A DNA stretch of 64,000 bases from NCBI RefSeq assembly GCF_003336245.1, contig NZ_QPHM01000001.1:744001-808000 (forward strand), written 5' to 3'. Below are positions 1 through 64,000 of the stretch, piece by piece. The notes beneath the pieces were generated by a model. The model worked only from the letters and a program-made list of their open reading frames with translations. It did not search any database and was not told the DNA's origin. Source of the stretch: Haloplanus salinus (GTDB lineage Archaea > Halobacteriota > Halobacteria > Halobacteriales > Haloferacaceae). The first letter of the stretch is position 1; every line of letters begins with the position of its first letter. The translations under genes and the position numbers were made by a program.

Positions 1-151
1 CGACACCTTCGCCGATACCCGTGATACCGTCGTCCGTCTCGACGACGACGAAGGCCGCTCCGCGGGCGGACATCGAGCGGTCGCGGGAGACGCCGAGCGG
101 TCGATCCAGCGGCACCTCGATCCGTTCGACGCGTACGTCGGTGATCTCCAT
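1..151 (-). CDS. Enolase-superfamily (mandelate racemase/muconate lactonizing) enzyme, N-terminal part
   Basis: The reading frame runs off the left edge, so only about 50 N-terminal residues are visible. They begin MEITDVRVERIEVPLDRP and continue to VVVETDDGITGIGEG, which is the usual N-terminal capping domain of the mandelate racemase/muconate lactonizing enzyme group (beta strands, then a TDDG-x-TGxGE turn). The catalytic barrel lies outside the window, so the substrate cannot be named. Family members abstract a proton next to a carboxylate using a bound Mg2+. The start is the first ATG in front of the conserved strand. Confidence 0.75.
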   Translation of the reverse strand, partial: MEITDVRVERIEVPLDRPLGVSRDRSMSARGAAFVVVETDDGITGIGEGV

Positions 152-318
152 CGCCCGGAAGTTCGACGGATGACGACAAAAATCCCGGTGCCGGGGGGAC
201 CACCGACGATCACTCGCGACGACTCCAGCGGGCGGTAGTTACTTCGGGCTTCGCACGTTTACTGTGAACGACTACCTCGGGGGGCGATCCGATCCCGTCG
301 TGGCGCGTGGAGGCAAGA

Positions 319-642
319 ATGAGAGAGAGAACCGACGACTCGCTCGACGAACTGTTCGAACTCCTCAGCCACAAGTACCGCCGCTACATCCTCTTGACGC
401 TCGCCACCCCGGACGACCGGACCGACGAACCGGTCGAAATGACCCTGTTTGCCGGGAACGACGAGCCGGACATCCTCCGAATCGAACTCCGCCACAACCA
501 TCTCCCCAAACTGGACGACGCCGGACTCGTCGACTGGGACCCGGAGGCGGAGACGCTCGCACACGGGCCACGGTTCGAGGCGGTCGAGCCGTTCCTCGAA
601 CTGATCGACGAGCGGGAACAGTTCCCAGGCGACGACTCCTGA
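319..642 (+). CDS. Small winged-helix-like haloarchaeal protein (DUF7344-type)
   Basis: The product is 107 residues if it starts at the ATG, with GGAGG 6 bases in front; a GTG four codons earlier is an alternative. The opening DSLDELFELLSHKYRRYIL and the later HNHLPKLDDAGLVDWD are the pattern of the ArsR-like winged helix found many times in haloarchaeal genomes (DUF7344, number from memory). Such proteins are thought to bind DNA, but no ligand or target is known. The next gene has its own promoter, so they need not be an operon. Confidence 0.7.
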   Translation: MRERTDDSLDELFELLSHKYRRYILLTLATPDDRTDEPVEMTLFAGNDEPDILRIELRHNHLPKLDDAGLVDWDPEAETLAHGPRFEAVEPFLELIDEREQFPGDDS

Positions 643-657
643 GGCATCGGGCCGATA

Positions 658-668
658 GTTTATATATC
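658..668 (+). promoter_or_regulatory. TATA box for the DUF4013-like gene
   Basis: The run TTTATATATC ends 25 bases before the ATG of the next gene. That spacing predicts a transcript starting at or next to the start codon, as in most haloarchaeal leaderless messages. Confidence 0.65.
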
Positions 669-692
669 ATCCCGAGGCCATCCCGCCTCGCA

Positions 693-1448
693 ATGACGGA
701 CTTCGACTCGCTACTTCGCTGGCCGCTCGACACCGACGGATGGCAACGGACGCTTCTGGTCGGGACGCTGCTGGTCGCCACCCTCCCGCTCGCGATTCCG
801 GGGGTCTTCCTCGCCGGGTACGCCGTCCGTCTCCTTCGGACGGGACCGGACGACCCGGCGCTCCCGACGTTCGCCGGCCTCCGTTCGCTCGCCGGAACGG
901 GGCTGCGGGCGGCGGGCATCGTGGTCGCGTACCACCTTCCGGCGGCGGCGCTGCTCGCCGTGGGGACGGCGGGCGTGGCGTCGGCGTTCCACCAGTGGCG
1001 GACGCTCCTGTTGCTCCGTCCCGGGAGCATCGTCGGTGCGTTCGACCTCGCCAGCCTCACGGGGGCCGTCGGCGTTGCGCTCCTCGGGACGGCGCTACTC
1101 CCCGTCTGTGGCTACGTCGCGACGGTCGCGGTGACCGCGTACGCCGACGCCGACGACGTCACCGCGGCGTTCGCCATCGGACGACTCCGCGACCGGGTGT
1201 GTACGGTCGCCACGCTCCGGGCGTGGCTACTCGCGTCGCTCGTCGTCGTCGCCTCGGGAGTCTGTGCCGCCCTGCTCGGGGGCGTGAGCGCGACGGTTCC
1301 CGGTGTCGGCCCACTCCTCACCGCGGCCGTCAGGTTCTACGGCGGCCTCGTCGCCGTCGGCGTCTGGAACGAAACACGGCCGGCTGACGACGTGACCGTC
1401 GGAGGCGCGGGGACGGACGCGTCGTCGACGAGCGCAGATCCGGTCTGA
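693..1448 (+). CDS. Multi-pass membrane protein, DUF4013-like
   Basis: About 251 residues with several hydrophobic segments, the first near residues 20-50 (LLVGTLLVATLPLAIPGVFL followed by GYAVRLLR). The GY-x-VRLLR motif and the repeated glycine-rich membrane segments resemble the DUF4013 family of archaeal and bacterial integral membrane proteins of unknown role. Reading could be extended upstream in frame, but the TATA box fixes the ATG used here. The tail is short, acidic and Ser/Thr-rich. No function can be assigned. Confidence 0.65.
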   Translation: MTDFDSLLRWPLDTDGWQRTLLVGTLLVATLPLAIPGVFLAGYAVRLLRTGPDDPALPTFAGLRSLAGTGLRAAGIVVAYHLPAAALLAVGTAGVASAFHQWRTLLLLRPGSIVGAFDLASLTGAVGVALLGTALLPVCGYVATVAVTAYADADDVTAAFAIGRLRDRVCTVATLRAWLLASLVVVASGVCAALLGGVSATVPGVGPLLTAAVRFYGGLVAVGVWNETRPADDVTVGGAGTDASSTSADPV

Positions 1449-1537
1449 TACGGGGTATCGTAAGTCAGCACCGGTGGTCCGTCGGGACGGGTCGACGAAC
1501 CACCGGTACACAGGGACGACGAGCCGTACGAGCCGAC

Positions 1538-2251
1538 TCAGTCGTCCGCGTGGGCGTCCTTGACGCCCTCGACCGTCTCGCGGACGGCCGCACACCCCTC
1601 GTCGTGGAGGAGGTCGCCGACGACCACCACGTCGGCGTACTGGCCCATCTCGTGGGCGGTGTCGTAGTCGCCGACGCCGCCGCCGTAGAAGAGGGTGGAC
1701 TCGCTGAGGGCGTCGGCCGCGGCGGCCACCGTCTCGGGGTCGCCGAAGGTGCCCGAATACTCGATGTAGATGATTTCCTGGCCGAACAGTTTCTCCGCGA
1801 CGGCCGCGTAAGCGGCCACGTCGTCCGGCGACTGGTCACAGTCGGCTTCGGTGTACTCCGCGACCGACGAGTCGGAGTTGAGGACGACGTACGCCTCGGT
1901 GTGTGTGCGGCTCCAGTCGAGGCCGTTCTCGATGCGCACCCACTCCTTGTGGGCGCCGGTCACCCAGAAGCTGTCGCCGGCGTTGAACACCGTCGGAATC
2001 AGGTAGCCGTCGAGGGCGTCGTCGTCGATGACGACGGCCGGATTCGAGGGCTCCTGATACAGCGGCACGCCGTACTCCCTGCAGGCCTCGACGACCGTCT
2101 CCATCTTCCCTCTGGTCATCCCCGTCGTCCCACCGATCTCGATGGCGTCGGTCCCGGTGGCACAGACGTCCTCGAAGGTCTCGCCGTCGACGAGTGCCTT
2201 GTCGGGGTCGACCTTGAGAACGTGATCCCAGTCGTCCCACGGCGCGGTCAT
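1538..2251 (-). CDS. Phosphoglycerol geranylgeranyltransferase (GGGP synthase, PcrB family)
   Basis: Makes the first ether bond of archaeal membrane lipids by joining geranylgeranyl diphosphate to sn-glycerol-1-phosphate. The 237-residue product has the TIM-barrel signatures of the PcrB/GGGPS family: the strand [12 protein letters not shown], the substrate loop QEPSNPAVV, the [11 protein letters not shown] segment and the phosphate-binding ending [20 protein letters not shown] then VVVVGD. The length is typical. It sits beside topA, transcribed in the same direction, with about 80 bases between them. Confidence 0.9.
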
Positions 2252-2330
2252 TGAGACATCTTACTCCGTGGAGCAGATAAAAAGGGTCCGACTCGCGGTC
2301 ACCCGAGCGCGGTCGGTACCGCCCCGCGCG

Positions 2331-4847
2331 TCAGTCGGCATCGGCCTGCCAGTTCCGCACCGTGTCGGGTCCGACGCCGTCGATTTCGTCCGCGAGCGAG
2401 TCGGGTTCGGCCGACTTCAGTCCGGATACGTCCTCCACGCCCGCCTCCTTCAGTTTCTCGGCCGTCTTCTCGCCGATGCCGTCGATGGCCTCCAGTTCCG
2501 TCCCCGCCTGTCGGGCCTGATACTCGCGGTAGTTACAGATGGGGCAGCCGAGGTCCCATGGCTCGCGGCCGTCGTCGTCGTAGGTGATGCGGATGCCCGG
2601 CAGACCGTGTTCCGCGCACGTCTCGTCGGTGAGTTCGGCGTCGCCCCGCCGGGGCATCGGCAGGGAGTAGTCGCAGTCGGGATAGCGCGTACAGCCGACG
2701 AGCCGACCGCCCGACCGGAGGCGCTTGATCGCGAGTTCGCCACCCCCGTCCTCGCCACACTCGGGACACGGACCGACGACCAAGTCGGGTTCCTCCTCCG
2801 CGGCCTCCGCGGCACACAGCGGGCAGCCGTGGACGAACGTCTTGCGCCCGGCGAGCATCTTCACGTCGGCGAGGCCGTGATCCGGACACGTCTCGTCTAA
2901 CAGGATCGGCTTCCCCGTCGACGGAAGCGGCAGGGTGAACTCGCAGTCCGGATAGCCGTCACAGCCGACGAAGTAGGAGCCGTGACGGCTCCGCCGGATC
3001 ACCAAGTCGTGGTCCGACTCGGGGCAGGGGCCGACGGTCTTGTCGGCTTTCAGCGAGTCGCGGAGGTGGTCGCCGAGTTCCGCCCGCGACTCCGTGAGGC
3101 GATCGAAGACGCGTGCCAGCATCTCGCGGGACTCGTCGGTCACCTCGTCGAGCGTCGCCTCGCCGCGTGCGATGGCTTGCATGTCCGCCTCCAACTGCGC
3201 GGTCATCTCCTCGCTGACGATGAGGTCCGCGAACTCCTCGGACGCCTCGACGACGCCGCGCGCGAGGCGGGTCGGCCGTGGCGGGTCGCCCTCGACGTAC
3301 CCCCGGTCGTACAGCTTCTGGATCACGTCGTGTCGGGTCGCCTTCGTCCCGATACCCATCCGCTCCATCGTCTCGATGAGTCGCGACTGGCCGTAGCGGC
3401 GCGGCGGCTGGGTCTGCTTGGCCTCCATCCGGGCGTCCGTCAGGGCGAGTGCCTCGCCCTCTTCGACGTCGGGGACGTAGTTCTCGCTCGTCGAGCGGTA
3501 CGGGTAGACGGCGTGGTAGCCGGGGTCGACCAGCCGTTTGCCGTTGGCTTTCAGCGAGGGGTCCTGCTCCTCGCCCGCGACGGTCGCCACGACGCGCAGG
3601 TGTTCCCACGTCGCCGCGTCCGCGACGGTTGCGAGGAAGCGCCGCACGACGAGTTCGTACACCTCCCACTCCTCGTCCGAGAGGTCGGCGGGCGACGGGA
3701 GTTCGTCGGTCGGATGGATCGGCGGGTGGTCGGTCGTCTCCTCGTCGCCCGCGGTAGGGGTGATGTCCTCGGCGTCGAGAAGCGAGGCAGCGTCGTCGCC
3801 GAAGCGCGGGCCGTCGGCGAGGGCGTCCAGCAGGTCCCGCGGCTCCAGATCCTCGGGGTAGACCGTGTTGTCCGTCCGGGGGTACGTGATGTAGCCGGCG
3901 GTGTAGAGGTCCTCCGCGATGCTCATGGCGCGCTGGGCGGAGTGGCCGATCCCGCTCGCAGCACGGATGAACTGCGTCGTGTTGAACGGCGCCGGCGGGT
4001 CGTCGGTCCGGGTGCGCCGCCGCACCTCCGCGACCGTCGCCGTCGACGCGCCGGCGAGGGCGTCGTAGACGGCGTCGGCCGTCGCCTCGTCCCAGACGCG
4101 GTCGGCCTCCGTGTCGTCGTCGTCGAGATAGAAGTAGCCCGCCTCGAACGTCTCGTCGTCCTTGGTGAGGTCCGCGAACAGTTCCCAGTAGTCCTCGGGG
4201 TCGAAGGCGTCGATCTCGCGCTCGCGGTCGACGATCAGCTTGAGCGTCGGCCCCTGTACCCGACCGACGGAGATGAAGTCGTCGCCGAGTTGGCGGGCCG
4301 AGAGGGAGAGAAACCGGGTGAGCGACGCCCCCCACATGAGGTCGACGATCTGTCGTGCCTCACCCGCCGCGGCGAGGTCGAAGTCGAGGTCGTCGGGGTC
4401 GGCGAACGCTTCCGTCACCTCGCGGTCGGTGATCGAGGAGAAGCGCACGCGGTCGATGGGGGCCTCCGCGTTCACCTCGCGGACGAGTTCGTACGCCTCC
4501 TTCCCGATCAACTCGCCTTCGCGGTCGTAGTCGGTCGCGATGTGGATGCGGGAGGCGTTGCGCGCCATGCGGCGGAGCGCGGCGACGATGTTCTCTTGTG
4601 TCGGGCGCTTCTCCACCTCGGCGGTGACGAGTTCGACGGGTTCGACGTCGCGCCAATCGCTGTACTCCGACGGGAAGTCGACGCCAACGACGTGGCCCGA
4701 GAGCCCGATGCACCGCTTGCCGCCCCACTTGTAGACGTTGACGCCGTTGACGCGGTCGGCGTCCGCGCTGCCGCCGCTCAGGATGTCCGCGATGCGGCGG
4801 GCGGCGTTGTCCTTCTCCGTGACGATCAGTTCGGGGCCGCGTTTCAT
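2331..4847 (-). CDS. topA: DNA topoisomerase I (type IA)
   Basis: Relaxes negative supercoils by passing one strand through a transient break. The 838 residues start with a Toprim domain (LIVTEKDNAARRIADIL, later TDYDREGELIG with the acidic metal ligands). The catalytic tyrosine lies in GYITYPRTDNTVY near residue 315. The C-terminal third has several Cys4-type zinc ribbons (for example CDGYPDCEF, CTRYPDCDY, GCPLC, GCPIC), then a helix-hairpin-helix (AIDGIGEKTAEKLKEAGVED). This arrangement is standard for haloarchaeal TopA. The start MKRGPELIVTEK is close to the Toprim domain, as expected. Confidence 0.96.
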   Translation of the reverse strand: MKRGPELIVTEKDNAARRIADILSGGSADADRVNGVNVYKWGGKRCIGLSGHVVGVDFPSEYSDWRDVEPVELVTAEVEKRPTQENIVAALRRMARNASRIHIATDYDREGELIGKEAYELVREVNAEAPIDRVRFSSITDREVTEAFADPDDLDFDLAAAGEARQIVDLMWGASLTRFLSLSARQLGDDFISVGRVQGPTLKLIVDREREIDAFDPEDYWELFADLTKDDETFEAGYFYLDDDDTEADRVWDEATADAVYDALAGASTATVAEVRRRTRTDDPPAPFNTTQFIRAASGIGHSAQRAMSIAEDLYTAGYITYPRTDNTVYPEDLEPRDLLDALADGPRFGDDAASLLDAEDITPTAGDEETTDHPPIHPTDELPSPADLSDEEWEVYELVVRRFLATVADAATWEHLRVVATVAGEEQDPSLKANGKRLVDPGYHAVYPYRSTSENYVPDVEEGEALALTDARMEAKQTQPPRRYGQSRLIETMERMGIGTKATRHDVIQKLYDRGYVEGDPPRPTRLARGVVEASEEFADLIVSEEMTAQLEADMQAIARGEATLDEVTDESREMLARVFDRLTESRAELGDHLRDSLKADKTVGPCPESDHDLVIRRSRHGSYFVGCDGYPDCEFTLPLPSTGKPILLDETCPDHGLADVKMLAGRKTFVHGCPLCAAEAAEEEPDLVVGPCPECGEDGGGELAIKRLRSGGRLVGCTRYPDCDYSLPMPRRGDAELTDETCAEHGLPGIRITYDDDGREPWDLGCPICNYREYQARQAGTELEAIDGIGEKTAEKLKEAGVEDVSGLKSAEPDSLADEIDGVGPDTVRNWQADAD

Positions 4848-4943
4848 CGCCGGTTCGTATGCCGACTACCCGCCTAAAGCTTTCGTGGCCGTAATCGCCG
4901 GGCGTGGTGCGTGTAAACTGGCCGCACGGCGGGCGGCCGAACC

Positions 4944-5186
4944 CTACTCCGGGGCCCGGCGACGGATCCGAACCGGCTCCCGGTCGGGCAGGCTCACGCC
5001 GCCGACGTGGCGAACCGCCGGGTGGGCCGCCGCCGCGTCCGCCACCGCTTGCGGCGCGCGGACGATCACCCCCACGCCGGCGACGACGACGAGTTCGCCG
5101 CCCGCGGCGACGACCCGGTCGAGGACGGCACTGATCACCGCCTCGTCGCTCGACGGCTCGAACGCGAGCAGGTGCGTCCCGGTCAT
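4944..5186 (-). CDS. Small protein, last gene of the DUF2589-like module
   Basis: 80 residues, not recognised. It has a short alpha/beta pattern (LVVVAGVGVIVRAPQAVADA) and no cysteines or membrane segment. Its ATG overlaps the stop of the preceding gene by four bases (ATGA), so the two are translationally coupled and very probably made together. Sequence alone gives no function; context ties it to the module upstream. Confidence 0.6.
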   Translation of the reverse strand: MTGTHLLAFEPSSDEAVISAVLDRVVAAGGELVVVAGVGVIVRAPQAVADAAAAHPAVRHVGGVSLPDREPVRIRRRAPE

Positions 5187-6325
5187 TCGCCCTCCAGCAA
5201 CCGCTTCGCGTCGGCGAACCAGTTCTCGACCCGATTCGTCGACGCGCGGGTCACCTCGGCCACGTCCTCGATGTCGCGGTCGAGTAACGTCGTCACGTCC
5301 GCGACGCCCGCGTCCCGCAGGCGGTCGGCGTAGGTGGGACCGATGCCGTCGACGGCTTCGAGGTCGGTGGTGACGCGCTCCTCGGCCGCGTCCGATCCGG
5401 GTGGTGCCGACGTCGCGTCGGCGTCCACTTCGTCGGCGGTCGCCGGCCCCGCCGAGACGGTCAGATCGACGGCGGTCCCGACGGACACCGACTCGCCCGC
5501 GGGCGGGGACTGGCCGACGACGGCGTCGGCCGACTCGTCGTGCGTCTCGGCGTCGACGGCGCCCACCGTCAGCCCCGCGTCGTCGAGCGCCGCCGCCGCG
5601 TCGTCGAGGCCGAGCCCGATCACGCTCGGTACGTCGAGTTCGCGACGCTCCGAAACGGTCAGATCGACCGGCGAACCGGGCTCCGCAACGGACCGGGGTG
5701 ACGGGAACTGATCGCGCACCACGCCGTCTTCGTCGCCGGGTTCGGTCGTCACCTCGCCGACGGCGAAGCCCGCCCGCTCGACGGCCGCCCGGGCCTCGGA
5801 CAGCGACCGGTCGCGGACGTCCGGAATGGGATCGTAGACGGCCGTCTCCTCGGCGGGAGTCGCCGGCCGGAGGTCGAAACGGAGCGTGCTCAACGCCTCA
5901 CGGTTCACCGGCTCTGCGAGGTCGGGAAGCTGGAATCGTGGGCCGTCGTCGCCGCCGACGACGTTGGCTTTGAGGTCGACTTCGACTCGGCCGACGGCGT
6001 ACTCGGCCGTCGAGAGGTCGTCGCGGGCGCTCGCGAGGGCGTCCCCGAGCGACGCGACGAGGCGGTCGGGGGCGACGCTCCCCCGGTCGGCTTCGAGGCC
6101 GTCGAGGCGCTTCCGGAGGGCGTCGCGTTCGACCTGCAGTCGGTCGACCTTCGTCCGGAGCAGGTCGCGCTCGGTCTCCACCTCGATCAGTCGGTCGCGG
6201 AGCTCGGTGTCGAGGTACTCCTTGGCACGGTAGAGCCCCTCCACTTCGCGGGCCTCGGCCCGGTCGAGTTTCGTGGCGTCAACGCGGGTGAGCTCCCTCG
6301 TGAACCGGAAGTCGTCGTCGGACAT
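5183..6325 (-). CDS. Coiled-coil / PASTA-repeat / helix-hairpin-helix protein
   Basis: 380 residues with a composite build. Residues about 1-75 form a charged coiled coil (LRDRLIEVETERDLLRTKVD and following). Residues about 80-150 carry a segment like the two upstream proteins (DRLVASLGDALASARDDLST then VGRVEVDLKANVV). Residues about 165-300 hold two PASTA-type repeats (IPDVRDRSLSEARAAVERAG and VPSVIGLGLDDAAAALDDAG, each ending in VDLTVS). The last 60 residues are a helix-hairpin-helix (LEAVDGIGPTYADRLRDAGV). There is no signal peptide or membrane segment, so unlike bacterial PASTA kinases it is probably cytoplasmic. Its ATG directly follows the TAG of the upstream gene. Confidence 0.75.
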   Translation of the reverse strand: MSDDDFRFTRELTRVDATKLDRAEAREVEGLYRAKEYLDTELRDRLIEVETERDLLRTKVDRLQVERDALRKRLDGLEADRGSVAPDRLVASLGDALASARDDLSTAEYAVGRVEVDLKANVVGGDDGPRFQLPDLAEPVNREALSTLRFDLRPATPAEETAVYDPIPDVRDRSLSEARAAVERAGFAVGEVTTEPGDEDGVVRDQFPSPRSVAEPGSPVDLTVSERRELDVPSVIGLGLDDAAAALDDAGLTVGAVDAETHDESADAVVGQSPPAGESVSVGTAVDLTVSAGPATADEVDADATSAPPGSDAAEERVTTDLEAVDGIGPTYADRLRDAGVADVTTLLDRDIEDVAEVTRASTNRVENWFADAKRLLEGE

Positions 6326-6709
6326 CTACTCGGGACCGGGAACGGGGACGATGTCGAGGGCGACGCGACTCGACGCCGCCACGTCGTAGTCGGTACGGGT
6401 CGTGAACTCGGGATCGGTGGGCGCGGCGACGAGCGTCGGCCGGTAGGCCCGAACCGCGCCACTTTCGTCGCGTTCGGGCCGTCCCTGCATCGACAGCGAG
6501 ACGTTCAGATCCGCTTCGACGCCGGCGAAGCGGAACCACGGCGTCTCGATGGGCGTCTCCAGGTCGCCGTTCTCGACCGCCCGCCGTACGTCGCGCCGGG
6601 TGGCGAGCGACGCGCGGTCGAGTTCGGTCTGTCCCTCCGCCACTGCGCGGGCGACGCCGGTGACGAGTTCGCCGAGGGGACGGGCGACCCAGCGTTCGGC
6701 GCCGCTCAC
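6326..6709 (-). CDS. DUF2589-like protein, short paralogue
   Basis: 127 residues starting at a GTG that overlaps the stop of the upstream gene (GTGA), the strongest start because nothing before it is family-like. The N-terminal helix [20 protein letters not shown] matches the helix [20 protein letters not shown] of the upstream protein, and the strand [13 protein letters not shown] matches its [11 protein letters not shown]. It looks like a shortened paralogue lacking the glycine-rich middle. The role is unknown. Resemblance to DUF2589 is from recalled family patterns, not a search. Confidence 0.65.
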
Positions 6710-7362
6710 GACGACCCACCCTCCGCCGGGCGCGTGATGACGTCGGGCACCGAGCGGTCGGGCGCCGGCTTGGGTACCAGCGTCGTCTGCAGCCGGCAGG
6801 CCGCGCTCGCGTCGAGGCCGTAGACGCGGCTGTCGTACTCGGAGTGGGTGCGGACGTCGAGTTCCACCTCGCGTTCGCCCTTGACCTCCTGTTTCTGGTA
6901 GCCGCCCTTCCCGCCGATGGAGAAGAAGCCGAGGTTGAGACCGACGCCACCGCCGCCGCCGTACTTCTTGCGCGACTGCTCGTAGGCGGTGCGCAGGTCC
7001 CGCGAGAACGTCGAGTCGCTCTCGACGCGCGTGCTTCGGGTGTGCCACCGCACCCAGAACTTGAGGTCGATCTCCGTCTCGCTGAACTCGTAGAACGTCG
7101 GCGTGACGCCGTAAGCCAGCAGGGAGAGGGGCTGGTCGTTCGTCAGCGTCGAGACGTTCGTGACGTTGCCGTCCGCGTCGGTCTCCTCGACGATGCCGAG
7201 GATGACGGCGCCGGCGTCGAGTTCCATGTCCGCGAGCGTCTGTGCGGTCTGGATCGAGTTGAGGTCGAGTGCGGTCTGCCCGTCGGCCACCGCCAGCGCG
7301 GCCTTGCGCACGAGTTCGGCGAACGGGATTTCTTTGACGATGTCGTTGACTGGATCTGCCAT
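6706..7362 (-). CDS. DUF2589-like protein, full-length; first gene of the module
   Basis: 218 residues starting at [18 protein letters not shown]; a farther upstream ATG is less likely because the family pattern begins here. The amphipathic helix [20 protein letters not shown] is followed by beta strands ([11 protein letters not shown]), a charged linker, a glycine-rich stretch ([20 protein letters not shown]) and a final strand segment. DUF2589 proteins in bacteria also tend to occur as neighbouring paralogues and have no known job. This gene heads a four-gene run with overlapping or abutting starts, which implies a single message and matched amounts of the products. Confidence 0.65.
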
Positions 7363-7512
7363 GCGTTGTTCCGTAGACTGGAGGGCGTGAGCCAGCATAA
7401 CTGTTTAGTAGCTCGATACGTTCCGTCGTCCGACACGTTCCGCGGCCGTCAGTTCTCGACGGTGATAATCGTGCCGAAACGTGTTTACGAGGGAGCTATC
7501 CTTGAGCGTACA

Positions 7513-9444
7513 ATGGCAGTGCAAACGTCGGACGACCGTTCGAAGGGTGGGATCCTGGACTTCATTCCGGACGGAAGTACGATCCCCGACGAGACGTGGG
7601 CGAACAGACACAAGTACTTCATCGTCGCGGTCCTAGCTCACGTACCGGTTCTGCTGGCGATCGGGTTGGCCGAGGGGACGGAGTCGGCCGTGACGGGGAT
7701 GACCCTCCCGTCGATCCCGCTGGAGATGCTCCTGCTCGAACTCGGGGTCATCACCGCATTCGCCCTCGCGGCGGCGGTCCCGCGTTTGAATCGGCGGCTC
7801 CGAACGGTGCTGGCGGCCACGGGGCTCGCGTTCTGTTCGGGGACGCTGGTCCACGTGACCGGCGGGTACATCGAAGCGCACTTTCATTTCTTCGTCGCGG
7901 TCGGAGTCGTCGCAATCTACGAGGACTGGCTCCCGTTCGGCGTCGGCATCGGCTACGTCGTCGTCACGCATCTCCTCTTCGGGATGGTCGACCCGACACG
8001 GGTCTACAACCACACGGCAGCGCAGATGCATCCGTGGGTGTGGGGCTTCATCCACGGCGGGTTCGTGGCGCTGCTTGCGGGCGCACTGACGATCCACCTG
8101 AGTTCGATCGAACGGTCGCGACAGCAAGCGCGGAGCGAACTCGAACGGGCGCGGGAGCGCGCCGAACGGATCGACGATCTGCAGGAACGACAGGCGGAGA
8201 TCGAGGAAAAGCGGGAGGCGGCGGAGCAGCTCAAGGAGGAAGCCGAGCAGGAACGCCGCGAGGTCGAAGCGCTCAACGACCACCTCGAACAGAAAGCGGA
8301 GAGCTACCGGGAGGCGATGGAGCGAGCCGCCGCCGGCGACCTCACGGTTCGCGTCGATCCGACGAGCCGGAGCGAGGCGATGACCGACATCGCGGAGGCG
8401 TTCAACACGATGGCGGCCGACCTCGAAGGAACGGTCGCGCGGATCCGGACGTTCGCGGACGACGTCGCCGAGTCGAGCGAGGAGGTGACGACCGGGGCCG
8501 AGGAGAGCCAGACCGCCAGCGAGCAGGTCAGCGAGTCGATCCAGAGCATCTCCACGGACGCGGACTCCCAGTCGGAGAACCTTCGGGAAGTCGCGAGTGA
8601 GATGCAGAGCCTCTCGGGAACGGTCGAGGAGGTGGCGTCGTCGGCCGACGAAATCGCCACGACGTCACAGAAGACGGCCGAACTCGGCCGGAGCGGCCGG
8701 GAAGCGGCGACGGCGGCGATGACGGAGATGGAAGCGATCGAGGAGAAGTCCACGGAGACGACCGCGGAGGTCGAGTCGCTCGCGACCGAAATCGAAGAGA
8801 TCGGCGAAATCGTCGACCTGATCAACAGTATCGCCGAACAGACGGACATGCTGGCGCTGAACGCCTCGATCGAGGCGGCTCGCGCCGGCGAGGCCGGCGA
8901 AGGGTTCGGCGTCGTCGCCAACGAGATCAAAGGGCTGGCCGGCGAGGTGTCCGACGCGACCGACGAGGTGGAGTCGCTCATCGTCGACATTCAGTCCTCG
9001 GCCGAAACGACCGTCGACGACATCCAGGAGATGGGCGACCGCGTGTCCGCCGGCGCCACGACCATCGAAGAGGCGTTCGACGCGTTGGAGGACATCGCGT
9101 CGAACGTCGAAGAGTCGAATCAGACGATCCAAGAGATCAGCGCCGCGACCGACGAGCAGGCGGCGTCGACCGAGGAGGTCGCCAGTATGGTCGACGAGGT
9201 GGCCGGGGCGGCCGATCAGGTGAGCGACGAGTCCGAGAACGTGTCGGCGGCGGCCGAGGAACAGGCGGCGTCGCTCACGCAGGTTGCTCGAAACACGCAG
9301 ACGCTCGCCGAGCGGGCGGACGAACTGCAGACCCTGCTCGCCGAGTTCACGGTCCGACGGGACGAGACGTCCGTCGACTCGGCAGCGGGGACGATGACTT
9401 CGGTGTCGGCCGACGGCGGCCTCGGGCACTCGAACGACGACTGA
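7513..9444 (+). CDS. Methyl-accepting chemotaxis (haloarchaeal transducer) protein with His-rich membrane sensor
   Basis: Signals to CheA/CheW to bias the archaellum motor. The 643 residues begin with about six membrane segments (residues about 33-195) that contain many histidines, including the [15 protein letters not shown] motif near 118-131 and [12 protein letters not shown] near 172-183. A coiled-coil linker (195-300), a HAMP-like region (about 275-320) and a long signalling domain follow, with the conserved hairpin tip [20 protein letters not shown]. Methylatable Glu/Gln pairs flank the tip. The ATG starting [10 protein letters not shown] is chosen; the long upstream extension is antisense to another gene. 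The ligand is unknown. The histidines might hold heme or metal, but that is inference. Confidence 0.92.
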
Positions 9445-9591
9445 TCGGCCGGACGGCTCCGTCGAAGGCTCGGGCGTAGGACGTGCGCAATCGGAGGTCG
9501 GGGACGGGTCGGACCCGATCGGACGACGGCCGACCCTCGGGGGCGGGAGAACGTATTGCCGTGACCGATTGCAGAAACACGGGTGGCAGAC

Positions 9592-9879
9592 ATGACGAAC
9601 GATCCTGACCGGGCCGGCGTCGAGGACCCGAACGGTGAGGGCGTGATCGAACGGACGCTCGGGCGGTTCGGCGTCACCGACGACGGCCTCGCGTGGCTCC
9701 GCTTGATTTCACTGGTGGTGTACGTCGGCCTCGGCGGGACCGGCGCCTGAGGGTTCGAGTCCGGGGCGGTCGACCCGGCCGTGCTGGGCGTCTACGTCAC
9801 GATCGTCGGGGTGGCGACGACGTGGGTGTTCGGCAAACCGGCGGTGAAGGCGCGGCGGTCGGGTGGGAGAGAGGACTGA
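9592..9879 (+). pseudogene. Small two-helix membrane protein interrupted by an in-frame TGA
   Basis: The frame opens with ATG, gives an acidic N-terminus (MTNDPDRAGVEDPNGEG) and a first membrane segment (WLRLISLVVYVGLGGTGA), then meets TGA at 9748-9750. It continues in the same frame as a second clear membrane segment (PAVLGVYVTIVGVATTWVFG) with a basic tail, ending at TGA 9877-9879. The whole would be 95 residues. Codon use stays normal after the stop, so this is either a very recent nonsense mutation (TGG to TGA is one step) or a sequencing error. Haloarchaea are not known to read TGA as an amino acid. Confidence 0.7.
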
Positions 9880-9911
9880 GACGGCGGCGGCCGTCGGGGC
9901 CGCCGACCACC

Positions 9912-11402
9912 TCAACCGTCGAGCCGGTCGCGGAGCAGCCCGTTGACCGTACCGGGGTCGGCGCTCCCGCCCGTCTTGCTCATGACCTGCCCGACGAGGA
10001 AGTTGAGGGCGCCACCCTCGCCGTCGTGGTAATCCTCGACGGCGTCGGGATGCTCCGCGATGGCTTCCTCGACGGCAGCGGCGACGGCGTCGTCGCCCGC
10101 CTTCCCGAGCCCCTCGCGCTCGACGACGTCGTCCGGCGCCAGCCCCTCGTCGAGCATCGTCCGCAGCACCACTTCGCGGGCGTTTTTCTCCGTGATCTCG
10201 TCGCCGTCGACGAGTTCGATCAGGCGGGCGAACTCGTCGAGCCGGTCCGATACGTCCGTGATCGCCATGTCGCGGTAGTTGAGTTCGCCCAGCAGATCGT
10301 CGGCCACCCACGTCGCCGCGAGGCCGGCGTCGAACCGGTCGGCCACGTCCTCGAAGAAGTCCGCAACCTCCTTGGTCGAGGTGAGCTTCGACGCCGCCTC
10401 GGCGTCGAGGCCGTACGCCTCGCGGAAGCGTTCGCGGCGGGCATCGGGGAGTTCGGGGATCGGGATTCGGTCCTTCCAGTCTGCCACCCGTAGGGGCGGG
10501 AGGTCCGCCTCGCCGAAGTAGCGGTAATCCTTCTCCTCCTCTTTCGAGCGCATCGAGACGGTGATGCCCCGGCTCTCGTCCCAGTGGCGGGTCTCCTGTT
10601 CGACTTCGCGGCCGCGCTTCACCGCGTTCTTCTGTCGGGTGACCTCGTAGGCCAGCGCCTTTTCGGCGCCCTTGTGGCTGGAGATGTTCTTCACCTCGGT
10701 TCGGTTGGCGTCCGCGAGCGTCGCCTCGTCGACGGCGCCGTCCGGGTCCATCTCGTCGGCGGGAACCAGCGAGATGTTGGCGTCGATGCGGAGGCTGCCG
10801 TCCCGCGAGGCGTCGAAGACGCCCAGATACTCGAGCACCTCCTCCAGTTTGGCGAGGAAGGCCCGCACCTCGCCCGGCCCGCGAAAGTCGGGGTCGGTGA
10901 CGATCTCCATCAGCGGCGTTCCCGCGCGGTTGTAGTCGACGAGGGTGTGGCTGGCCGTCTCGATGTTGCCGCCCTCGTGCTGGAGGCTGCCGGGGTCCTC
11001 CTCGAGGTGGGCGCGGCCGATGCCGATGTCGCGACGGTCGCCCTCGACGCTCACCGAAAGCGTGCCGTCGGCACAGATCGGTGCGTCGTACTGCGTGATC
11101 TGGAAGTTCTTCGGCAGGTCGGGGTAGTAGTAGTTCTTCCGGTGGAAGCGGGTCTCCTCGGCGACGTCGGCGTCGAGGGCCTTGCCGATCTTGACGGCGG
11201 CCTCGACGGCCGCCTCGTTGAGGACGGGGAGCGCCCCCGGTAGCCCCAGACAGACGGGACAGGTCCGGGTGTTCGGCTCCTCGTCGTCGCCGGCCTCGGT
11301 CGAACAGCCACAGAAGATCTTCGTGTCGGTTTCGAGCTGGACGTGAACCTCCAGCCCGATGACGACCGCGAGATCACGTTGTTGGAGCGCCTGCGCAGTC
11401 AT
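9912..11402 (-). CDS. gatB: Asp-tRNA(Asn)/Glu-tRNA(Gln) amidotransferase subunit B
   Basis: Part of the GatCAB enzyme that turns mischarged Glu-tRNA(Gln) or Asp-tRNA(Asn) into the correct amide form; GatB provides the kinase site and tRNA binding. The 496 residues show the GatB signature VIGLEVHVQLETDTKIFC near the start, the zinc-binding Cys residues (CGCS and TCPVCLGLPG), the YYYPDLPKNFQITQYD motif, and the C-terminal YqeY-like tail (LNFLVGQVMSKTGG). The length is normal. gatA and gatC are not in the window. Confidence 0.96.
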   Translation of the reverse strand: MTAQALQQRDLAVVIGLEVHVQLETDTKIFCGCSTEAGDDEEPNTRTCPVCLGLPGALPVLNEAAVEAAVKIGKALDADVAEETRFHRKNYYYPDLPKNFQITQYDAPICADGTLSVSVEGDRRDIGIGRAHLEEDPGSLQHEGGNIETASHTLVDYNRAGTPLMEIVTDPDFRGPGEVRAFLAKLEEVLEYLGVFDASRDGSLRIDANISLVPADEMDPDGAVDEATLADANRTEVKNISSHKGAEKALAYEVTRQKNAVKRGREVEQETRHWDESRGITVSMRSKEEEKDYRYFGEADLPPLRVADWKDRIPIPELPDARRERFREAYGLDAEAASKLTSTKEVADFFEDVADRFDAGLAATWVADDLLGELNYRDMAITDVSDRLDEFARLIELVDGDEITEKNAREVVLRTMLDEGLAPDDVVEREGLGKAGDDAVAAAVEEAIAEHPDAVEDYHDGEGGALNFLVGQVMSKTGGSADPGTVNGLLRDRLDG

Positions 11403-11433
11403 TGCGCGGGCTTGTGCGGCCGATGGCTAAAGG

Positions 11434-12468
11434 CTAACGGGACTCGCCGTCGTCCCACGCCACGTCCTCGACCCCCTCCGTCTCGCGCAGGATGAACGGC
11501 CCGATGGAGAGGGTGTGTTTCGTCACCGTCGCGATCCGCAGGACGTACGCGAAGAGGACGAGAAAGGGAAGGACGGACACCGTCGACGCCACGGCGACGA
11601 CGGGGACGATACCGAGCGTCCGGCTGACGGGGCCGGTCGGATCGAAGAAGGCGATCATCCCGACGGCGACGAGGAGGGCGGGCAACGCCGCGGCGAGGAT
11701 GCCCCGCGACAGGTTGATTAGCTCCCACTGGAAATAGAGCGTCTTGAAGTGTTCACGAGCGGGGCCGAAGAGTTCGAGCGTGTCGATCAGCGAGTCGAGC
11801 GCCGCCTCGGCGTCGTCGCCGAGGGGTGCCGTCTCGCGGATGCGCTGGGCCGCGAATATCTTCCACGAGTAGTTGAAGTTCAGCGCCGCCGAGAGGACGT
11901 CGAACTCCCCGAACTGCGCACCGTCGAGGTCGGACGCCACCGCGTCGGCGTTGTCGATGAGGCTCCCCGTGAGGTCGGTGACGGCGGTGTGTGCCGGGTG
12001 TCCCTCGGCCACGGCGTCGCGGAGGGCGTGGGCACGCCGGCCGGCCATCTGGACGAGCGCCCGGAGGAACTGTGAGGGGCGCGCGGGACTGACGGGCGCC
12101 TCGATGAGGTCGGCGGCGTCGTCGCGGAAGTCGAGGGCGCCGGCCATCCGCCCGCGTTGGTCGCCGACGGCGCCGAGTTCCTGCGAGAGGACGAGTTGGT
12201 TGAGCGTCAACACCAGCGTCACGCCGGTGATGGTGGCGGTGAGAAAGCCCTGAAACAGGGTGCCCACGGCGTCGCCACCGCGGAGTTTCGCCGCGGCGGC
12301 AGGAAGCGCGAGGCCGACGACGAGAACGGACAGCAACACCGTGGCGACGAGTCCGGCGACCACGAGGCGGCGGTCGGCCTCCAGGTAGAGCCAGAGTTTC
12401 GTCCGGCTCTCGGCGGCGCGGGCGCGCAACTGGTCGTTCGGTCGCCCGTCGTCGGCGTCGCCGTCCAT
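11434..12468 (-). CDS. Haloarchaeal multi-pass membrane protein of unknown function
   Basis: 344 residues from the ATG at MDGDADDGRPND; an in-frame upstream start would add only nine residues. Two membrane segments lie near residues 40-100 (LVVAGLVATVLLSVLVVGLA and the GFLTATITGVTLVLTLNQLV stretch). A soluble helical middle of about 140 residues follows, then two more membrane segments (AALPALLVAVGMIAFF and IVPVVAVASTVSVLPFLVLF). The ending FILRETEGVEDVAW is soluble. The pattern is common in haloarchaea but I know no function. It is near gatB on the same strand, with 31 bases between. Confidence 0.7.
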   Translation of the reverse strand: MDGDADDGRPNDQLRARAAESRTKLWLYLEADRRLVVAGLVATVLLSVLVVGLALPAAAAKLRGGDAVGTLFQGFLTATITGVTLVLTLNQLVLSQELGAVGDQRGRMAGALDFRDDAADLIEAPVSPARPSQFLRALVQMAGRRAHALRDAVAEGHPAHTAVTDLTGSLIDNADAVASDLDGAQFGEFDVLSAALNFNYSWKIFAAQRIRETAPLGDDAEAALDSLIDTLELFGPAREHFKTLYFQWELINLSRGILAAALPALLVAVGMIAFFDPTGPVSRTLGIVPVVAVASTVSVLPFLVLFAYVLRIATVTKHTLSIGPFILRETEGVEDVAWDDGESR

Positions 12469-12504
12469 ATCAGGCCGTGGGATCGGCGCCCGCAAAAACC
12501 CCCG

Positions 12505-12684
12505 TCACGACCCGTCGGCGGCGAGAAACAGTTCGTTCACCACGCCGGCGGCGAGGAGGAGGAAACTGAACACGCCGAGCAGGATGGCTTCGGCCGCGTT
12601 GCCGCCGTCGGCGGGTTTGACCAGCAGGGCGTAGAGGACGAAATGCAGGCTCACGACGAACGCGAGCGTCGAGTTCGGGGACAC
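12505..12684 (-). CDS. Small two-helix membrane protein
   Basis: 59 residues from a GTG start (VSPNSTLAFVVSLHFVLY). There are two membrane helices (AFVVSLHFVLYALLV and EAILLGVFSFLLLAAGVVNE) joined by a short polar loop. It lies between the membrane protein downstream and the divergent acyl-CoA dehydrogenase. It is a small haloarchaeal protein with no assigned role. No good ATG exists, hence GTG. Confidence 0.55.
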   Translation of the reverse strand: MSPNSTLAFVVSLHFVLYALLVKPADGGNAAEAILLGVFSFLLLAAGVVNELFLAADGS

Positions 12685-12747
12685 GGGTCCCCGTCCCGGT
12701 GGGTGCCTGAAAAAACGTCGGGCCGCAACTATACGTTCCCACGCCAC

Positions 12748-12755
12748 GGAGGGGG
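12748..12755 (+). promoter_or_regulatory. Shine-Dalgarno sequence of the acyl-CoA dehydrogenase gene
   Basis: GGAGGGGG sits about five bases before the ATG. It decides the start and rules out the long in-frame extension upstream. Strong ribosome sites like this are uncommon among the many leaderless genes here. Confidence 0.6.
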
Positions 12756-12759
12756 ACGT

Positions 12760-13926
12760 ATGGAGTTCGACGCGCCACCCGAACACGCGCTGATCCGGTC
12801 GACGGCCACGGACATCGCGACCGAATACGGCCCCGAATACTGGCGCGAGAAGGAAGCGGCGGGCGAGTTCGCCGGCGAGTTCTGGGACGAACTCGGCGAG
12901 GCGGGGTTTCACGGCCTGCTGATCCCCGAGGAGTACGAAGGCGCCGGCATGGGCCTCCAGGAGATGGGCCTCGCGATGGAGACGCTGTGTGCCGAGGGCT
13001 GTGGGATGGCGGGGACGTGGTATCTCGTCGTCACCGCGGGCATGGCCGCCATCGCCCTCCGGGAGTCCGGCACCGAGGAGCAACGAGAGGAGTACCTGCC
13101 CGACGTGGCGACCGGCGACCGGATCTTCTCCTTCGCCATCACCGAACCCGACGCGGGGACGAACACGCTGAACGTCGGCACTCGCGCCGAACGCGACGGC
13201 GACGGCTACGTCCTCGACGGCAAGAAGGCGTGGATCACCTTCGCGGACCGCGCGGACGACCTGATCCTCGTCACGCGCACGACGGCCAGAGAGGACGTCG
13301 AAAAACCCACCCGCGGGCTGAGCCTCTTTCTCGTCGACATGGACGACCCCGGCATCGAGGTGTCGCCCATCCCGAAACACGGGCTGAACTACTCCAAGTC
13401 CTGTGAGGTGTTCGTCGAGGACGTGTGGGTCCCCGAGACGGCCTTGCTGGGCGAGGAGGACGACGGCTGGTGGCACTTGGTGGAGACGCTCAACCCCGAG
13501 CGGATCGGCTTCGCGGCGGGCGCGACGGGCGTCGCCGAACTCGCCGTCTCGAAGGCCGTCGACTACGCCAACGACCGCGAGGTGTTCGGCGCACCCATCG
13601 GCACGCATCAAGGCGTCTCCTTCCCCATCACGCGGGCGTACACGGACGTCGAGACGGCGCGGCTGATGCGCCAGAAGGCGGCGTGGCTGTTCGACCAGGG
13701 GCGGGAGTGCGGGTACGAGTCGAACGTCGCAAAGGCTGCGGCGGTCGAGGCGGGCATCGAGGCCGTCTACCACGCCATGCAAGCGTTCGGCGGATGGGGG
13801 TACGCGAGGGAGTACGACGTGGAGCGGTGGTGGCGCGAGATCAACCTCACCCGCCTCGCGCCCGTCACCCAGCAGATGGCGTACAACCACATCGGCCAGG
13901 AGATGGGGTTTCCGAGGTCGTACTGA
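12760..13926 (+). CDS. Acyl-CoA dehydrogenase
   Basis: FAD enzyme that makes the alpha-beta double bond in an acyl-CoA and passes electrons to ETF. The 388 residues show the three family domains: an N-terminal helical domain, the middle beta domain with FAITEPDAGTNTLNVGTRAE and the FAD loop KKAWITFADRADD, and the C-terminal helical domain with ALLGEEDDGWWHLVETLNPER and YAMQ-type ending AMQAFGGWGYAREYDVER. That last motif is the classic signature. Its stop overlaps the next start (TGATG), so it is coupled to the carboxylase beta subunit, as in branched-chain or terpene acyl-CoA pathways. Confidence 0.93.
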   Translation: MEFDAPPEHALIRSTATDIATEYGPEYWREKEAAGEFAGEFWDELGEAGFHGLLIPEEYEGAGMGLQEMGLAMETLCAEGCGMAGTWYLVVTAGMAAIALRESGTEEQREEYLPDVATGDRIFSFAITEPDAGTNTLNVGTRAERDGDGYVLDGKKAWITFADRADDLILVTRTTAREDVEKPTRGLSLFLVDMDDPGIEVSPIPKHGLNYSKSCEVFVEDVWVPETALLGEEDDGWWHLVETLNPERIGFAAGATGVAELAVSKAVDYANDREVFGAPIGTHQGVSFPITRAYTDVETARLMRQKAAWLFDQGRECGYESNVAKAAAVEAGIEAVYHAMQAFGGWGYAREYDVERWWREINLTRLAPVTQQMAYNHIGQEMGFPRSY

Positions 13927-15674
13927 TGGACGTTCGCGTCGCCGACCCCACGGTCGAGGAGGCGGAAGCCATCGCACGCGCACTCGCCGCGCGCTTCGGC
14001 GAGCGTGTCCGGGTGTTCGGCGTCGACGAGGGGGACGACCCGCTGGCAGAGGGCGACCCGCCCGATGGCGGCGTGAGCGCGCGTCCGAGCGAGGACGCCA
14101 GCGCCGACGCCGGCCCGACCGACCGCGAACGGCGCCTGTGGGAGGAAATCGAGGACATCCTGCAGGGCGGCCCGGAGAAGTACCGCGAGCGCCAGGCGGA
14201 GGCGGGGAAACTGTTCGTCCGCGACCGTCTCGACCTGTGGTTCGAGGGGTTGACCTTCGAGGACGGGCGGTTCGCCAACTTCGACGCGTGGCACCCGAAC
14301 GCGCCGGACGCCGAGGCGGACGACCGCCTCCCCGCCGACGGGCTGCTCACCGGCGCCGCGACGTTCGAGGGGCGGGCGGTCCACGTCATGGCCAACGACT
14401 ACACCGTGAAGGCGGGGTCGATGGCCAGTCGCGGGGTAGAGAAACTGCTCCGGATGCAGGAGCGGGCGCTACGGAACGGCAAGCCGGCGCTCTACCTGAT
14501 GGACTCCTCGGGCGGACGGATCGACCAGCAGACCGGCTTCTTCGCCAACCGTGAGGGGATCGGCCGGGTGTACTACAACCACTCGATGCTCTCCGGACGG
14601 GTGCCACAGATCTGCGTGCTCTACGGTCCTTGCATCGCCGGCGCGGCCTACACCCCCATCTTCGCCGACTTCACGATCATGGTCGAGGGGTCGGCGATGG
14701 CCATCGCCTCGCCACGGATGGTCGAGATGGTGACCGGGGAGGAGATCAGCCTCGACGACCTGGGCGGTCCCGCCGTCCACGCCGCGGAGTCGGGGAGCGC
14801 CGACCTGGTGGCCCGGGACGAGGACCACGCCCGCGAACTCACGGCACGCCTGCTCTCGTACCTCCCCGATAACGCCGACACCGACCCGCCGCGGACCGAG
14901 GGCGTCGCGCCCGCGAAGTCGCCGGACGGCATCGACTCGGTCGTGCCCGAGGCGCCCCGGAAGGGGTACGACGTGCGTGACCTGATCGAACGCGTCGTCG
15001 ACGCCGACTCGATGCTCGAACTGAAACCGGGGTACGGCGCCGAGATCGTCACGGCCTTCGCCCGCCTCGATGGCCGGCCGGTGGGGGTCGTCGCCAACCA
15101 GCCCGCGACCCGCGCGGGCGCCATCTTCCCCGACTCCGCCGAGAAGGCCGCGGAGTTCGTCTGGACCTGCGACGCCTACGGCATCCCGTTGCTCTATCTC
15201 TGTGACACGCCGGGCTTCATGGCCGGGTCGGGAGTGGAGAAGGAAGGGATTCTGGAGGCGGGAAAGAAGATGATCTACGCGGCGGCGTCGGCGACGGTGC
15301 CCAAACAGTGCGTCGTGGTGCGGAAGGCCTACGGCGCGGGCATCTACGCCATGTCGGGACCGGCGTACGACCCCGAGTCGACGCTCGCACTCCCCGGCGG
15401 CGAAGTCGCGATCATGGGCCCGGAGGCGGCGATCAACGCCGTCTACGCCCGCAGACTCGCCGCCATCGACGACCCCGAGGAGCGAGCACGGGCGGAGAGA
15501 CGGCTCCGCGAGGAGTACCGCCGCGACATCGACGTCCACCGGATGGCGAGCGAGGTGGTGATCGACGAAATCGTCCCGCCGAGCACGCTCCGCGGGGAAC
15601 TCGTCTCGCGGTTCGAGTTCTACGAGACGATGGTGAAGGAGTTACCCGAGAAGAAACACGGGACGGTTCTGTGA
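13926..15674 (+). CDS. Acyl-CoA carboxylase beta (carboxyltransferase) subunit
   Basis: Moves CO2 from carboxybiotin to an acyl-CoA (propionyl-, methylcrotonyl- or similar). The 582 residues have the two crotonase-like halves: the first with ALYLMDSSGGRIDQQTGFF and GPCIAGAAYTPIFAD, the second with LYLCDTPGFMAGSGVEKEG and RKAYGAGIYAMSGPAYDPE. These oxyanion-loop motifs support activity. Residues about 1-65 are an extra N-terminal segment (VRVADPTVEEAEAIARALAA) that most homologues of about 515 residues lack. It starts inside the stop of the acyl-CoA dehydrogenase. No biotin carboxylase or biotin carrier gene is nearby. Confidence 0.9.
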   Translation: MDVRVADPTVEEAEAIARALAARFGERVRVFGVDEGDDPLAEGDPPDGGVSARPSEDASADAGPTDRERRLWEEIEDILQGGPEKYRERQAEAGKLFVRDRLDLWFEGLTFEDGRFANFDAWHPNAPDAEADDRLPADGLLTGAATFEGRAVHVMANDYTVKAGSMASRGVEKLLRMQERALRNGKPALYLMDSSGGRIDQQTGFFANREGIGRVYYNHSMLSGRVPQICVLYGPCIAGAAYTPIFADFTIMVEGSAMAIASPRMVEMVTGEEISLDDLGGPAVHAAESGSADLVARDEDHARELTARLLSYLPDNADTDPPRTEGVAPAKSPDGIDSVVPEAPRKGYDVRDLIERVVDADSMLELKPGYGAEIVTAFARLDGRPVGVVANQPATRAGAIFPDSAEKAAEFVWTCDAYGIPLLYLCDTPGFMAGSGVEKEGILEAGKKMIYAAASATVPKQCVVVRKAYGAGIYAMSGPAYDPESTLALPGGEVAIMGPEAAINAVYARRLAAIDDPEERARAERRLREEYRRDIDVHRMASEVVIDEIVPPSTLRGELVSRFEFYETMVKELPEKKHGTVL

Positions 15675-15740
15675 GGCGTCGCGGGCCGGCGCCGCGCGTG
15701 ATGGGCCAACCCCTTTGACCGCCGCGCGCCACACGCCCCC

Positions 15741-16193
15741 ATGACCGGGCGTTACTACGAGGCGTTCGAGGTGGGAGAGACCATCGACCACGACAAGCGG
15801 CGGACGATCACCGAGAGCGACAACCAGCGGTTCTGTGACATGACGATGAACCAGCAGCCGCTCCACCTCGACGCCGAGTTCGCGGCCGAGACGGAGTTCG
15901 GCGAGCGGATCGTCAACGGCCTCTACACCGTGAGCCTCGCCGTCGGCCTCTCGGTTCCCGACACCACCGACGGCACCATCGTCGCCAACCTCTCTTACGA
16001 CGACGTCGAGCATCCGGCACCCGTCCACATCGGCGACACCCTCCGCGCACGGACGACGGTGACGGACAAACACGAGACGAGCGACGGCGAACGTGGCGTC
16101 GTCACCATGCACGTGGAGGCGTTCGTCGAGGATCGGCTGGTCTGTGCGTTCGACCGCACCGTTCTCTCGCTGAAGGCGGACGCCGATCGGTGA
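15741..16193 (+). CDS. MaoC-family (R)-type enoyl-CoA hydratase-like protein
   Basis: Hotdog-fold protein that adds water to an enoyl-CoA or a related mesaconyl/methylfumaryl substrate. The 150 residues open YYEAFEVGETIDHDKRRTIT, the usual MaoC start, then ESDNQRFCDMTMNQQPLHLD, which covers the catalytic Asp/His loop, and the ERIVNGLYTVSLAVGLSV helix. Following the dehydrogenase and carboxylase on the same strand, it fits the next steps of the same acyl-CoA route. No partner domain is fused. Confidence 0.9.
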   Translation: MTGRYYEAFEVGETIDHDKRRTITESDNQRFCDMTMNQQPLHLDAEFAAETEFGERIVNGLYTVSLAVGLSVPDTTDGTIVANLSYDDVEHPAPVHIGDTLRARTTVTDKHETSDGERGVVTMHVEAFVEDRLVCAFDRTVLSLKADADR

Positions 16194-16324
16194 TCTCCAG
16201 TCGAAATGGTCGGGTGAGCTACATTGTGGAACGTTGTCACTGTTTTCTGCCCCCCAAATATCGACGGCCCCGTACGCAACATAGCAGGCACTAAACCTCG
16301 CCGTGACCGAAGTGAGGGTGGGTC

Positions 16325-16528
16325 ATGTCGAACACCTCCGCACCCGACGACACCCCGCTCGTCCCCGACGTAGACGCCGTCGACCACCTCCGGTCCGTCG
16401 TCGTCGCCTACGAAGGGTCCGCGGACCGTCAGACGCTCTACCCCGCCGACGCGAGCGAAATCGAGCGGCTCACCCACTGGTTGAGCGCCGACGCCGACGC
16501 GTTCGTCGCTCTCGACGAACTGCGCTAA
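16325..16528 (+). CDS. Small acidic haloarchaeal protein
   Basis: 67 residues with the ordered core VDHLRSVVVAYEGSADRQTLY followed by a helix ending HWLSADADAFVALDELR. This pattern recurs in many haloarchaeal genomes, but I know no function. There is no membrane segment and no cysteine. Its TAA stop shares three bases with the TAG of the facing gene (CTAA). Confidence 0.65.
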   Translation: MSNTSAPDDTPLVPDVDAVDHLRSVVVAYEGSADRQTLYPADASEIERLTHWLSADADAFVALDELR

Positions 16529-17472
16529 TCCAGCGCCCGCCGAATCGCCGCCACCCGCTCGTTCCGCCGGCGGACGACGGCCGCCTCCGCGGCGTCGTAC
16601 TCGTGAAAGCCCGCGCCGTCGGCGACGCCACCCCGCCCCGAATCCAGTCGCTCCTCGAACGGCGGTCCCGGCGCGTCCGCGTCGCTCAGGTGTGGATAGA
16701 GGTTCGCCGCGATGGATCGAAACAGCTCCAGCCCTGCGAGATCCGCCGTCTCGAACGGGCCGACGACCGCCGTTCGCAGTGCGTAGCCGTCCCGCACCGC
16801 CCGCTCTACGTCCGGTAGCGAAGCGACGCCCTCGCACACCAGATGCGCGCACTCGCGGAGGACGGCGAACTGGATCCGGTTCCAGACGAACCCCGGCACG
16901 TCGCGTTCGACGCGGATCGGCTCCCGGTTCACCGCCTCGACGAACGCCGCCGTCCGCTCGACCGTCTCGTCGCTCGTCGCCGTCCCCCGCACCACCTCGA
17001 CGGTCGGCAGGAGGTAGGGCGGGTTCCACCAGTGACAGCCGACGACCCGCTCCGCGGCGTCCGGCACCGTCGCCGCCACGTCGGTGATCGGAATGCTCGA
17101 CGTGTTGGTCGCGAGGACGGCGTCGTCGGGCGCCGCCGCCGCCAGCGTCGCGAACACGTCGGCCTTCACCGACAGGGCCTCCGACACCGTCTCGACGACG
17201 AGTTCGGCGTCGGCGACGGCGGCTGCAGTGTCGAGCGTGTAGTCGATACGGGAACGGACGACGTCGGGGTCGGCATCGAGCAACCCCTCGGCGACGAGGA
17301 AGTCGAGGGCGTCGTCGACGCCGGCGCGGGCGTCGTCGAGGTTCGACTCGCGGTGGTCGGCGAGCGTCACGCCGGCGCCGTGGCGGGCGAACTGGAGCGC
17401 GAGGCCGTGCCCCATCGTGCCCGCGCCGACGACGGCGACGGCGGCAGGCGTCGATACCGTGGGCGAGGTCAT
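16525..17472 (-). CDS. 3-hydroxyacyl-CoA dehydrogenase
   Basis: NAD-dependent oxidation of a 3-hydroxyacyl-CoA to the 3-oxoacyl-CoA in beta-oxidation. The 315-residue product has the Rossmann motif VAVVGAGTMGHGLALQFA at residues about 10-27, the ELVVETVSEALSVKADVFAT region, NTSSIPITDVAA, and the catalytic His/Glu stretch VVGCHWWNPPYLLPTVEVV. The C-terminal helical domain begins at PGFVWNRIQFAVLRECAHLV. The start MTSPTVSTPAA is used; nine extra residues are possible upstream. It fits the acyl-CoA genes across the gap, although it faces the other way. Confidence 0.92.
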   Translation of the reverse strand: MTSPTVSTPAAVAVVGAGTMGHGLALQFARHGAGVTLADHRESNLDDARAGVDDALDFLVAEGLLDADPDVVRSRIDYTLDTAAAVADAELVVETVSEALSVKADVFATLAAAAPDDAVLATNTSSIPITDVAATVPDAAERVVGCHWWNPPYLLPTVEVVRGTATSDETVERTAAFVEAVNREPIRVERDVPGFVWNRIQFAVLRECAHLVCEGVASLPDVERAVRDGYALRTAVVGPFETADLAGLELFRSIAANLYPHLSDADAPGPPFEERLDSGRGGVADGAGFHEYDAAEAAVVRRRNERVAAIRRALD

Positions 17473-17556
17473 GGCCTCACCCTGGGTGGTGGGGCGCATA
17501 AATCTCCGCCCCGGCGAGCGGCGGTGTTAAGACTCTCCCCGCCGTCGATCCGAACC

Positions 17557-17793
17557 ATGGCCGAGAAGCGAGCGACCGTAACCTGCCCCGAGTGTGGCCG
17601 GCGGGAGACGTTCGACAACCTCGGACGGGCCCGCTCGTTCATCGAGCGACACCGCGACGAGACCGGTCACGACGCGACGTGGGACCTCCACCGTCTCGAC
17701 GCCGGCGTCGAACGCGCCGGCCGGGAGGCGGGCGTCTGTGGCCGCCCGGAACGTACGACCCGGGACTCCCCGCTCTACCTGGGCGATCCGTGA
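17557..17793 (+). CDS. Small zinc-finger-like haloarchaeal protein (DUF7542-type)
   Basis: 78 residues from the ATG at MAEKRATVTCPECGRRETF. A CPEC pair near the start, two His near residues 36 and 42 (ERHRDETGHDATW) and a later Cys suggest a small zinc-binding fold. The family number is from memory and the role is unknown. It may bind nucleic acid, as many small archaeal zinc proteins do, but that is a guess. Confidence 0.65.
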   Translation: MAEKRATVTCPECGRRETFDNLGRARSFIERHRDETGHDATWDLHRLDAGVERAGREAGVCGRPERTTRDSPLYLGDP

Positions 17794-17858
17794 CCGGCGA
17801 CCGGGTCGCAGGTTGCCCACTCCGGTAGGCACAACTCCCCCGTCGTTCACCAACGGGT

Positions 17859-18257
17859 ATGACGGACTTCGAGTACGAGACCGAGTTGCAGGTGCGGTTC
17901 CGTGACCTGGACGCGATGGGCCACGTCAACAACGCCGTCTACGCGACGTATCTCGAACAGGCGCGGGTCGACTACTACGCCGACGTGCTCGGCGTCGGCT
18001 TGGACGACATCGACACCGTCCTCGTCAACCTCGAAATCGACTACCGCCACGAAGTCGTCCTCGACGACGAGGCGGTGACGATAGCGATGGGCGTCCGCTC
18101 CATCGGCGAGTCGAGCGTCGTCGTCGGCTACGAGGTGCGCGCAGGGGACCGCGTGGCCGCCACCGCCGAGACGACGCAGGTGTACGTCGACCCCGACGAG
18201 GGCGGGTCGCGGCCGTTGCCCGAGGCGTGGGTCGAGAAGATGGAGTCGCTTCGCTAA
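17859..18257 (+). CDS. Acyl-CoA thioesterase (4-hydroxybenzoyl-CoA thioesterase-like, hotdog fold)
   Basis: Hydrolyses an acyl-CoA to the acid and CoA. The 132 residues match the YbgC/4HBT pattern: VRFRDLDAMGHVNNAVYATY with the catalytic Asp, then the helix EQARVDYYADVLGV and strands VNLEIDYRHEVVLDDE. It follows several acyl-CoA enzymes, so trimming stalled or excess CoA esters is a reasonable role. Its stop shares three bases with the stop of the helicase on the other strand. Confidence 0.88.
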   Translation: MTDFEYETELQVRFRDLDAMGHVNNAVYATYLEQARVDYYADVLGVGLDDIDTVLVNLEIDYRHEVVLDDEAVTIAMGVRSIGESSVVVGYEVRAGDRVAATAETTQVYVDPDEGGSRPLPEAWVEKMESLR

Positions 18258-20308
18258 CCCTCTTCGTCCCGCAGTTCGAGTTCCGCCACCAGATCGTAGG
18301 GGTCCATCCCCCTCCGGATGCAGTCGAGGATGGCGAACGCGTCGTCGGGCGCGAGGAAGTGGCGGGTGACGGCGCGGCCGAGCGGCGTCGGCGCCAAGCC
18401 GTCGATGAAGTCCCACTCCAGTAGCTTGCCGACCGCCTGCGTCGTCGGCACGTCGCCGAGCATCCGGTCGTTGAGTCGTTTGGCACCCTTGCCGGCGACG
18501 GTGATGTTCGCCAGCGTCTCCTCAGCGGCCGCCGAACGGTCGTAGACGGTGCGGACGTCCTCCATCTCGCCTTTCAACAGTTTGAACGCCACCTCGTCTT
18601 CGGTCATCTCCATGCTGTTGTGGTAGCTGCAGTCCGGCTCTACGAGGAGGTAGACGACGCCCTGATCGTGGTAGTCCGGGCGGCCGGCCCGGCCGAGCAT
18701 CTGCTCGAACTCCTGGACCGACAGCCACTCGATGCCCATGGCGAGGGTGTCGAAGATCACCTGCGAGGCGGGGAAGTCGACGCCGGCCGCGAGCGCCGCG
18801 GTGGTGACGACGGCCGCGAGGTCCTGGTTCCCGAACTGGCGCTCGACGCGCTTGCGCCGGCCGTAGTCCAGCCCGGCGTGATAGGGCGCCGAATCGTACT
18901 CCAGCTTCCGGGAGATTTCGTGACAGCGCCGCCGCGAGTTGGTGAAGATGATCGTCTGTCCGCGATACCCCTTCGAGGACTTGCTGTCGAACGCCCGGCG
19001 GACGAGGCGGTTCTCGATGCGCGTCTTCTCCTGGGCGTCCGCGAACGTGAGGTGGCGTTCGATGGGGACGGGCCGTTCCTCGAACTCGATGAGCGTCGCG
19101 CGGAGGTTCTTGGCCAGCCACTCGGGGTTGCCGACCGTCGCGGAGAGGTAGATCCACTGGGCGCCGCCGTACCCCTTGGATCGCTTCGCGCGCCGCTCGC
19201 AGTAGTGTTTCAGCCGCGAGATCATCCCGTCGAGGCGGTGGCCGCGTTCGCCCTCTTTCAACGTGTGAATCTCGTCGATGACGACGGTCCCCACGTCGCC
19301 GAGGTCCTTCCCCGTCCGGAGCGCGTGGTCGATACCCTCGTAAGTGCCGACCACCACGTCCGCCGAGGGGTCGAAGCGGGCGCCGCTGTCGCTGACCCGG
19401 CTGCCGCCGACGCGGATGGTCACGTCCACCAAGTCGCCGTAGCGCTCCTCGAAGTTCTCCTGTTTCTGGTTCGCGAGGGCGACGAGCGGGACGAGAAAGA
19501 GGAGCTTCCCCTCCCCTTTCAGCGCGCGGTCGATGCCGGCGATTTCGCCCACGAGCGTCTTCCCCGTCGCCGTCGCGCTCACGACGAGCTGGTCGTCACC
19601 GTCGAGCAACCCGTTCCGGACCGAGAGGCTCTGGACGGGCAGGAGGGTCTCGAAGCGGTTCGTGAGCTGATTTTTCAGCTGCGGGTGGAGGTCGAGGTCG
19701 CTCGTCCGGACGGGGTCGACGTCCTCGACGGTCGCCCCGATTTCGTCGAACTTCGTCAGGTCGGGATCGAGTTCCCCCTGCAGGAGGTTGGTGATGCGGT
19801 CGAGGTCCTGCACCTCCAAGAGCAGGTCCTCCAGTCGGTCCTCGGCTGCGCCGGTCAAGCCGCCCGCGTACGCGAGTTCGGTGTCGAGTTCGCGTTTCGC
19901 GCAGTCGGGGCAGATGTGGTCCCGGTCGGCCTTGATCGCGGTGTCGTCCGTGATGGGCGAGTACCGGCCCTCGGAGGCACAGTAGCGACAGGTTCGAACC
20001 GTCAGGGCCTCGAGCTGGTAGCCGTCGAGCATCTCCTGGACGCGCTCGCGGCCCGCCGGCGAGGTCTGTTGGGAGATGCGAATCCGCTCGGCGCGGCGCG
20101 CGAGTTCGACGAACTGGTCCGGGTCGCGTGGCTCCTCGCTCGACCCGCGCTGGATGCGGAACCGGCCGGGGCGCGGCCCCGCGTTCGTCTCCTTCAGTTC
20201 GAGGATCGCCCGAAACACCCGCTCCCCATCGCGAGTGACGGCGACCAGGAAGTCGCCATCGCGTTCGTGGAAGAAGAGCGTCTCGACGCGTCCGACCTGC
20301 CGTGACAC
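18254..20308 (-). CDS. Ski2-like superfamily 2 helicase (DUF5814-type)
   Basis: ATP-driven nucleic-acid motor. The 684 residues have an N-terminal domain of about 110 residues, a Cys4 zinc module (CRYCASEGR then CPDCAKR at about residues 122-160), and the helicase core: Walker A SATATGKTLVG, DEIHTL for the DExH box, YLSATVGN (motif III), a TNSRRRCHEISRKL region and QMLGRAGRPDY (motif VI). A winged-helix-like end follows. The zinc module and N-domain set it apart from Hel308. Substrate and pathway are not known; repair or RNA handling are both possible. Confidence 0.88.
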   Translation of the reverse strand: MSRQVGRVETLFFHERDGDFLVAVTRDGERVFRAILELKETNAGPRPGRFRIQRGSSEEPRDPDQFVELARRAERIRISQQTSPAGRERVQEMLDGYQLEALTVRTCRYCASEGRYSPITDDTAIKADRDHICPDCAKRELDTELAYAGGLTGAAEDRLEDLLLEVQDLDRITNLLQGELDPDLTKFDEIGATVEDVDPVRTSDLDLHPQLKNQLTNRFETLLPVQSLSVRNGLLDGDDQLVVSATATGKTLVGEIAGIDRALKGEGKLLFLVPLVALANQKQENFEERYGDLVDVTIRVGGSRVSDSGARFDPSADVVVGTYEGIDHALRTGKDLGDVGTVVIDEIHTLKEGERGHRLDGMISRLKHYCERRAKRSKGYGGAQWIYLSATVGNPEWLAKNLRATLIEFEERPVPIERHLTFADAQEKTRIENRLVRRAFDSKSSKGYRGQTIIFTNSRRRCHEISRKLEYDSAPYHAGLDYGRRKRVERQFGNQDLAAVVTTAALAAGVDFPASQVIFDTLAMGIEWLSVQEFEQMLGRAGRPDYHDQGVVYLLVEPDCSYHNSMEMTEDEVAFKLLKGEMEDVRTVYDRSAAAEETLANITVAGKGAKRLNDRMLGDVPTTQAVGKLLEWDFIDGLAPTPLGRAVTRHFLAPDDAFAILDCIRRGMDPYDLVAELELRDEEG

Positions 20309-20436
20309 GAGCGTGGGTACGGGAACCGAGTATTTCAGGCGTTCGACTCCGCCCGGGTCTCTCTCCTCGCGGAGTCGAATCGGAGAGTGAAGCGAACGGC
20401 GTGAGCGGAACGACCGTGGTCCGACGCCGGGCCGAT

Positions 20437-20814
20437 TCAGTCGACCAGTTCGATGGTGTCGTCGCCGTTCGGCACGGCACAGATGAACGCGCCCGCCTCG
20501 TCGCCCTCGTTGCGGTACCAGTGGACGACGCCCGCGGGGATCAACAGCGAGTCGCCCGCCGACACCGTGTGTTCCTCGCCGTCGATACCGACGACGTACT
20601 CGCCGTCCAACACGTACTGCTCGTGTTCGACCGCGTTGGTGTGTTTCGGCACCTCTGCGCCCGGATCGATGGTGAACCGCCGCATCGAGAAGTGGGGCGT
20701 CCCGTCCGCCTCGGAGAGGAGGACGCCCTTCGAGAGGCCGTCGGCGGCGTCGACGGGGTCGTACTCGACGTCCTCGCTGCGCTTGATGACTGGCGTGGGG
20801 GAGCGTTCACTCAT
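20437..20814 (-). CDS. Cupin-domain protein
   Basis: 125 residues forming a single small beta-barrel. Cupin motif 1 is PKHTNAVEHEQYVLDGEYVV with His and Glu metal ligands, and motif 2 is AGDSLLIPAGVVHWYRNEG with the last His ligand. It probably binds a divalent metal. Such proteins can be dioxygenases, isomerases or small-molecule binders, and nothing here decides which. It has its own space on both sides. Confidence 0.85.
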   Translation of the reverse strand: MSERSPTPVIKRSEDVEYDPVDAADGLSKGVLLSEADGTPHFSMRRFTIDPGAEVPKHTNAVEHEQYVLDGEYVVGIDGEEHTVSAGDSLLIPAGVVHWYRNEGDEAGAFICAVPNGDDTIELVD

Positions 20815-20894
20815 GCAGCGGGGTACGTGGAGGCGGCGCCTAAGCGTTTGGACGGACTCGAAGGCTTTTGTGCCGGGTCGACCAACGACGCCCG

Positions 20895-21290
20895 ATGACC
20901 GACACGCCGACGCCGACCGGCATCGACCACCTCGTCCTCACGGTCGCGGACGTCGAGGCGACGTGTGACTTCTACGAGACGCTGGGCGGCGAAGCCGTGA
21001 CGTTCGGCGACGACCGTAGCGCCGTCCGGTTCGGCGACCGGAAGATCAACCTCCATCCGGTCGACCGTGCGGTGGCCGACCACGTCGCCGCGGCGCCGAC
21101 GCCCGGGAGCGGCGACTTCTGTCTCGTCGTCGAGACGCCCATCGAGGACGTGATCGACCACCTCGACGAGGCAGGCATCGACGTCGTGGCCGGGCCGGTC
21201 GAGCGGGCGGGCGCCGTCGGAACGCTCACCTCGGTGTACGTTCGGGACCCGGACGGGAACTTGGTCGAACTGGGGACGTACGGTGAGTGA
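20895..21290 (+). CDS. VOC-family (glyoxalase/bleomycin-resistance fold) protein
   Basis: 131 residues with two beta-alpha-beta-beta-beta units. The first begins GIDHLVLTVADVEATCDFYE, the second PGSGDFCLVVETPIEDVIDH, and the end YVRDPDGNLVELGTYGE carries the usual final metal-ligand Glu. The fold binds a metal and may act as a dioxygenase or lyase. The exact substrate cannot be given. The ATG used is in front of the conserved first strand. Confidence 0.88.
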   Translation: MTDTPTPTGIDHLVLTVADVEATCDFYETLGGEAVTFGDDRSAVRFGDRKINLHPVDRAVADHVAAAPTPGSGDFCLVVETPIEDVIDHLDEAGIDVVAGPVERAGAVGTLTSVYVRDPDGNLVELGTYGE

Positions 21291-21299
21291 TATGGGGTG

Positions 21300-21790
21300 T
21301 CGTAGCTATTTGCCAGCTTACCAGTTCCATCAGCAACGTGAAATTTGATACTGGAGTGGGTTGAGTGGGCGTTTCGACCGAATTGATGAGTAGAATCCGC
21401 TCCGGATCGTTCTCCGAGCGGGCGTTTCGATTTCGCAGGCGACTGGTTCGGGGACGTTCCGAAACTCCAGATAGCGTAGCCACTCGGACGGGGAGCGTCT
21501 CGTTGCTATTCGATTCCGATCTCTTGCACTGGCGTTAGCGGATTATCGGCTGTTACGATGGGCGAACGGGAAGTAGAAGAACCGGAAACCGAACTCCCTC
21601 GGCCGTTGCGGCCACGAATCGTTCGATCGAGTTGTAGCCGTTCTCGATCCCCCAGCGATACCCGCACTCGGTGAGGACTCCCGCAGTTCGTCATGAACAT
21701 CGAATACTGTCAGGACCCCTTCGAGAACTCGTTCGACGAGACAGTCCATAGGTGACGAACTGCAGTACGTACTGCTATTGTACAGTAACA
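21300..21790 (-). pseudogene. Decayed ISH3/IS4-like transposase
   Basis: Pieces of a DDE transposase C-terminal region are visible in shifting frames on the minus strand. One frame gives YRWGIENGYNSIERF, the YREK-type helix carrying the catalytic Glu of haloarchaeal IS4/ISH3-like elements. Another gives FGFRFFYFPFAHRN, which normally follows it within one frame, and a third gives FTLLMELVSWQIATTP near the usual end. Frameshifts and stops between the pieces mean it cannot be active. I found no clear terminal inverted repeats. Confidence 0.65.
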
Positions 21791-21822
21791 TACGACATAT
21801 CCGCAGGTAGCTCTATAGATAA

Positions 21823-21830
21823 AAATTATA
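21823..21830 (+). promoter_or_regulatory. TATA box for the phosphonate-type transporter operon
   Basis: AAATTATA in a very AT-rich stretch lies about 36 bases before the start codon of the binding-protein gene. It gives a predicted short leader of roughly 10 bases. It lies between the dead transposase and the transporter. Confidence 0.55.
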
Positions 21831-21865
21831 AGCCCTTTTTTGATAATCCTGCTGGATAATGCGTG

Positions 21866-22906
21866 ATGCCAGATAAGACGCGACGTCGCCTACTGCAGAG
21901 TACTGGAGTGGCACTGACCGCGGGTTTCGCAGGCTGTAGCTCGGGCGGTGCTGGTGATGGTTCCAGCGGTAGTTCTGGTGGGGGGTCCGACGGTAGTTCC
22001 GGTGGAGAATCCGACTCAACCAGCGGATCGTCAGGCAACGATTATGAACCGGTCACGTTCTTGGAAACACCCGGTGAGACCCCCGGAGACACCGAGGAGA
22101 TGTGGGAGCCGTTCTCGGAGCACGTCAGTTCGGAGGTCGACGGGCTGGACCTGAACGTCGAGTTCGCGGATAGCACCTCGGGGATCGGCCAGTCTCTTAT
22201 CAACGACCAAGCCGAGATGACGCGCAGCGACATCGTGTTACTCGCAAATCCCGAGGAGATCGATGTCGTCGGCATCGTCAACGAAGGTGGTGCGTCGGTG
22301 TACTTCTCCGGAATCGCGACACGTCCGGACTCCGATATCGAGGAGCTTTCGGATCTCGAAGGAGAGAGTATCGTGTTCGCCGACCGGCTCTCGACGAGCG
22401 GATCGCTGTACCCCAACTACATGCTCAACCAAGCCGGGCTCGACACCGGAGAGGCCCCATACGGTGACCCGGTCGACTACGACGGCACCTGGACGAGCGG
22501 CCAGGCCGGCGCGATAGAGAACTTCCTCAACCGGGACGAGTTCGCCGCCGTCGGCTGTGACATCGCCGTTCTCTTGGAGTACATCTCGGAAGACCAGTGG
22601 CCGGACCGGGTGCGCGAACGGTCCGGCCGGTGGGACGACGACGTCGGGTCGAGTTCGACGGAGCTGGAACTGGTCCAAGCGTCGCAGTCGCTCCCGCTCT
22701 CGCCCCTCATCGCGCGCAGCAACTGGGAACACCCGCTGCGCTCCGACATCGAAGAGGCGATCCTCTCGATCGACGAGGGGACGCTACGGGAGCCGGACGG
22801 AGACGTGGACAACCCGATCAGTGCGGTTTCGCCGGGTAGTAACGAGGATTACCAGCCCATTCTCGACGTGATCAACACGCTCGGCGTTGATTTAGGAGAC
22901 CTGTAA
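21866..22906 (+). CDS. phnD: Phosphonate/phosphite-type ABC transporter, substrate-binding lipoprotein (PhnD-like)
   Basis: Captures a phosphorus compound outside the cell and hands it to the permease. The N-terminus MPDKTRRRLLQSTGVALTAG then FAGCSS is a twin-arginine signal with a lipobox Cys, so it is exported folded and lipid-anchored. A Ser/Gly-rich linker (residues about 27-52) follows. The rest is a PhnD/PtxB-like two-lobe fold: VTFLETPGETPGD, later FADRLSTSGSLYPNYMLNQA and the end DVINTLGVDLGDL. A GTG one codon upstream is a second possible start. It is followed seven bases later by the ATPase gene. Confidence 0.82.
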   Translation: MPDKTRRRLLQSTGVALTAGFAGCSSGGAGDGSSGSSGGGSDGSSGGESDSTSGSSGNDYEPVTFLETPGETPGDTEEMWEPFSEHVSSEVDGLDLNVEFADSTSGIGQSLINDQAEMTRSDIVLLANPEEIDVVGIVNEGGASVYFSGIATRPDSDIEELSDLEGESIVFADRLSTSGSLYPNYMLNQAGLDTGEAPYGDPVDYDGTWTSGQAGAIENFLNRDEFAAVGCDIAVLLEYISEDQWPDRVRERSGRWDDDVGSSSTELELVQASQSLPLSPLIARSNWEHPLRSDIEEAILSIDEGTLREPDGDVDNPISAVSPGSNEDYQPILDVINTLGVDLGDL

Positions 22907-22912
22907 CCGTAT

Positions 22913-23713
22913 ATGGTCCTCCGCGTACAGGATTTGACCAAGGAGTACGGGGACACGACAGCCCTGTCAAACGTCTCCTTCGAAGTCCCCGATGGGAGCT
23001 TTGCCGTCGTGCTCGGCGAGTCGGGAGCTGGGAAGTCGACGCTGTTGCGGATCCTCAACGGGTTGACTGAACCCACTTCGGGTAGTGTGTATCTCGACGA
23101 TCAGGAAGTCACCAACTCGCGGTCGGACGTTGGAATGGTGTTTCAGCAGCACAACCTCGTCGATGAACTGAGTGCCTACGATAATGCTCTGACTGGGACA
23201 TTCAATCGAACTGGATACCTTCGGAGCCTGCTCAATTTACAGCCTACCGAGGATCGAGAACTCGCATTAGAAGCACTGAGAACGGTCGGATTGCTCGACG
23301 AGGCGGATCAAAAGGTGAATCGTATGAGCGGAGGTCAACAACAACGCGTTGGGATCGCACGCGCGTTGGTTCAGCAACCGACGCTCCTCCTCGCCGACGA
23401 ACCTGTCGCCAGTCTGGACCCAGCCAGTGCTGAAACGGTGATGACGTACTTCCGTGAGACTGCGAAAAAGCGCGACCTCACGACGCTGGCAAGCCTCCAT
23501 CAAGTCAATATCGCCCGGGAGTTCGGCGAGCAGTTCATCGGGATGAAAGACGGTGAGGTGATGTTTGTGGGCTCGCGCTCGGAACTCAAACCCTCGATTA
23601 TCGAGGAGATCTACGGTGAAATCCAGACGGAAGAACTCCGTGAAGGGACCGAAGCTACCGAGTTGAACGAATCAATGCACGCCGAAGGCACCAATATAAA
23701 AACTGAATTATGA
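22913..23713 (+). CDS. phnC: Phosphonate-type ABC transporter ATPase (PhnC-like)
   Basis: Powers the uptake system. The 266 residues have Walker A GESGAGKSTLLR near 40, the Q-loop VGMVFQQHNLVDELSAYDNA, the signature RMSGGQQQRVGIARALVQQP and Walker B LLLADEPVASLDP, then the switch His in LASLHQVNIA. The phrase QHNLVDELSAYDNAL is typical of PhnC. The reading frame is noticeably poorer in GC than flanking genes. The ATG overlaps nothing, but the permease starts four bases before its end. Confidence 0.93.
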   Translation: MVLRVQDLTKEYGDTTALSNVSFEVPDGSFAVVLGESGAGKSTLLRILNGLTEPTSGSVYLDDQEVTNSRSDVGMVFQQHNLVDELSAYDNALTGTFNRTGYLRSLLNLQPTEDRELALEALRTVGLLDEADQKVNRMSGGQQQRVGIARALVQQPTLLLADEPVASLDPASAETVMTYFRETAKKRDLTTLASLHQVNIAREFGEQFIGMKDGEVMFVGSRSELKPSIIEEIYGEIQTEELREGTEATELNESMHAEGTNIKTEL

Positions 23714-24705
23714 GTACTGATCGCGATGCGCTCGTCGAGAGGCTACTTCGACGATTCTTCGGTGATACTCGAGAGGATTCAGCCATCAAACAACGGCACA
23801 GCGAATTGAAGCGTGCCCGACTGATACGTCGGCTGTCTCAGTCAGCTCTACTGACTGGCATTGTGGTACTACTGTACCTCTCGTTGAACGCGGCTGGGTT
23901 CTGGAAGACGGAATGGATGGAGTATTGGCCTCAGTTCATCGAGGCACTCGCGCAGTATTTCCCGCCGAAGCTGTATTTCGGCGTAATGCCCTTCGTTGAC
24001 CTCGGCCGCTACTACCGGTTTATGAACGAAGCTGGGTTGGTCGGAGAAGCTGGAATCACGCTGGCGATTGCGCTCGCGGGGACGATTATGGGCGCGCCGC
24101 TGGCACTGCTGTTCGGTATCCTCGGAAACGAGCGGGTCACCCCGTTCCCACTCAATTTCCTCTTCCGGGGCGTAATGAGTATTATTCGGTCGATTCCGGC
24201 GCTCGTCTGGGCGCTGATATACGTTCCCTTGGGCGGTATCACCCCTGTGACCGCAACCCTCGCTCTCGGTACGGACACTATCGGAGAACTGGGCCGACTA
24301 CTCACTGACGAACTTGAAGAGGTCGATGACGGACCCATCGAAGGAATTAGAAGCACTGGCGCAGGCAAGCCTCAGATAATCACGTTCGGGATGATTCCCC
24401 AGATGGTCCGACCGTTCATCGCGTGGGCAATGTTTGTTCTGGAGAACAACGTCCGGTCTGCGGTCAGTCTCGGTATCATCGGTGCGGGCGGCCTCGGAGT
24501 GACGCTAACGATCGAGCAGCAAACCTTCAATTTCACGAATATGATGGCGACGATTCTATTCATAGTGGTACTCGTCATCTCCGTCGAGATGATCAGTCAG
24601 CGAACACGCTCCTACCTCCGTGAGGGCGACGATATGGAACAGCTGAGCTTCTATCAGCTTGTTGTCGGCTTCCCCAAACGGATGTCCGACTCGCTACTCA
24701 AATAG
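23710..24705 (+). CDS. phnE: Phosphonate-type ABC transporter permease (PhnE-like)
   Basis: The membrane channel of the same system, 331 residues. After a soluble N-terminus there is a first membrane segment (ALLTGIVVLLYLSLNAAG), then the transport core: AGITLAIALAGTIMGAPLAL, RSIPALVWALIYVPLGGITP and the EAA-like coupling loop ending IEGIRSTGAGKPQIITFGMI. The ending NNVRSAVSLGIIGAGGLGV is the usual PhnE signature. It overlaps phnC by four bases, so the two are translationally coupled. Confidence 0.92.
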   Translation: MSTDRDALVERLLRRFFGDTREDSAIKQRHSELKRARLIRRLSQSALLTGIVVLLYLSLNAAGFWKTEWMEYWPQFIEALAQYFPPKLYFGVMPFVDLGRYYRFMNEAGLVGEAGITLAIALAGTIMGAPLALLFGILGNERVTPFPLNFLFRGVMSIIRSIPALVWALIYVPLGGITPVTATLALGTDTIGELGRLLTDELEEVDDGPIEGIRSTGAGKPQIITFGMIPQMVRPFIAWAMFVLENNVRSAVSLGIIGAGGLGVTLTIEQQTFNFTNMMATILFIVVLVISVEMISQRTRSYLREGDDMEQLSFYQLVVGFPKRMSDSLLK

Positions 24706-24719
24706 ACGGCGAACGCCGT
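24706..24719 (+). terminator. Small hairpin right after the permease stop
   Basis: ACGGCG, AA, CGCCGT form a perfect six-base inverted repeat starting at the first base after the TAG. Its loop is tight, so five pairs with a four-base loop is likelier. CT-rich sequence follows. It is a plausible end of the transporter message. Confidence 0.4.
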
Positions 24720-24896
24720 GTTGCTCCCTACTTTCTCGGGGTGATCGAGAGCGATTATAGCCACTCTCGTCGCTCTACGATGTCCCTCTGAATAGTACAG
24801 TCGCGGACGAAATCACGCGATGGAGATAGAATATGTCGTACTGGTGGCCGAACGTAGCCGGTCTGGTGTGATACCGTTTATTATGACCGATTACCG

Positions 24897-24925
24897 CTGA
24901 GTTACCGCCCTGTCCGATAACTCAG
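24897..24925. repeat. Inverted repeat in the gap before the M50 protease
   Basis: CTGAGTTA and TAACTCAG are perfect eight-base arms separated by 13 bases. The stretch from the permease to the protease (about 325 bases) has no gene I can support. It is poorer in GC than the surroundings, and this repeat is its most regular part. It could be a terminator, a protein-binding site or a scar of the mobile element. Confidence 0.55.
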
Positions 24926-24997
24926 TGTACGCAGTCGCCATAAAAACTATCGGGCGACGGCTGGAGCGTGGATTCGAGCTATCCGGGTCACGCTTGC

Positions 24998-25006
24998 AAG
25001 AGTTAA
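24998..25006 (+). promoter_or_regulatory. TATA-like box for the M50 protease gene
   Basis: GAGTTAAGT ends about 25 bases before the ATG, the spacing for a leaderless transcript. It marks the return to normal high-GC sequence after the lower-GC island. Confidence 0.4.
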
Positions 25007-25030
25007 GTCGACTCCCCCGCTACAGTCGGT

Positions 25031-26218
25031 ATGCGCGGCATCCGTATCGGAAGCGCGTTCGGCATTCCGATCAGACTCGATCTCACCTTCCTCCTCGTCC
25101 TCCCGCTGTTCGCGTGGCTGATCGGGTCGGACGTGGGGAACCTCGCGACCGTCCTCAACGGCATGTTCGGGTCGGCGATGCCCGTCGACGTGCTCACCGC
25201 GGGGTCGACGCGGTGGGTCCTCGGCGCCGCGGCGGCGACCGGCCTCTTTCTCTGTGTCCTCCTCCACGAGTTCGGCCACTCGCTCGTCGCCATGCGCTAC
25301 GGCTACCACATCGAGTCGATCACGCTCTGGCTGTTCGGCGGCGTCGCGCGCTTCACCGAGATGCCCGAAAACTGGAAGCAGGAGTTCACCATCGCCGTCG
25401 CGGGCCCCATCGTCAGCGTCGCCCTCGGCGTCGTCTCCTACGTCGCCTTTCTGGTCGTCCCCGGCGCGCTCCCGACCGTGCAGTTCGTGCTCGCCTATCT
25501 CGCGCTGACGAACGTCGCGCTCGCGGTGTTCAACATGCTCCCCGGGTTCCCGATGGACGGCGGCCGCGTCCTCCGAGCGCTGCTCGCGCGACGACGGCCG
25601 CACGCCCGCGCGACACAGATCGCCGCCGAAGTCGGGAAACTGTTCGCCGTCGTCCTCGCCATCGTCGGCCTCTTTGCAAACCTGTTTCTGGTCGCGCTCG
25701 CGTTCTTCATCTACATCGGCGCCTCCAGCGAGGCCCAGCAGACGGTGATGAAAGCGGCGTTCCAGGGCGTGACCGTCGGCGACATCATGACGCCGACGAC
25801 GGAACTGGACACCGTCACCGCCGACACCTCGATCGTGACGCTCACCGACCGGATGTTCCGCGAGCGCCACACGGGCTATCCCGTCCTCAGCCAGGGGACC
25901 CTCGTCGGCATGGTGACCCTCGACGACGCCCGCGAAGTGCGCGAGGTGGAACACGACGCGTACCGCGTCGAGGACGTGATGGCGACGGAGTTGGTGACCA
26001 TCTCGCCCGGCGCGGACGCGATGGACGCCATCTCGATGATGCAACGCGAGAAGGTGGGGCGGCTCCCGGTCGTCGACGAGGCGGGTGACCTGGTCGGGCT
26101 CATTTCCCGCTCCGACCTCGTCACCGCGTTCAACATCATCCGCACCCGTGGGTCCGGGGCCGACGTCGGGACCGGGATCGGGCGCTTCTCGACCGACGCG
26201 GAGTTTCCCCAGCGGTGA
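25031..26218 (+). CDS. Site-2-protease-like M50 metalloprotease with two CBS domains
   Basis: Intramembrane zinc protease, 395 residues. The opening MRGIRIGSAFGIPIRLDLTF is typical of the SpoIVFB-like subgroup. HEFGH at residues 79-83 gives two zinc His and the catalytic Glu, and FPMDGGRVLRALLARR near 174 gives the third ligand Asp. Several hydrophobic segments fill residues 20-235. Two CBS domains follow (VGDIMTPTTELDTVTADTSI and VEDVMATELVTISPGADAMD), which in this subgroup are thought to sense adenine nucleotides and gate cleavage. The substrate is unknown. Confidence 0.93.
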   Translation: MRGIRIGSAFGIPIRLDLTFLLVLPLFAWLIGSDVGNLATVLNGMFGSAMPVDVLTAGSTRWVLGAAAATGLFLCVLLHEFGHSLVAMRYGYHIESITLWLFGGVARFTEMPENWKQEFTIAVAGPIVSVALGVVSYVAFLVVPGALPTVQFVLAYLALTNVALAVFNMLPGFPMDGGRVLRALLARRRPHARATQIAAEVGKLFAVVLAIVGLFANLFLVALAFFIYIGASSEAQQTVMKAAFQGVTVGDIMTPTTELDTVTADTSIVTLTDRMFRERHTGYPVLSQGTLVGMVTLDDAREVREVEHDAYRVEDVMATELVTISPGADAMDAISMMQREKVGRLPVVDEAGDLVGLISRSDLVTAFNIIRTRGSGADVGTGIGRFSTDAEFPQR

Positions 26219-26307
26219 GCCGCGGACCGACCCGTTCGTCGTCACGAGAGCGACGAAGCACGCTTGGGTCGGCCCTCGTAGTCGGGTGCACGAGCATCGA
26301 CGACCGG

Positions 26308-26517
26308 GCGGAAGTTCTCCACGTCGACGACCGTCGAGGACGGCGGGGTCGGGGTTCCGCCAAACGGCGCAAGCGGGTGTTCGAAGCGGGCCACTCGACC
26401 GGTGACGGCGGGACGGGGCTCGGCCTCCGTATCCTCGAGGAAATCGCACACGACCACGGCTGGACCGGCGAGGCGGGCGACGTCCGCTTCGGGGTCACCG
26501 GCGTCGATGCGCGGTGA
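26308..26517 (+). pseudogene. Remnant of a response-regulator/histidine-kinase protein
   Basis: One open frame holds two pieces that normally lie hundreds of residues apart: EVLHVDD, like the start of a receiver domain, and RKRVFEAGHSTGDGGTGLGL followed by RILEEIAHDHGW, the ATP-binding end of a haloarchaeal histidine kinase. The middle (PAS, His box, N box) is missing. It looks like an internal deletion of a REC-PAS-kinase gene. It directly follows the M50 gene and cannot be a working kinase. Confidence 0.6.
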
Positions 26518-26544
26518 CGCCGCGAACCGGCGGAACGGCCCGCC

Positions 26545-27654
26545 TCAGAAGTCGTCGAGCCGACGCTGGTCCGTCGGCAGTCCCGGCGACGCGTCGGCCG
26601 ACTCGTCGCCGCCGAGGAGGCGGGGCAGTGCCGTGTGGGCGAACGTAATTCCCATCGCGAGGACGATGGGCGCCAAAAAGAGCCCGTAGAACCCGAACAC
26701 GACCGGGCCGAAGATGTACGCGAGCATCAGCAAGCCGACGTGGGTGCGCTCGCCGCTGAGGTACGGGCGCAGGACGAGGTCGGGAATGGTGTCGACGACG
26801 ACGACGGCCACGAACAGGAAGGCGACGAGGTAGCCGACGAGCGAGTATTCGGAGTTGATGACCATCGGCGCGGCGATGGCGCCGGTGAGGGGGACGTACA
26901 CCACCTTCATGCCGACGACGGGGACGAGGCTCGCGACGCCGGTCAGGACGCCCGCGAGCGTCGGGTACGGCACTTCGACGGCAGCGGGGACCAACGCGTT
27001 GTACCCCTTGAACGAGCCGACGGCGATGAGCGCGATGGCGATGACGTTCAGGAGGTTGCCAAAGAGGATGGCTTCGAGTTCGCGGTCGGCGGCTTCCAAG
27101 AACTCGCGGACGATGGCGTCGTCGTCGAACCGCAACAGCCAGCGGCGGAACTTCGCGCCGTCGATCAGCAGGTAGTAGGTGACGACGACCACGATGAACA
27201 GGTTGAGGAAAAAGCCCGTGATCGTGCTCGTCAACACCGCCGCGTTCTCCATCAGGAAGTCGATGATGGCGTCGAACTGCCCCGCCCGATACGCCTCGAC
27301 GACGCCCGCGAACGTGAGTTCCGGGAGGTCGTCGAGGCCCCGAAGCCAGGGTACGTTCGTCACCGCGATGTCGAGGACGGCGTAGGTCGACAGAAACTGT
27401 CGGGTCTCGGTGACGAGCAACACGAGCGTGTAGCTGAGGAGGAGAAGCAGCGGCACGGCAAGCAGGAGCAAGACGGTCATCGCACGCACCCGCTTGGGGA
27501 GGCGAAGCCGTCCGAGCGACTTGTAGAAACGTCGCGTCGAGTAGTAGAGGAAGACGGCGACGGTGAGGGCGGCGACGAAGCGGTACGCGATGAAGGCGGT
27601 GACCACGGCCACGACGAGACCGAACAGGGCGACCACTGTGCGTCGTTCGTCCAT
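26545..27654 (-). CDS. AI-2E family transporter (PerM/TqsA-like)
   Basis: 369-residue membrane protein with the eight-segment layout of the family: two segments at the start (TVVALFGLVVAVVTAFIAYR), one near 65-90 (VLLLLAVPLLLLLSYTLVLL), a soluble loop, then a cluster in the C-terminal half (FFLNLFIVVVVTYYLLIDG and YIFGPVVFGFYGLFLAPIVL). The final PIVLAMGITFAHTALP is typical. Some relatives export autoinducer-2 and others are Na+/H+ antiporters, so the cargo here is unknown. The ATG gives a short N-terminus, as usual. Confidence 0.88.
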   Translation of the reverse strand: MDERRTVVALFGLVVAVVTAFIAYRFVAALTVAVFLYYSTRRFYKSLGRLRLPKRVRAMTVLLLLAVPLLLLLSYTLVLLVTETRQFLSTYAVLDIAVTNVPWLRGLDDLPELTFAGVVEAYRAGQFDAIIDFLMENAAVLTSTITGFFLNLFIVVVVTYYLLIDGAKFRRWLLRFDDDAIVREFLEAADRELEAILFGNLLNVIAIALIAVGSFKGYNALVPAAVEVPYPTLAGVLTGVASLVPVVGMKVVYVPLTGAIAAPMVINSEYSLVGYLVAFLFVAVVVVDTIPDLVLRPYLSGERTHVGLLMLAYIFGPVVFGFYGLFLAPIVLAMGITFAHTALPRLLGGDESADASPGLPTDQRRLDDF

Positions 27655-27939
27655 GTGCAGCCGAACGTGTATGTGGGCGCGTCAAAGACCTTGTCGTAAC
27701 GACAGGCGAGATTTGAGCCTGTCACGGAGCGACGGTACGGGACCGACTTCGAAATCGTATCCATCGATTGGGGGGACGACGAGGGGACTCTACCGGTGGA
27801 GCCCGACCCGTCCCGGCCACGTCGAGGAGGTCGAATCCCGACTGCGCGACTGAACGGCGAGGGCGCCCCGCTACTCGTCTCGCGTGGTTCGATTTCGCCT
27901 TCCGGCTTTTCCACTCATCCTTCCAGTCGTCGTCGAAAA
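27655..27939. other. Gap between the AI-2E transporter and tRNA-His
   Basis: About 285 bases without a gene I can support. One plus-strand frame ends with a protein-like stretch (GLYRWSPTRPGHVEEVESRL then RD and a stop near 27851), but it has no start and matches no family I know. It could be a decayed gene end. T-rich spots near 27908 lie downstream of the tRNA on its strand. Confidence 0.3.
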
Positions 27940-28012
27940 GTCCGGGTGCGAGAATCGAACCCGCGTCTCAGCCTCCACAAGGCTGAAGGATAACCACTAC
28001 CCCAACCCGGAC
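27940..28012 (-). tRNA. tRNA-His (GTG anticodon)
   Basis: 73 bases folding as a cloverleaf. The acceptor stem is seven perfect pairs plus an extra 5' G opposite the discriminator C, the G-1:C73 pair that marks tRNA-His. The anticodon stem-loop is CAGCC, TTGTGGA, GGCTG with anticodon GTG. The T arm carries GGTTCGATTC. CCA is not encoded. No intron is seen. Confidence 0.95.
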
Positions 28013-28129
28013 ACGACTCGGATTACTGCGCTGTGGGTCAAGTAGGTTACGACTCGGGACCGGCGTGCGCCCCGGACGCACGGCGGGAAGTCGGGAGCCT
28101 TTAGCCTCGCCGCCACGTAGTCGGTGCCA

Positions 28130-28588
28130 GTGGCCATCACCGACAAGGTCTATCTGAAGAACCACCGGCAGATCGTCTCCCAGCTAGAGACGTCCATCCC
28201 CAAGGGCGCGTTCAAGGGGGCGACGATGGAGGTACTCTACAGCGGCGACGGCCTCGCCAAACTCGACGACGCCACCCGGGATCGACTCCTCGAGTTCGCC
28301 ACCGACTTCCTCGACTGCGAGGACCCCGACGACCTCTACACCGGCTACCCCGAACGGCAGTTCGTCCGCTACCTGCTGGAACTGCGCGCGCAGGGACTGG
28401 GACCGGACGCCATCGTCGACGTGATGACCGACGACTACATGCTGTACGCCTACCCCGGTGACGTCCTCTCCTTTCTCGACCGGGCGGTGCGGCGGCTGGA
28501 GGCGGTCGAGTCGCTGGCGGCGGTCGAGGGCGACGCGGAGATGGAGCGACGGGCCGCCGAGACGCGGCGGGCGCTATCGAACGGCTAA
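28130..28588 (+). CDS. Conserved haloarchaeal protein of unknown function
   Basis: About 152 residues. The start is GTG at VAITDKVYLKNHRQ; another GTG two codons upstream is equally possible and no ATG fits. The protein is soluble and mostly helical: a DRLLEFATDFLDCEDPDDLY stretch, then YPERQFVRYLLELRAQGLGP. It ends with a coiled-coil-like tail. I do not recognise the family. Its TAA shares three bases with the TAG of the facing gene. Confidence 0.65.
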   Translation: MAITDKVYLKNHRQIVSQLETSIPKGAFKGATMEVLYSGDGLAKLDDATRDRLLEFATDFLDCEDPDDLYTGYPERQFVRYLLELRAQGLGPDAIVDVMTDDYMLYAYPGDVLSFLDRAVRRLEAVESLAAVEGDAEMERRAAETRRALSNG

Positions 28589-28983
28589 CTCAGCTGGTAC
28601 GGGTCGTCCCGGTCGCCGTCCAACTCGTCGAGGTGGATGACCTCGTCCTCGGTTTCAAGCTGGTCCTGCAGGTACTCGACGTACCGCTTGTGCTCGTCGA
28701 GCTGTTCGTTCAGGTGTTCGACCTCGAGTTCGAGGCGTTCGCGCTCGCGGACGAACTCCTTGGGCACCTCGACGGTGGGTGGGAAGCTGGGCTCGTCGTC
28801 CGGGCGGCGGGCGAACTCGTGTTCGGGGACGACTTCGACCTGGCCGTCGTGGGCAACGAGCATGTCGACGTAGTCACGAAACACCGCCGAGAGGGAGATG
28901 TCGCGCTCCTCGGCGATGTCGCGGAGCGTCTCGAAGGCGTCCTCGTTGACGCGAAAGGAGACGGTTTTGTTCTTGTTGCCCAT
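28585..28983 (-). CDS. Ribbon-helix-helix DNA-binding protein with coiled-coil tail
   Basis: 132 residues from MGNKNKTVSFRVNEDAFETL. The first 45 residues are a ribbon-helix-helix: strand KTVSFRVNEDAF, helix ETLRDIAEERDIS and helix LSAVFRDYVDMLV. A Pro-rich linker is followed by a heptad-like region (RERERLELEVEHLNEQLDEH then YVEYLQDQLE) that should form a coiled coil. It is likely a dimeric or higher-order DNA-binding regulator. Targets are unknown. It follows the rpa genes on the same strand. Confidence 0.78.
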   Translation of the reverse strand: MGNKNKTVSFRVNEDAFETLRDIAEERDISLSAVFRDYVDMLVAHDGQVEVVPEHEFARRPDDEPSFPPTVEVPKEFVRERERLELEVEHLNEQLDEHKRYVEYLQDQLETEDEVIHLDELDGDRDDPYQLS

Positions 28984-29046
28984 CGTCACACCCAAATCGA
29001 CGCGCGAATCACTTAAGCGTTCGTCAGACGACGAGCCGTCGGCCGG

Positions 29047-29664
29047 TCAGGGCTCCGCCGGGGCGTCGATACCGCCGTCGTCCGAGCCCAGTTCGTCGGA
29101 CTCGTCCAGTCCTTCGAGCGCCGAGAGCGCCATCGGCCGGTAGTCGCCGACCGGGAGGTCGTACTCCTCGCGGGCCATGCGGGCGTACTCGTTGCTCTCG
29201 TCCTCGAACGTCTCGACGCGTTCGAGCGTTCGCTGGGCGGCCTCGGCGACCCAGCGGTCGCGGGTCGCGGAGTCGACGGCGGTGATGGATTCCGGGCGGA
29301 CGGAGACGTTGACGCTCCCGTCGTCCGTCTCGTAGGTCCGGGGCTTACCGACGACGGCGACGTACGCCGGGGGTTCGAGGTCCCGGAGCGTCGAGGCAGC
29401 GTCGGGCTGGTACTGCCCGGCGTAGACGAAGAAGGTGCCCGTCGGGTCGACGATGCGACCCCGCCAGTACTCGTCACCCTCGCCCACGTCCTCCTTCTCG
29501 GTCAGGGTGCCGACGAGGAACACGCGGTTGGCGCGTTCACCCGTCGGGAGCAGGAGGTAGACGGGGGCGCGTTCGTCGTTGGACTCCTTGAACGTGTGGC
29601 TCGCGTCGTTGAACTCGCGGGCGAAGACGCGGCGCGCGACTTCGCGGGTGGGTGCCTGGCTCAT
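29047..29664 (-). CDS. rpap3: RPA-associated protein (RPAP3-like)
   Basis: Partner of the single-stranded-DNA-binding protein RPA. The 205 residues hold one OB fold (RVFLVGTLTEKEDVGEGDEY then WRGRIVDPTGTFFVYAGQYQ and YVAVVGKPRTYETDDG), preceded by REVARRVFAREFNDASHTF, the family start (COG3390). Its ATG lies one base after the stop of the RPA gene, so the two are made together, as in Haloferax volcanii where rpa3 and rpap3 form a pair. The acidic tail is usual. Confidence 0.88.
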   Translation of the reverse strand: MSQAPTREVARRVFAREFNDASHTFKESNDERAPVYLLLPTGERANRVFLVGTLTEKEDVGEGDEYWRGRIVDPTGTFFVYAGQYQPDAASTLRDLEPPAYVAVVGKPRTYETDDGSVNVSVRPESITAVDSATRDRWVAEAAQRTLERVETFEDESNEYARMAREEYDLPVGDYRPMALSALEGLDESDELGSDDGGIDAPAEP

Positions 29665-29665
29665 A

Positions 29666-30595
29666 TTAGATCGACCTCGCTTCGATGAGGGCCGCTTCGG
29701 CGTCGACCGGGTCGCTCAGTCGCTCGAACTCGTCGACCAGCACGTACCGCCCGAACTGCGGGCCGCTCACCCGGTAGTACCGACCGAGCGTCCCCGTGCG
29801 CATCTCGTCGGCGACGACGGTCGTATCGAGCGCGTCCATCGCCATGTCCTTCGCCTCCGCGAGGGTCGTGCCAGTGAGTGCTTCCGTGCTCTCGCGGTCG
29901 AAGATCACCTCGTGAACCGCCTCGCCGTCGTCGAGGACGCCCTTGATCCGCAGGTCGAACTCGCCGTCGACGTCGCCGTGTTCGGAACACCGGCCGTTCT
30001 GGAGGACGCGCGTGCAGTCGTCTTCGGGACAGCGCTTGATCAGGCCGCTCCCGCTCTGGATGTCCACCAGCGCCCCCTCGACCGTCTCGGCGTCGTCGCC
30101 GACGTCGATGTCCTCGTCGACTTCGGTGATGGTCGTCGTTCGGTTGAGCTTCACCGAGAAGTTGCCCTGGTACTCGTCGGTAACGAGGTTCTCCAGCCGG
30201 TAGACCGTTCCCGCCTCCAGTTCGGGCAGGTCGGACGTCTCGAACGCGACGAACTTGGTCGTCCCCGTCTCGTCGCCGAGCAGGCCGACCTGAGCGACGG
30301 AGTCGCTGCGGGCCTCCCACAGCTCCACCACCTTCGCGGTCACGTCCAACCACTGTTCGTCCTGATCGATTTCGGCGAGGCCGACGGAGGCGTTGCCGCC
30401 GCCGCCCAGTGCGTCACGCTCCAAGCCCGCCTCGTCGAGGTAGCTGTTCACGACACTCCGGCGCGCCTCGTCCACCGGGACCCGGTACTCGTTGACGAGG
30501 TTGTCGAGACGCTCCTCGACCTCGTCGACGGTCAGATCCAGATGGTCCGAGAACTGCGCTGCGACGTCCTCCGCGTGGGTATGCAAATCGGTCAT
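29666..30595 (-). CDS. rpa3: Replication protein A (RPA3-like single-stranded DNA-binding protein)
   Basis: Coats single-stranded DNA in replication and repair. The 309 residues contain an N-terminal helical segment (ERLDNLVNEYRVPVDEARRS), an OB fold (WLDVTAKVVELWEARSDSVA onward) and a zinc-finger region CPEDDCTRVLQNGRCSEHG inside a second OB fold. The length matches Haloferax RPA3 (about 310) rather than the longer RPA1, and the adjoining partner gene agrees. The start MTDLHTHAEDVAAQF is used; extra upstream codons run into the promoter. Confidence 0.9.
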   Translation of the reverse strand: MTDLHTHAEDVAAQFSDHLDLTVDEVEERLDNLVNEYRVPVDEARRSVVNSYLDEAGLERDALGGGGNASVGLAEIDQDEQWLDVTAKVVELWEARSDSVAQVGLLGDETGTTKFVAFETSDLPELEAGTVYRLENLVTDEYQGNFSVKLNRTTTITEVDEDIDVGDDAETVEGALVDIQSGSGLIKRCPEDDCTRVLQNGRCSEHGDVDGEFDLRIKGVLDDGEAVHEVIFDRESTEALTGTTLAEAKDMAMDALDTTVVADEMRTGTLGRYYRVSGPQFGRYVLVDEFERLSDPVDAEAALIEARSI

Positions 30596-30655
30596 GGTCT
30601 CACTCGCCTCCGTGTTGTTCTCGTGGGGAGGCACACGCTGGTTGGTTCGCGACAG

Positions 30656-30689
30656 TATAAAAACTTCCGCGAGCACGGCGAAAGTGAAA
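30656..30689 (-). promoter_or_regulatory. rpa3 promoter: TATA box plus upstream element
   Basis: On the gene's strand TTTTTATA lies about 60 bases before the start codon, giving a leader of roughly 35 bases. Fourteen to fifteen bases farther upstream is TTTCACTTTCGCCG, which also occurs unchanged in front of another TATA box near 53.7 kb. The position suits an activator site next to the TFB/BRE region. Confidence 0.55.
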
Positions 30690-30766
30690 TCGGGCGACCG
30701 AATCGCGGCGTCTCGACACCCCACCCGTGGCGACGAATCTTTCACCCCACCGGTTCAACGGGGCGT

Positions 30767-31039
30767 ATGGACGACCGGCTGGAACGGTTCGTGCGGACCA
30801 CCTTCCGCTCGGCCGGCCGACGCTACGCCGAGGCCCGGAAGGCCTACCGCGAGGGGCGGGATACGCCCGCCCTGCCGCGCGACGACGAGGGGCGTGTCCG
30901 TATCGTCTGCCGGCGCGCGGCCGAACGCCGCGCCGTCGTCCTCGACGGCGACGGCCGCCCCGAGTGTTACGAGGCCGGTCACCCCGACTGCGAGGGGTGC
31001 GTCGAGGACGTTCACGAGGGCATCGTGGAGACGTGGTGA
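30767..31039 (+). CDS. Small haloarchaeal protein, DUF7091-like
   Basis: 90 residues starting MDDRLERFVRTTFRSAGRRY. A basic helical first half (YAEARKAYREGRD) is followed by IVCRRAAERRAVVLDGDGRP and a cysteine-bearing end GHPDCEGCVEDVHEGIVETW. The Cys residues (CRR, PECY, CEGC) could bind a metal. The family number is from memory and the role unknown. The next gene's start overlaps its stop, so they are coupled. Confidence 0.68.
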   Translation: MDDRLERFVRTTFRSAGRRYAEARKAYREGRDTPALPRDDEGRVRIVCRRAAERRAVVLDGDGRPECYEAGHPDCEGCVEDVHEGIVETW

Positions 31040-32073
31040 GCGTCGTGCACCGCCCAAACGCGGCCACGGAGCGACCGCTCGTCGCCGTCGTCCTCGCCGG
31101 CGGCGTGGGCACGCGACTCTACCCCGCGAGCCGGAGTTACCGGCCGAAACAGTTGCTCGCTGTCGGCGGCGACGACACCCTCCTCGAACGCACCGTCGCT
31201 CGCGTCGACTTCGCCGACGAGGTGGTCGTCGTGACCCGATCGGAGTTCGCGGACGCCGTCCGCGAGGCGGCGCCCGACACGACCGTCCTCGTCGAGCCGG
31301 CGGGGAAAGACACCGGTCCGGCGCTCGCCTACGCCACCCACCGGGTCGCCGAGCGGTTCGCGGACCCCGTCGTCCTCGCCGTGCCGAGCGACCACCACGT
31401 CGACGGCGACTTCGAGACGGCCGCCCGTCGGGGCGCCCGCGTCGCCGTCGAGACGGGCGCGCTCGTCACGTTCGGCGTCGAGCCCACCCGCCCGGATACG
31501 GGTTACGGCTACGTCGAACCGGGGACGGATCACGGCGACTACGCCGAGGTGGCCGCGTTCCACGAGAAACCCGACGCCGAGACGGCTCGCCGGTACGTCG
31601 AGCGGGGCGACTACTGGAACGCGGGGGTCTTCGCGTGGACGCCCGCGGCGTTCCGGGCGGCGGCACGGGACACGCCGCTCGGGCCGTTAGTCGACGCGCT
31701 CGACGCCGACGACCCGGCGGGCGGGTTCGAGGCCGTCGACCCGGTGAGCGTCGACAACGCGGTGTTCGAACGCGCCGACGATGTCGTGACCGTACCCCTC
31801 GACGTCGAGTGGGACGACCTCGGCTCGTGGGACGCGCTCCGGCGACTGCTCCCGGCGGACGAGGACGGAACCGTCGTCGCCGGCGACGCCGACGCCGTCA
31901 GCCTCGACGCCGAGAACAACGTGGTCGCGGGCGACGACGTCCACGTCTCGCTGGTGGGCGTCGACGACCTGGCGGTCGTCGCGTACGACGACCGGGTGCT
32001 GGTGGTGCCGACGGCGAAGGCCCAGCAGGTGCGCGACCTGGTGGCGGAACTGGAGCGGCGGGGGGAGTTTTAG
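31036..32073 (+). CDS. Mannose-1-phosphate guanylyltransferase-like sugar nucleotidyltransferase
   Basis: Joins a sugar-1-phosphate to a nucleotide, supplying activated sugar for S-layer glycans or exopolysaccharide. The 345 residues have the nucleotide-binding loop VVLAGGVGTRLYPASRSYRP then KQLLAVGG, the AVPSDHHVDGDF motif, GYGYVEPG, the FHEKPDAETARRYVERGDYW motif and EWDDLGSWDALRRLLP. This set is typical of GDP-mannose pyrophosphorylases without the isomerase domain. The start is uncertain: GTG here overlaps the upstream stop (GTGA), with GTGs one codon before and three after. Confidence 0.88.
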   Translation: MSVVHRPNAATERPLVAVVLAGGVGTRLYPASRSYRPKQLLAVGGDDTLLERTVARVDFADEVVVVTRSEFADAVREAAPDTTVLVEPAGKDTGPALAYATHRVAERFADPVVLAVPSDHHVDGDFETAARRGARVAVETGALVTFGVEPTRPDTGYGYVEPGTDHGDYAEVAAFHEKPDAETARRYVERGDYWNAGVFAWTPAAFRAAARDTPLGPLVDALDADDPAGGFEAVDPVSVDNAVFERADDVVTVPLDVEWDDLGSWDALRRLLPADEDGTVVAGDADAVSLDAENNVVAGDDVHVSLVGVDDLAVVAYDDRVLVVPTAKAQQVRDLVAELERRGEF

Positions 32074-32538
32074 CTACTTCGACTGTCGCACCCGAACGGT
32101 GCCGTCGGTGGTGACGCCGACCAACAGCGGGGCCCGAATCTCGCGACCCTTCACGGCGCTGCCCGCCTCGTCGCTGACCAGTTTCATCAGGTCCGGCGCG
32201 GTGTGGTTGACCTTGACGCCGGCGGCGTCGCAGGCGTCGTAGACGAGTTTCGGTACGTTGTAGAGGTCGGTCTCCTCGTCGACTTCGACCCGGACGGGGG
32301 CGGTCAGCGCTTCGGCGAAAGCGACGGTTTCGCGGGCCTTCGCCACGTTGTCCCGCGCGCTCGATTCGATGCTGGAGACGTTCGCACGGGAGGTACCGAG
32401 GAGGTCGGCGATGGTGGACTGGCGTACGTCCCGCTCGCGGAGGGCAAGCACTTCGGCCTGTCGGCGCGTCAGCACGCTCTTCTCGGGGTCGAAGCCGGCG
32501 CGTTCGAGCAGGGCGTTCGCGTCCGGGTCGTCTTCCAT
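32074..32538 (-). CDS. Tfx family DNA-binding protein
   Basis: Archaeal transcription regulator of 154 residues, named after the Methanothermobacter protein that binds the fmd operon. The N-terminal helix-turn-helix is [20 protein letters not shown] then [20 protein letters not shown]. The C-terminal domain ([20 protein letters not shown] and following) is the family-specific part. What it controls in haloarchaea is unknown. Confidence 0.9.
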
Positions 32539-32615
32539 GGCTCCGTAATACGGCTTCGGTCCCTAAAAGCTACACTTCCGGCCGTCCGCTCGCGGCGTCG
32601 GGACGGTGCCGAGGC

Positions 32616-33068
32616 TTAGCTACCCCAGAAGTTGTCCCGGCTGCCCAACTGCTCGGGACGGCCGGAGTCGGCGCCGGTCGACCTGCCGCTCGACTCGTCG
32701 TCGTCGGTCGCCGGCTCCTCGTCGTCCTCCTCGTCCATCGGCAGCCGTTCGACTTCGTCGGCAGTCGCGTGGTTGGCCTTCACGCGGTCGATACGGACCC
32801 GCGCCCGTGCCGGCGGGAGCGTCCCGTCGACGAGGACGATGAAGCCGTCTTCCGTGCGGCCGACGCCCGCACCGCTCTCGTGGATGTCGGTCACCTCGAC
32901 GACGAGTTCCTCCCCCGGTTTCACCGGCTGCTGTTTCAGGTCGGAGATAGGCATGTCGTAGTGGTTACACCACTCGGCACCCCCGCGGTCACCGTAATGC
33001 TGGCACCCCATGCCCTGGATGCGCTCCGAGAAACTGGGGCAGTCGTCGGCGAGCGGACAGTTCGCCAT
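32616..33068 (-). CDS. TRAM-domain protein
   Basis: 150 residues. A Cys-rich start ([20 protein letters not shown] then GCQHYGD and EWCNHYD) precedes a TRAM beta-barrel ([20 protein letters not shown] then [20 protein letters not shown]). A low-complexity acidic tail ends RDNFWGS. TRAM domains bind RNA, and small archaeal TRAM proteins are proposed RNA chaperones. The Cys-rich head could hold a metal and is a haloarchaeal addition. Confidence 0.88.
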
Positions 33069-33173
33069 ACTCCAATCTACTCAACCGGCCGTCTAAACGC
33101 TTGCGTTGTGCCCGGCGGCGTGGCGCCGGAGGCACTCGCAAGCGTTATGCCCGTCGACCGGAAATCGAGGCGT

Positions 33174-33323
33174 ATGGCTACCTTCGAAAGCGCGGAAAAG
33201 CGGATGCTCGACAAACAGATCTGCATGCGGTGTAACGCGCGAAACGCCCCGCGCGCCAAGCGCTGCCGGAAGTGCGGGTACAAGAAGCTCCGCCCCAAGG
33301 CGAAAGAGCGCCGCAGCGCCTAA
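33174..33323 (+). CDS. rpl40e: Ribosomal protein L40e
   Basis: 49 residues, the usual archaeal size. The C2-C2 zinc ribbon is [20 protein letters not shown], followed by the basic end [13 protein letters not shown] that contacts rRNA. The start [16 protein letters not shown] is standard. Its stop shares three bases with the stop of the facing hydrolase. Confidence 0.96.
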
Positions 33324-33946
33324 TCCTGGTACTTCGGTTCGTATCGCGCCGCCCGAGAGAGCGCCCGCGCTATCACGTCACGAACGCTCTCGTCGGCCGC
33401 GTGGAACGCGTCGCCGTGGCCGGCGTACATCGCCGTCACCGAGTCGGGAAGCCGCTCCAGAAGGGTCTCCAAGCTCTCGACGAGGCGCTCGCGTGACTGC
33501 CCGGCCATGTCCGTCCGGCCGAAGCTCCCGTCGTCGAACGCGCCGTCGTTGTAGACGATCACGTCGCCGCTGAACAGGGTGTGCTCGCTCACGAAGGAGA
33601 CGTGGTCGTCGGCGTGCCCCGGCGTGTAGACGACGTCGAAGGACTCGTCGCCCATCGCGAGGGTGTCGCCGTCGGCGAGTTCGTGCGTTCGGCGCGGATG
33701 GTCGTCGGAGGCGTACAGGTCGGCGTCGAACGCGTCGAGGACGGCGTCGAGTTCGCCGACGTGGTCGGCGTGTTGGTGGGTGAGCACCACCCGGTCGAGT
33801 TCGTCGACGTGGTCCGCGACGACGGACGCGACGCCGGGCATCGTCCCCGCGTCGACCAGCGTCGGCGTCGCGCCGGTGATCAAGTAGGCGTTGCAGGTGA
33901 ACTCCTCGGCGTCCGCGGTGACGGTAACGACGTCCATAGCCGACAT
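33320..33946 (-). CDS. Metallo-beta-lactamase-fold hydrolase
   Basis: 208 residues. The zinc motif is [12 protein letters not shown] (HxHxDH) near residue 56, with later His ligands in [14 protein letters not shown] and [10 protein letters not shown]. Strands around LFSGDVIVY carry the bridging Asp. This is the glyoxalase II-like branch. The substrate may be a thioester or other small molecule. The start may be three codons downstream ([13 protein letters not shown]). Confidence 0.88.
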
Positions 33947-34034
33947 ACGGTGGCGGGCGCTGAAATACCTGCCCAGTGCGGATCGGGCACATCCTCCAAA
34001 TGTTTTTGATCGTGCGTATGCTACATCGACACGT

Positions 34035-34211
34035 ATGGGCTTCGGGAGCTACGACGAATCCGAACAGGAGAACCAGGAGTTAGACGCCGACCTCGACGAC
34101 AACGAGGGGGTCGAAACGTCCGAAAACGACCACCGAGGGTCAGTCGAGTTCGAAATCGGTGCGTCGAACGACGAACTGCTCGACCGTCTCAAAGAGATCA
34201 AAGACGAGTGA
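34035..34211 (+). CDS. Small acidic haloarchaeal protein, DUF5786-like
   Basis: 58 residues, extremely acidic, beginning MGFGSYDESEQENQELDADL and ending ASNDELLDRLKEIKDE. The two ends are the conserved parts of DUF5786, a short haloarchaeal family of unknown role. It is divergently placed from the hydrolase and followed closely by the DUF99 gene. Confidence 0.78.
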   Translation: MGFGSYDESEQENQELDADLDDNEGVETSENDHRGSVEFEIGASNDELLDRLKEIKDE

Positions 34212-34254
34212 CCGCGACGGGCGTGCGGCGGCGTCGCGGGCCGTCGCGCTCGTC

Positions 34255-34824
34255 ATGAAGACGGGCACGCGGGCCCTCGGCGTCGCGGAGTCGTTCGACG
34301 ACGCCGACGATCGAAGCGTCCTCTGTGGGGCCGTTCTCCGTGCAGACCGAACCGCCGACGGGTTCGTCTTCGGGTCGTGTGCGGTCGGTGGCACCGACGC
34401 CACCGATGCCGTCGAGTCGTTGGTCGCCGATCTCGGCCGCGAGGACGTGCGGTATCTCCTCCTGTCCGGTATCGCACCCGCGTGGTTCAACCTCCTCGAC
34501 CTGCCCGCGCTCGCAGAGACCGTCTCCCGCCCCGTCCTCTCCGTCTCCTTCGAGTCGAGTCCCGGCCTCGAACCCGCGCTTCGCCGGGAGTTTGCCGGCG
34601 ACGCCCTCGACGGGCGGCTGGCGACGTACCGCGCACAGCCGCCGCGTCGACGGGTCGCGGTGAACGACGGCGTGGTGTGGGTTCGCGCCGCCGGCGTCGA
34701 CGCCGACCGGGCCGCGGGGATCGTCCGGGCGTACACCCCCGAGGGCGGCCGGCCCGAACCCCTCCGCGTGGCGCGGCTCGCGGCCCGCGCGGCACGGCGA
34801 TTCCGGGCGAACGACGACGTTTAA
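34255..34824 (+). CDS. DUF99 family protein
   Basis: 189 residues from MKTGTRALGVAESFDD, which is the usual family start. It continues VESLVADLGREDVRYLLLSG then IAPAWFNLLDL and ends EPLRVARLAARAAR. DUF99 has an endonuclease V-like fold but lacks its complete catalytic set, and the role is unknown. It lies next to a uracil-DNA glycosylase on the same strand, 24 bases apart, so a link to DNA or RNA repair is possible but unproven. Confidence 0.85.
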   Translation: MKTGTRALGVAESFDDADDRSVLCGAVLRADRTADGFVFGSCAVGGTDATDAVESLVADLGREDVRYLLLSGIAPAWFNLLDLPALAETVSRPVLSVSFESSPGLEPALRREFAGDALDGRLATYRAQPPRRRVAVNDGVVWVRAAGVDADRAAGIVRAYTPEGGRPEPLRVARLAARAARRFRANDDV

Positions 34825-34848
34825 GCCCCCAGCACCCCGCCGTTCGGT

Positions 34849-35445
34849 ATGGTCGAAACCGACGGGCCGGACGTGACGGCCTGCGAGCGCTGTCCGGCGC
34901 TCGTCGAGTCGCGGAGTCGCATCGTCAACGGCGTCGGTCCCGACGACGCCGCGCTCCTGTTCGTCGGCGAGGCGCCCGGCGCCAACGAGGACGCGGAGGG
35001 CGAACCCTTCGTCGGCCGGTCGGGGACCGTCCTCGACGACGCCCTCCGGGACGCCGGCCTCGCCCGGGCCGACGTGCGCATCACCAACTGCGTCCGGTGT
35101 CGGCCGCCGGAGAACCGCGATCCGCACGTCGAGGAACTCGACAACTGTGCCGGCTTCCTGGACGGCGAGATCGAGTTCGTCGATCCGGACCTGATCGTCA
35201 CGCTGGGAAAGGTACCCGGCGAGCGACTGCTGGATCGGTCCGTCGCGGTGACGAAGGAGGCGGGATCGGTCGTCGACGCGCGTCTCGGCGGGGCGTCGCG
35301 TCGCGTCCTGGTCTGTCTCCACCCGGCGGCGACGCTGTACGACCGGAGCCAGCGGGCGGCGTTCGACGCGGCGATAGCGACGGCGGCCGACCTGGCCGGC
35401 GTCTCGACGGACGGTGACGGGCAGTCGCGGCTGGGCGACTACTGA
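34849..35445 (+). CDS. Uracil-DNA glycosylase, family 4 type
   Basis: Removes uracil from DNA. The 198 residues have the GEAPGANEDAEGEPFVGRSG motif, the paired cysteines ACERCPAL and NCVRCRPPENRDP that hold a [4Fe-4S] cluster, LIVTLGKVPGERLL and the C-terminal CLHPAATLYDRSQR in the place of the HPS motif. Deamination is a real load in very GC-rich genomes. The cluster ligands look complete. A family-5 assignment is less likely. Confidence 0.9.
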   Translation: MVETDGPDVTACERCPALVESRSRIVNGVGPDDAALLFVGEAPGANEDAEGEPFVGRSGTVLDDALRDAGLARADVRITNCVRCRPPENRDPHVEELDNCAGFLDGEIEFVDPDLIVTLGKVPGERLLDRSVAVTKEAGSVVDARLGGASRRVLVCLHPAATLYDRSQRAAFDAAIATAADLAGVSTDGDGQSRLGDY

Positions 35446-35787
35446 GGGAGGTTGTCGTAACGGGCGATCGCTGCTCGCTCGTCCCGGCGAGAACGTACGC
35501 TGACTACCGATACTCCACCCTCGCTGAAACCCTTGCTGGCGAACACGACGGATGCGTCGTCCGGGATCGGGCGGGATCGTGTCTCGCGTCGTCGAGTGCG
35601 CCGTTCACGATTTTCTCGCTATTTCGCGTGAGAGGACGAACGTCTCTGATACTGAGAGGGATGGATTGCTGAATAGAGAGGGATGTATTCATCAAAACCA
35701 GCCGTGCATAGTGGCCAGGTTCACGAAACCCACGTTCTGTCGATCAATCAAGCCAAATAGAGGGATCGACGGCGTCGAAACGCCCGA
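35446..35787. other. Gene-free gap
   Basis: About 340 bases with visibly lower GC than its neighbours in the right half (35610-35780). I see no frame with a recognisable domain, no RNA fold and no clear long repeats. It separates the glycosylase from the convergent secreted protein, so it may hold the two terminators. Confidence 0.35.
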
Positions 35788-37404
35788 CTATAGGTCGTAC
35801 ATAGCCGTGTAGGCGTCGATGTCGGCCTTGGTGAACTGACCGTCGCCGTTGAAGTCCAGCGCCGCGACCTGCGCGTCGGTCAGTTCGATCTTGCCCCGTC
35901 GGTAGGCGTTCTCCAGACGCGTGAGTCGCGAGACGTCCTGGCCGTCGACGTCACCGTCACCGTCCAAGTCCTCGTACAGCCCGTCTCCGTCGGTGTCTTC
36001 TGGGGTCACCTCTGTCCCATCCGGCAGGACGATCGGGTCGGGGAATACGTCCTCCTCCTCAACGGTGATCGTGGCGGTGTCGCTCAGTCCGCCAAGGCTC
36101 GCCGTCAGCGTCGCCTCGCCCTGGGCGTTCCCAGAGACCACGCCGTCGTCGGCGATGGTCGCCACGGCTGTGTCGCTACTCACGTACGTAGAGACGGTGG
36201 TCCCGGTCTCGGTGGTGGTATCGACGAACGAGAGGCTGACCGTCGCCTGGGTGTCTTCATCGACGAGGATGGTGTCCTCGGCGAGCGTCAGCGCGAGCGC
36301 CTCGAGACTCCACAGCAGGCGCGGGTACGAGTCGGTCAGCACCCACGTGGGCCCGAAGGCGAACCCGGTCATGTTGGTCGCGGCGGCGGCGCCGGTCATC
36401 TGGGCGGTCGTGAGTCCGGTTCCGCCGTCAGCCGAGGTGGTCTGCCCCGTCATCTCCGTATCCCAGTACGACTCACCCACGTTCCCGCCGATATTTTCGC
36501 CGACGAGCCCGCCGACCGAGGAGTTGCCGGAGACGGGTCCGCTCGCGTACGACCTCTGCACCCCCCCGAAGGCGATCCAGCCGATGAGCCCGCCGACCGA
36601 GGAGTTGCCGGAGACGGGTCCGCTCGCGTACGACCTGAGCACCCCTCCGTCAATGCTCCAGCCGGCGAGCCCGCCGACGTTGTCGTTGCCGGTGACGGTG
36701 CCGCTCGCGTAGGACTCACTCACCAGTTCGGAATGGATGCCGATGAGCCCGCCGACGTTGTCGTTGCCGGTGACGGTGCCGCTCGCGTAGGACTCACTCA
36801 CCGGTCCTCGGTTTCCCCCGACGAGCCCGCCGACAAAGTCGTCGCCGGTGACTTGCCCACTCGACGAACAGTCACTCACCGTCCCCTTTTGATTGGCGCC
36901 GACGAGCCCGCCGACCCCGTCCCTGCCGGTGACGGTGAGGCCAGTGAGCGTGACGTTTCTGATGCTCGCTTCTAATGCAAACCCGAACAACCCGACGGAG
37001 TCCTCTGTCGGCCGGTTGATAGTCAGCCCCGAAATGGTGTTGCCCTGTCCGTCGAACGAGCCCGTGAATGAGGTGCTGCTGTCGCCGATTGGAATGAATC
37101 CCTCACCGCCGTTCCAGTTCACCGTGTCGCTGGCGTCGATGTCGTTGTCGAGGAGATAGTGCGCACTAAGCTCGTTCTCCATCCACTGTAACTCCTGGAC
37201 CGTCGTGATGACGTACGGGTCTCCGGCGGTCCCGCTGCCAGTCGCAGGCGGGGTCGAGTTTGGCGTGTTCGCCGCGGCTGGCGTCGTGGCGAAGGCGCCG
37301 AGCGCGCCGAGTGCGCCGAGTCCGGCGAGGGTCCGCAGCGTGGTGCGGCGGGTGGTCAACGTGGTCTTCGAGGATACAACTGATTTTTCGTGTGGTGATT
37401 TCAT
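35788..37404 (-). CDS. Secreted GLUG-repeat protein with Big_2-like and dockerin-like domains
   Basis: 538 residues. The N-terminus has TTRRTTLRTLAGLGALGALG, a twin-arginine signal, so it is exported folded. Residues about 60-330 contain GLUG repeats such as VGGLVGGNRGPVSESYASGT and SVGGLVGENIGGNVGESYWD, forming a beta-helix. Residues about 365-440 are a bacterial Ig-like (Big_2) domain (LVDEDTQATVSLSFVD onward). The last 60 residues have two EF-hand-like calcium loops (DLDGDGDVDGQDVSRLTRLE and DFNGDGQFTKADIDAYTAMY), a dockerin type I pattern. It is likely a surface adhesin or scaffold-bound protein; no cohesin is in the window. Confidence 0.85.
   Translation of the reverse strand: MKSPHEKSVVSSKTTLTTRRTTLRTLAGLGALGALGAFATTPAAANTPNSTPPATGSGTAGDPYVITTVQELQWMENELSAHYLLDNDIDASDTVNWNGGEGFIPIGDSSTSFTGSFDGQGNTISGLTINRPTEDSVGLFGFALEASIRNVTLTGLTVTGRDGVGGLVGANQKGTVSDCSSSGQVTGDDFVGGLVGGNRGPVSESYASGTVTGNDNVGGLIGIHSELVSESYASGTVTGNDNVGGLAGWSIDGGVLRSYASGPVSGNSSVGGLIGWIAFGGVQRSYASGPVSGNSSVGGLVGENIGGNVGESYWDTEMTGQTTSADGGTGLTTAQMTGAAAATNMTGFAFGPTWVLTDSYPRLLWSLEALALTLAEDTILVDEDTQATVSLSFVDTTTETGTTVSTYVSSDTAVATIADDGVVSGNAQGEATLTASLGGLSDTATITVEEEDVFPDPIVLPDGTEVTPEDTDGDGLYEDLDGDGDVDGQDVSRLTRLENAYRRGKIELTDAQVAALDFNGDGQFTKADIDAYTAMYDL
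36511..36802. repeat. Tandem DNA repeats inside the GLUG protein gene
   Basis: A 45-base unit at 36511-36555 recurs unchanged at 36592-36636 (81 bases apart). A different 58-base unit at 36667-36724 recurs at 36745-36802 (78 bases apart). Each step is one 26-27-residue GLUG repeat. The near identity at DNA level points to recent duplication and makes the copy number prone to change. Confidence 0.85.
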
Positions 37405-37505
37405 CTGCTACTCGGCTCGGAGTACACCCCGATGCTGTCGCTCCACTACCGTAGTTATCACAGGCGCCCTGAGTATATGTAGTAGTAGTAAGTCTTACAT
37501 TTCCG

Positions 37506-37892
37506 TCAGAAGCAAGTGTCCAATTCCCCACGCCGGAGGACTGACCCACCGCCGACCGACTCGCGCCCCCTATACAGCACGCGCCCCGAAATCCGTTCGA
37601 TACTCGACACCGAGACGACGATGCCACTGGGACGTGTCTCTCGGGCGTTCCGGTCGATACACCCGCAGAACGCGTCGAAATCGTTTGCCCCGGCGCTCTC
37701 GGCGATGTCACGGAGCGTCCCGATCCGGAGTTCGTCGTGCAACGGGACCGTCACCTGTCGATGATCAGTTTCGTTCGTCGGGTGTTCGTAGTACAGCTGG
37801 GCGTGGTCTCCGGTCGTTCGACGCCACTCGAACCCGCCCGTGTTCACCAGCACCGTCACGATCTCCAGCCCGGAGAACGTTCGTCTGCCCAT
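37506..37892 (-). CDS. hicA: HicA-family mRNA interferase toxin with a C-terminal extension
   Basis: Toxin of a type II toxin-antitoxin pair that cuts mRNA. The first 83 residues match HicA: MGRRTFSGLEIVTVLVNTGG then FEWRRTTGDHAQLYYEHP, with the His of the active site, and TVPLHDELRIGTLRDIAESA. Family members end near here (about 75-90 residues). This frame runs on for 45 unrelated residues to FxC-type end DTCF, probably because an old stop was lost or shifted. It starts three bases after the hicB stop. Activity of the extended form is uncertain. Confidence 0.8.
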   Translation of the reverse strand: MGRRTFSGLEIVTVLVNTGGFEWRRTTGDHAQLYYEHPTNETDHRQVTVPLHDELRIGTLRDIAESAGANDFDAFCGCIDRNARETRPSGIVVSVSSIERISGRVLYRGRESVGGGSVLRRGELDTCF

Positions 37893-37895
37893 CGA

Positions 37896-38165
37896 TCAGT
37901 CGAGGACATCCGGCGGTTCGCGCTCGCCCGTGGTGTTGTCGGCAGGGTCGATCCCAGCGGCGCGGAGTTCCTCGTCGGTCGGCGCGCGCCCACGCTCACC
38001 GTCGTGCAGCGCCACTGCGTCGTCGAGGTTCTCTAGCGCCGCCGTTCTGGACTCACCCTGTGTCGTGACGCCCGTTTCCACGTCCGTTGCGACCCACCAG
38101 TCGTCCTCCTGCCAGAGACGAATCTCGCCGTCGTGACCGTCGCCGTCTCGAGTCGACCTGGCCAT
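37896..38165 (-). CDS. hicB: HicB-family antitoxin
   Basis: 89 residues from MARSTRDGDGHDGEIRLWQE. The core IRLWQEDDWWVATDVETGVT then TQGESRTAALENLDDAVALH is the HicB partial RNase-H fold that blocks HicA. No DNA-binding domain follows, so control by the pair itself is less clear. It is first in the operon, the usual antitoxin-first order in archaea. An upstream in-frame extension is not used because the promoter lies inside it. Confidence 0.85.
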   Translation of the reverse strand: MARSTRDGDGHDGEIRLWQEDDWWVATDVETGVTTQGESRTAALENLDDAVALHDGERGRAPTDEELRAAGIDPADNTTGEREPPDVLD

Positions 38166-38191
38166 CCTACTCAGTGTTGGGCGACTGGTCG

Positions 38192-38197
38192 TATAAG
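38192..38197 (-). promoter_or_regulatory. TATA box of the hicBA operon
   Basis: On the gene's strand CTTATA lies 27 bases before the hicB ATG, which predicts a leaderless message and settles the start. Confidence 0.6.
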
Positions 38198-38376
38198 CAC
38201 TCGGCGGCCCTCCCACGAAGCTTGAAGCGACGGCGAGAACTGGCTGGTCTCGGGACCGACTCGCGCCCGGCGTACGGCACGGCATCGACTGCGGATCAGC
38301 GACCGAGGGTTTCAGCAGAGCCGATAGTCCCTACCGCAACGGAAAGCCACTTGCCCCCTGCGGACCGACAGGACGT

Positions 38377-39084
38377 ATGAGCCTCTCCCGACCCCCGTCG
38401 GAGGCGCTTGCCGACGTGGTCATCGTCGACTACGGCCTCGGCAACCTCCGGTCGGCCACGCGCGGCCTCGAACGCGCCGGCGCGTCCGTCACCATCACCG
38501 ACGACCCGGACGACTTCGCCGCCGCCGACGGCATCGTCCTGCCGGGCGTCGGGGCGTTCCGCGAGGGCATGGAGAACGCGGGGCCGTACCGCGAGGCCCT
38601 CGCCGACGCCGTCGCCCGCGGTCAGCCCGTCTTCGGCATCTGCCTCGGGATGCAGATGCTCCTCACGTCGAGCGAGGAGGCCGACCACGCCGGCGAGGGC
38701 GACGTCGTCGGCCTCGACTTCGTCCCCGGTCGCAACGTCCGCTTCGACGAGGGACAGAAGGTCCCCCACATGGGCTGGAACGACCTGACCGTCGAGCGCG
38801 ATCACCCGCTCGTCTCGGGCGTCGACGCGGCGGCCGCGCCGGACCGCGACGGTCCCGGTGGAGGGTCCGTCGAGGGCGAGTACGCCTACTTCGTCCACTC
38901 CTACTACGCCGTCCCCGACGACGACGGGGCGGTCGTCGCCACGACGGACCACGGTCGAACCTTCCCTGCGGTTATCGCGAACGACGACGGGACCGTCTTC
39001 GGGACGCAGTTCCACCCCGAGAAGAGCGGCGAGACGGGACTGACGATCCTGCGGAACTTCGTCGACGTCTGTTACACACAGTGA
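38377..39084 (+). CDS. hisH: Imidazole glycerol phosphate synthase glutamine amidotransferase subunit
   Basis: Supplies ammonia from glutamine for histidine synthesis, working with HisF. The 235 residues have the class I amidotransferase triad: Cys in GICLGMQMLL, and His and Glu in FGTQFHPEKSGETG. The start motif VVIVDYGLGNLRSATRGLER is standard. A short insertion with GPGGGSVEG near residue 165 is common in haloarchaea. hisF is not in the window. Confidence 0.96.
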   Translation: MSLSRPPSEALADVVIVDYGLGNLRSATRGLERAGASVTITDDPDDFAAADGIVLPGVGAFREGMENAGPYREALADAVARGQPVFGICLGMQMLLTSSEEADHAGEGDVVGLDFVPGRNVRFDEGQKVPHMGWNDLTVERDHPLVSGVDAAAAPDRDGPGGGSVEGEYAYFVHSYYAVPDDDGAVVATTDHGRTFPAVIANDDGTVFGTQFHPEKSGETGLTILRNFVDVCYTQ

Positions 39085-39129
39085 TAATCGGAGGGGCGGG
39101 TTTATACTCGACTCGTCCACACTGCCGAC

Positions 39130-40545
39130 GTGAACGATCGGGCCACCGCCGAGCCCAGCTCGGAGTACCGCGCGCTCTTCGAGCACGTCTCAGACGGGCT
39201 CCTCGTCCTGGATCCGGAAAGCGGCGCCGTCCGCGACGCCAACGGTCGGTTCGTCGCGATGAGTGGCTTCGACCGTGATGCGCTTACCGACGCCCGGCTC
39301 GACGACCTGTTGGTCGAGGGGTCACGATCCGAGGCGCCGATCCAGTCGCTCGTCGACGCCGCGGACGACGGCCGGACCGTCGAGTGGCGCTTCCGCCGCC
39401 GTACGGGGACACCGTTCTGGGCCGACCTCTCCGCGTCGCTGGCCGACCTCTGTGGCGAGCAGTGCGTGCTGACGACCGTTCGGGACGTGACCGAGCGCCG
39501 ACGCCGCCGGGAGGAGCTCGGCCGGTTCGAGGAACTGGTCGAACACGTCCCGACGGGCATCTTCCGGGCGCCGTGCGATCCGGACGGCACCTTCCTCGAA
39601 GCCAACCCGACCATGGTCGACCTGTTCGACGCGGAGTCGAAAGTCGACCTGCTGTCGACGCCCGTCGCCGACATCTACGCCGACGGGGACGACTGCCGAT
39701 CCTTCTTCGACGCGCTGGCCGGGCGGAGCGTCGTGACCGAGAAGGTCGAACTCCGGACGCTGACCGGCGACCGGTTCTGGGGGCTGGTCACCGTCTGTCG
39801 TTGCGAGAACGCGGACGGGGAGACGTACATCGACGGGGCGATCAAGGACGTGACCGAGACGCGGGAGTACCAGCAGGTGCTGGAGGAGCAAAACGAGCGT
39901 CTCGAACTCCTCAACCGCATCGTCCGCCACGACATCCGCAACGATATGCAGCTCGTACAGGGGATGGCCGATCTACTCGACGACGTCTCCGGCGACGGTG
40001 ACCAGCCACACCTAGAGACGATCCGAACGCGAACCAAACACGTCATCGAACTCACGGACCTGATGGGGGAGTTGATGGACGCGCTCGTCACCGAGTCGGG
40101 GGAGAACCTCGAACCGACGAACCTCTCGTTCGTCTTGGACCGGGAGGTCCGGGAGGCGGAATCGAGCTATCCGGACGCCACGATCAGAACGCGCGGGAAC
40201 GTCCCGCTGGTCGAGGTGATGGCGAACGACATGCTCCGGTCGGTGTTCCGGAACCTTCTGAACAACGCCGTCCAGCACCACGACGGCGACGAACCCACTG
40301 TCGAGGTGTCCGCCGACGTCGAGGACGAGTGGGTGCAGGTCCGCATCGCCGACGACGGCCCGGGCATCGATCCGGACCGCCGCGAGGCCGTGTTCGGGAG
40401 AGGCGAAAAAGGGCTCGGCAGCGAGGGTACCGGTCTCGGGCTCTACCTGGTGTACACGCTCGTCGACCACTACGGCGGGTCGGTGTGGATCGAGGACAAC
40501 GAACCGCGCGGGAGCGTCTTCAACGTCCGCCTTCGCCTCACCTGA
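39130..40545 (+). CDS. PAS-domain sensor histidine kinase
   Basis: 471 residues, cytoplasmic (no membrane segment). Two PAS domains (YRALFEHVSDGLLVLDPESG and ELVEHVPTGIFRAPCDPDG) sense an unknown signal. A HisKA-like helix carries the phospho-acceptor in NRIVRHDIRNDMQLVQGMAD. The ATP domain has NNAVQHHDGDEPTVEV (N box), DDGPGIDPDRREAVFG (G1) and GTGLGLYLVYTLVDHYGGSV (G2). The start is GTG, the only good one. The C-terminal third is very like the kinase encoded at 42-43.5 kb. No response regulator is adjacent. Confidence 0.92.
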   Translation: MNDRATAEPSSEYRALFEHVSDGLLVLDPESGAVRDANGRFVAMSGFDRDALTDARLDDLLVEGSRSEAPIQSLVDAADDGRTVEWRFRRRTGTPFWADLSASLADLCGEQCVLTTVRDVTERRRRREELGRFEELVEHVPTGIFRAPCDPDGTFLEANPTMVDLFDAESKVDLLSTPVADIYADGDDCRSFFDALAGRSVVTEKVELRTLTGDRFWGLVTVCRCENADGETYIDGAIKDVTETREYQQVLEEQNERLELLNRIVRHDIRNDMQLVQGMADLLDDVSGDGDQPHLETIRTRTKHVIELTDLMGELMDALVTESGENLEPTNLSFVLDREVREAESSYPDATIRTRGNVPLVEVMANDMLRSVFRNLLNNAVQHHDGDEPTVEVSADVEDEWVQVRIADDGPGIDPDRREAVFGRGEKGLGSEGTGLGLYLVYTLVDHYGGSVWIEDNEPRGSVFNVRLRLT

Positions 40546-40667
40546 GGGGTCTCGGGAGTCGTCGGGGCGGGCCGGCGACGCTACCGGCGGGGCGAGAGCC
40601 CTCGCGGCCGTCGCCACGGCGGGAGCGACCCGACGCGCTTTTGCCACTCTCCGCGCAATTCGGGGAC

Positions 40668-41471
40668 ATGGAAGCCATCACGCTCGGTCCCGCGGGGACG
40701 TACTCCCATCGGGCCGCGGGGGCGGTCGCCGACGAGGTGATCTTCAGCGAGTCCGTGACCGCCATCGTCGAGGCAGTGGCGGACGGCGAGTACCGGCGCG
40801 GCGTCGTCCCCATCGAGAACAGCATCGAGGGGAGCGTCACGGAGACGCTCGACGCCCTCGCCGACTACGAGGTGAGCGTCGTCGAAGAGATCGTGACGCC
40901 GATCCGCCACGCGCTGATCGCACGGTCGCCGGAGTTCGACGTGGTTGCGAGCCACTCTCAGGCGCTCGCGCAGTGCCGATCCTTCCTCGAAGCCGAGTAC
41001 CCCGACGCGACGCTAGAGGCGGTCGCCAGCACCGCTCGCGGCGTCGAACACGCTCGCGAGGACGCCTCGGTCGCCGCCATCGCCCACCCCGACAACGCCG
41101 GCGACGATCTGCAGGTGCTCGCGGAGGACATCCAGGACCGGGACTCGAACGCGACCCGGTTTTTCGCCATCGCGCCCGCCGACGAGGGGTCGGACGCCGG
41201 CGGCAAGTCGACGGTCGTGGTCAATCCGAACGCCAACTACCCCGGTCTCCTGCTCGAACTGCTGGAGGCCTTCGCGGACCGGGACATCAACCTCTCGCGC
41301 GTGGAGTCCCGGCCCACGGGCGACCGCCTCGGCGACTACCTCTTTCACATCGACTTCGAGGCCGGTCTCTACGAGCGCCACGCCCGCGACGCCGTCGAGG
41401 ATGTGGAGGAGATCGCCGCCGACGGCTGGGTGCGTCGCCTCGGCTCCTACGACACCCGCCACGTCGTCTAA
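40668..41471 (+). CDS. pheA: Prephenate dehydratase
   Basis: Turns prephenate into phenylpyruvate for phenylalanine. The 267 residues have the PDT domain (MEAITLGPAGTYSHRAAG, VVPIENSIEGSVTETLDALA, and the conserved TR-F pair in DSNATRFFAIAP) followed by a C-terminal ACT domain (NYPGLLLELLEAFADRDINL then SRVESRP) that should bind phenylalanine for feedback control. This is the mono-functional form, without chorismate mutase. Confidence 0.95.
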   Translation: MEAITLGPAGTYSHRAAGAVADEVIFSESVTAIVEAVADGEYRRGVVPIENSIEGSVTETLDALADYEVSVVEEIVTPIRHALIARSPEFDVVASHSQALAQCRSFLEAEYPDATLEAVASTARGVEHAREDASVAAIAHPDNAGDDLQVLAEDIQDRDSNATRFFAIAPADEGSDAGGKSTVVVNPNANYPGLLLELLEAFADRDINLSRVESRPTGDRLGDYLFHIDFEAGLYERHARDAVEDVEEIAADGWVRRLGSYDTRHVV

Positions 41472-41532
41472 AACACCACAGGGCGAGCCTTCAAGCCCGC
41501 TATCGTGCGATTAGCTATCCTGCATCCAGCGG

Positions 41533-41539
41533 TATTTAT
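41533..41539 (+). promoter_or_regulatory. TATA-like box of the hsp20 gene
   Basis: TATTTAT lies about 37 bases before the ATG and predicts a leader of about 10-15 bases. No other heat-shock element can be named with confidence. Confidence 0.45.
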
Positions 41540-41575
41540 CTCCTCGGCGGGCGTACGGTAGGTCGGCGAGTACCC

Positions 41576-42007
41576 ATGCAACCAAACGACTACTTCAGTG
41601 ACTTCGACGACCTCTTCGAGCGCATGACCGGCGACCGATGGGGGATGTTCGGCCGCTACAACCGCGCCGGCGACGGCGACGGCGGCAGTGACTTCGCCAT
41701 CGACGTGGCGCACCACGACGGCGAACTCGTCGTCACGGCGGACGTCCCCGGCTTCGAGAAGTCGGACTTCGGCATCTCCGTCGACGGCGACCTCCTGACG
41801 ATTCGCGCCGACTCCGAGCAGTCGTCCGACATCGACGAGGACGCGTACGTTCGCCGCGAGCGTCGCCACCGTTCGATACGCCGTACTATCCGTCTGCCAG
41901 CCGACGTGGACGGCGAAGGTGCGTCCGCGAGCTACCGAAACGGCGTACTGACGGTGACGATTCCCGTCGACGCCGACGCCGACGTGCGCCACATCGACGT
42001 CGAGTAG
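41576..42007 (+). CDS. hsp20: Hsp20/alpha-crystallin small heat-shock protein
   Basis: ATP-independent holdase that keeps unfolding proteins soluble. The 143 residues have the alpha-crystallin domain from about 45 (FAIDVAHHDGELVVTADVPG then FEKSDFGISVDGDLL) to the NGVLTV-type motif SYRNGVLTVTIPVD. The short N-terminal arm has Phe and Tyr residues typical of oligomer contacts, and the tail is short. The ATG fits its own promoter. Confidence 0.93.
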   Translation: MQPNDYFSDFDDLFERMTGDRWGMFGRYNRAGDGDGGSDFAIDVAHHDGELVVTADVPGFEKSDFGISVDGDLLTIRADSEQSSDIDEDAYVRRERRHRSIRRTIRLPADVDGEGASASYRNGVLTVTIPVDADADVRHIDVE

Positions 42008-42054
42008 CACCGCGCGCCGGCGACCCCGTTTCGGTCCCTCACGGGGTCCATCCC

Positions 42055-43551
42055 TCACGCGTCCGCGATCGGCAGTTCGACGACGGCGACGCTCCCGCGC
42101 GGTTCGTTGTCCTCGATCCACACCGACCCGCCGTACTGCTCGACCAGCGACTGGACGAGGTAGAGTCCGAGGCCGGTGCCATCGCTGTCGAGCCCTTTCT
42201 CCCCGTTCCCGAACACGGCCTCGCGGCGGTCCGGATCGATGCCCGGGCCGTCGTCGGCGATGCGGACGATGGCCGTGTGATCACCCCGCGTCGTGTCGGC
42301 GGTGACTTCCACCGTCGGCGCCTCCCGGTCGCTGTGCTGGACGGCGTTGTTCAGGAGGTTCCGAAACACCGACGACAGGAGATCGTTCGCCCGCACGTTC
42401 ACGTCGGGAACGCCGTCCCGAAGTTCGATCGTCGCGTGGCCGAACGCTTCTCGTCGGCGGTCGATCTCGGATCGGAGCGTCTCGGCGAGGGGGACGGGTT
42501 CCAGCGGAAGTCCGGTCTCGCCGGCGACCGTCCGTGCGAGGTCGCGTGAACTCTCGATGAGTTCGACGACGTGTTCGCCGGTGTCGAGGATCGTCCGGAG
42601 GTGCTCCGCACCCTCCTCGTCGGCGTGGTCCTCGAGCAGCCGTCCCAAGCCGAGCACGATCTGCATGTCGTTGCGGATGTCGTGACGGAGGACCCGATTG
42701 AGCGCGCGGAGCTGGTCACGCTTGCGCGCGAGTTCGTCCTCGGAGGCGCGGCGCCGCGTGATATTACGGGCGACCGACAGCACCGCCGGCAACCCCCGGT
42801 AGCGGACGTATCGGGCGCTCACCTCGACCGGGACCGTCCCGCCGTCGGCGGTCGTGTGAACCGTCTCGTAGACGAGGCGGCCGTCGGTCGAGGCGGGCGC
42901 GCGGACGGGCGTCGCGTCGGTGACCGCCTCGGGGTCGCCCTCCACCTCGTCGATCCGGCGGCCGACGAGCGCGTCGGGACCGTAGCCCAGTCGGTCGGAC
43001 GCGGCGTCGTTGGCGGCGATGATCGTGCCCCGGGCGTCGTGGACGAGGACCGCGTCGCCGATGCCGTCGAAGAGATCCAGATACTCGTCCCGGGAGCGGC
43101 GGAGCGCGGCCTCGCGGGCACGCAGCGCCCGGATCGTGGTCGCCTGCTTCGCGGCGAACAAGCCGACGAGGACGCCGACGGCGCCGCCGACGCTGACGAA
43201 GTGCAACACGACCAGCGTCGGCCGAGCCCCGGTCGAGCCGGGGAGGAGGTCGGAGGCCACGAAGGCGCCGAAGGAGCCGAACACGAGCATCCCGACGGCG
43301 GTCAACAGCGGCACCCGAAGCGCGAAACGGCCGTCGAGGTCGCTCGAGGGGAGCCAGGCGGCGGCGACCAACAGGAGGACGGCGAAGCCGAGCGGAGCGG
43401 CGGCGACCGGGGAGCGCCACGGCGTGTCGCCGCCCTCGACGGCCAACACCACGACTATCGCGACACCGAGCCCGCCGACGACGACGGCGGCAAGCCGACC
43501 GGGCGACGGTACCTTCACGATGTGCTCGTCGGGGACCGACGAGCCAGTCAC
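42055..43551 (-). CDS. Membrane-bound PAS-domain sensor histidine kinase
   Basis: 498 residues. Four hydrophobic segments cover about residues 15-140 (LAAVVVGGLGVAIVVVLAV, GFAVLLLVAAAWL and two more). A PAS domain follows (YLDLFDGIGDAVLVHDARGT), then the His box RVLRHDIRNDMQIVLGLGRL, N box NNAVQHSDREAPTVEV and ATP loops ADDGPGIDPDRREAVFG and GTGLGLYLVQSLVEQYGGSV. It shares long near-identical runs with the 39-40.5 kb kinase. The written start is GTG, but the TATA box sits only three bases in front of it; a GTG at 43518 (VKVPSPGRLAAVV) may be the true start. Confidence 0.9.
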   Translation of the reverse strand: MTGSSVPDEHIVKVPSPGRLAAVVVGGLGVAIVVVLAVEGGDTPWRSPVAAAPLGFAVLLLVAAAWLPSSDLDGRFALRVPLLTAVGMLVFGSFGAFVASDLLPGSTGARPTLVVLHFVSVGGAVGVLVGLFAAKQATTIRALRAREAALRRSRDEYLDLFDGIGDAVLVHDARGTIIAANDAASDRLGYGPDALVGRRIDEVEGDPEAVTDATPVRAPASTDGRLVYETVHTTADGGTVPVEVSARYVRYRGLPAVLSVARNITRRRASEDELARKRDQLRALNRVLRHDIRNDMQIVLGLGRLLEDHADEEGAEHLRTILDTGEHVVELIESSRDLARTVAGETGLPLEPVPLAETLRSEIDRRREAFGHATIELRDGVPDVNVRANDLLSSVFRNLLNNAVQHSDREAPTVEVTADTTRGDHTAIVRIADDGPGIDPDRREAVFGNGEKGLDSDGTGLGLYLVQSLVEQYGGSVWIEDNEPRGSVAVVELPIADA

Positions 43552-43553
43552 GG

Positions 43554-43561
43554 ATATATAA
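43554..43561 (-). promoter_or_regulatory. TATA box of the membrane histidine kinase gene
   Basis: ATTATATA-type sequence is read on the minus strand. Transcription would begin near 43530, inside the annotated frame, which favours the downstream GTG at 43518. It could alternatively serve an unseen plus-strand transcript. Confidence 0.45.
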
Positions 43562-43649
43562 TGACGTCTTACCGTGACGGGTCGACGGGCTAAGCTGCGC
43601 TTACCGACGTGATCGGGGGAGATAATCGCCGGTTTCGGCGGGATAGGAG

Positions 43650-43657
43650 TTATTTTA
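43650..43657 (+). promoter_or_regulatory. TATA box of leuS
   Basis: TTATTTTA ends 25 bases before the ATG, giving a leaderless message. Confidence 0.6.
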
Positions 43658-43681
43658 GGTCGGGGGTTCCTGAAGCGCGAT

Positions 43682-46552
43682 ATGGACTACGACCCGCAGG
43701 CCATCGAGGAGCGCTGGCGGGAGCGCTGGGCGGAGACGGGCCGATACGAGGCCGACCCCGACGGCGAGGGCGGCGACGAGGCCACGTTCATCACCGTCCC
43801 GTACCCCTACCCGAGCGGCGGGATGCACATCGGTCACGCCCGGACGTACACCGTGCCGGACGTGTACGCCCGCTACCGGCGCCAGCAGGGCGACAACGTG
43901 CTCTTTCCCATCGCGTGGCACGTCACCGGGACGCCGATCATCGGCGCCGTCGAACGCCTGAAAAAAGGCGAGGAGGAACAGCTCTCGGTGCTCCGGGACA
44001 CCTACGAGGTGCCCGAGGAGACCCTACAGGATCTGGAGACGCCGATGGGCTACGCCCACTACTTCATCGAGGAACATTACAAGCGTGGGATGAAGTCGCT
44101 GGGGCTATCGATCGACTGGCGCCGCGAGTTCACCACGAACGACGAGCGCTACTCGAAGTTCGTCACCTGGCAGTACGAAACCCTGCGGGACCGGAATCGG
44201 CTCGAGAAGGGCCTCCACCCCGTCAAATACTGCACGAACGAGGAGCAGCCGGTCACGACCCACGACCTGCTGGAAGGGGAGGAGGCGGAGTACCAGGAGT
44301 ACACCCTGATCAGATTCGGCCTCGACGACGCGGTGATTCCGATGGCGACGCTCCGCCCCGAGACGGTCCGCGGGGTGACCAACGCCTACGTCGACCCCGA
44401 GGGCACGTACGCCCGCGCGACCGTCGACGGGGAGGAGTGGCTCGTCTCTGAGGCGGCGACGGAGAAGCTCCGCCTGCAGGCCCACGACGTGGCCGTCGCG
44501 GAGACGTTCCCGGGCGCCGACCTCGTGGGACGGTCGGTCACCAACCCCGTCACCGGCGACGAGGTGCCGATCCTGCCCGCGACGTTCGTCGACCCGGACA
44601 ACGCCACCGGCGTCGTCATGTCCGTCCCGGCCCACTCCCCGGACGACTACCTCGCCTTACAGGAGGCGAAAGCCGACGGCGCACGGATGGAGCGGTACGG
44701 CGTCGACCCCGCGGTCGTCGACCGGATCGAACCGGTGCCCATCCTCGACGTCGAGGGCTACGGCGAGGTGCCGGCGAAAGACGCCGTCGAGTCGGCCGGC
44801 GTCGAATCCTCGAACGACCCCGAACTGGAGGCCGTGACCAAGGAACTGTACAACCGCGAGTTCCACGCGGGTCGCCTCCACGACGCGTACGGCGAGTTCG
44901 CCGGCGAGGTCATCGAGGACGTGCGCGAGACCTACCGCGAGCAGGGGGTCGAGGCGGGCTACTTCGGGACCATGTACGAGTTCTCGGAGGAGGTGATCTG
45001 TCGCTGTGGCGGCGACGTCGAGGTGGCCGAACAGGACACCTGGTTCCTCCGGTACAACGACGCGGATTGGAAGGAACGGACGAAACGCGTCGTCGAGAAC
45101 ATGGAGTGTATCCCGGAGAACACCCGCGACGAGTACGACCACACCATCGACTGGCTGAACGAGTGGCCCTGTATCCGCAACTACGGACTGGGGACCCGCC
45201 TGCCGTGGGACGACGACTTCGTCATCGAGCCGCTCTCGGACTCGACCATCTACATGGCGTACTACACGGTCGCGCCCCGCCTGCGCGAGATTCCGGTCGA
45301 GGACCTGGATCGCGACTTCTTCGACGCGCTCTTTTACGGACCCGAGGCCGTCGAGGACCCCGACCCGCGGGCGCTGGACCTCCGCGAGGAGTGGCTCCAC
45401 TGGTACCCCGTCGACTACCGCTTCTCCGCGAACGACCTCATCTCCAACCACCTCACGTTCTATCTGTTCCACCACGCGGAACTGTTCGAGGAGCCACAGT
45501 GGCCCGCGGGCATCGTCATCATGGGGATGGGCCTGCTGGAAGGGGAGAAGATGTCCTCCTCGAAGGGCCACGTCGTCCTGCCGGGCGAGGCCATCGACCG
45601 GTACGGCGCCGACACCGTTCGCTTCTTCCTGCTCAACTCCGCGGAGCCGTGGCAGGACTACGACTGGCGGGCGGGACAGGTCGAGAGCGTCCGCAACCAG
45701 CTGGAGCGGTTCTGGAACCGCGCGACGGAGCTGGTACCCGACGAGCCGGGGTCGACCCTCGGCGACGACCCCGAGACGCAGGCTCTCGCCGACATCGACC
45801 GGTGGCTGCTCTCGAAGCTACAGGGCACGATTCGTGACGTGACCGAGGCGATGGAGAACTCCGAGACCCGCACCGCGAGTCAGGCCGCCTTCTACGGCTT
45901 CGAGGAGTCGCTCCGGTGGTACCGCCGCCGGACCGACCGGAGTCGAGCGGCCGCACAGTGGACGCTCCGGCGCGCCCTGGAGACGCGGCTGCGCCTGCTC
46001 GCCCCGTTCGTTCCCTTCCTCGCCAACGAACTCCACGAGGAGTTGACGGGGACGCCCGCGGAGGACGCCCCGTGGCCCGAGGTCGATCCCGGCGTGGAGC
46101 GCCCGACGGTCGAGGTACAGGAACGGCAGGTCGAGCGCCTCACGGAGGATATAAACGACATCGTCGAGGTGACGGGGACGGACCCGGATCGGATCCGGGT
46201 GTACGTCGCCGCGGACTGGAAGCGCCGGGCGTTCGACGCCGTCGTCGAGGCCGGCCCGGACGTCGGTGCGGCGATGGGCGAGGCGATGAGCGACCCCGCC
46301 CTGCGGGAACGCGGCAACGCGGTGAACGACCTCGTCGGCGACCTGGTCGAACTCGTACGCGACCGCGACGACAAAACGGTCGACGTCCTCGCCGAGTTGG
46401 ACGAACTGGCCGTCTACGAGGCGGCCGTGCCGTTCCTCGAACGCGAGTTCGGCGCCGAAGTGACGGTGTACGCGGAGGACGCCGATCCGCCGGACCCCGG
46501 CGACCGCGCGGAGAGTGCGGTGCCCTTCCGGCCGGCCATCCACCTCGAATAG
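43682..46552 (+). CDS. leuS: Leucyl-tRNA synthetase
   Basis: Charges tRNA-Leu. The 956 residues are the archaeal/eukaryal-type enzyme. The HIGH motif is GGMHIGHARTYTVPDVYARY at about residue 49. An editing domain (about 200-400) has RPETVRGVTNAYVDPEG. The KMSKS equivalent is EGEKMSSSKGHVV near residue 622. The anticodon-binding helical domain and a long C-terminal part follow. The start is fixed by the TATA box. Nothing looks damaged. Confidence 0.97.
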   Translation: MDYDPQAIEERWRERWAETGRYEADPDGEGGDEATFITVPYPYPSGGMHIGHARTYTVPDVYARYRRQQGDNVLFPIAWHVTGTPIIGAVERLKKGEEEQLSVLRDTYEVPEETLQDLETPMGYAHYFIEEHYKRGMKSLGLSIDWRREFTTNDERYSKFVTWQYETLRDRNRLEKGLHPVKYCTNEEQPVTTHDLLEGEEAEYQEYTLIRFGLDDAVIPMATLRPETVRGVTNAYVDPEGTYARATVDGEEWLVSEAATEKLRLQAHDVAVAETFPGADLVGRSVTNPVTGDEVPILPATFVDPDNATGVVMSVPAHSPDDYLALQEAKADGARMERYGVDPAVVDRIEPVPILDVEGYGEVPAKDAVESAGVESSNDPELEAVTKELYNREFHAGRLHDAYGEFAGEVIEDVRETYREQGVEAGYFGTMYEFSEEVICRCGGDVEVAEQDTWFLRYNDADWKERTKRVVENMECIPENTRDEYDHTIDWLNEWPCIRNYGLGTRLPWDDDFVIEPLSDSTIYMAYYTVAPRLREIPVEDLDRDFFDALFYGPEAVEDPDPRALDLREEWLHWYPVDYRFSANDLISNHLTFYLFHHAELFEEPQWPAGIVIMGMGLLEGEKMSSSKGHVVLPGEAIDRYGADTVRFFLLNSAEPWQDYDWRAGQVESVRNQLERFWNRATELVPDEPGSTLGDDPETQALADIDRWLLSKLQGTIRDVTEAMENSETRTASQAAFYGFEESLRWYRRRTDRSRAAAQWTLRRALETRLRLLAPFVPFLANELHEELTGTPAEDAPWPEVDPGVERPTVEVQERQVERLTEDINDIVEVTGTDPDRIRVYVAADWKRRAFDAVVEAGPDVGAAMGEAMSDPALRERGNAVNDLVGDLVELVRDRDDKTVDVLAELDELAVYEAAVPFLEREFGAEVTVYAEDADPPDPGDRAESAVPFRPAIHLE

Positions 46553-46596
46553 TCGTCTCGTCAACATTTATCGCCGTCGGGAGCGTACCCGTCCGC

Positions 46597-46815
46597 ATGA
46601 GCGACGCCGACACAGCGGCCGACGAGCCGACCGCCGACCCAGTCTACCGAACCCTCGGAAAGCCGTTTCGCGCCCGAGCGGACGCCGAAATGGACGCCGT
46701 CGGATGGACCATCTTCCTCGGCATGGTGATTCTTTTCATCCCCCTCCTACCGCTCATCGTGCTGGTCTGGCTGATAACGAAACTCCTCGACGCCGTGGCG
46801 CCGACGCGGGACTGA
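46597..46815 (+). CDS. Small single-helix membrane protein, DUF7535-like
   Basis: 72 residues. A short polar N-terminus leads to RARADAEMDAVGWTIFLGMV, then the membrane stretch ILFIPLLPLIVLVWLITKLL and a short basic end. The DAEMDAVGW-then-hydrophobic pattern is a small haloarchaeal family (number from memory) with no known role. It follows leuS by 44 bases on the same strand. Confidence 0.68.
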   Translation: MSDADTAADEPTADPVYRTLGKPFRARADAEMDAVGWTIFLGMVILFIPLLPLIVLVWLITKLLDAVAPTRD

Positions 46816-46856
46816 ACCGACCGCTCCGCGGAAGCGCTCGTCGCCGACCGATCGCG

Positions 46857-47840
46857 TCAGTCGAGGCCCAACAGGTCGAACGACACCCCCGTGCCGGCCG
46901 CCGACGCTCGCTCGTAGACGACGCGGGCGGCCGCCACGTCCTGCACCGCGAGACCGGTGCTGTCGAAGACGGTGACGCCGTCCGCGGGCGTCCGACCCGT
47001 CGCCTCGCCGATCACCACCGCGCCGAGTGCGGCGTGTATGTCCTCGTCGGTGAGCCGTCCGGCGGCGTACGGGACGTTGATCTCCCCCGAGTGAGTACAC
47101 TGCTCCCGGTCGTCGACGACGAGTTTCGCGGCCGCCAGCAGGTCGTCGGCGAGTTCGTGTTTGCCCGGCGCGTCGGCGCCGACGGCGTTGACGTGGGTGT
47201 GATCGCCGGCCGATTCGACGATGGGATCGCGGACCGGCGTCGTCGTCGACACCACGTCGCAAGCGGCGGCCTCGGCGACGGCGCCGACGCGGGCGTCCAC
47301 GCGGTCACGCACCGCCTCGACGAACGCCGCGGCCCGGTCGGCGTCGGCGTCGGCGACGACCACCGTCTCGATGGGGCGGACGGTGAGGACGGCGTCGAGT
47401 TGCGCGTACGATTGGGTGCCCGCGCCGACCAGTCCTAGCGTCGTCGCGTCCCGGACGGCGAGGTGGTCGGTGGCGACGGCGGCGGCCGCGCCCGTCCGCT
47501 TCGTCGTCAGCGTCGTCCCGTCCATGATCGCGAGCGGCAGACCCGTCTCCGGGTCGGAGTAGCACATCGTCGCCATGACCGTCGGCAGGTCGTGTCGACG
47601 CCGGTTCTCGGCGTGGGAGTTCACCCACTTCAACCCCGCCGCGTCCCAGTCGTCGGCGTCGAGATACGCCGGCATCGACCGGAAGTCGCCGTCGTACTGC
47701 GGGAGGTCGACGTACGACTTCGCCGGCATCACCGTCTCACCACGGGCGTGGGCGGCGAACGCCGCTTCGACGGCGTCGACGACGGCCGTCGTCGGGGAGT
47801 GGGCGTCCACCGCGTCGGCGTCCAGAAGGAGCGTCTCCAT
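46857..47840 (-). CDS. Ornithine cyclodeaminase / alanine dehydrogenase family protein
   Basis: NAD(P)-dependent enzyme of the ornithine cyclodeaminase/mu-crystallin family, 327 residues. The substrate region has RSMPAYLDADDWDAAGLKWV then NSHAENRRRH, the Rossmann loop is LGLVGAGTQSYAQLDAVL, and the end carries EINVPYAAGRLTDEDIHAAL with GEATGRTP. Possible reactions are ornithine to proline, alanine dehydrogenation or ketimine reduction, and the sequence alone cannot choose. The start METLLLDADAVDAH is standard. Confidence 0.9.
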   Translation of the reverse strand: METLLLDADAVDAHSPTTAVVDAVEAAFAAHARGETVMPAKSYVDLPQYDGDFRSMPAYLDADDWDAAGLKWVNSHAENRRRHDLPTVMATMCYSDPETGLPLAIMDGTTLTTKRTGAAAAVATDHLAVRDATTLGLVGAGTQSYAQLDAVLTVRPIETVVVADADADRAAAFVEAVRDRVDARVGAVAEAAACDVVSTTTPVRDPIVESAGDHTHVNAVGADAPGKHELADDLLAAAKLVVDDREQCTHSGEINVPYAAGRLTDEDIHAALGAVVIGEATGRTPADGVTVFDSTGLAVQDVAAARVVYERASAAGTGVSFDLLGLD

Positions 47841-47877
47841 ACCACCAGTTAACGCCTCGGTAGAGGTATCAGTTCCG

Positions 47878-48234
47878 CTACAATCGGTTCGGCGTGCTCG
47901 TTCCCGTGTCGGCCGGCGTCCCGCCCCCCTCGACGCGCACCGTGAACGACTCGGAGACCCCCGGTCCGACGACGCCGAACTGGACGCGACCGGGCGGTGT
48001 GTCGCTCCCCCGGCAGTAGCCAATCGTCGCTTCGTGGGTCGTCGATTCGCCGGGGGGAGAGAGGTTGCTCCCGTCGGCGGCGACGGACCGGGTCGTCTCG
48101 AAGTCGGGCGTGGACGGGCGGAGGTCGTCCAGCACGGCGTCGGAGAGCGTGATCGCCGCGTCGTCCACAGCCAGTGATGCCGGCACCTGAACGAAGACGA
48201 ACCGGTCACCGTCGGCACCGGCGAGTCCGGCCAT
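47878..48234 (-). CDS. Haloarchaeal hypothetical protein
   Basis: 118 residues, not recognised. It is mostly beta, with FVFVQVPASLAVDDAAITLS near the start and VQFGVVGPGVSESFTVRVEG near the end. The ending GGTPADTGTSTPNRL is disordered. Its acid-rich, Gly/Ser-rich content is normal for the host. It lies between two unrelated genes on the same strand. Confidence 0.5.
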   Translation of the reverse strand: MAGLAGADGDRFVFVQVPASLAVDDAAITLSDAVLDDLRPSTPDFETTRSVAADGSNLSPPGESTTHEATIGYCRGSDTPPGRVQFGVVGPGVSESFTVRVEGGGTPADTGTSTPNRL

Positions 48235-48357
48235 GGCGGTACCGACGCTGGTCAGGAACGCGCGTCCGCTGGAGGCACGGCACGACGTACTGTCGCCGAA
48301 AATATGGATTTTGTGCCGGTTCGCGGGATCGGTGTGGTGGCTGACGTGTGACCTACC

Positions 48358-50019
<1,662 letters not shown>

Positions 50020-50046
50020 GGTTCACCGAACGATTGTTTGTCCTTC

Positions 50047-50055
50047 TATATAAAA
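50047..50055 (-). promoter_or_regulatory. TATA box of the thermosome gene
   Basis: On the gene's strand TTTTATATA lies 28-36 bases before the ATG, so the leader should be only a few bases. It is one of the strongest boxes in the window, fitting an abundant heat-induced protein. Confidence 0.65.
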
Positions 50056-50215
50056 GTATGTGTCATCGGTGATCGCGGGCGGGCCGAGCGACGCGCGACC
50101 GTCCCCAGGTAATCGACGGACGTGGGCCGGTCGAGAGGTGGCTTGCGGACTGTTATCACGTCCCGGAGAGCGACGCGGCTCACGACTCTCCGACCGGTTT
50201 AAATACGCGAGCCGA

Positions 50216-50611
50216 TCAGTCGCCGTCCGGTTCCTTCCAGTGGACCGTGACGGTGCCGACGGCGAAGGCGTCGGCGCTCTCGGCGTTGCGAACGATCCGA
50301 AGGCGGTTGGTGCCTTCGGTGAGCGAGACGGCGTCGGCGAAGGTGTCGACCCAGTACTGCCAGCCGTCGGTGGGCGGGATGTCGAAGCCGCCCATCGGCT
50401 CGCCGTTGATCAGGATTTCGTGGCCGTACTCGCCCACGTCGAACGCCTGGATGCCGACGTAGCCGTCGGTGGGGTCGGCCGTCGGCACCTCGAACTCGAA
50501 GGCCTCCGTTTCGTCGCCGGCGTCGTCGGCCCAGTCGAGGTCGAGTTTCCGCGTCTCCGGCGCGAGTTGCGCACCGACGTAGACCGTCGCGTAGTTCGCA
50601 CGGAGTGGCAC
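50216..50611 (-). CDS. Haloarchaeal beta-sandwich protein (DUF7383-like)
   Basis: 131 residues starting at GTG (VPLRANYATVYVGAQLAP). The GTG is chosen because the run TTTTATTT lies about 25 bases upstream, predicting a leaderless transcript; a farther ATG would lie before that box. The middle has TDGYVGIQAFDVGEYGHEIL then INGEPMGGFDIPPTDGWQYW, and the end has VGTVTVHWKEPDGD. The jelly-roll-like pattern and family number are from memory. The role is unknown. Confidence 0.65.
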   Translation of the reverse strand: MPLRANYATVYVGAQLAPETRKLDLDWADDAGDETEAFEFEVPTADPTDGYVGIQAFDVGEYGHEILINGEPMGGFDIPPTDGWQYWVDTFADAVSLTEGTNRLRIVRNAESADAFAVGTVTVHWKEPDGD

Positions 50612-50653
50612 GGGCGACAAGTTCGGGCGGCGCAAATAAAAGGGCGCCGACAC

Positions 50654-50911
50654 ACGCTACGACGGCCCGATGTACGGTGGCCGTTCGACGCGGTCGAGGG
50701 GGAGTGCCCGCGCCGGGCGTGCCGACGGGGAGCGCCGTCCACCCGTCGGGGGACCCGGCGCCCGGCAGCCGACGTGGCGCCGAGGAACCGGTGGCTACTG
50801 GCATCGATCCTTTGGGTACCCGTTGCCACCGGGGTCACGACGGCGAGTTACGTCGGGGGCAGCGGCCGGGCGGTGGGCGTCGACGCGGCTACGGAGACGG
50901 GACGGGGGTCA
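50654..50911. other. Gene-free gap
   Basis: About 260 bases. Frames are open by GC content only and their translations are Arg/Gly-rich noise. One plus-strand frame contains a hydrophobic stretch (WLLASILWVPVATGVTTASY), but it lacks a start with support and runs antisense through the next gene. I see no RNA or repeat. Confidence 0.35.
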
Positions 50912-51067
50912 CTAGTCGTCGGCCACGAACTCCCCTTCGCCCTCGCCGAACTCCGGCAGGTCCGCATCCTCGTCGAGCGATTCGAGTTCCTCCTCGTACA
51001 GCCGCCGGCGCAGTTGCGCGCGCTTGTTCCGGCCGTTTCGCTCGCGACCACTTTTCGTGTCAGGCAT
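50912..51067 (-). CDS. Very small charged haloarchaeal protein
   Basis: 51 residues from MPDTKSGRERNGRNKRAQLR, with an ATG two codons upstream as alternative. A basic first half is followed by an acidic second half (RLYEEELESLDEDADLPEFG). It should be soluble and helical in part. This pattern recurs in haloarchaea without a known function. Confidence 0.6.
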   Translation of the reverse strand: MPDTKSGRERNGRNKRAQLRRRLYEEELESLDEDADLPEFGEGEGEFVADD

Positions 51068-51260
51068 TGTCATGCAAGGGGAGGAGCGCCCACCACATGA
51101 ACCTTTCTCCGATTCCAAGGCCCGTGAATCGGGACGCCGGCGCCACCTCGGCGAGGAAGTGGACGAATCGTGTTCGTTTTCGGTTATTTGCTGCCGAACT
51201 TCTCGGAGTTCGCGAGTATTTACCGAGGATTTTAAGTAGCTGGCCGTGTGATCTGTTATC

Positions 51261-51452
51261 ATGTCGTTGAGAGAGGGCCGCGCCGACGCACCCGCCGAAC
51301 CGTCACCGGTACACAGACACGTCGCCGAGTGGGTCTGTACCGACTGTGACTACGACGAGTACCGGGCGACGACGGGCGTCACGGGGTCGCTCGACCGCTG
51401 TCCGGCCTGTGGCGGACATCTCGTCATGCCACGCGACGCGATGGGAGAGTAG
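51261..51452 (+). CDS. Small zinc-ribbon protein
   Basis: 63 residues with two CxxC knuckles: WVCTDCDYDEYRATTG and DRCPACGGHLVMPRD. This is a rubredoxin-like zinc ribbon. Such proteins often bind nucleic acid or help larger complexes. A TATA-like TTTTAAGT lies about 25 bases upstream, so the start is likely right and the message leaderless. Confidence 0.75.
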   Translation: MSLREGRADAPAEPSPVHRHVAEWVCTDCDYDEYRATTGVTGSLDRCPACGGHLVMPRDAMGE

Positions 51453-51503
51453 ATCGGACCGCGTGGCTGGCCGTTATCCGTCGCGACGACTCGAATCAAA
51501 AAC

Positions 51504-51584
51504 CGCCGGGACAGGGATTTGAACCCTGGATCCCAGAGGGAACACGCTTTCCAGGCGTGCGCCTTACCACTCGGCCATCCCGGC
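51504..51584 (-). tRNA. tRNA-Ser (GGA anticodon)
   Basis: 81 bases with a seven-pair acceptor stem (GCCGGGA with TCCCGGC), G discriminator, anticodon loop CTGGAAA (anticodon GGA) on the stem CACGC/GCGTG, and a long variable arm as in all serine tRNAs. The T arm has GGTTCAAATCC. CCA is not encoded and no intron is seen. Confidence 0.95.
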
Positions 51585-51612
51585 TCGCAATTATGAATAC
51601 CCGTTCGGCCCT

Positions 51613-51819
51613 TTAACTCCTTCCGTTTCCGTGTATCCGCGGCGCCAGCGCGTGGGTGAGACCGGCCGCCGTGACGCCGACGAGGAGGGTAACGCCGCCG
51701 ATGGCCGCGACGCTCACGCCGAAGGAACCGACGACCAGCCGGTAGCCCTGGACGAGCACGAGGAAGGCGAGCGCGCCCACGACCCCCCACAGGAAGCTGG
51801 ATTTCCGCCGCGGCGTCAT
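51613..51819 (-). CDS. Small two-helix membrane protein
   Basis: 68 residues starting MTPRRKSSFLWGVVGALAFL. The first membrane helix is FLWGVVGALAFLVLVQGYRL and the second VSVAAIGGVTLLVGVTAAGL. Positive residues at the N-terminus suggest it faces inside. It follows the RidA gene on the same strand, four bases after its stop, and may be co-transcribed. The role is unknown. Confidence 0.65.
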   Translation of the reverse strand: MTPRRKSSFLWGVVGALAFLVLVQGYRLVVGSFGVSVAAIGGVTLLVGVTAAGLTHALAPRIHGNGRS

Positions 51820-51823
51820 CGCA

Positions 51824-52204
51824 TCACTCGACGTCGGCGATGGCCTCGATTTCGAGCGCCGCGCCCTTCGGCACGTTGCCGACCTCTATCGCGCTCCGGG
51901 CCGGCGGCTCCGCGTCGAAGTACGACCCGTACGTCTCGTTCATCTCGTCGAAATCGTCGATGTCGTCGAGGAAGATGGTCACTTTCAGCAGGTCGCTCGC
52001 GTCCGCGCCCTCCTCGGCGAGGATGGCGAGGACGTTGTCCAGTGCCTGTTCGGTCTGGGTCGCGACGCTTTCGTCGTCGAGGAGTTCGCCCTCGGTCGTC
52101 AGCGGGAGCTGGCCCGCGGTGAACAGGAGGGATCCGTTCGTCGTCGCCTGACTGTACGCGCCCACGGCCGCCGGGGCGTCGTCCGTGCTGATGGTCCGTT
52201 TCAC
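51824..52204 (-). CDS. ridA: RidA family reactive-intermediate deaminase
   Basis: Hydrolyses reactive enamine/imine products released by threonine dehydratase and similar PLP enzymes. The 126 residues have AAVGAYSQATTNGSLLFTAG, the conserved Arg in PPARSAIEVGNVPKGAALEI that binds the carboxylate, and the usual end EIEAIADVE. The threonine ammonia-lyase whose product it clears is encoded 140 bases upstream on the same strand, a sensible pairing. Confidence 0.93.
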   Translation of the reverse strand: MKRTISTDDAPAAVGAYSQATTNGSLLFTAGQLPLTTEGELLDDESVATQTEQALDNVLAILAEEGADASDLLKVTIFLDDIDDFDEMNETYGSYFDAEPPARSAIEVGNVPKGAALEIEAIADVE

Positions 52205-52339
52205 GTTCCGGGGGTGGCGCGGCGCGCGGTTAAAAGTAGCCCAACCACGTCGCGGGGACGTCCGTCCGACGAGCGTCGGCGGGGCCGGGCGTTTGTCCGT
52301 CGACGATCACTGATCGGTTCTCGCCGGTGAGCGGCGTCC

Positions 52340-53569
52340 TCAGACCGACATCTGATAACCGTTGACGATTTCGACCTCGTAGCCCTGGTCGCGGAGCGAC
52401 GAGAGGAGTTCGTCGACGTGATCCGGCCCCCGCGTCTCCACTTCGAGTTCGACCCGCGCGTCGTTCATTGCCACGTCCCGCGAGGTGCGGTCGTGGTGGA
52501 AGGCCGTGATGTTCGCGCGGAGGTCGGCGATGATCTGCCCGAGTTCGACGAGCGCGCCGGGCTGGTCCTTCAGGATGGTTCGGAAGCGGAGGTAGCGGCC
52601 CGTCGCCACCAACCCCCGCATCACCACCGTCGTCAGCATGTTGAGATCGATGTTCCCGCCACAGAGGGCCGGGACGATCACCTCGCCCTCCTCGTACTCG
52701 ATGGCGCCCGACAGCAGGGCGGCGAGCGAGATGGCACCGGCCCCCTCCGCCAACGCCTTCTCGCGTTCGAGCAGGTAGGTCAGAGCGATGGCGATGGACT
52801 CGTCGTCGACGGTCACCACCTCGTCGACGCGATCCCGAATCACCTCGAACGTGCGGTCACCGATCCGGCGGGTGGCGATGCCGTCCGCGATGGTTTCGAC
52901 GCTCTCGCGCTCGTAGATCTCTCCCTTCCGAAGCGACTCCGCGGCGCTCGACGCGCCCTCGGCCTGCACGCCGATCACCCGCACGTCGGGGTCGGAGGCC
53001 TTCACCGCCGTTGCGATACCCGAAATCAGCCCCCCACCGCCGATGGGGACGATCACCGTCTCCACCTCGGGGCAGTCCTCGACGATTTCGAGGCCGATGG
53101 TTCCCTGCCCGGCCATCACCATCTCGTCGTCGAAGGCGTGGACGTACGTCCGCCCCTCCGCACGCTCGATCCGGTGGGCTTCCGTCTGCGCGTCGCTGTA
53201 GTCCTGCCCGTGGAGGATCGCCTCGCCGCCGTAGCGCTCGGTCGCTTTCACTTTCGACACCGGCGCGTGCTCCGGCATGACGATCTTCGAGTCGACGCCC
53301 GCCCGCGTCGCCGCGAGCGCGACCCCCTGGGCGTGGTTGCCGGCGCTCGCGGTGACGACGCCCGCCTCCTTCGCCTCGTCGGAGAGCGTTGCGATCCGAT
53401 TGATCGCCCCACGAATCTTGAACGCGCCCGTGCGCTGGAAGTTCTCCAGTTTGAGGTGTACGTCGGCGCCGGTCATGTCGGAGAAGGCGAACGAGTATTC
53501 GAGCGGCGTGTGACGCGCCACGCCCGCCACCCGGTCCCGGGCGTCGAGCACGTCTTCGTACGAGATCAT
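52340..53569 (-). CDS. ilvA: Threonine ammonia-lyase
   Basis: PLP enzyme turning threonine into 2-oxobutanoate, the first step to isoleucine. The 409 residues have the PLP Lys in NFQRTGAFKIRGAINRI, ASAGNHAQGVALAATRAGVD, the phosphate loop PIGGGGLISGIATAVKASDP, and a C-terminal ACT domain (RFRTILKDQPGALVELGQII) for feedback. The start MISYEDVLDARDRVAG is preferred; MGR three codons upstream is possible. A TATA-like box near 53600-53607 fits a short leader. Confidence 0.94.
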   Translation of the reverse strand: MISYEDVLDARDRVAGVARHTPLEYSFAFSDMTGADVHLKLENFQRTGAFKIRGAINRIATLSDEAKEAGVVTASAGNHAQGVALAATRAGVDSKIVMPEHAPVSKVKATERYGGEAILHGQDYSDAQTEAHRIERAEGRTYVHAFDDEMVMAGQGTIGLEIVEDCPEVETVIVPIGGGGLISGIATAVKASDPDVRVIGVQAEGASSAAESLRKGEIYERESVETIADGIATRRIGDRTFEVIRDRVDEVVTVDDESIAIALTYLLEREKALAEGAGAISLAALLSGAIEYEEGEVIVPALCGGNIDLNMLTTVVMRGLVATGRYLRFRTILKDQPGALVELGQIIADLRANITAFHHDRTSRDVAMNDARVELEVETRGPDHVDELLSSLRDQGYEVEIVNGYQMSV

Positions 53570-53687
53570 ACGCCCCATACCCGTCGGTGGCGGTTAACGG
53601 TTTATGTGCCCCGGCGTCGCCGCTCCGGAACGTTGGAAAGGGGGAATGCACGCGTGTGACGTGCAACTACTGAGTAGTCCCGGAGGA

Positions 53688-53721
53688 ATATAAACGTCAT
53701 GAAGGCGCGGCGAAAGTGAAA
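53688..53721 (-). promoter_or_regulatory. Orphan promoter with the rpa3-type upstream element
   Basis: On the minus strand TTTATAT (53694-53688) is preceded by TTTCACTTTCGCCG at 53721-53708, identical over 14 bases to the element in front of rpa3 and at nearly the same distance. A second copy of CACTTTC continues just upstream. Transcription would start near 53664, giving either a long ilvA leader or a small RNA. Confidence 0.45.
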
Positions 53722-53762
53722 GTGAAGGACGGAGACGGGGTGTCGACGCTTCCCACGGCGAG

Positions 53763-54158
53763 TCAAGAAGGGTGTTCCGGCCGGACGACGACGGACTCCT
53801 CCTCGACGTACCGTCGGACGCGGTCGGCGAGCGTCCCCGGCCCGGGCCACGTGACCGCCTCCGCGACGCCGAGGGCGTCCGGATCGCCGACGTAGGCGGC
53901 GACGGTCCCGCCGTCGGTTCGAGGGACGGGCACGCGGACGTAGAGCCCCTCGTCGACGCCCTCGTAGGCGTCGAGGTCGTCCACCGCCTCGGTCCGCAGG
54001 AGACGGCCGGCCGTCTCGCCGCCGGGCGCGAGCGTCGGATACCGGCCGGCGACCGGGTGACAGCCCTCCAGCACCGCGGCACCGACGAAGACGAACGCGT
54101 CGACGAGCGACGCGACTCGGTCGGGTTCGGTGAGGGTGCCGTAGACGAATACATCCAT
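53763..54158 (-). CDS. Gamma-glutamylcyclotransferase-like (AIG2/GGCT) protein
   Basis: 131 residues from MDVFVYGTLTEPDRVASLVD, the YGTL substrate loop of this fold. The proton-relay Glu lies in DDLDAYEGVDEGLYVRVPVP. Family members act on gamma-glutamyl peptides and could recycle gamma-glutamylcysteine, the main thiol of haloarchaea, but many are specialised. Upstream in-frame codons are not family-like and overlap the citrate synthase gene. Confidence 0.85.
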   Translation of the reverse strand: MDVFVYGTLTEPDRVASLVDAFVFVGAAVLEGCHPVAGRYPTLAPGGETAGRLLRTEAVDDLDAYEGVDEGLYVRVPVPRTDGGTVAAYVGDPDALGVAEAVTWPGPGTLADRVRRYVEEESVVVRPEHPS

Positions 54159-54195
54159 ACGCAGTGTGGGGCCGCCGTACTGTTCGATCTTTCGG

Positions 54196-55332
54196 CTATC
54201 GCTCGTCCAGCGGGACGAACTCGCGGTTGCGCTCGCCGAGATACCGGGCGCGCGGGCGGATGAGGCGGTTGTCGTCGTACTGTTCGAGCGCGTGTGCGAT
54301 CCAGCCACCGACCCGCGACAGCGCGAAGATGGGCGTATAGAGGTCCATCGGGATACCCATCTGGTAGTACATCGACGCGGAGTAGAAGTCGACGTTCGGC
54401 GCGAGGCCCTTCTCCTCCATCATGTAGTCCTCGACGGCGATGGAGTACTCGTACCACCGCGGGTCGCCGGACGCCTCCCCCAAGCGCTCGGAGTACGTCT
54501 CCAGGATCGCGGCGCGCGGATCGCGGACGTTGTAGACCCGGTGGCCGAAGCCGGGAACCCGCCGCCCCTCTTCGACCGCCGACTCGATCCAGTCGCCCGG
54601 ATCCGCGTCGCTCTCGTCGATCTCCTTCAGCATCCGCATGACGTTCTGGTTGGCGCCGCCGTGAAGGCCACCCGCGAGCGTGCCGATAGCGCTCGTGACG
54701 CCGCTGTGGAGGTCGGACATCGTCGAGGTGGTCACCAGCGCCGAGAACGTCGAGGCGTTCAGACCGTGGTCGGCGTGGAGGACGAGCGCGGTGTCGAACG
54801 TCTCGGCCGCCACGTCGTCCGGCTCCTCGCCGTTCAGCATGTAGAGGAAGTTCGCGGCGTGGTCCAGATCCGTGTGGGGTTCGACGGGGTCGTCACCGGC
54901 CCGGAGGCGGGCGAAGGCCGCGAGGGCCGTCGGGAACTTCGCCGTGATCCGACAGCCCTTCGCCAGGTTGGCCTCGCGGTCGTCCGGCTCGGCGTCCGCC
55001 GCCGGGTCGTACGCCGAGAGCGCGGAGACGGTCGTCCGAAGGGCCGCCATCGGGTTCTCGTCCTGCGTCGCGAGCGCTTCGATGAGGTCGTAGACGGCCG
55101 GATCGAGTTCGCGCTCGTCGGCCAGCCGGGAAGCGAACTCGTCGTGTTCGGCACGAGTCGGCCACTCGCCGTTCCAGAGCAACCACAACACCTCCTCGTA
55201 ACTCGCCTCGCGGGCGAACTCCTCGATCGCGTACCCGCGATAACCCAGCTCGCCGGCATCGCCGTCGATATAGCTTAGCCGAGACTCGGAGACCACGACA
55301 CCCTCCAGCCCCCGCTTGACCTCATCAGACAT
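54196..55332 (-). CDS. citZ: Citrate synthase
   Basis: Condenses acetyl-CoA with oxaloacetate in the citric acid cycle. The 378 residues have the active-site His in [14 protein letters not shown], the second His in [16 protein letters not shown], and the catalytic Asp in [16 protein letters not shown]. The Gly-rich [17 protein letters not shown] loop is standard. The length fits the short archaeal/Gram-positive dimeric form. A close alternative, 2-methylcitrate synthase, cannot be excluded by motif alone. Confidence 0.94.
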
Positions 55333-55472
55333 ATCCTACCGATTCTGGACCGTCTCAAAAAAGCGTTGCCGTTTTGTTCATGGTTCCGTCAGGAATTGCC
55401 TCGAACGGCAGTCCCGACGTTCCGGTCCGCGCGACCGGGGGGATTTTAGCCCTCGGAACCAGCCGGGTAGGT

Positions 55473-56054
55473 ATGATCCTGTCGGACACCGACATCCTCG
55501 CCCGGCTCCGCGAGGGTGAACTCGTGATCGACCCCCTCGACGACGTCGATCAACAGGTCCAGCCGGCCAGCGTCGACCTCCGCCTCGGCTCCGAGTTCCT
55601 CGAGTTCCAGCGCACCAACATCTCCTGTATCCACCCCACCGACGAGGGGGAGGTCAGCGAGTATATCTCGGAGACGGTCGTCGCCGAGGGCGACGAGTTC
55701 ATCCTCCATCCCGGCGACTTCGTGCTCGGCACCACGAAAGAGCGCGTCGAGATGCCCGCCGACCTCGTCGCCAACGTGGAGGGGCGGTCCTCGCTCGGCC
55801 GCCTCGCCGTCGTCGTCCACGCCACCGCCGGCTTCGTCGACCCCGGCTACCGCGGGCAGGTGACGCTCGAACTCTCCAACCTCGGTACCGCCCCCGTCGC
55901 ACTCACGCCCGGCATGCGCGTCTCCCAACTCGTCTTCACCGAACTCACCTCGCCCGCCGAGCGGCCGTACGGGAGCGAGCGTGGCTCGAAGTACCAAGAC
56001 CAGCGCGGTCCCCAGGCCTCCCGTATCGGCGACGACCCGGAGTTCGAATCATGA
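55473..56054 (+). CDS. dcd: dCTP deaminase
   Basis: Converts dCTP to dUTP for thymidylate synthesis. The 193 residues start [20 protein letters not shown], with [16 protein letters not shown], the catalytic segment [20 protein letters not shown] with the essential Ser/Arg and Glu following in QVTLELSN, and the end [15 protein letters not shown]. Its stop overlaps the start of the next gene by four bases. Some archaeal relatives also remove diphosphate; that cannot be ruled out. Confidence 0.93.
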
Positions 56055-56959
56055 AATTCGTCGAGGAGATCGTCGTCGAGGAGTTCCTGCCCACCGTGCG
56101 GTCGATGCTCGCCGCCGACCTCCGGGACCGCGGCTTCACCCAACGCGAGGTGGCCGACGCCCTCGGCATCTCCCAGTCCGCCGTCTCGAAGTACGCCCAC
56201 GGCGGCGTGGCGACCAGCGACCGGATCAGCGGGGACGAACGCGTGCGCGAACTCGTCGAACGGATCGGCGACGGGCTGGCGACCGGCGACGTGAGCCGCG
56301 TGCAGGCGCTCATCGAACTCGAGGTGCTGATCCGGCAGCTGGAGGACGGCGACCTGCTCGCCGAGCGCCACCGCGAGGCCATGCCCGAACTCCGCGAGTA
56401 CGACGCCGCCTTCGACGTCCACGACCCCGAGAGCGGCGCCCGCACCACCGAGCAGGTCCGCTCGTCGGTGCGGCGCGGCCTGCGGGTGCTGCGCAACACC
56501 TCCGGCTTCGCCGGCCTCGTCCCCAACGTCGGCTCCAACCTCGTCGAATGTCTCCCCGAGGCGACCGACGTGGAGGACGTGGCCGGCGTCCCCGGCCGCA
56601 TCTTCGACGTGCGCGGGACGGCGACCATCCCCTCCGATCCCGAGTTCGGCGTCAGCGAACACGTCGCCTCGATCCTGCTGTCGGCCCGCGAGGCCGGCGC
56701 ACCCGTCCGGAGCGCGGTAAACGTCCGCTACGACCCCGAACTCGTCGACGCCTTGCGCGGGGCGGGCTACCCGGCCGTCGAGTTCGACGCCGACCGCGAC
56801 GCCGACCGTCCGGCCGTCGCCGACGCGGTCCGCGACGCCGACCCCGCCGCCCCGTTCGTCCTCTACCAGACCGGTGGGTTCGGCATCGAACCCATCACTT
56901 ACCTCCTCGCGGCCGACGCGCCGACCGTCGCACGGATCGTCCGCGACCTGACTCGATGA
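56051..56959 (+). CDS. thiR: ThiR-type transcription regulator (HTH + ThiN)
   Basis: Represses thiamine genes when thiamine phosphate is bound. The 302 residues have an N-terminal helix-turn-helix ([20 protein letters not shown] then [10 protein letters not shown]). The C-terminal ThiN domain covers about 130-300, with [20 protein letters not shown] and the end [20 protein letters not shown]. The ThiN fold also occurs in thiamine-phosphate synthase, but the fusion to an HTH is the archaeal ThiR regulator. The thi4 gene 1.4 kb away is the obvious target. It is coupled to dcd upstream and to the methyltransferase downstream (ATGA). Confidence 0.9.
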
Positions 56960-57636
56960 CGACCCCCGATCCCGAGCGTGCGAGCGCCGCCCGGAGCTTC
57001 TACTCGCGGTGGGCGCCCGGCTACGACTACCTCGCCACCCACGCGCCGGGCGTCCGGTGTCTCCGAACGGCCCTCGTCGACGCCCTCGATCCGGCGCGTG
57101 GCGATACCGTCGTCGATGTCGGCTGTGGCACCGGCGCGACCCTCCCGTACCTCCGCGAGCGAGTCGGGCGCGAGGGGCGCGTCGTCGGCGTCGACTTCGC
57201 CCCCGGTGCCGTCGCCCGCGCCCGTGCCCGGGTCGAGCGCGCGGGGTGGACGAACGTGACCGTCTGCCGGGGCGACGCCACCCGCCTCCCCCTCGACGGC
57301 GCGGACGCCGTCGCCGCGAGTTTCCTGATGGGGATGCTCCCCGACCCCGCGGCGACGGTCGAAGGCTGGCTCGACGCCCTCGGCCCGACCCGGATCGCCC
57401 TCCTCGACCTGGCGCGGAGCCACCGGCGCCCCGGCCGGTCACTCAACCCGCTCTTTCGGGTCGTCGTCCGTGCGTCCGCGCCGCCGGGCACCGCGGAGCA
57501 CCACGGCGAGTCGCCGGCGCGGGTCCTCGACCGACGGGTGGCAGCGGCACACCGGACGGTCCTGAAACGGTGTACGGGGACGACTCACGCGACGCGTGCC
57601 GGCGGGTTCGCCTATCTGAGCGCCGGGCGGCGCTAG
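56956..57636 (+). CDS. Class I SAM-dependent methyltransferase
   Basis: 226 residues with the Rossmann motifs VVDVGCGTGATLPYLRERVG (motif I), VGVDFAPGAVARARARVERA (motif II) and CRGDATRLPLDGADAVAASF (motif III). The N-terminus FYSRWAPGYDYLATHAPGVR resembles the UbiE/COQ5-like group that methylates quinones or small molecules. The substrate is not shown. The start overlaps the thiR stop, so it is expressed with it, though no thiamine role is known for it. Confidence 0.88.
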   Translation: MTTPDPERASAARSFYSRWAPGYDYLATHAPGVRCLRTALVDALDPARGDTVVDVGCGTGATLPYLRERVGREGRVVGVDFAPGAVARARARVERAGWTNVTVCRGDATRLPLDGADAVAASFLMGMLPDPAATVEGWLDALGPTRIALLDLARSHRRPGRSLNPLFRVVVRASAPPGTAEHHGESPARVLDRRVAAAHRTVLKRCTGTTHATRAGGFAYLSAGRR

Positions 57637-58394
57637 CCGTACCGCTCGGCGTGGCGGTCACAGAACTCGGGGGCGCGCAGTTGCGCCCGCACCACGCCGG
57701 GCTGGCGGTGAGCGTCGTGCAACCGGCAGTCCTCGTCGCCACAGAAGGCGGTGCCCGTCTCCACGAAGTCCGTCGCGGCGAGGACGTACCCCTTCAGCGC
57801 GTCGGTCGTGCGTGGGTCGTCGGCGACGAGGAAGTCGCCCTCGACGTCGGCCTCCAGCACCTCGCGTGGCGGCGCGTCGCCCGTCAGCATGGCGTGTTTG
57901 CTCTTTTCCTCGTAGTACGCCTCGGGCTTGGCGGGCGCCTCGTAGAGACCGGGCACCGAGATCAACGAGGGCTGTCCGAGAACGGCCACGCGCTTGTGCC
58001 AGCGCCCGTCGTGGTCGCCCCACGTCCCGAGAACGCGGTCTACCAGAGGGACGTGAAGGTGATCCAAACCCCGCCGGCCGGGAAGGCGCGCGTTCAGCGC
58101 GTGCTGGACCGCCCGCCCGTCGTAGACGACGCCGCCGGCCCGTTCCGGGGCCGAAAGCGCCCGCTCCTCGTAACGGACGACACCGACCATGGTGTTCCCC
58201 GTCCCGCGGTCGTAAGGATCGGTGACGCGGGCGGCGGCGAGTGCCTCGGCGAGCGCGTCGGCGCCGTCCACGGACCCGAGTAGTCGGTCGCGCACCTGCA
58301 CTTCGGCGTCCACCCGGTCGCGGAGCCAGTCCGCGATGGCGTCGGCGTCCGCCGGGGTGGTTGGCGCGCGGTAGAGGGTGACCGTCTCGACCAC
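57633..58394 (-). CDS. Archaemetzincin-like protein lacking the catalytic zinc site (DUF6775-type)
   Basis: 253 residues. The C-terminal region follows the archaemetzincin layout, in which HExxHxxGxxHC leads into a second zinc site. Here the first motif reads ATDFVETGTAFC: the Gly and the Cys are kept but all three zinc His and the Glu are replaced (A, V, F and T). The second site survives as FCGDEDCRLHD and EFCDRHAERYG. So it probably folds like the family and keeps the structural zinc but cannot cut peptides in the usual way. The family number is from memory; the assignment rests on the motif layout. Confidence 0.6.
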   Translation of the reverse strand: MVETVTLYRAPTTPADADAIADWLRDRVDAEVQVRDRLLGSVDGADALAEALAAARVTDPYDRGTGNTMVGVVRYEERALSAPERAGGVVYDGRAVQHALNARLPGRRGLDHLHVPLVDRVLGTWGDHDGRWHKRVAVLGQPSLISVPGLYEAPAKPEAYYEEKSKHAMLTGDAPPREVLEADVEGDFLVADDPRTTDALKGYVLAATDFVETGTAFCGDEDCRLHDAHRQPGVVRAQLRAPEFCDRHAERYG

Positions 58395-58400
58395 TGGTCC

Positions 58401-59327
58401 TCAGTCGTCCGCCGGCGCCCGCGACGTGAGTTTCACGTCCGTGGCGTCGATGCCGAGTTCGTCGATGGCGGCCTGCGCGGCGCGCTTGCCCGAGACCAGC
58501 ATGGCGCCGAAGGTCGGCCCCATCCGGGGCAGACCGTAGGTGGTGGCGACGGCCATCCCCGTCGCGATCAGGCCGTCGTGAACGAGGCCCGTGTGCTCGA
58601 CGACGGCGTCCTCGCTCTCGCCGACCCACATCGAGTCGTGGCCGGGCGAGTCGTGGCCGGGGGCGCCGTAGGAGTCGTCACCGGTCTGGTCCATGCCCTG
58701 ATTGTTCTCCTTGGCGTGCTGGATGCCCGGGGCGTCGAGGACGCCGCGCTCGTCGAGTTTGGTGACCGCGACGGCGTCGTGGCCCGTCGCGTCGATGACG
58801 AGGTCCGCCTCGACGGCGATGGGGTCGACGCAGGTGATCTCCCGGGGCAGCGCGTGAACCGGCGTCCAGTTCATGACGATGCCGCCGACGCGGTGGTCCT
58901 CGCGGATCACGATGTCCGTAAACTCCGTCATGTTCTGGATCTTCGCGCCCGCGTCGCAGGCGGCCTTGATGAGGCCCGAACACGCCTCCGGTCCGTTGGC
59001 GACGTACAACCCCTCCGTGTCGCTGGCGGGCTTGTAGTCCACCTCGAGGTCCTCCAGCACGTCCTGGGCTGGGTCCCGGACGGTCACCTTGTTCATCAGG
59101 AAGCCGCCGAGCCAGAAGCCACCGCCGAGGTAGTTGTTCTTCTCGACGACCATCGTCTTCACCCCACGGTCGGAGAGTTCCTTCGCCGCCATCAGCCCCG
59201 AGGGGCCGCCGCCGACGATGAGCACGTCCGAGTCCGAGAAGTTCATGAACTCCTCGGTCCACTCCTGTCCGATCGCTCGCGTCACGTCCGCTTCGCCGAC
59301 CTGGCTGAACTCGCTGAACGAAGACAT
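58401..59327 (-). CDS. thi4: Thiamine thiazole synthase (Thi4, ADP-thiazole synthase)
   Basis: Makes the thiazole half of thiamine from NAD and glycine. The 308 residues have the NAD-binding start [20 protein letters not shown] at 35-54, the [20 protein letters not shown] segment, and [20 protein letters not shown], whose Cys166 sits where yeast and Haloferax enzymes have the sulfur-donor cysteine. Methanogen forms have His there and use sulfide. So this enzyme probably gives up its own sulfur. The start [15 protein letters not shown] is standard. Confidence 0.95.
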
Positions 59328-59335
59328 ACCACTAG

Positions 59336-59362
59336 GTAATATTACTAAGTAGTTAATATAAC
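59336..59362 (-). promoter_or_regulatory. thi4 promoter with nested palindromes, likely ThiR operator
   Basis: The TATA-like run TTATATTAAC (59362-59353 on the gene's strand) lies about 25 bases before the ATG. Just downstream is the perfect 10-base palindrome GTAATATTAC (59336-59345), and GTTA/TAAC arms surround the TATA itself. A repressor bound here would cover the transcription start. ThiR is the obvious candidate. That link is inference. Confidence 0.5.
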
Positions 59363-59435
59363 TTGCGCCACGCCGACGAAGGCTTTTGCCCGTCGCGCTC
59401 GGACGAAACGGTATGCACGCTACGGTGAACGGCCG

Positions 59436-60404
59436 ATGAATCGGCTCGTCGAAGGCGAGTGGGTCGCCGAGATCAACATAGAGACCGACGACGACGGGGA
59501 GTTCGAGCGTCAAGAGCAGGCGTTCCACGACCGCCTCGGCACCGACGCGCACCCCGTCGAGGCCGGACGCTACCACGTCTACATCTCGCGGGCGTGCCCG
59601 TGGGCCCATCGCGTCGCCATGACGCGCAGTCTGAAGGGACTGGACGACGCCGTCTCGCTCTCGCTCGTCCAGCCGGAACGCTACGACGAAGGGTGGGAGT
59701 TCTCCGACGCCCACCCCGACCCCCTCTACGACGCCGACTACCTCCGCGAACTCTACGTCCACGCCGACCCCGAGTTCACCGGCCGACCGACCGTTCCCGT
59801 GCTCTGGGACACGGAGACGAAAACCATCGTCAACAACGAGTCCGAGGAGATCATGCGCACCCTCGACGTGGCCGCCCACGACCTCGCCACGCGCGACGTG
59901 GACCTCTACCCCGAGGGCTACCGCGACGAGGTCGATCGCCTCATCGACGACATCTACGACCCGATCAACAACGGCGTCTACCGCGCCGGCTTCGCCGGCT
60001 CACAGGGTGCGTACGACCGCGCCGTCGACGACCTGTTCGCAGCGCTCGACCGCTACGACGACTTGTTGGCCGACCAGCGCTACCTCGCCGGCGACCGACT
60101 CACCGAGGCCGACCTCGCGATGTTCGCGACGCTCGTGCGGTTCGATCACGTCTACCACACCCACTTCAAATGTAACCGCCGTGCGATCCACGAGTACGAC
60201 CACCTCTGGGGGTACACGAAGGACCTCTACACCACGCCCGGTATCGAGCGTACCGTCAACATGGACCACATCGTCCGCCACTACTACGTGAGCCACGCGA
60301 ACATAAACCCGAAGCGGCTGGTGGCGACGGGACCGGACGTCGACTTCACCGAGGGACACGACCGGGATCGGTTGCCCGGCGGGCCGCCGGCGGCGCTTCT
60401 ATAA
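59436..60404 (+). CDS. Glutathionyl-hydroquinone reductase-like (omega/xi GST) protein
   Basis: 322 residues with the xi-class active site [18 protein letters not shown], catalytic Cys54, and the thioredoxin-like half ending [17 protein letters not shown]. The all-helical C-terminal half has [20 protein letters not shown] then [20 protein letters not shown], which matches YqjG/EcmB relatives. Such enzymes remove glutathione from quinone conjugates. Haloarchaea use gamma-glutamylcysteine instead, so that is the likely thiol here. Confidence 0.9.
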
Positions 60405-60950
60405 CACCGCCAGCACGCCCGCGCTCAACCCCAGCGTCACCAGCAACCGCCCGACGCTCCCGGCGAACGTCGCGGCAGCGAAGCGGACGTAATCCTCTTC
60501 GAGGACGGCGAAGGCGTAGATAGAGAGCGTGTCGGGGAAGAAGGGAATCGAGAGCGCGAGCGCGAGGCCGGCGTACCCCCAGCGCTGGGCGACTTCGACG
60601 GTTCGACGCTCGGACCAGCCGATCACGTCGAACCGGGAGCGCCGAAGCAGCTTGATGATCGGGCCGGCCTCCTTCGCCTCCTGTCCGATGTGGAAGGCGA
60701 AGACGCTCCCCGCGGCCTTCCCGAGCGCCGAGACGAAGATGATCAGCGCCAGTCGCAGTTCGGTCGACAGCCCGAGATCCAGCGGCGCCAACAGGACGAC
60801 TTCGCTGACACCGGGGAGCGCGAAGGCGATGAGAAACGAGTAGACGAAGATGACGGCCAGTCCACCCCACCCGGTCGCCGTCTCGACCAGCCGTGTCAGC
60901 CACTCCAGTCCGGGGAGGTCGAACGCGACGAGGGGGACCAATGCGTCCAC
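60399..60950 (-). CDS. DedA/VTT-like membrane protein
   Basis: 183 residues with about five membrane segments. Early ones are GGLAVIFVYSFLIAFALPGV and SEVVLLAPLDLGL, with the FALPGVSEVVL loop typical of the YqaA/DedA group. Later ones are LALIIFVSALGKAAGSVFAF and the pair WGYAGLALALSIPFFPDTLS and [17 protein letters not shown]. Relatives flip or transport lipids; the cargo here is not known. Its TAG directly abuts the TAA of the facing gene (CTATAA). Confidence 0.78.
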   Translation of the reverse strand: MDALVPLVAFDLPGLEWLTRLVETATGWGGLAVIFVYSFLIAFALPGVSEVVLLAPLDLGLSTELRLALIIFVSALGKAAGSVFAFHIGQEAKEAGPIIKLLRRSRFDVIGWSERRTVEVAQRWGYAGLALALSIPFFPDTLSIYAFAVLEEDYVRFAAATFAGSVGRLLVTLGLSAGVLAVL

Positions 60951-61018
60951 ACCACCTTCTCGGCGGGCGGTGACGTAAGTCTTTCAGGTTCCCGCGGAGT
61001 GGGGCGCCGCCCGGCCGG

Positions 61019-63292
61019 TCAGCGCACCGAGTCGAGGATCAGCCGCGACTCCACGCGGTCGACTTCCTCGAACACGTCGACCACGGCGTCGATGTTGGCG
61101 CTGATCGAGGTGACGCCTTTGCGGACGAGGAAGTCGACCATCTTGGGGTGGGAGGCGGCCTGCCCGCAGATGCTCGTGTCGACGTCCGCCGCCCGGCAGG
61201 CGTCGATGGTGTCACCCATGATTCCGAGCACCTGAGGGTGGAGTTCGTCGAACCGGTCCGAGACGTGCTCGTTGTTACGGTCGACGGCGAGGACGTACTG
61301 CGTGAGGTCGTTCGTCCCGAAGGAGACGAAGTCGACGCCCTCGTCGATGATGTCCTCGATGCCCATGGCGCTGGCCGGCGTCTCGATCATGACGCCCCAG
61401 TCGCGCTTCTCGGGGTCGATACCGACCGACCTCATGTGCTCGCGGGCCGCGGCCACGTCCGAGCCGTCGGTGACGAGCGGGAACATGATCTCGAGGTTCT
61501 CGTAGCCCTGCTCGTAGAGGCGCTTGAACGCCTCGAGTTCGTGTTCGAACCCCTCCGGCCGGTCGAGGCTGCGCCGGATGCCACGGTAGCCGAGCATCGG
61601 GTTGTGTTCGTCGGGTTCGTCCTCGCCACCCTCTAGCTGTCGGAACTCGTCGGTCGGCGCATCGAGCGTGCGCACCCGGACGGGTCGAGGGTAGAACGCC
61701 TCCGCCACCGTACGGACACCGCTCATGAGTTCCTTGATGTAGGCCTCGGACCCCTCGTCCGCGATGTAACGCTCGGGGGTCTTCCCCAGCGAGAGGACGA
61801 GATGCTCGATCCGGAGGAGGCCGACGCCGTCGGCGCCGGTCGTCGCCGCCCGCTCGGCCGCTTCGGGGATGGAGACGTTGACCTTCACCTCCGTCGCGGT
61901 GATGGGCGTGGGCCGCGATCCGACCGGCGCGTCGTCGTCGTCGGTACCGGGCTCGACGACCGGTTCGTCCGTCTCGGCCGCACCCTCGCGGACCGTCCCC
62001 ATCTCGCCGTCGACGGTGACGATCCGTCCGTCCTCCAGGGTGCGTGTCGCGCCGCCACAGCCGACGACCGCCGGCACGCCGAGTTCGCGCGAGACGATGG
62101 CCGCGTGGGAGGTCATCCCCCCTTCGTCGGTGACGATGGCAGCCGCACGCTTCATCGCGGGCACCATGTCGGGCATCGTCATCTCGGTGACGATCACGTC
62201 GCCATCGCTCACCTGATCGAGGTGGTCGAGTTTCGTGACGACCCGGACGGCGCCGGAGACGACTCCGGGGCTCGCGCCCAACCCCGAGAGGAGGTGGTCG
62301 TCGCCGCCGTCGTCCTCGTCCGTCTCGTCCGCCGCGTCGCTCGTACCGTCGTCGATGGTCGTGATCGGCCGGGACTGGAGCATGTACACCTCGCCGCCGG
62401 CGACGGCCCACTCCACGTCCTGCGGTTCGCCGTAGTGATCCTCGACTCGCTTGCCGAGTTCGATCAAGCGGTCGATCTCCGCCTGCGTGAGTACCTGCTG
62501 CTCGCGCTTGTCCGCGGGGACTTCACGCTCGACGGTCTCGCCCGTCTCGTCGTCCTTGACGTGCATCACCTTCTTCGTCGCGACCGTCATCGTCTCCACC
62601 TCGCCGGTCGTGCGGTCGACGACGTAGTTGTCCGGCGAGACGGCGCCGGCGACGACGGCCTCACCCAGCCCCCACGCCGCCTCGACGATGATCCGTGGGT
62701 CGCCGGTCGAGGGGTGACTCGTGAACATCACGCCGCTTTTCTCGGCGTCGACCATCGTCTGGACGACGACGGCGATGTCGACCTCGTCGTGCGGGAAGCC
62801 CTTCTGGTTCCGGTAGTAGATGGCCCGCTGGGAGAACAGCGACGCCCAGCACTCCTGAACCCTGTCGACGAGATCGTCCTCGGTGACGTTGAGAAACGTC
62901 TCCTGTTGCCCGGCAAAGGAGGCGTCCGGCAGGTCCTCAGCGGTCGCGGAGGAACGGACGGCGACGAACGTCTCCCCGTCACCCATGGACCGGTACGCCT
63001 CGACGATTTCCGCACGGACGCTCTCGGGGACCTCGGTCTCGACGATGAGTTCGTGAGCACGTTCGTGGGCCGCTTCGAGCGCCTCGGAGTCCTCGGAGTC
63101 CACGTCGACCGCCGAGAACAGTTCCTCGTCGATGCCGGCCTCCTCGATGAAGGTTCGATAGGTACCGGCCGTCACGACGAATCCCGGCGGGACGGGCAGT
63201 CCAGCCTCCGTGAGTTCGCCGAGCGAAGCCGCCTTCCCACCGACCGTCCCCAGATCGGTAGAACGTACGTCCTCCAGCCAAGCTACAGCCAT
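61019..63292 (-). CDS. ppsA: Phosphoenolpyruvate synthase
   Basis: Makes PEP from pyruvate and ATP for gluconeogenesis. The 757 residues have the ATP-grasp domain (LGTVGGKAASLGELTEAGLP, and VRSSATAEDLPDASFAGQQE), the phosphohistidine swivel domain (DEGGMTSHAAIVSRELGVPA, His catalytic) and the PEP-binding barrel with VDTSICGQAASHPKMVDFLV holding the catalytic Cys. An acidic linker lies near 310-330. The length is usual. The start MAVAWLEDVRSTDLG is conserved. Confidence 0.96.
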   Translation of the reverse strand: MAVAWLEDVRSTDLGTVGGKAASLGELTEAGLPVPPGFVVTAGTYRTFIEEAGIDEELFSAVDVDSEDSEALEAAHERAHELIVETEVPESVRAEIVEAYRSMGDGETFVAVRSSATAEDLPDASFAGQQETFLNVTEDDLVDRVQECWASLFSQRAIYYRNQKGFPHDEVDIAVVVQTMVDAEKSGVMFTSHPSTGDPRIIVEAAWGLGEAVVAGAVSPDNYVVDRTTGEVETMTVATKKVMHVKDDETGETVEREVPADKREQQVLTQAEIDRLIELGKRVEDHYGEPQDVEWAVAGGEVYMLQSRPITTIDDGTSDAADETDEDDGGDDHLLSGLGASPGVVSGAVRVVTKLDHLDQVSDGDVIVTEMTMPDMVPAMKRAAAIVTDEGGMTSHAAIVSRELGVPAVVGCGGATRTLEDGRIVTVDGEMGTVREGAAETDEPVVEPGTDDDDAPVGSRPTPITATEVKVNVSIPEAAERAATTGADGVGLLRIEHLVLSLGKTPERYIADEGSEAYIKELMSGVRTVAEAFYPRPVRVRTLDAPTDEFRQLEGGEDEPDEHNPMLGYRGIRRSLDRPEGFEHELEAFKRLYEQGYENLEIMFPLVTDGSDVAAAREHMRSVGIDPEKRDWGVMIETPASAMGIEDIIDEGVDFVSFGTNDLTQYVLAVDRNNEHVSDRFDELHPQVLGIMGDTIDACRAADVDTSICGQAASHPKMVDFLVRKGVTSISANIDAVVDVFEEVDRVESRLILDSVR

Positions 63293-63379
63293 TTCGTATT
63301 TACGACACCCGCCAGCGAGATAAAGAAGGTTTCGAAGCGTGCAACTACGGCGAACCGTGTGACGTCGTGACTCGACCGC

Positions 63380-64000
63380 TCAGGCCTCGAGGATGTCGTC
63401 GTCGTCCGCCGCCGGCACGGCGAGAGCGCCGTCGAGTGCGGTCGCCGCGCGCCCGCCAACACGAACGTCGTCCCCGTCGACCCGGACGCGAACGACCCCC
63501 GGACGGTCGACGAAATGCCCCTGTTCGAACCGCATCTCGGCCGGCGGGTCGTCGAAGGCGTCGGTCGCGTGGAGGTACGCCCCACAGGCGCCGCTCGCGG
63601 TCCCGGTCACCGGGTCCTCCGGCACGCCCGCCCCCGGTGCCCACATCCGCGCGTGGAGCGTCGAGTCGGCCGCCAGCGCGTCGAAGGTGAACGCGTAGAC
63701 GCCGGTCGCGCCGTGATCGGCAGCCAGCGACTCGACCGCGTCCATGTCCGGGTCGGCACTCCCGAGATGTTCGAGGAAGTTCACGGGGACGATCAGGAAG
63801 GGGAGACCGACCGTCGCCACCGCGGCGGGCACGTCCGCGCCCACGTCCCGCATCGCCGCGGGGTCGATCCCCAACGCCCCGCCTACGCGCTCGTAGTCGA
63901 GGTCGATCACTTCGACGCTCGGCTCGCCGGTCCCCATCCACGCCACGCCGTCCTCGGTCACGTCGACGTCGATGACGCCCGCGTTCGTCCGCAGGCGCCC
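63380..64000 (-). CDS. PhzF-family isomerase-like protein, cut by the window edge
   Basis: About 206 residues of the C-terminal part; the start lies beyond 64000. The second half-barrel motif is WAPGAGVPEDPVTGTASGAC, with the helix start DPVTGTASG that is the family signature. The end has MRFEQGHFVDRPGVVRVRVD. The catalytic Glu of the first half is outside the window. Family members isomerise or epimerise small substrates; the exact reaction is unknown. Confidence 0.85.
   Translation of the reverse strand, partial: GRLRTNAGVIDVDVTEDGVAWMGTGEPSVEVIDLDYERVGGALGIDPAAMRDVGADVPAAVATVGLPFLIVPVNFLEHLGSADPDMDAVESLAADHGATGVYAFTFDALAADSTLHARMWAPGAGVPEDPVTGTASGACGAYLHATDAFDDPPAEMRFEQGHFVDRPGVVRVRVDGDDVRVGGRAATALDGALAVPAADDDDILEA

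Follow-up and report, generated by a model that had tools for sequence, protein, structure and literature searches.

A compact four-gene cassette of haloarchaea with DUF2589-related paralogues and an apparently undescribed organization

What do four tightly coupled genes of Haloplanus salinus encode, and do they travel and act as a unit? The genes, designated here A through D, all lie on the minus strand of the window, i.e. the whole stretch of 64,000 nucleotides that was analysed. Gene A (6706..7362) specifies a protein of 218 aa with a DUF2589-like domain, consisting of an N-terminal helix followed by β-strands that end in LVPKPAP, with a Gly-rich insertion. Gene B (6326..6709), which commences with a GTG codon, encodes a shorter homologue of A (127 aa), while gene C (5183..6325) encodes a 380 aa protein with a coiled coil predicted from its sequence, a Trypco2-like core, two PASTA repeats and a helix-hairpin-helix (HhH), and gene D (4944..5186) an 80 aa protein modelled with a ferredoxin-like β-α-β-β-α-β fold. 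Reading of the junctions in the sequence bore out the coupling by overlap or abutment that a first-pass annotation had described: the stop codon of A and the start codon of B share GTGA, the stop codon of B stands directly against the start codon of C (TAGATG), and the stop codon of C and the start codon of D share ATGA. The long Gly-rich stretch claimed for A was likewise found, and alignments showed it to be limited to modules with a single A, being absent from the version with two A genes. Together, the four genes represent a compact mobile cassette that apparently belongs to no described system, in agreement with the earlier suggestion of an undescribed system.

The relevance of this arrangement beyond a single strain, on which the earlier proposal depended, was assessed by reading gene neighbourhoods. 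All 23 distinct archaeal genomes read, the present one among them, had A, B, C and D together on one strand and in one cyclic order, with A in one or two copies, the observed orders being A-B-C-D, A1-A2-B-C-D or the cyclic permutation B-C-D-A1-A2 (gene D of locus L093 was confirmed by eye). The presence of all four genes in each of these genomes is conservation far beyond chance, and the gene order extends well past the strain studied, so that the earlier proposal survives the refuting condition that it had set for gene order. By our own count from the flanking genes, the module occupies ~11 different chromosomal settings; the 126 flanking genes fall into 81 families, and such sharing as there is occurs mostly among close relatives. 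In a first survey, 5 of the 12 genomes from the genus contained A, as did three further genera of the same family; in a class-wide survey (E<=1e-3), A was matched in 27 genomes out of 391, belonging to 11 of the 86 genera, one of these 27 matches (G210) being weak and probably spurious. The A loci of five genomes with a match (G156, G252, G287, G315 and G381) lie outside the 23 neighbourhoods read. A scan of genome contigs yielded only two near relatives, and one relative with a name is Halalkalirubrum salinum.

Within the genus, the module adjoins topA in the present window and in four other species, with gatB on its other side in the present window and in three of these four, the left flank differing from gatB in L017. 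Where the module is missing, in six species of the genus, gatB directly neighbours topA or lies 0.1-1.6 kb from it. As the module is present near topA in five species and gatB and topA are neighbours or almost so in six, it is regarded as a cassette that is gained and lost within the genus. Two further genes were observed at this site. A methyl-accepting chemotaxis-type transducer gene (7514-9444, plus strand) is positioned divergently from the module, between it and gatB, and was not detected at this site in the other four module-bearing species of the genus. Several species of the genus, module-bearing or not, have a truncated-haemoglobin-like gene, placed either upstream of the module or next to gatB (L017 6287-6646, L018 5732-6091, L019 5913-6272 and L152 4192-4548).

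Outside the archaea, a tblastn search of plasmids with A, through which alone the bacterial distribution is visible, returned a sole bacterial match, in the betaproteobacterium Sphaerotilus sulfidivorans. The operon on this plasmid presents another cyclic permutation, D-A1-A2-B-C, in which B, C and D were assigned by position, length and motif. Sphaerotilus A1 is 55-63% identical to most of the haloarchaeal A1 proteins compared, and A2 clusters with archaeal A2 proteins (tree support 97/100), on the basis of which the paired-A form seems to have moved between archaea and bacteria as one unit. The single-A form of the present window constitutes one separate clade (100/100), the exact root of which is unsure because a long branch joins it to the rest of the tree. 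The Sphaerotilus protein in the C position displays a coiled coil and a core of related appearance, and neither PASTA repeats nor an HhH were detected in it, so that these two elements appear to be accessories. Searches of a viral collection and of phage records yielded no copies of the module, leaving a viral structural origin unsupported.

Pairwise dN/dS values indicated that A through D are real genes under constraint, with A under purifying selection (0.09-0.11, similar to 0.12 for topA), followed by B (0.14-0.20), C (0.28-0.35) and D (0.30-0.69). D is therefore the fastest-evolving gene of the module, its upper value comparing with ~0.1 for A, and a changing binding partner could be the cause.

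To which families do the products belong? No Pfam, NCBIfam or significant PHROGs match was obtained for A, B or D, and profile searches of PDB sequences with A, D and DUF2589 returned nothing significant. A and B share a helix motif (BLASTP, 56% over 27 aa), and comparison of deep profiles by hhalign revealed their homology at 98.6% probability (E 7e-16, 125 columns). The profile of A matched that of DUF2589 (a+b) at 90% (E 1.7e-6), and at 94.6% (E 7.3e-8, 138 columns) when a different sequence set was used. Among the controls, which comprised column shuffles, reversals and 14 unrelated real neighbour families, the highest probability was 4.6%, the 14 real families reaching at most 1.4% against A. 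An earlier comparison based on thin alignments had not recovered the link between A and DUF2589, indicating that alignment depth matters. At the level of sequence profiles, the paralogy of A and B and the relation of A to DUF2589 are thus well supported. The assignment to DUF2589 in the first-pass annotation stands for the most part: the profile links hold, and the Pfam gathering threshold of DUF2589 (PF11655) was reached by none of A-D, the closest of 15 A homologues scoring below cutoff at E=0.0055. Its claim of a helix common to A, B and C holds for A and B, the direct comparison of the C core with the A profile (hhalign) giving no match above noise. The fold of A and B is unproven, since the AlphaFold2 model of A, built from three sequences, was unusable (pLDDT 30).

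True DUF2589 was identified in 15 of the 391 genomes of the class-wide survey, distributed over four genera, and two genomes (G156 and G398) carry both it and the present module. In halophiles, the DUF2589 operon consists of DUF2589a, DUF2589b, an HhH protein, the N-terminus of which resembles the C core, and a protein of 103-112 aa with no family assignment; as a unit, these operons are apparently undescribed (L023 6343-8776, L024 7887-10306 and L025 7995-10500, and also L094-L098). On bacterial plasmids, the gene after a DUF2589 pair encodes a conserved protein of ~91 aa, again with no family assignment (L103 6134-8214, L105 6323-8108 and L106 6293-8165), which profile comparison related neither to D nor to the small protein of the archaeal operons. 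In Archaeoglobus fulgidus, the DUF2589-related cluster AF0414-AF0417 is upregulated during growth on lactate (PMC3949148).

Gene C is the only member of the module that Pfam recognizes, and the combination of PASTA repeats and an HhH in one protein, as previously proposed, was confirmed with both above threshold. The two PASTA repeats (PF03793, 8.6e-26) span residues 166-291 (5453..5830, minus strand) and resemble PknB PASTA structures. The HhH (HHH_5, PF14520, 3.8e-6; residues 321-374, 5204..5365, minus strand) scored 27.7 bits versus a cutoff of 27, with stronger scores in homologues, and was not detected in the C proteins of L082 and L088. Holin-like and HAMP-like family matches were rejected as below cutoff. 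It was also observed that the HhH of C in the window is ~40-45% identical over ~55 aa to the C-terminal HhH of topA of relatives (the corresponding element of topA in the window is located at 2331-2500, minus strand); this likeness probably represents general HHH_5 similarity, since modules distant from topA retain the HhH.

The conserved core of C (residues 82-162, 5840..6082, minus strand), composed of a helix, an E-x-DLK strand and an LSTxRF strand, includes the segment DRLVASLGDALASARDDLST...EVDLKANV, which is conserved across archaeal C homologues. When compared by hhalign, this core matched Trypco2 over its full length (50%, 64 columns, score 29.4 versus a control maximum of ~19.5); with the HhH protein of DUF2589 operons, it matched the N-terminal part at 43%. 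A and B aligned partially with Trypco2 (15% each, above controls), and the scores of A, B and DUF2589a against it were 25-27 versus a control maximum of ~19. The Trypco2 set consisted of proteins from plasmids that carry the annotation 'trypco2 family protein', collected by a seeded search that these annotations validated; no member of the module reached the Pfam threshold of Trypco2 (PF19631), the best E value being about 0.04. These alignments are suggestive of a C segment that is closer to Trypco2 than to DUF2589 proper. Through the profile links, A, B, the C core, DUF2589 and Trypco2 may be read as one distant superfamily, the inclusion of Trypco2 being likewise suggestive. Trypco2 is known as an adaptor domain of trypsin/MoxR conflict systems (PMC7159879, PMC10907252), and in L128 and L135 its gene lies beside those for MoxR and a trypsin-like protease.

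The AlphaFold2 model of D was of fair quality (pLDDT 79), and its fold matched ribosomal S6 permutants, many subtilisin prosegments (including 1spb_P, 2z58_B and 3cnq_P), the I9 inhibitor POIA1 (1v5i_B) and ACT-type domains, with E values of 2e-3 to 0.1 among the matches listed and none below 1e-3; the best matches, S6 and ACT-type domains included, had E values of about 2e-3 to 4e-2. In PDB sequences, the D profile found its best match, a non-significant one (E 0.58), in a proteinase K entry (residues 36-96), a segment which we take to be the propeptide. No sequence match of D to Inhibitor_I9 (PF05922) was obtained, and profile comparison of D with the small proteins of DUF2589 operons showed no relation. 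A propeptide-like role of D may be considered a lead provided by the predicted structure.

How might these products act? From gene coupling and co-inheritance, we infer that the products of A, B, C and D form one complex. Our preferred reading, held tentatively, is that of a cytosolic sensor/adaptor complex in which C is the scaffold and which controls an effector encoded elsewhere. A and B would co-assemble via their common helix-plus-strand domain, and C would oligomerize by its coiled coil and join A/B via its own related domain, with the PASTA repeats contacting clients or ligands and the HhH nucleic acid or protein. D would be a small regulatory or capping subunit, and the complex would control its effector, possibly a protease, in trans under conditions of stress or genetic conflict. 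The sensor/adaptor role is considered the most likely because Trypco2 is an adaptor for trypsin/MoxR effectors and because of the likeness of D to protease propeptides. No conserved gene for a protease, ATPase or effector was found beside the module in the neighbourhoods read, and Trypsin_2 and S8 peptidases did not correlate with module presence within the genus. Also weighing against this role are the Trypco2 link, which reaches only 50% by hhalign, and the modelled fold of D, which is a common one. A bolder extension, in which DUF2589, Trypco2 and A/B/C-core would constitute one adaptor superfamily and the module would be a hitherto undescribed, mobile and cross-domain system, a protease-less relative of the trypsin/MoxR conflict systems, with A/B/C and a propeptide-like D controlling a protease or other effector in trans, is regarded as rather unlikely.

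An alternative that we consider somewhat improbable is a structural or compartment-like assembly, in which A and B would polymerize to form a filament, a shell or a scaffold, organized by C and lacking an effector. Tandem paralogues with a Gly-rich stretch, the coiled coil of C and the lack of an enzyme in the module are consistent with such an assembly, as is the clustering of DUF2589 genes as paralogues elsewhere, e.g. AF0414-AF0417 (PMC3949148). However, patchy presence with gain and loss within a genus would be unusual for a housekeeping structure, the link to Trypco2 points to adaptors, and the PASTA and HhH modules of C suggest binding roles.

Also unlikely is an anti-phage or inter-element conflict system that senses infection and acts via A/B. 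The module is indeed mobile, patchy, cross-domain and, in Sphaerotilus, plasmid-borne, and it is related to the Trypco2 of conflict systems, but it encodes no toxic or nuclease domain and no defence neighbours were noticed at the loci inspected. PADLOC system models gave no match outside generic domains, and the PD-T4-6 matches to C were rejected as they derive from the PASTA repeats only. Together with the lack of copies in the viral and phage collections, these results leave the defence function suggested in the first-pass annotation unsupported. A transcription- or DNA-associated regulator, anchored by its HhH on DNA beside topA and influencing topology or repair, is very improbable: the resemblance to the topA HhH and the position beside topA in five species would favour it, but this neighbourhood is confined to one genus, and the HhH persists in other settings and escapes detection in the C proteins of L082 and L088 and in the Sphaerotilus protein.

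The module is significant in that literature on DUF2589 is almost absent, a single paper among 5.39 million searched mentioning it in passing. With a suggested tie of DUF2589 to Trypco2 and a cassette of strictly conserved composition, what had been orphan proteins become a system open to experiment in haloarchaea that are amenable to genetics, and one that seems to have been transferred between archaea and bacteria.

In comparison with known systems, the module shares PASTA repeats, in C, with the PASTA-repeat kinases PknB/Stk1, but C lacks a kinase domain, inspection by eye reveals neither a signal peptide nor a membrane segment in it, and its host is archaeal. The model of D matches the fold of the Inhibitor I9/subtilisin propeptide (TM about 0.6), a fold also found in S6 and ACT-type domains, although D stands alone, with no peptidase alongside and no sequence match. 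Unlike in DUF2589 operons, B and C of the module are on separate branches, the HhH partner C has PASTA repeats, and the small fourth proteins there do not match D; like the module, these operons comprise tandem paralogues of helix and strands, and in halophiles the genes next in line encode an HhH protein and a small protein. Finally, whereas no trypsin-like peptidase, MoxR ATPase or VMAP adjoins the module in the neighbourhoods read and no Pfam match to Trypco2 exceeds the cutoff, the module may resemble the Trypco2 proteins of VMAP/MoxR/trypsin systems, the C core aligning with them over its full length and A and B in part, above the real-protein controls.
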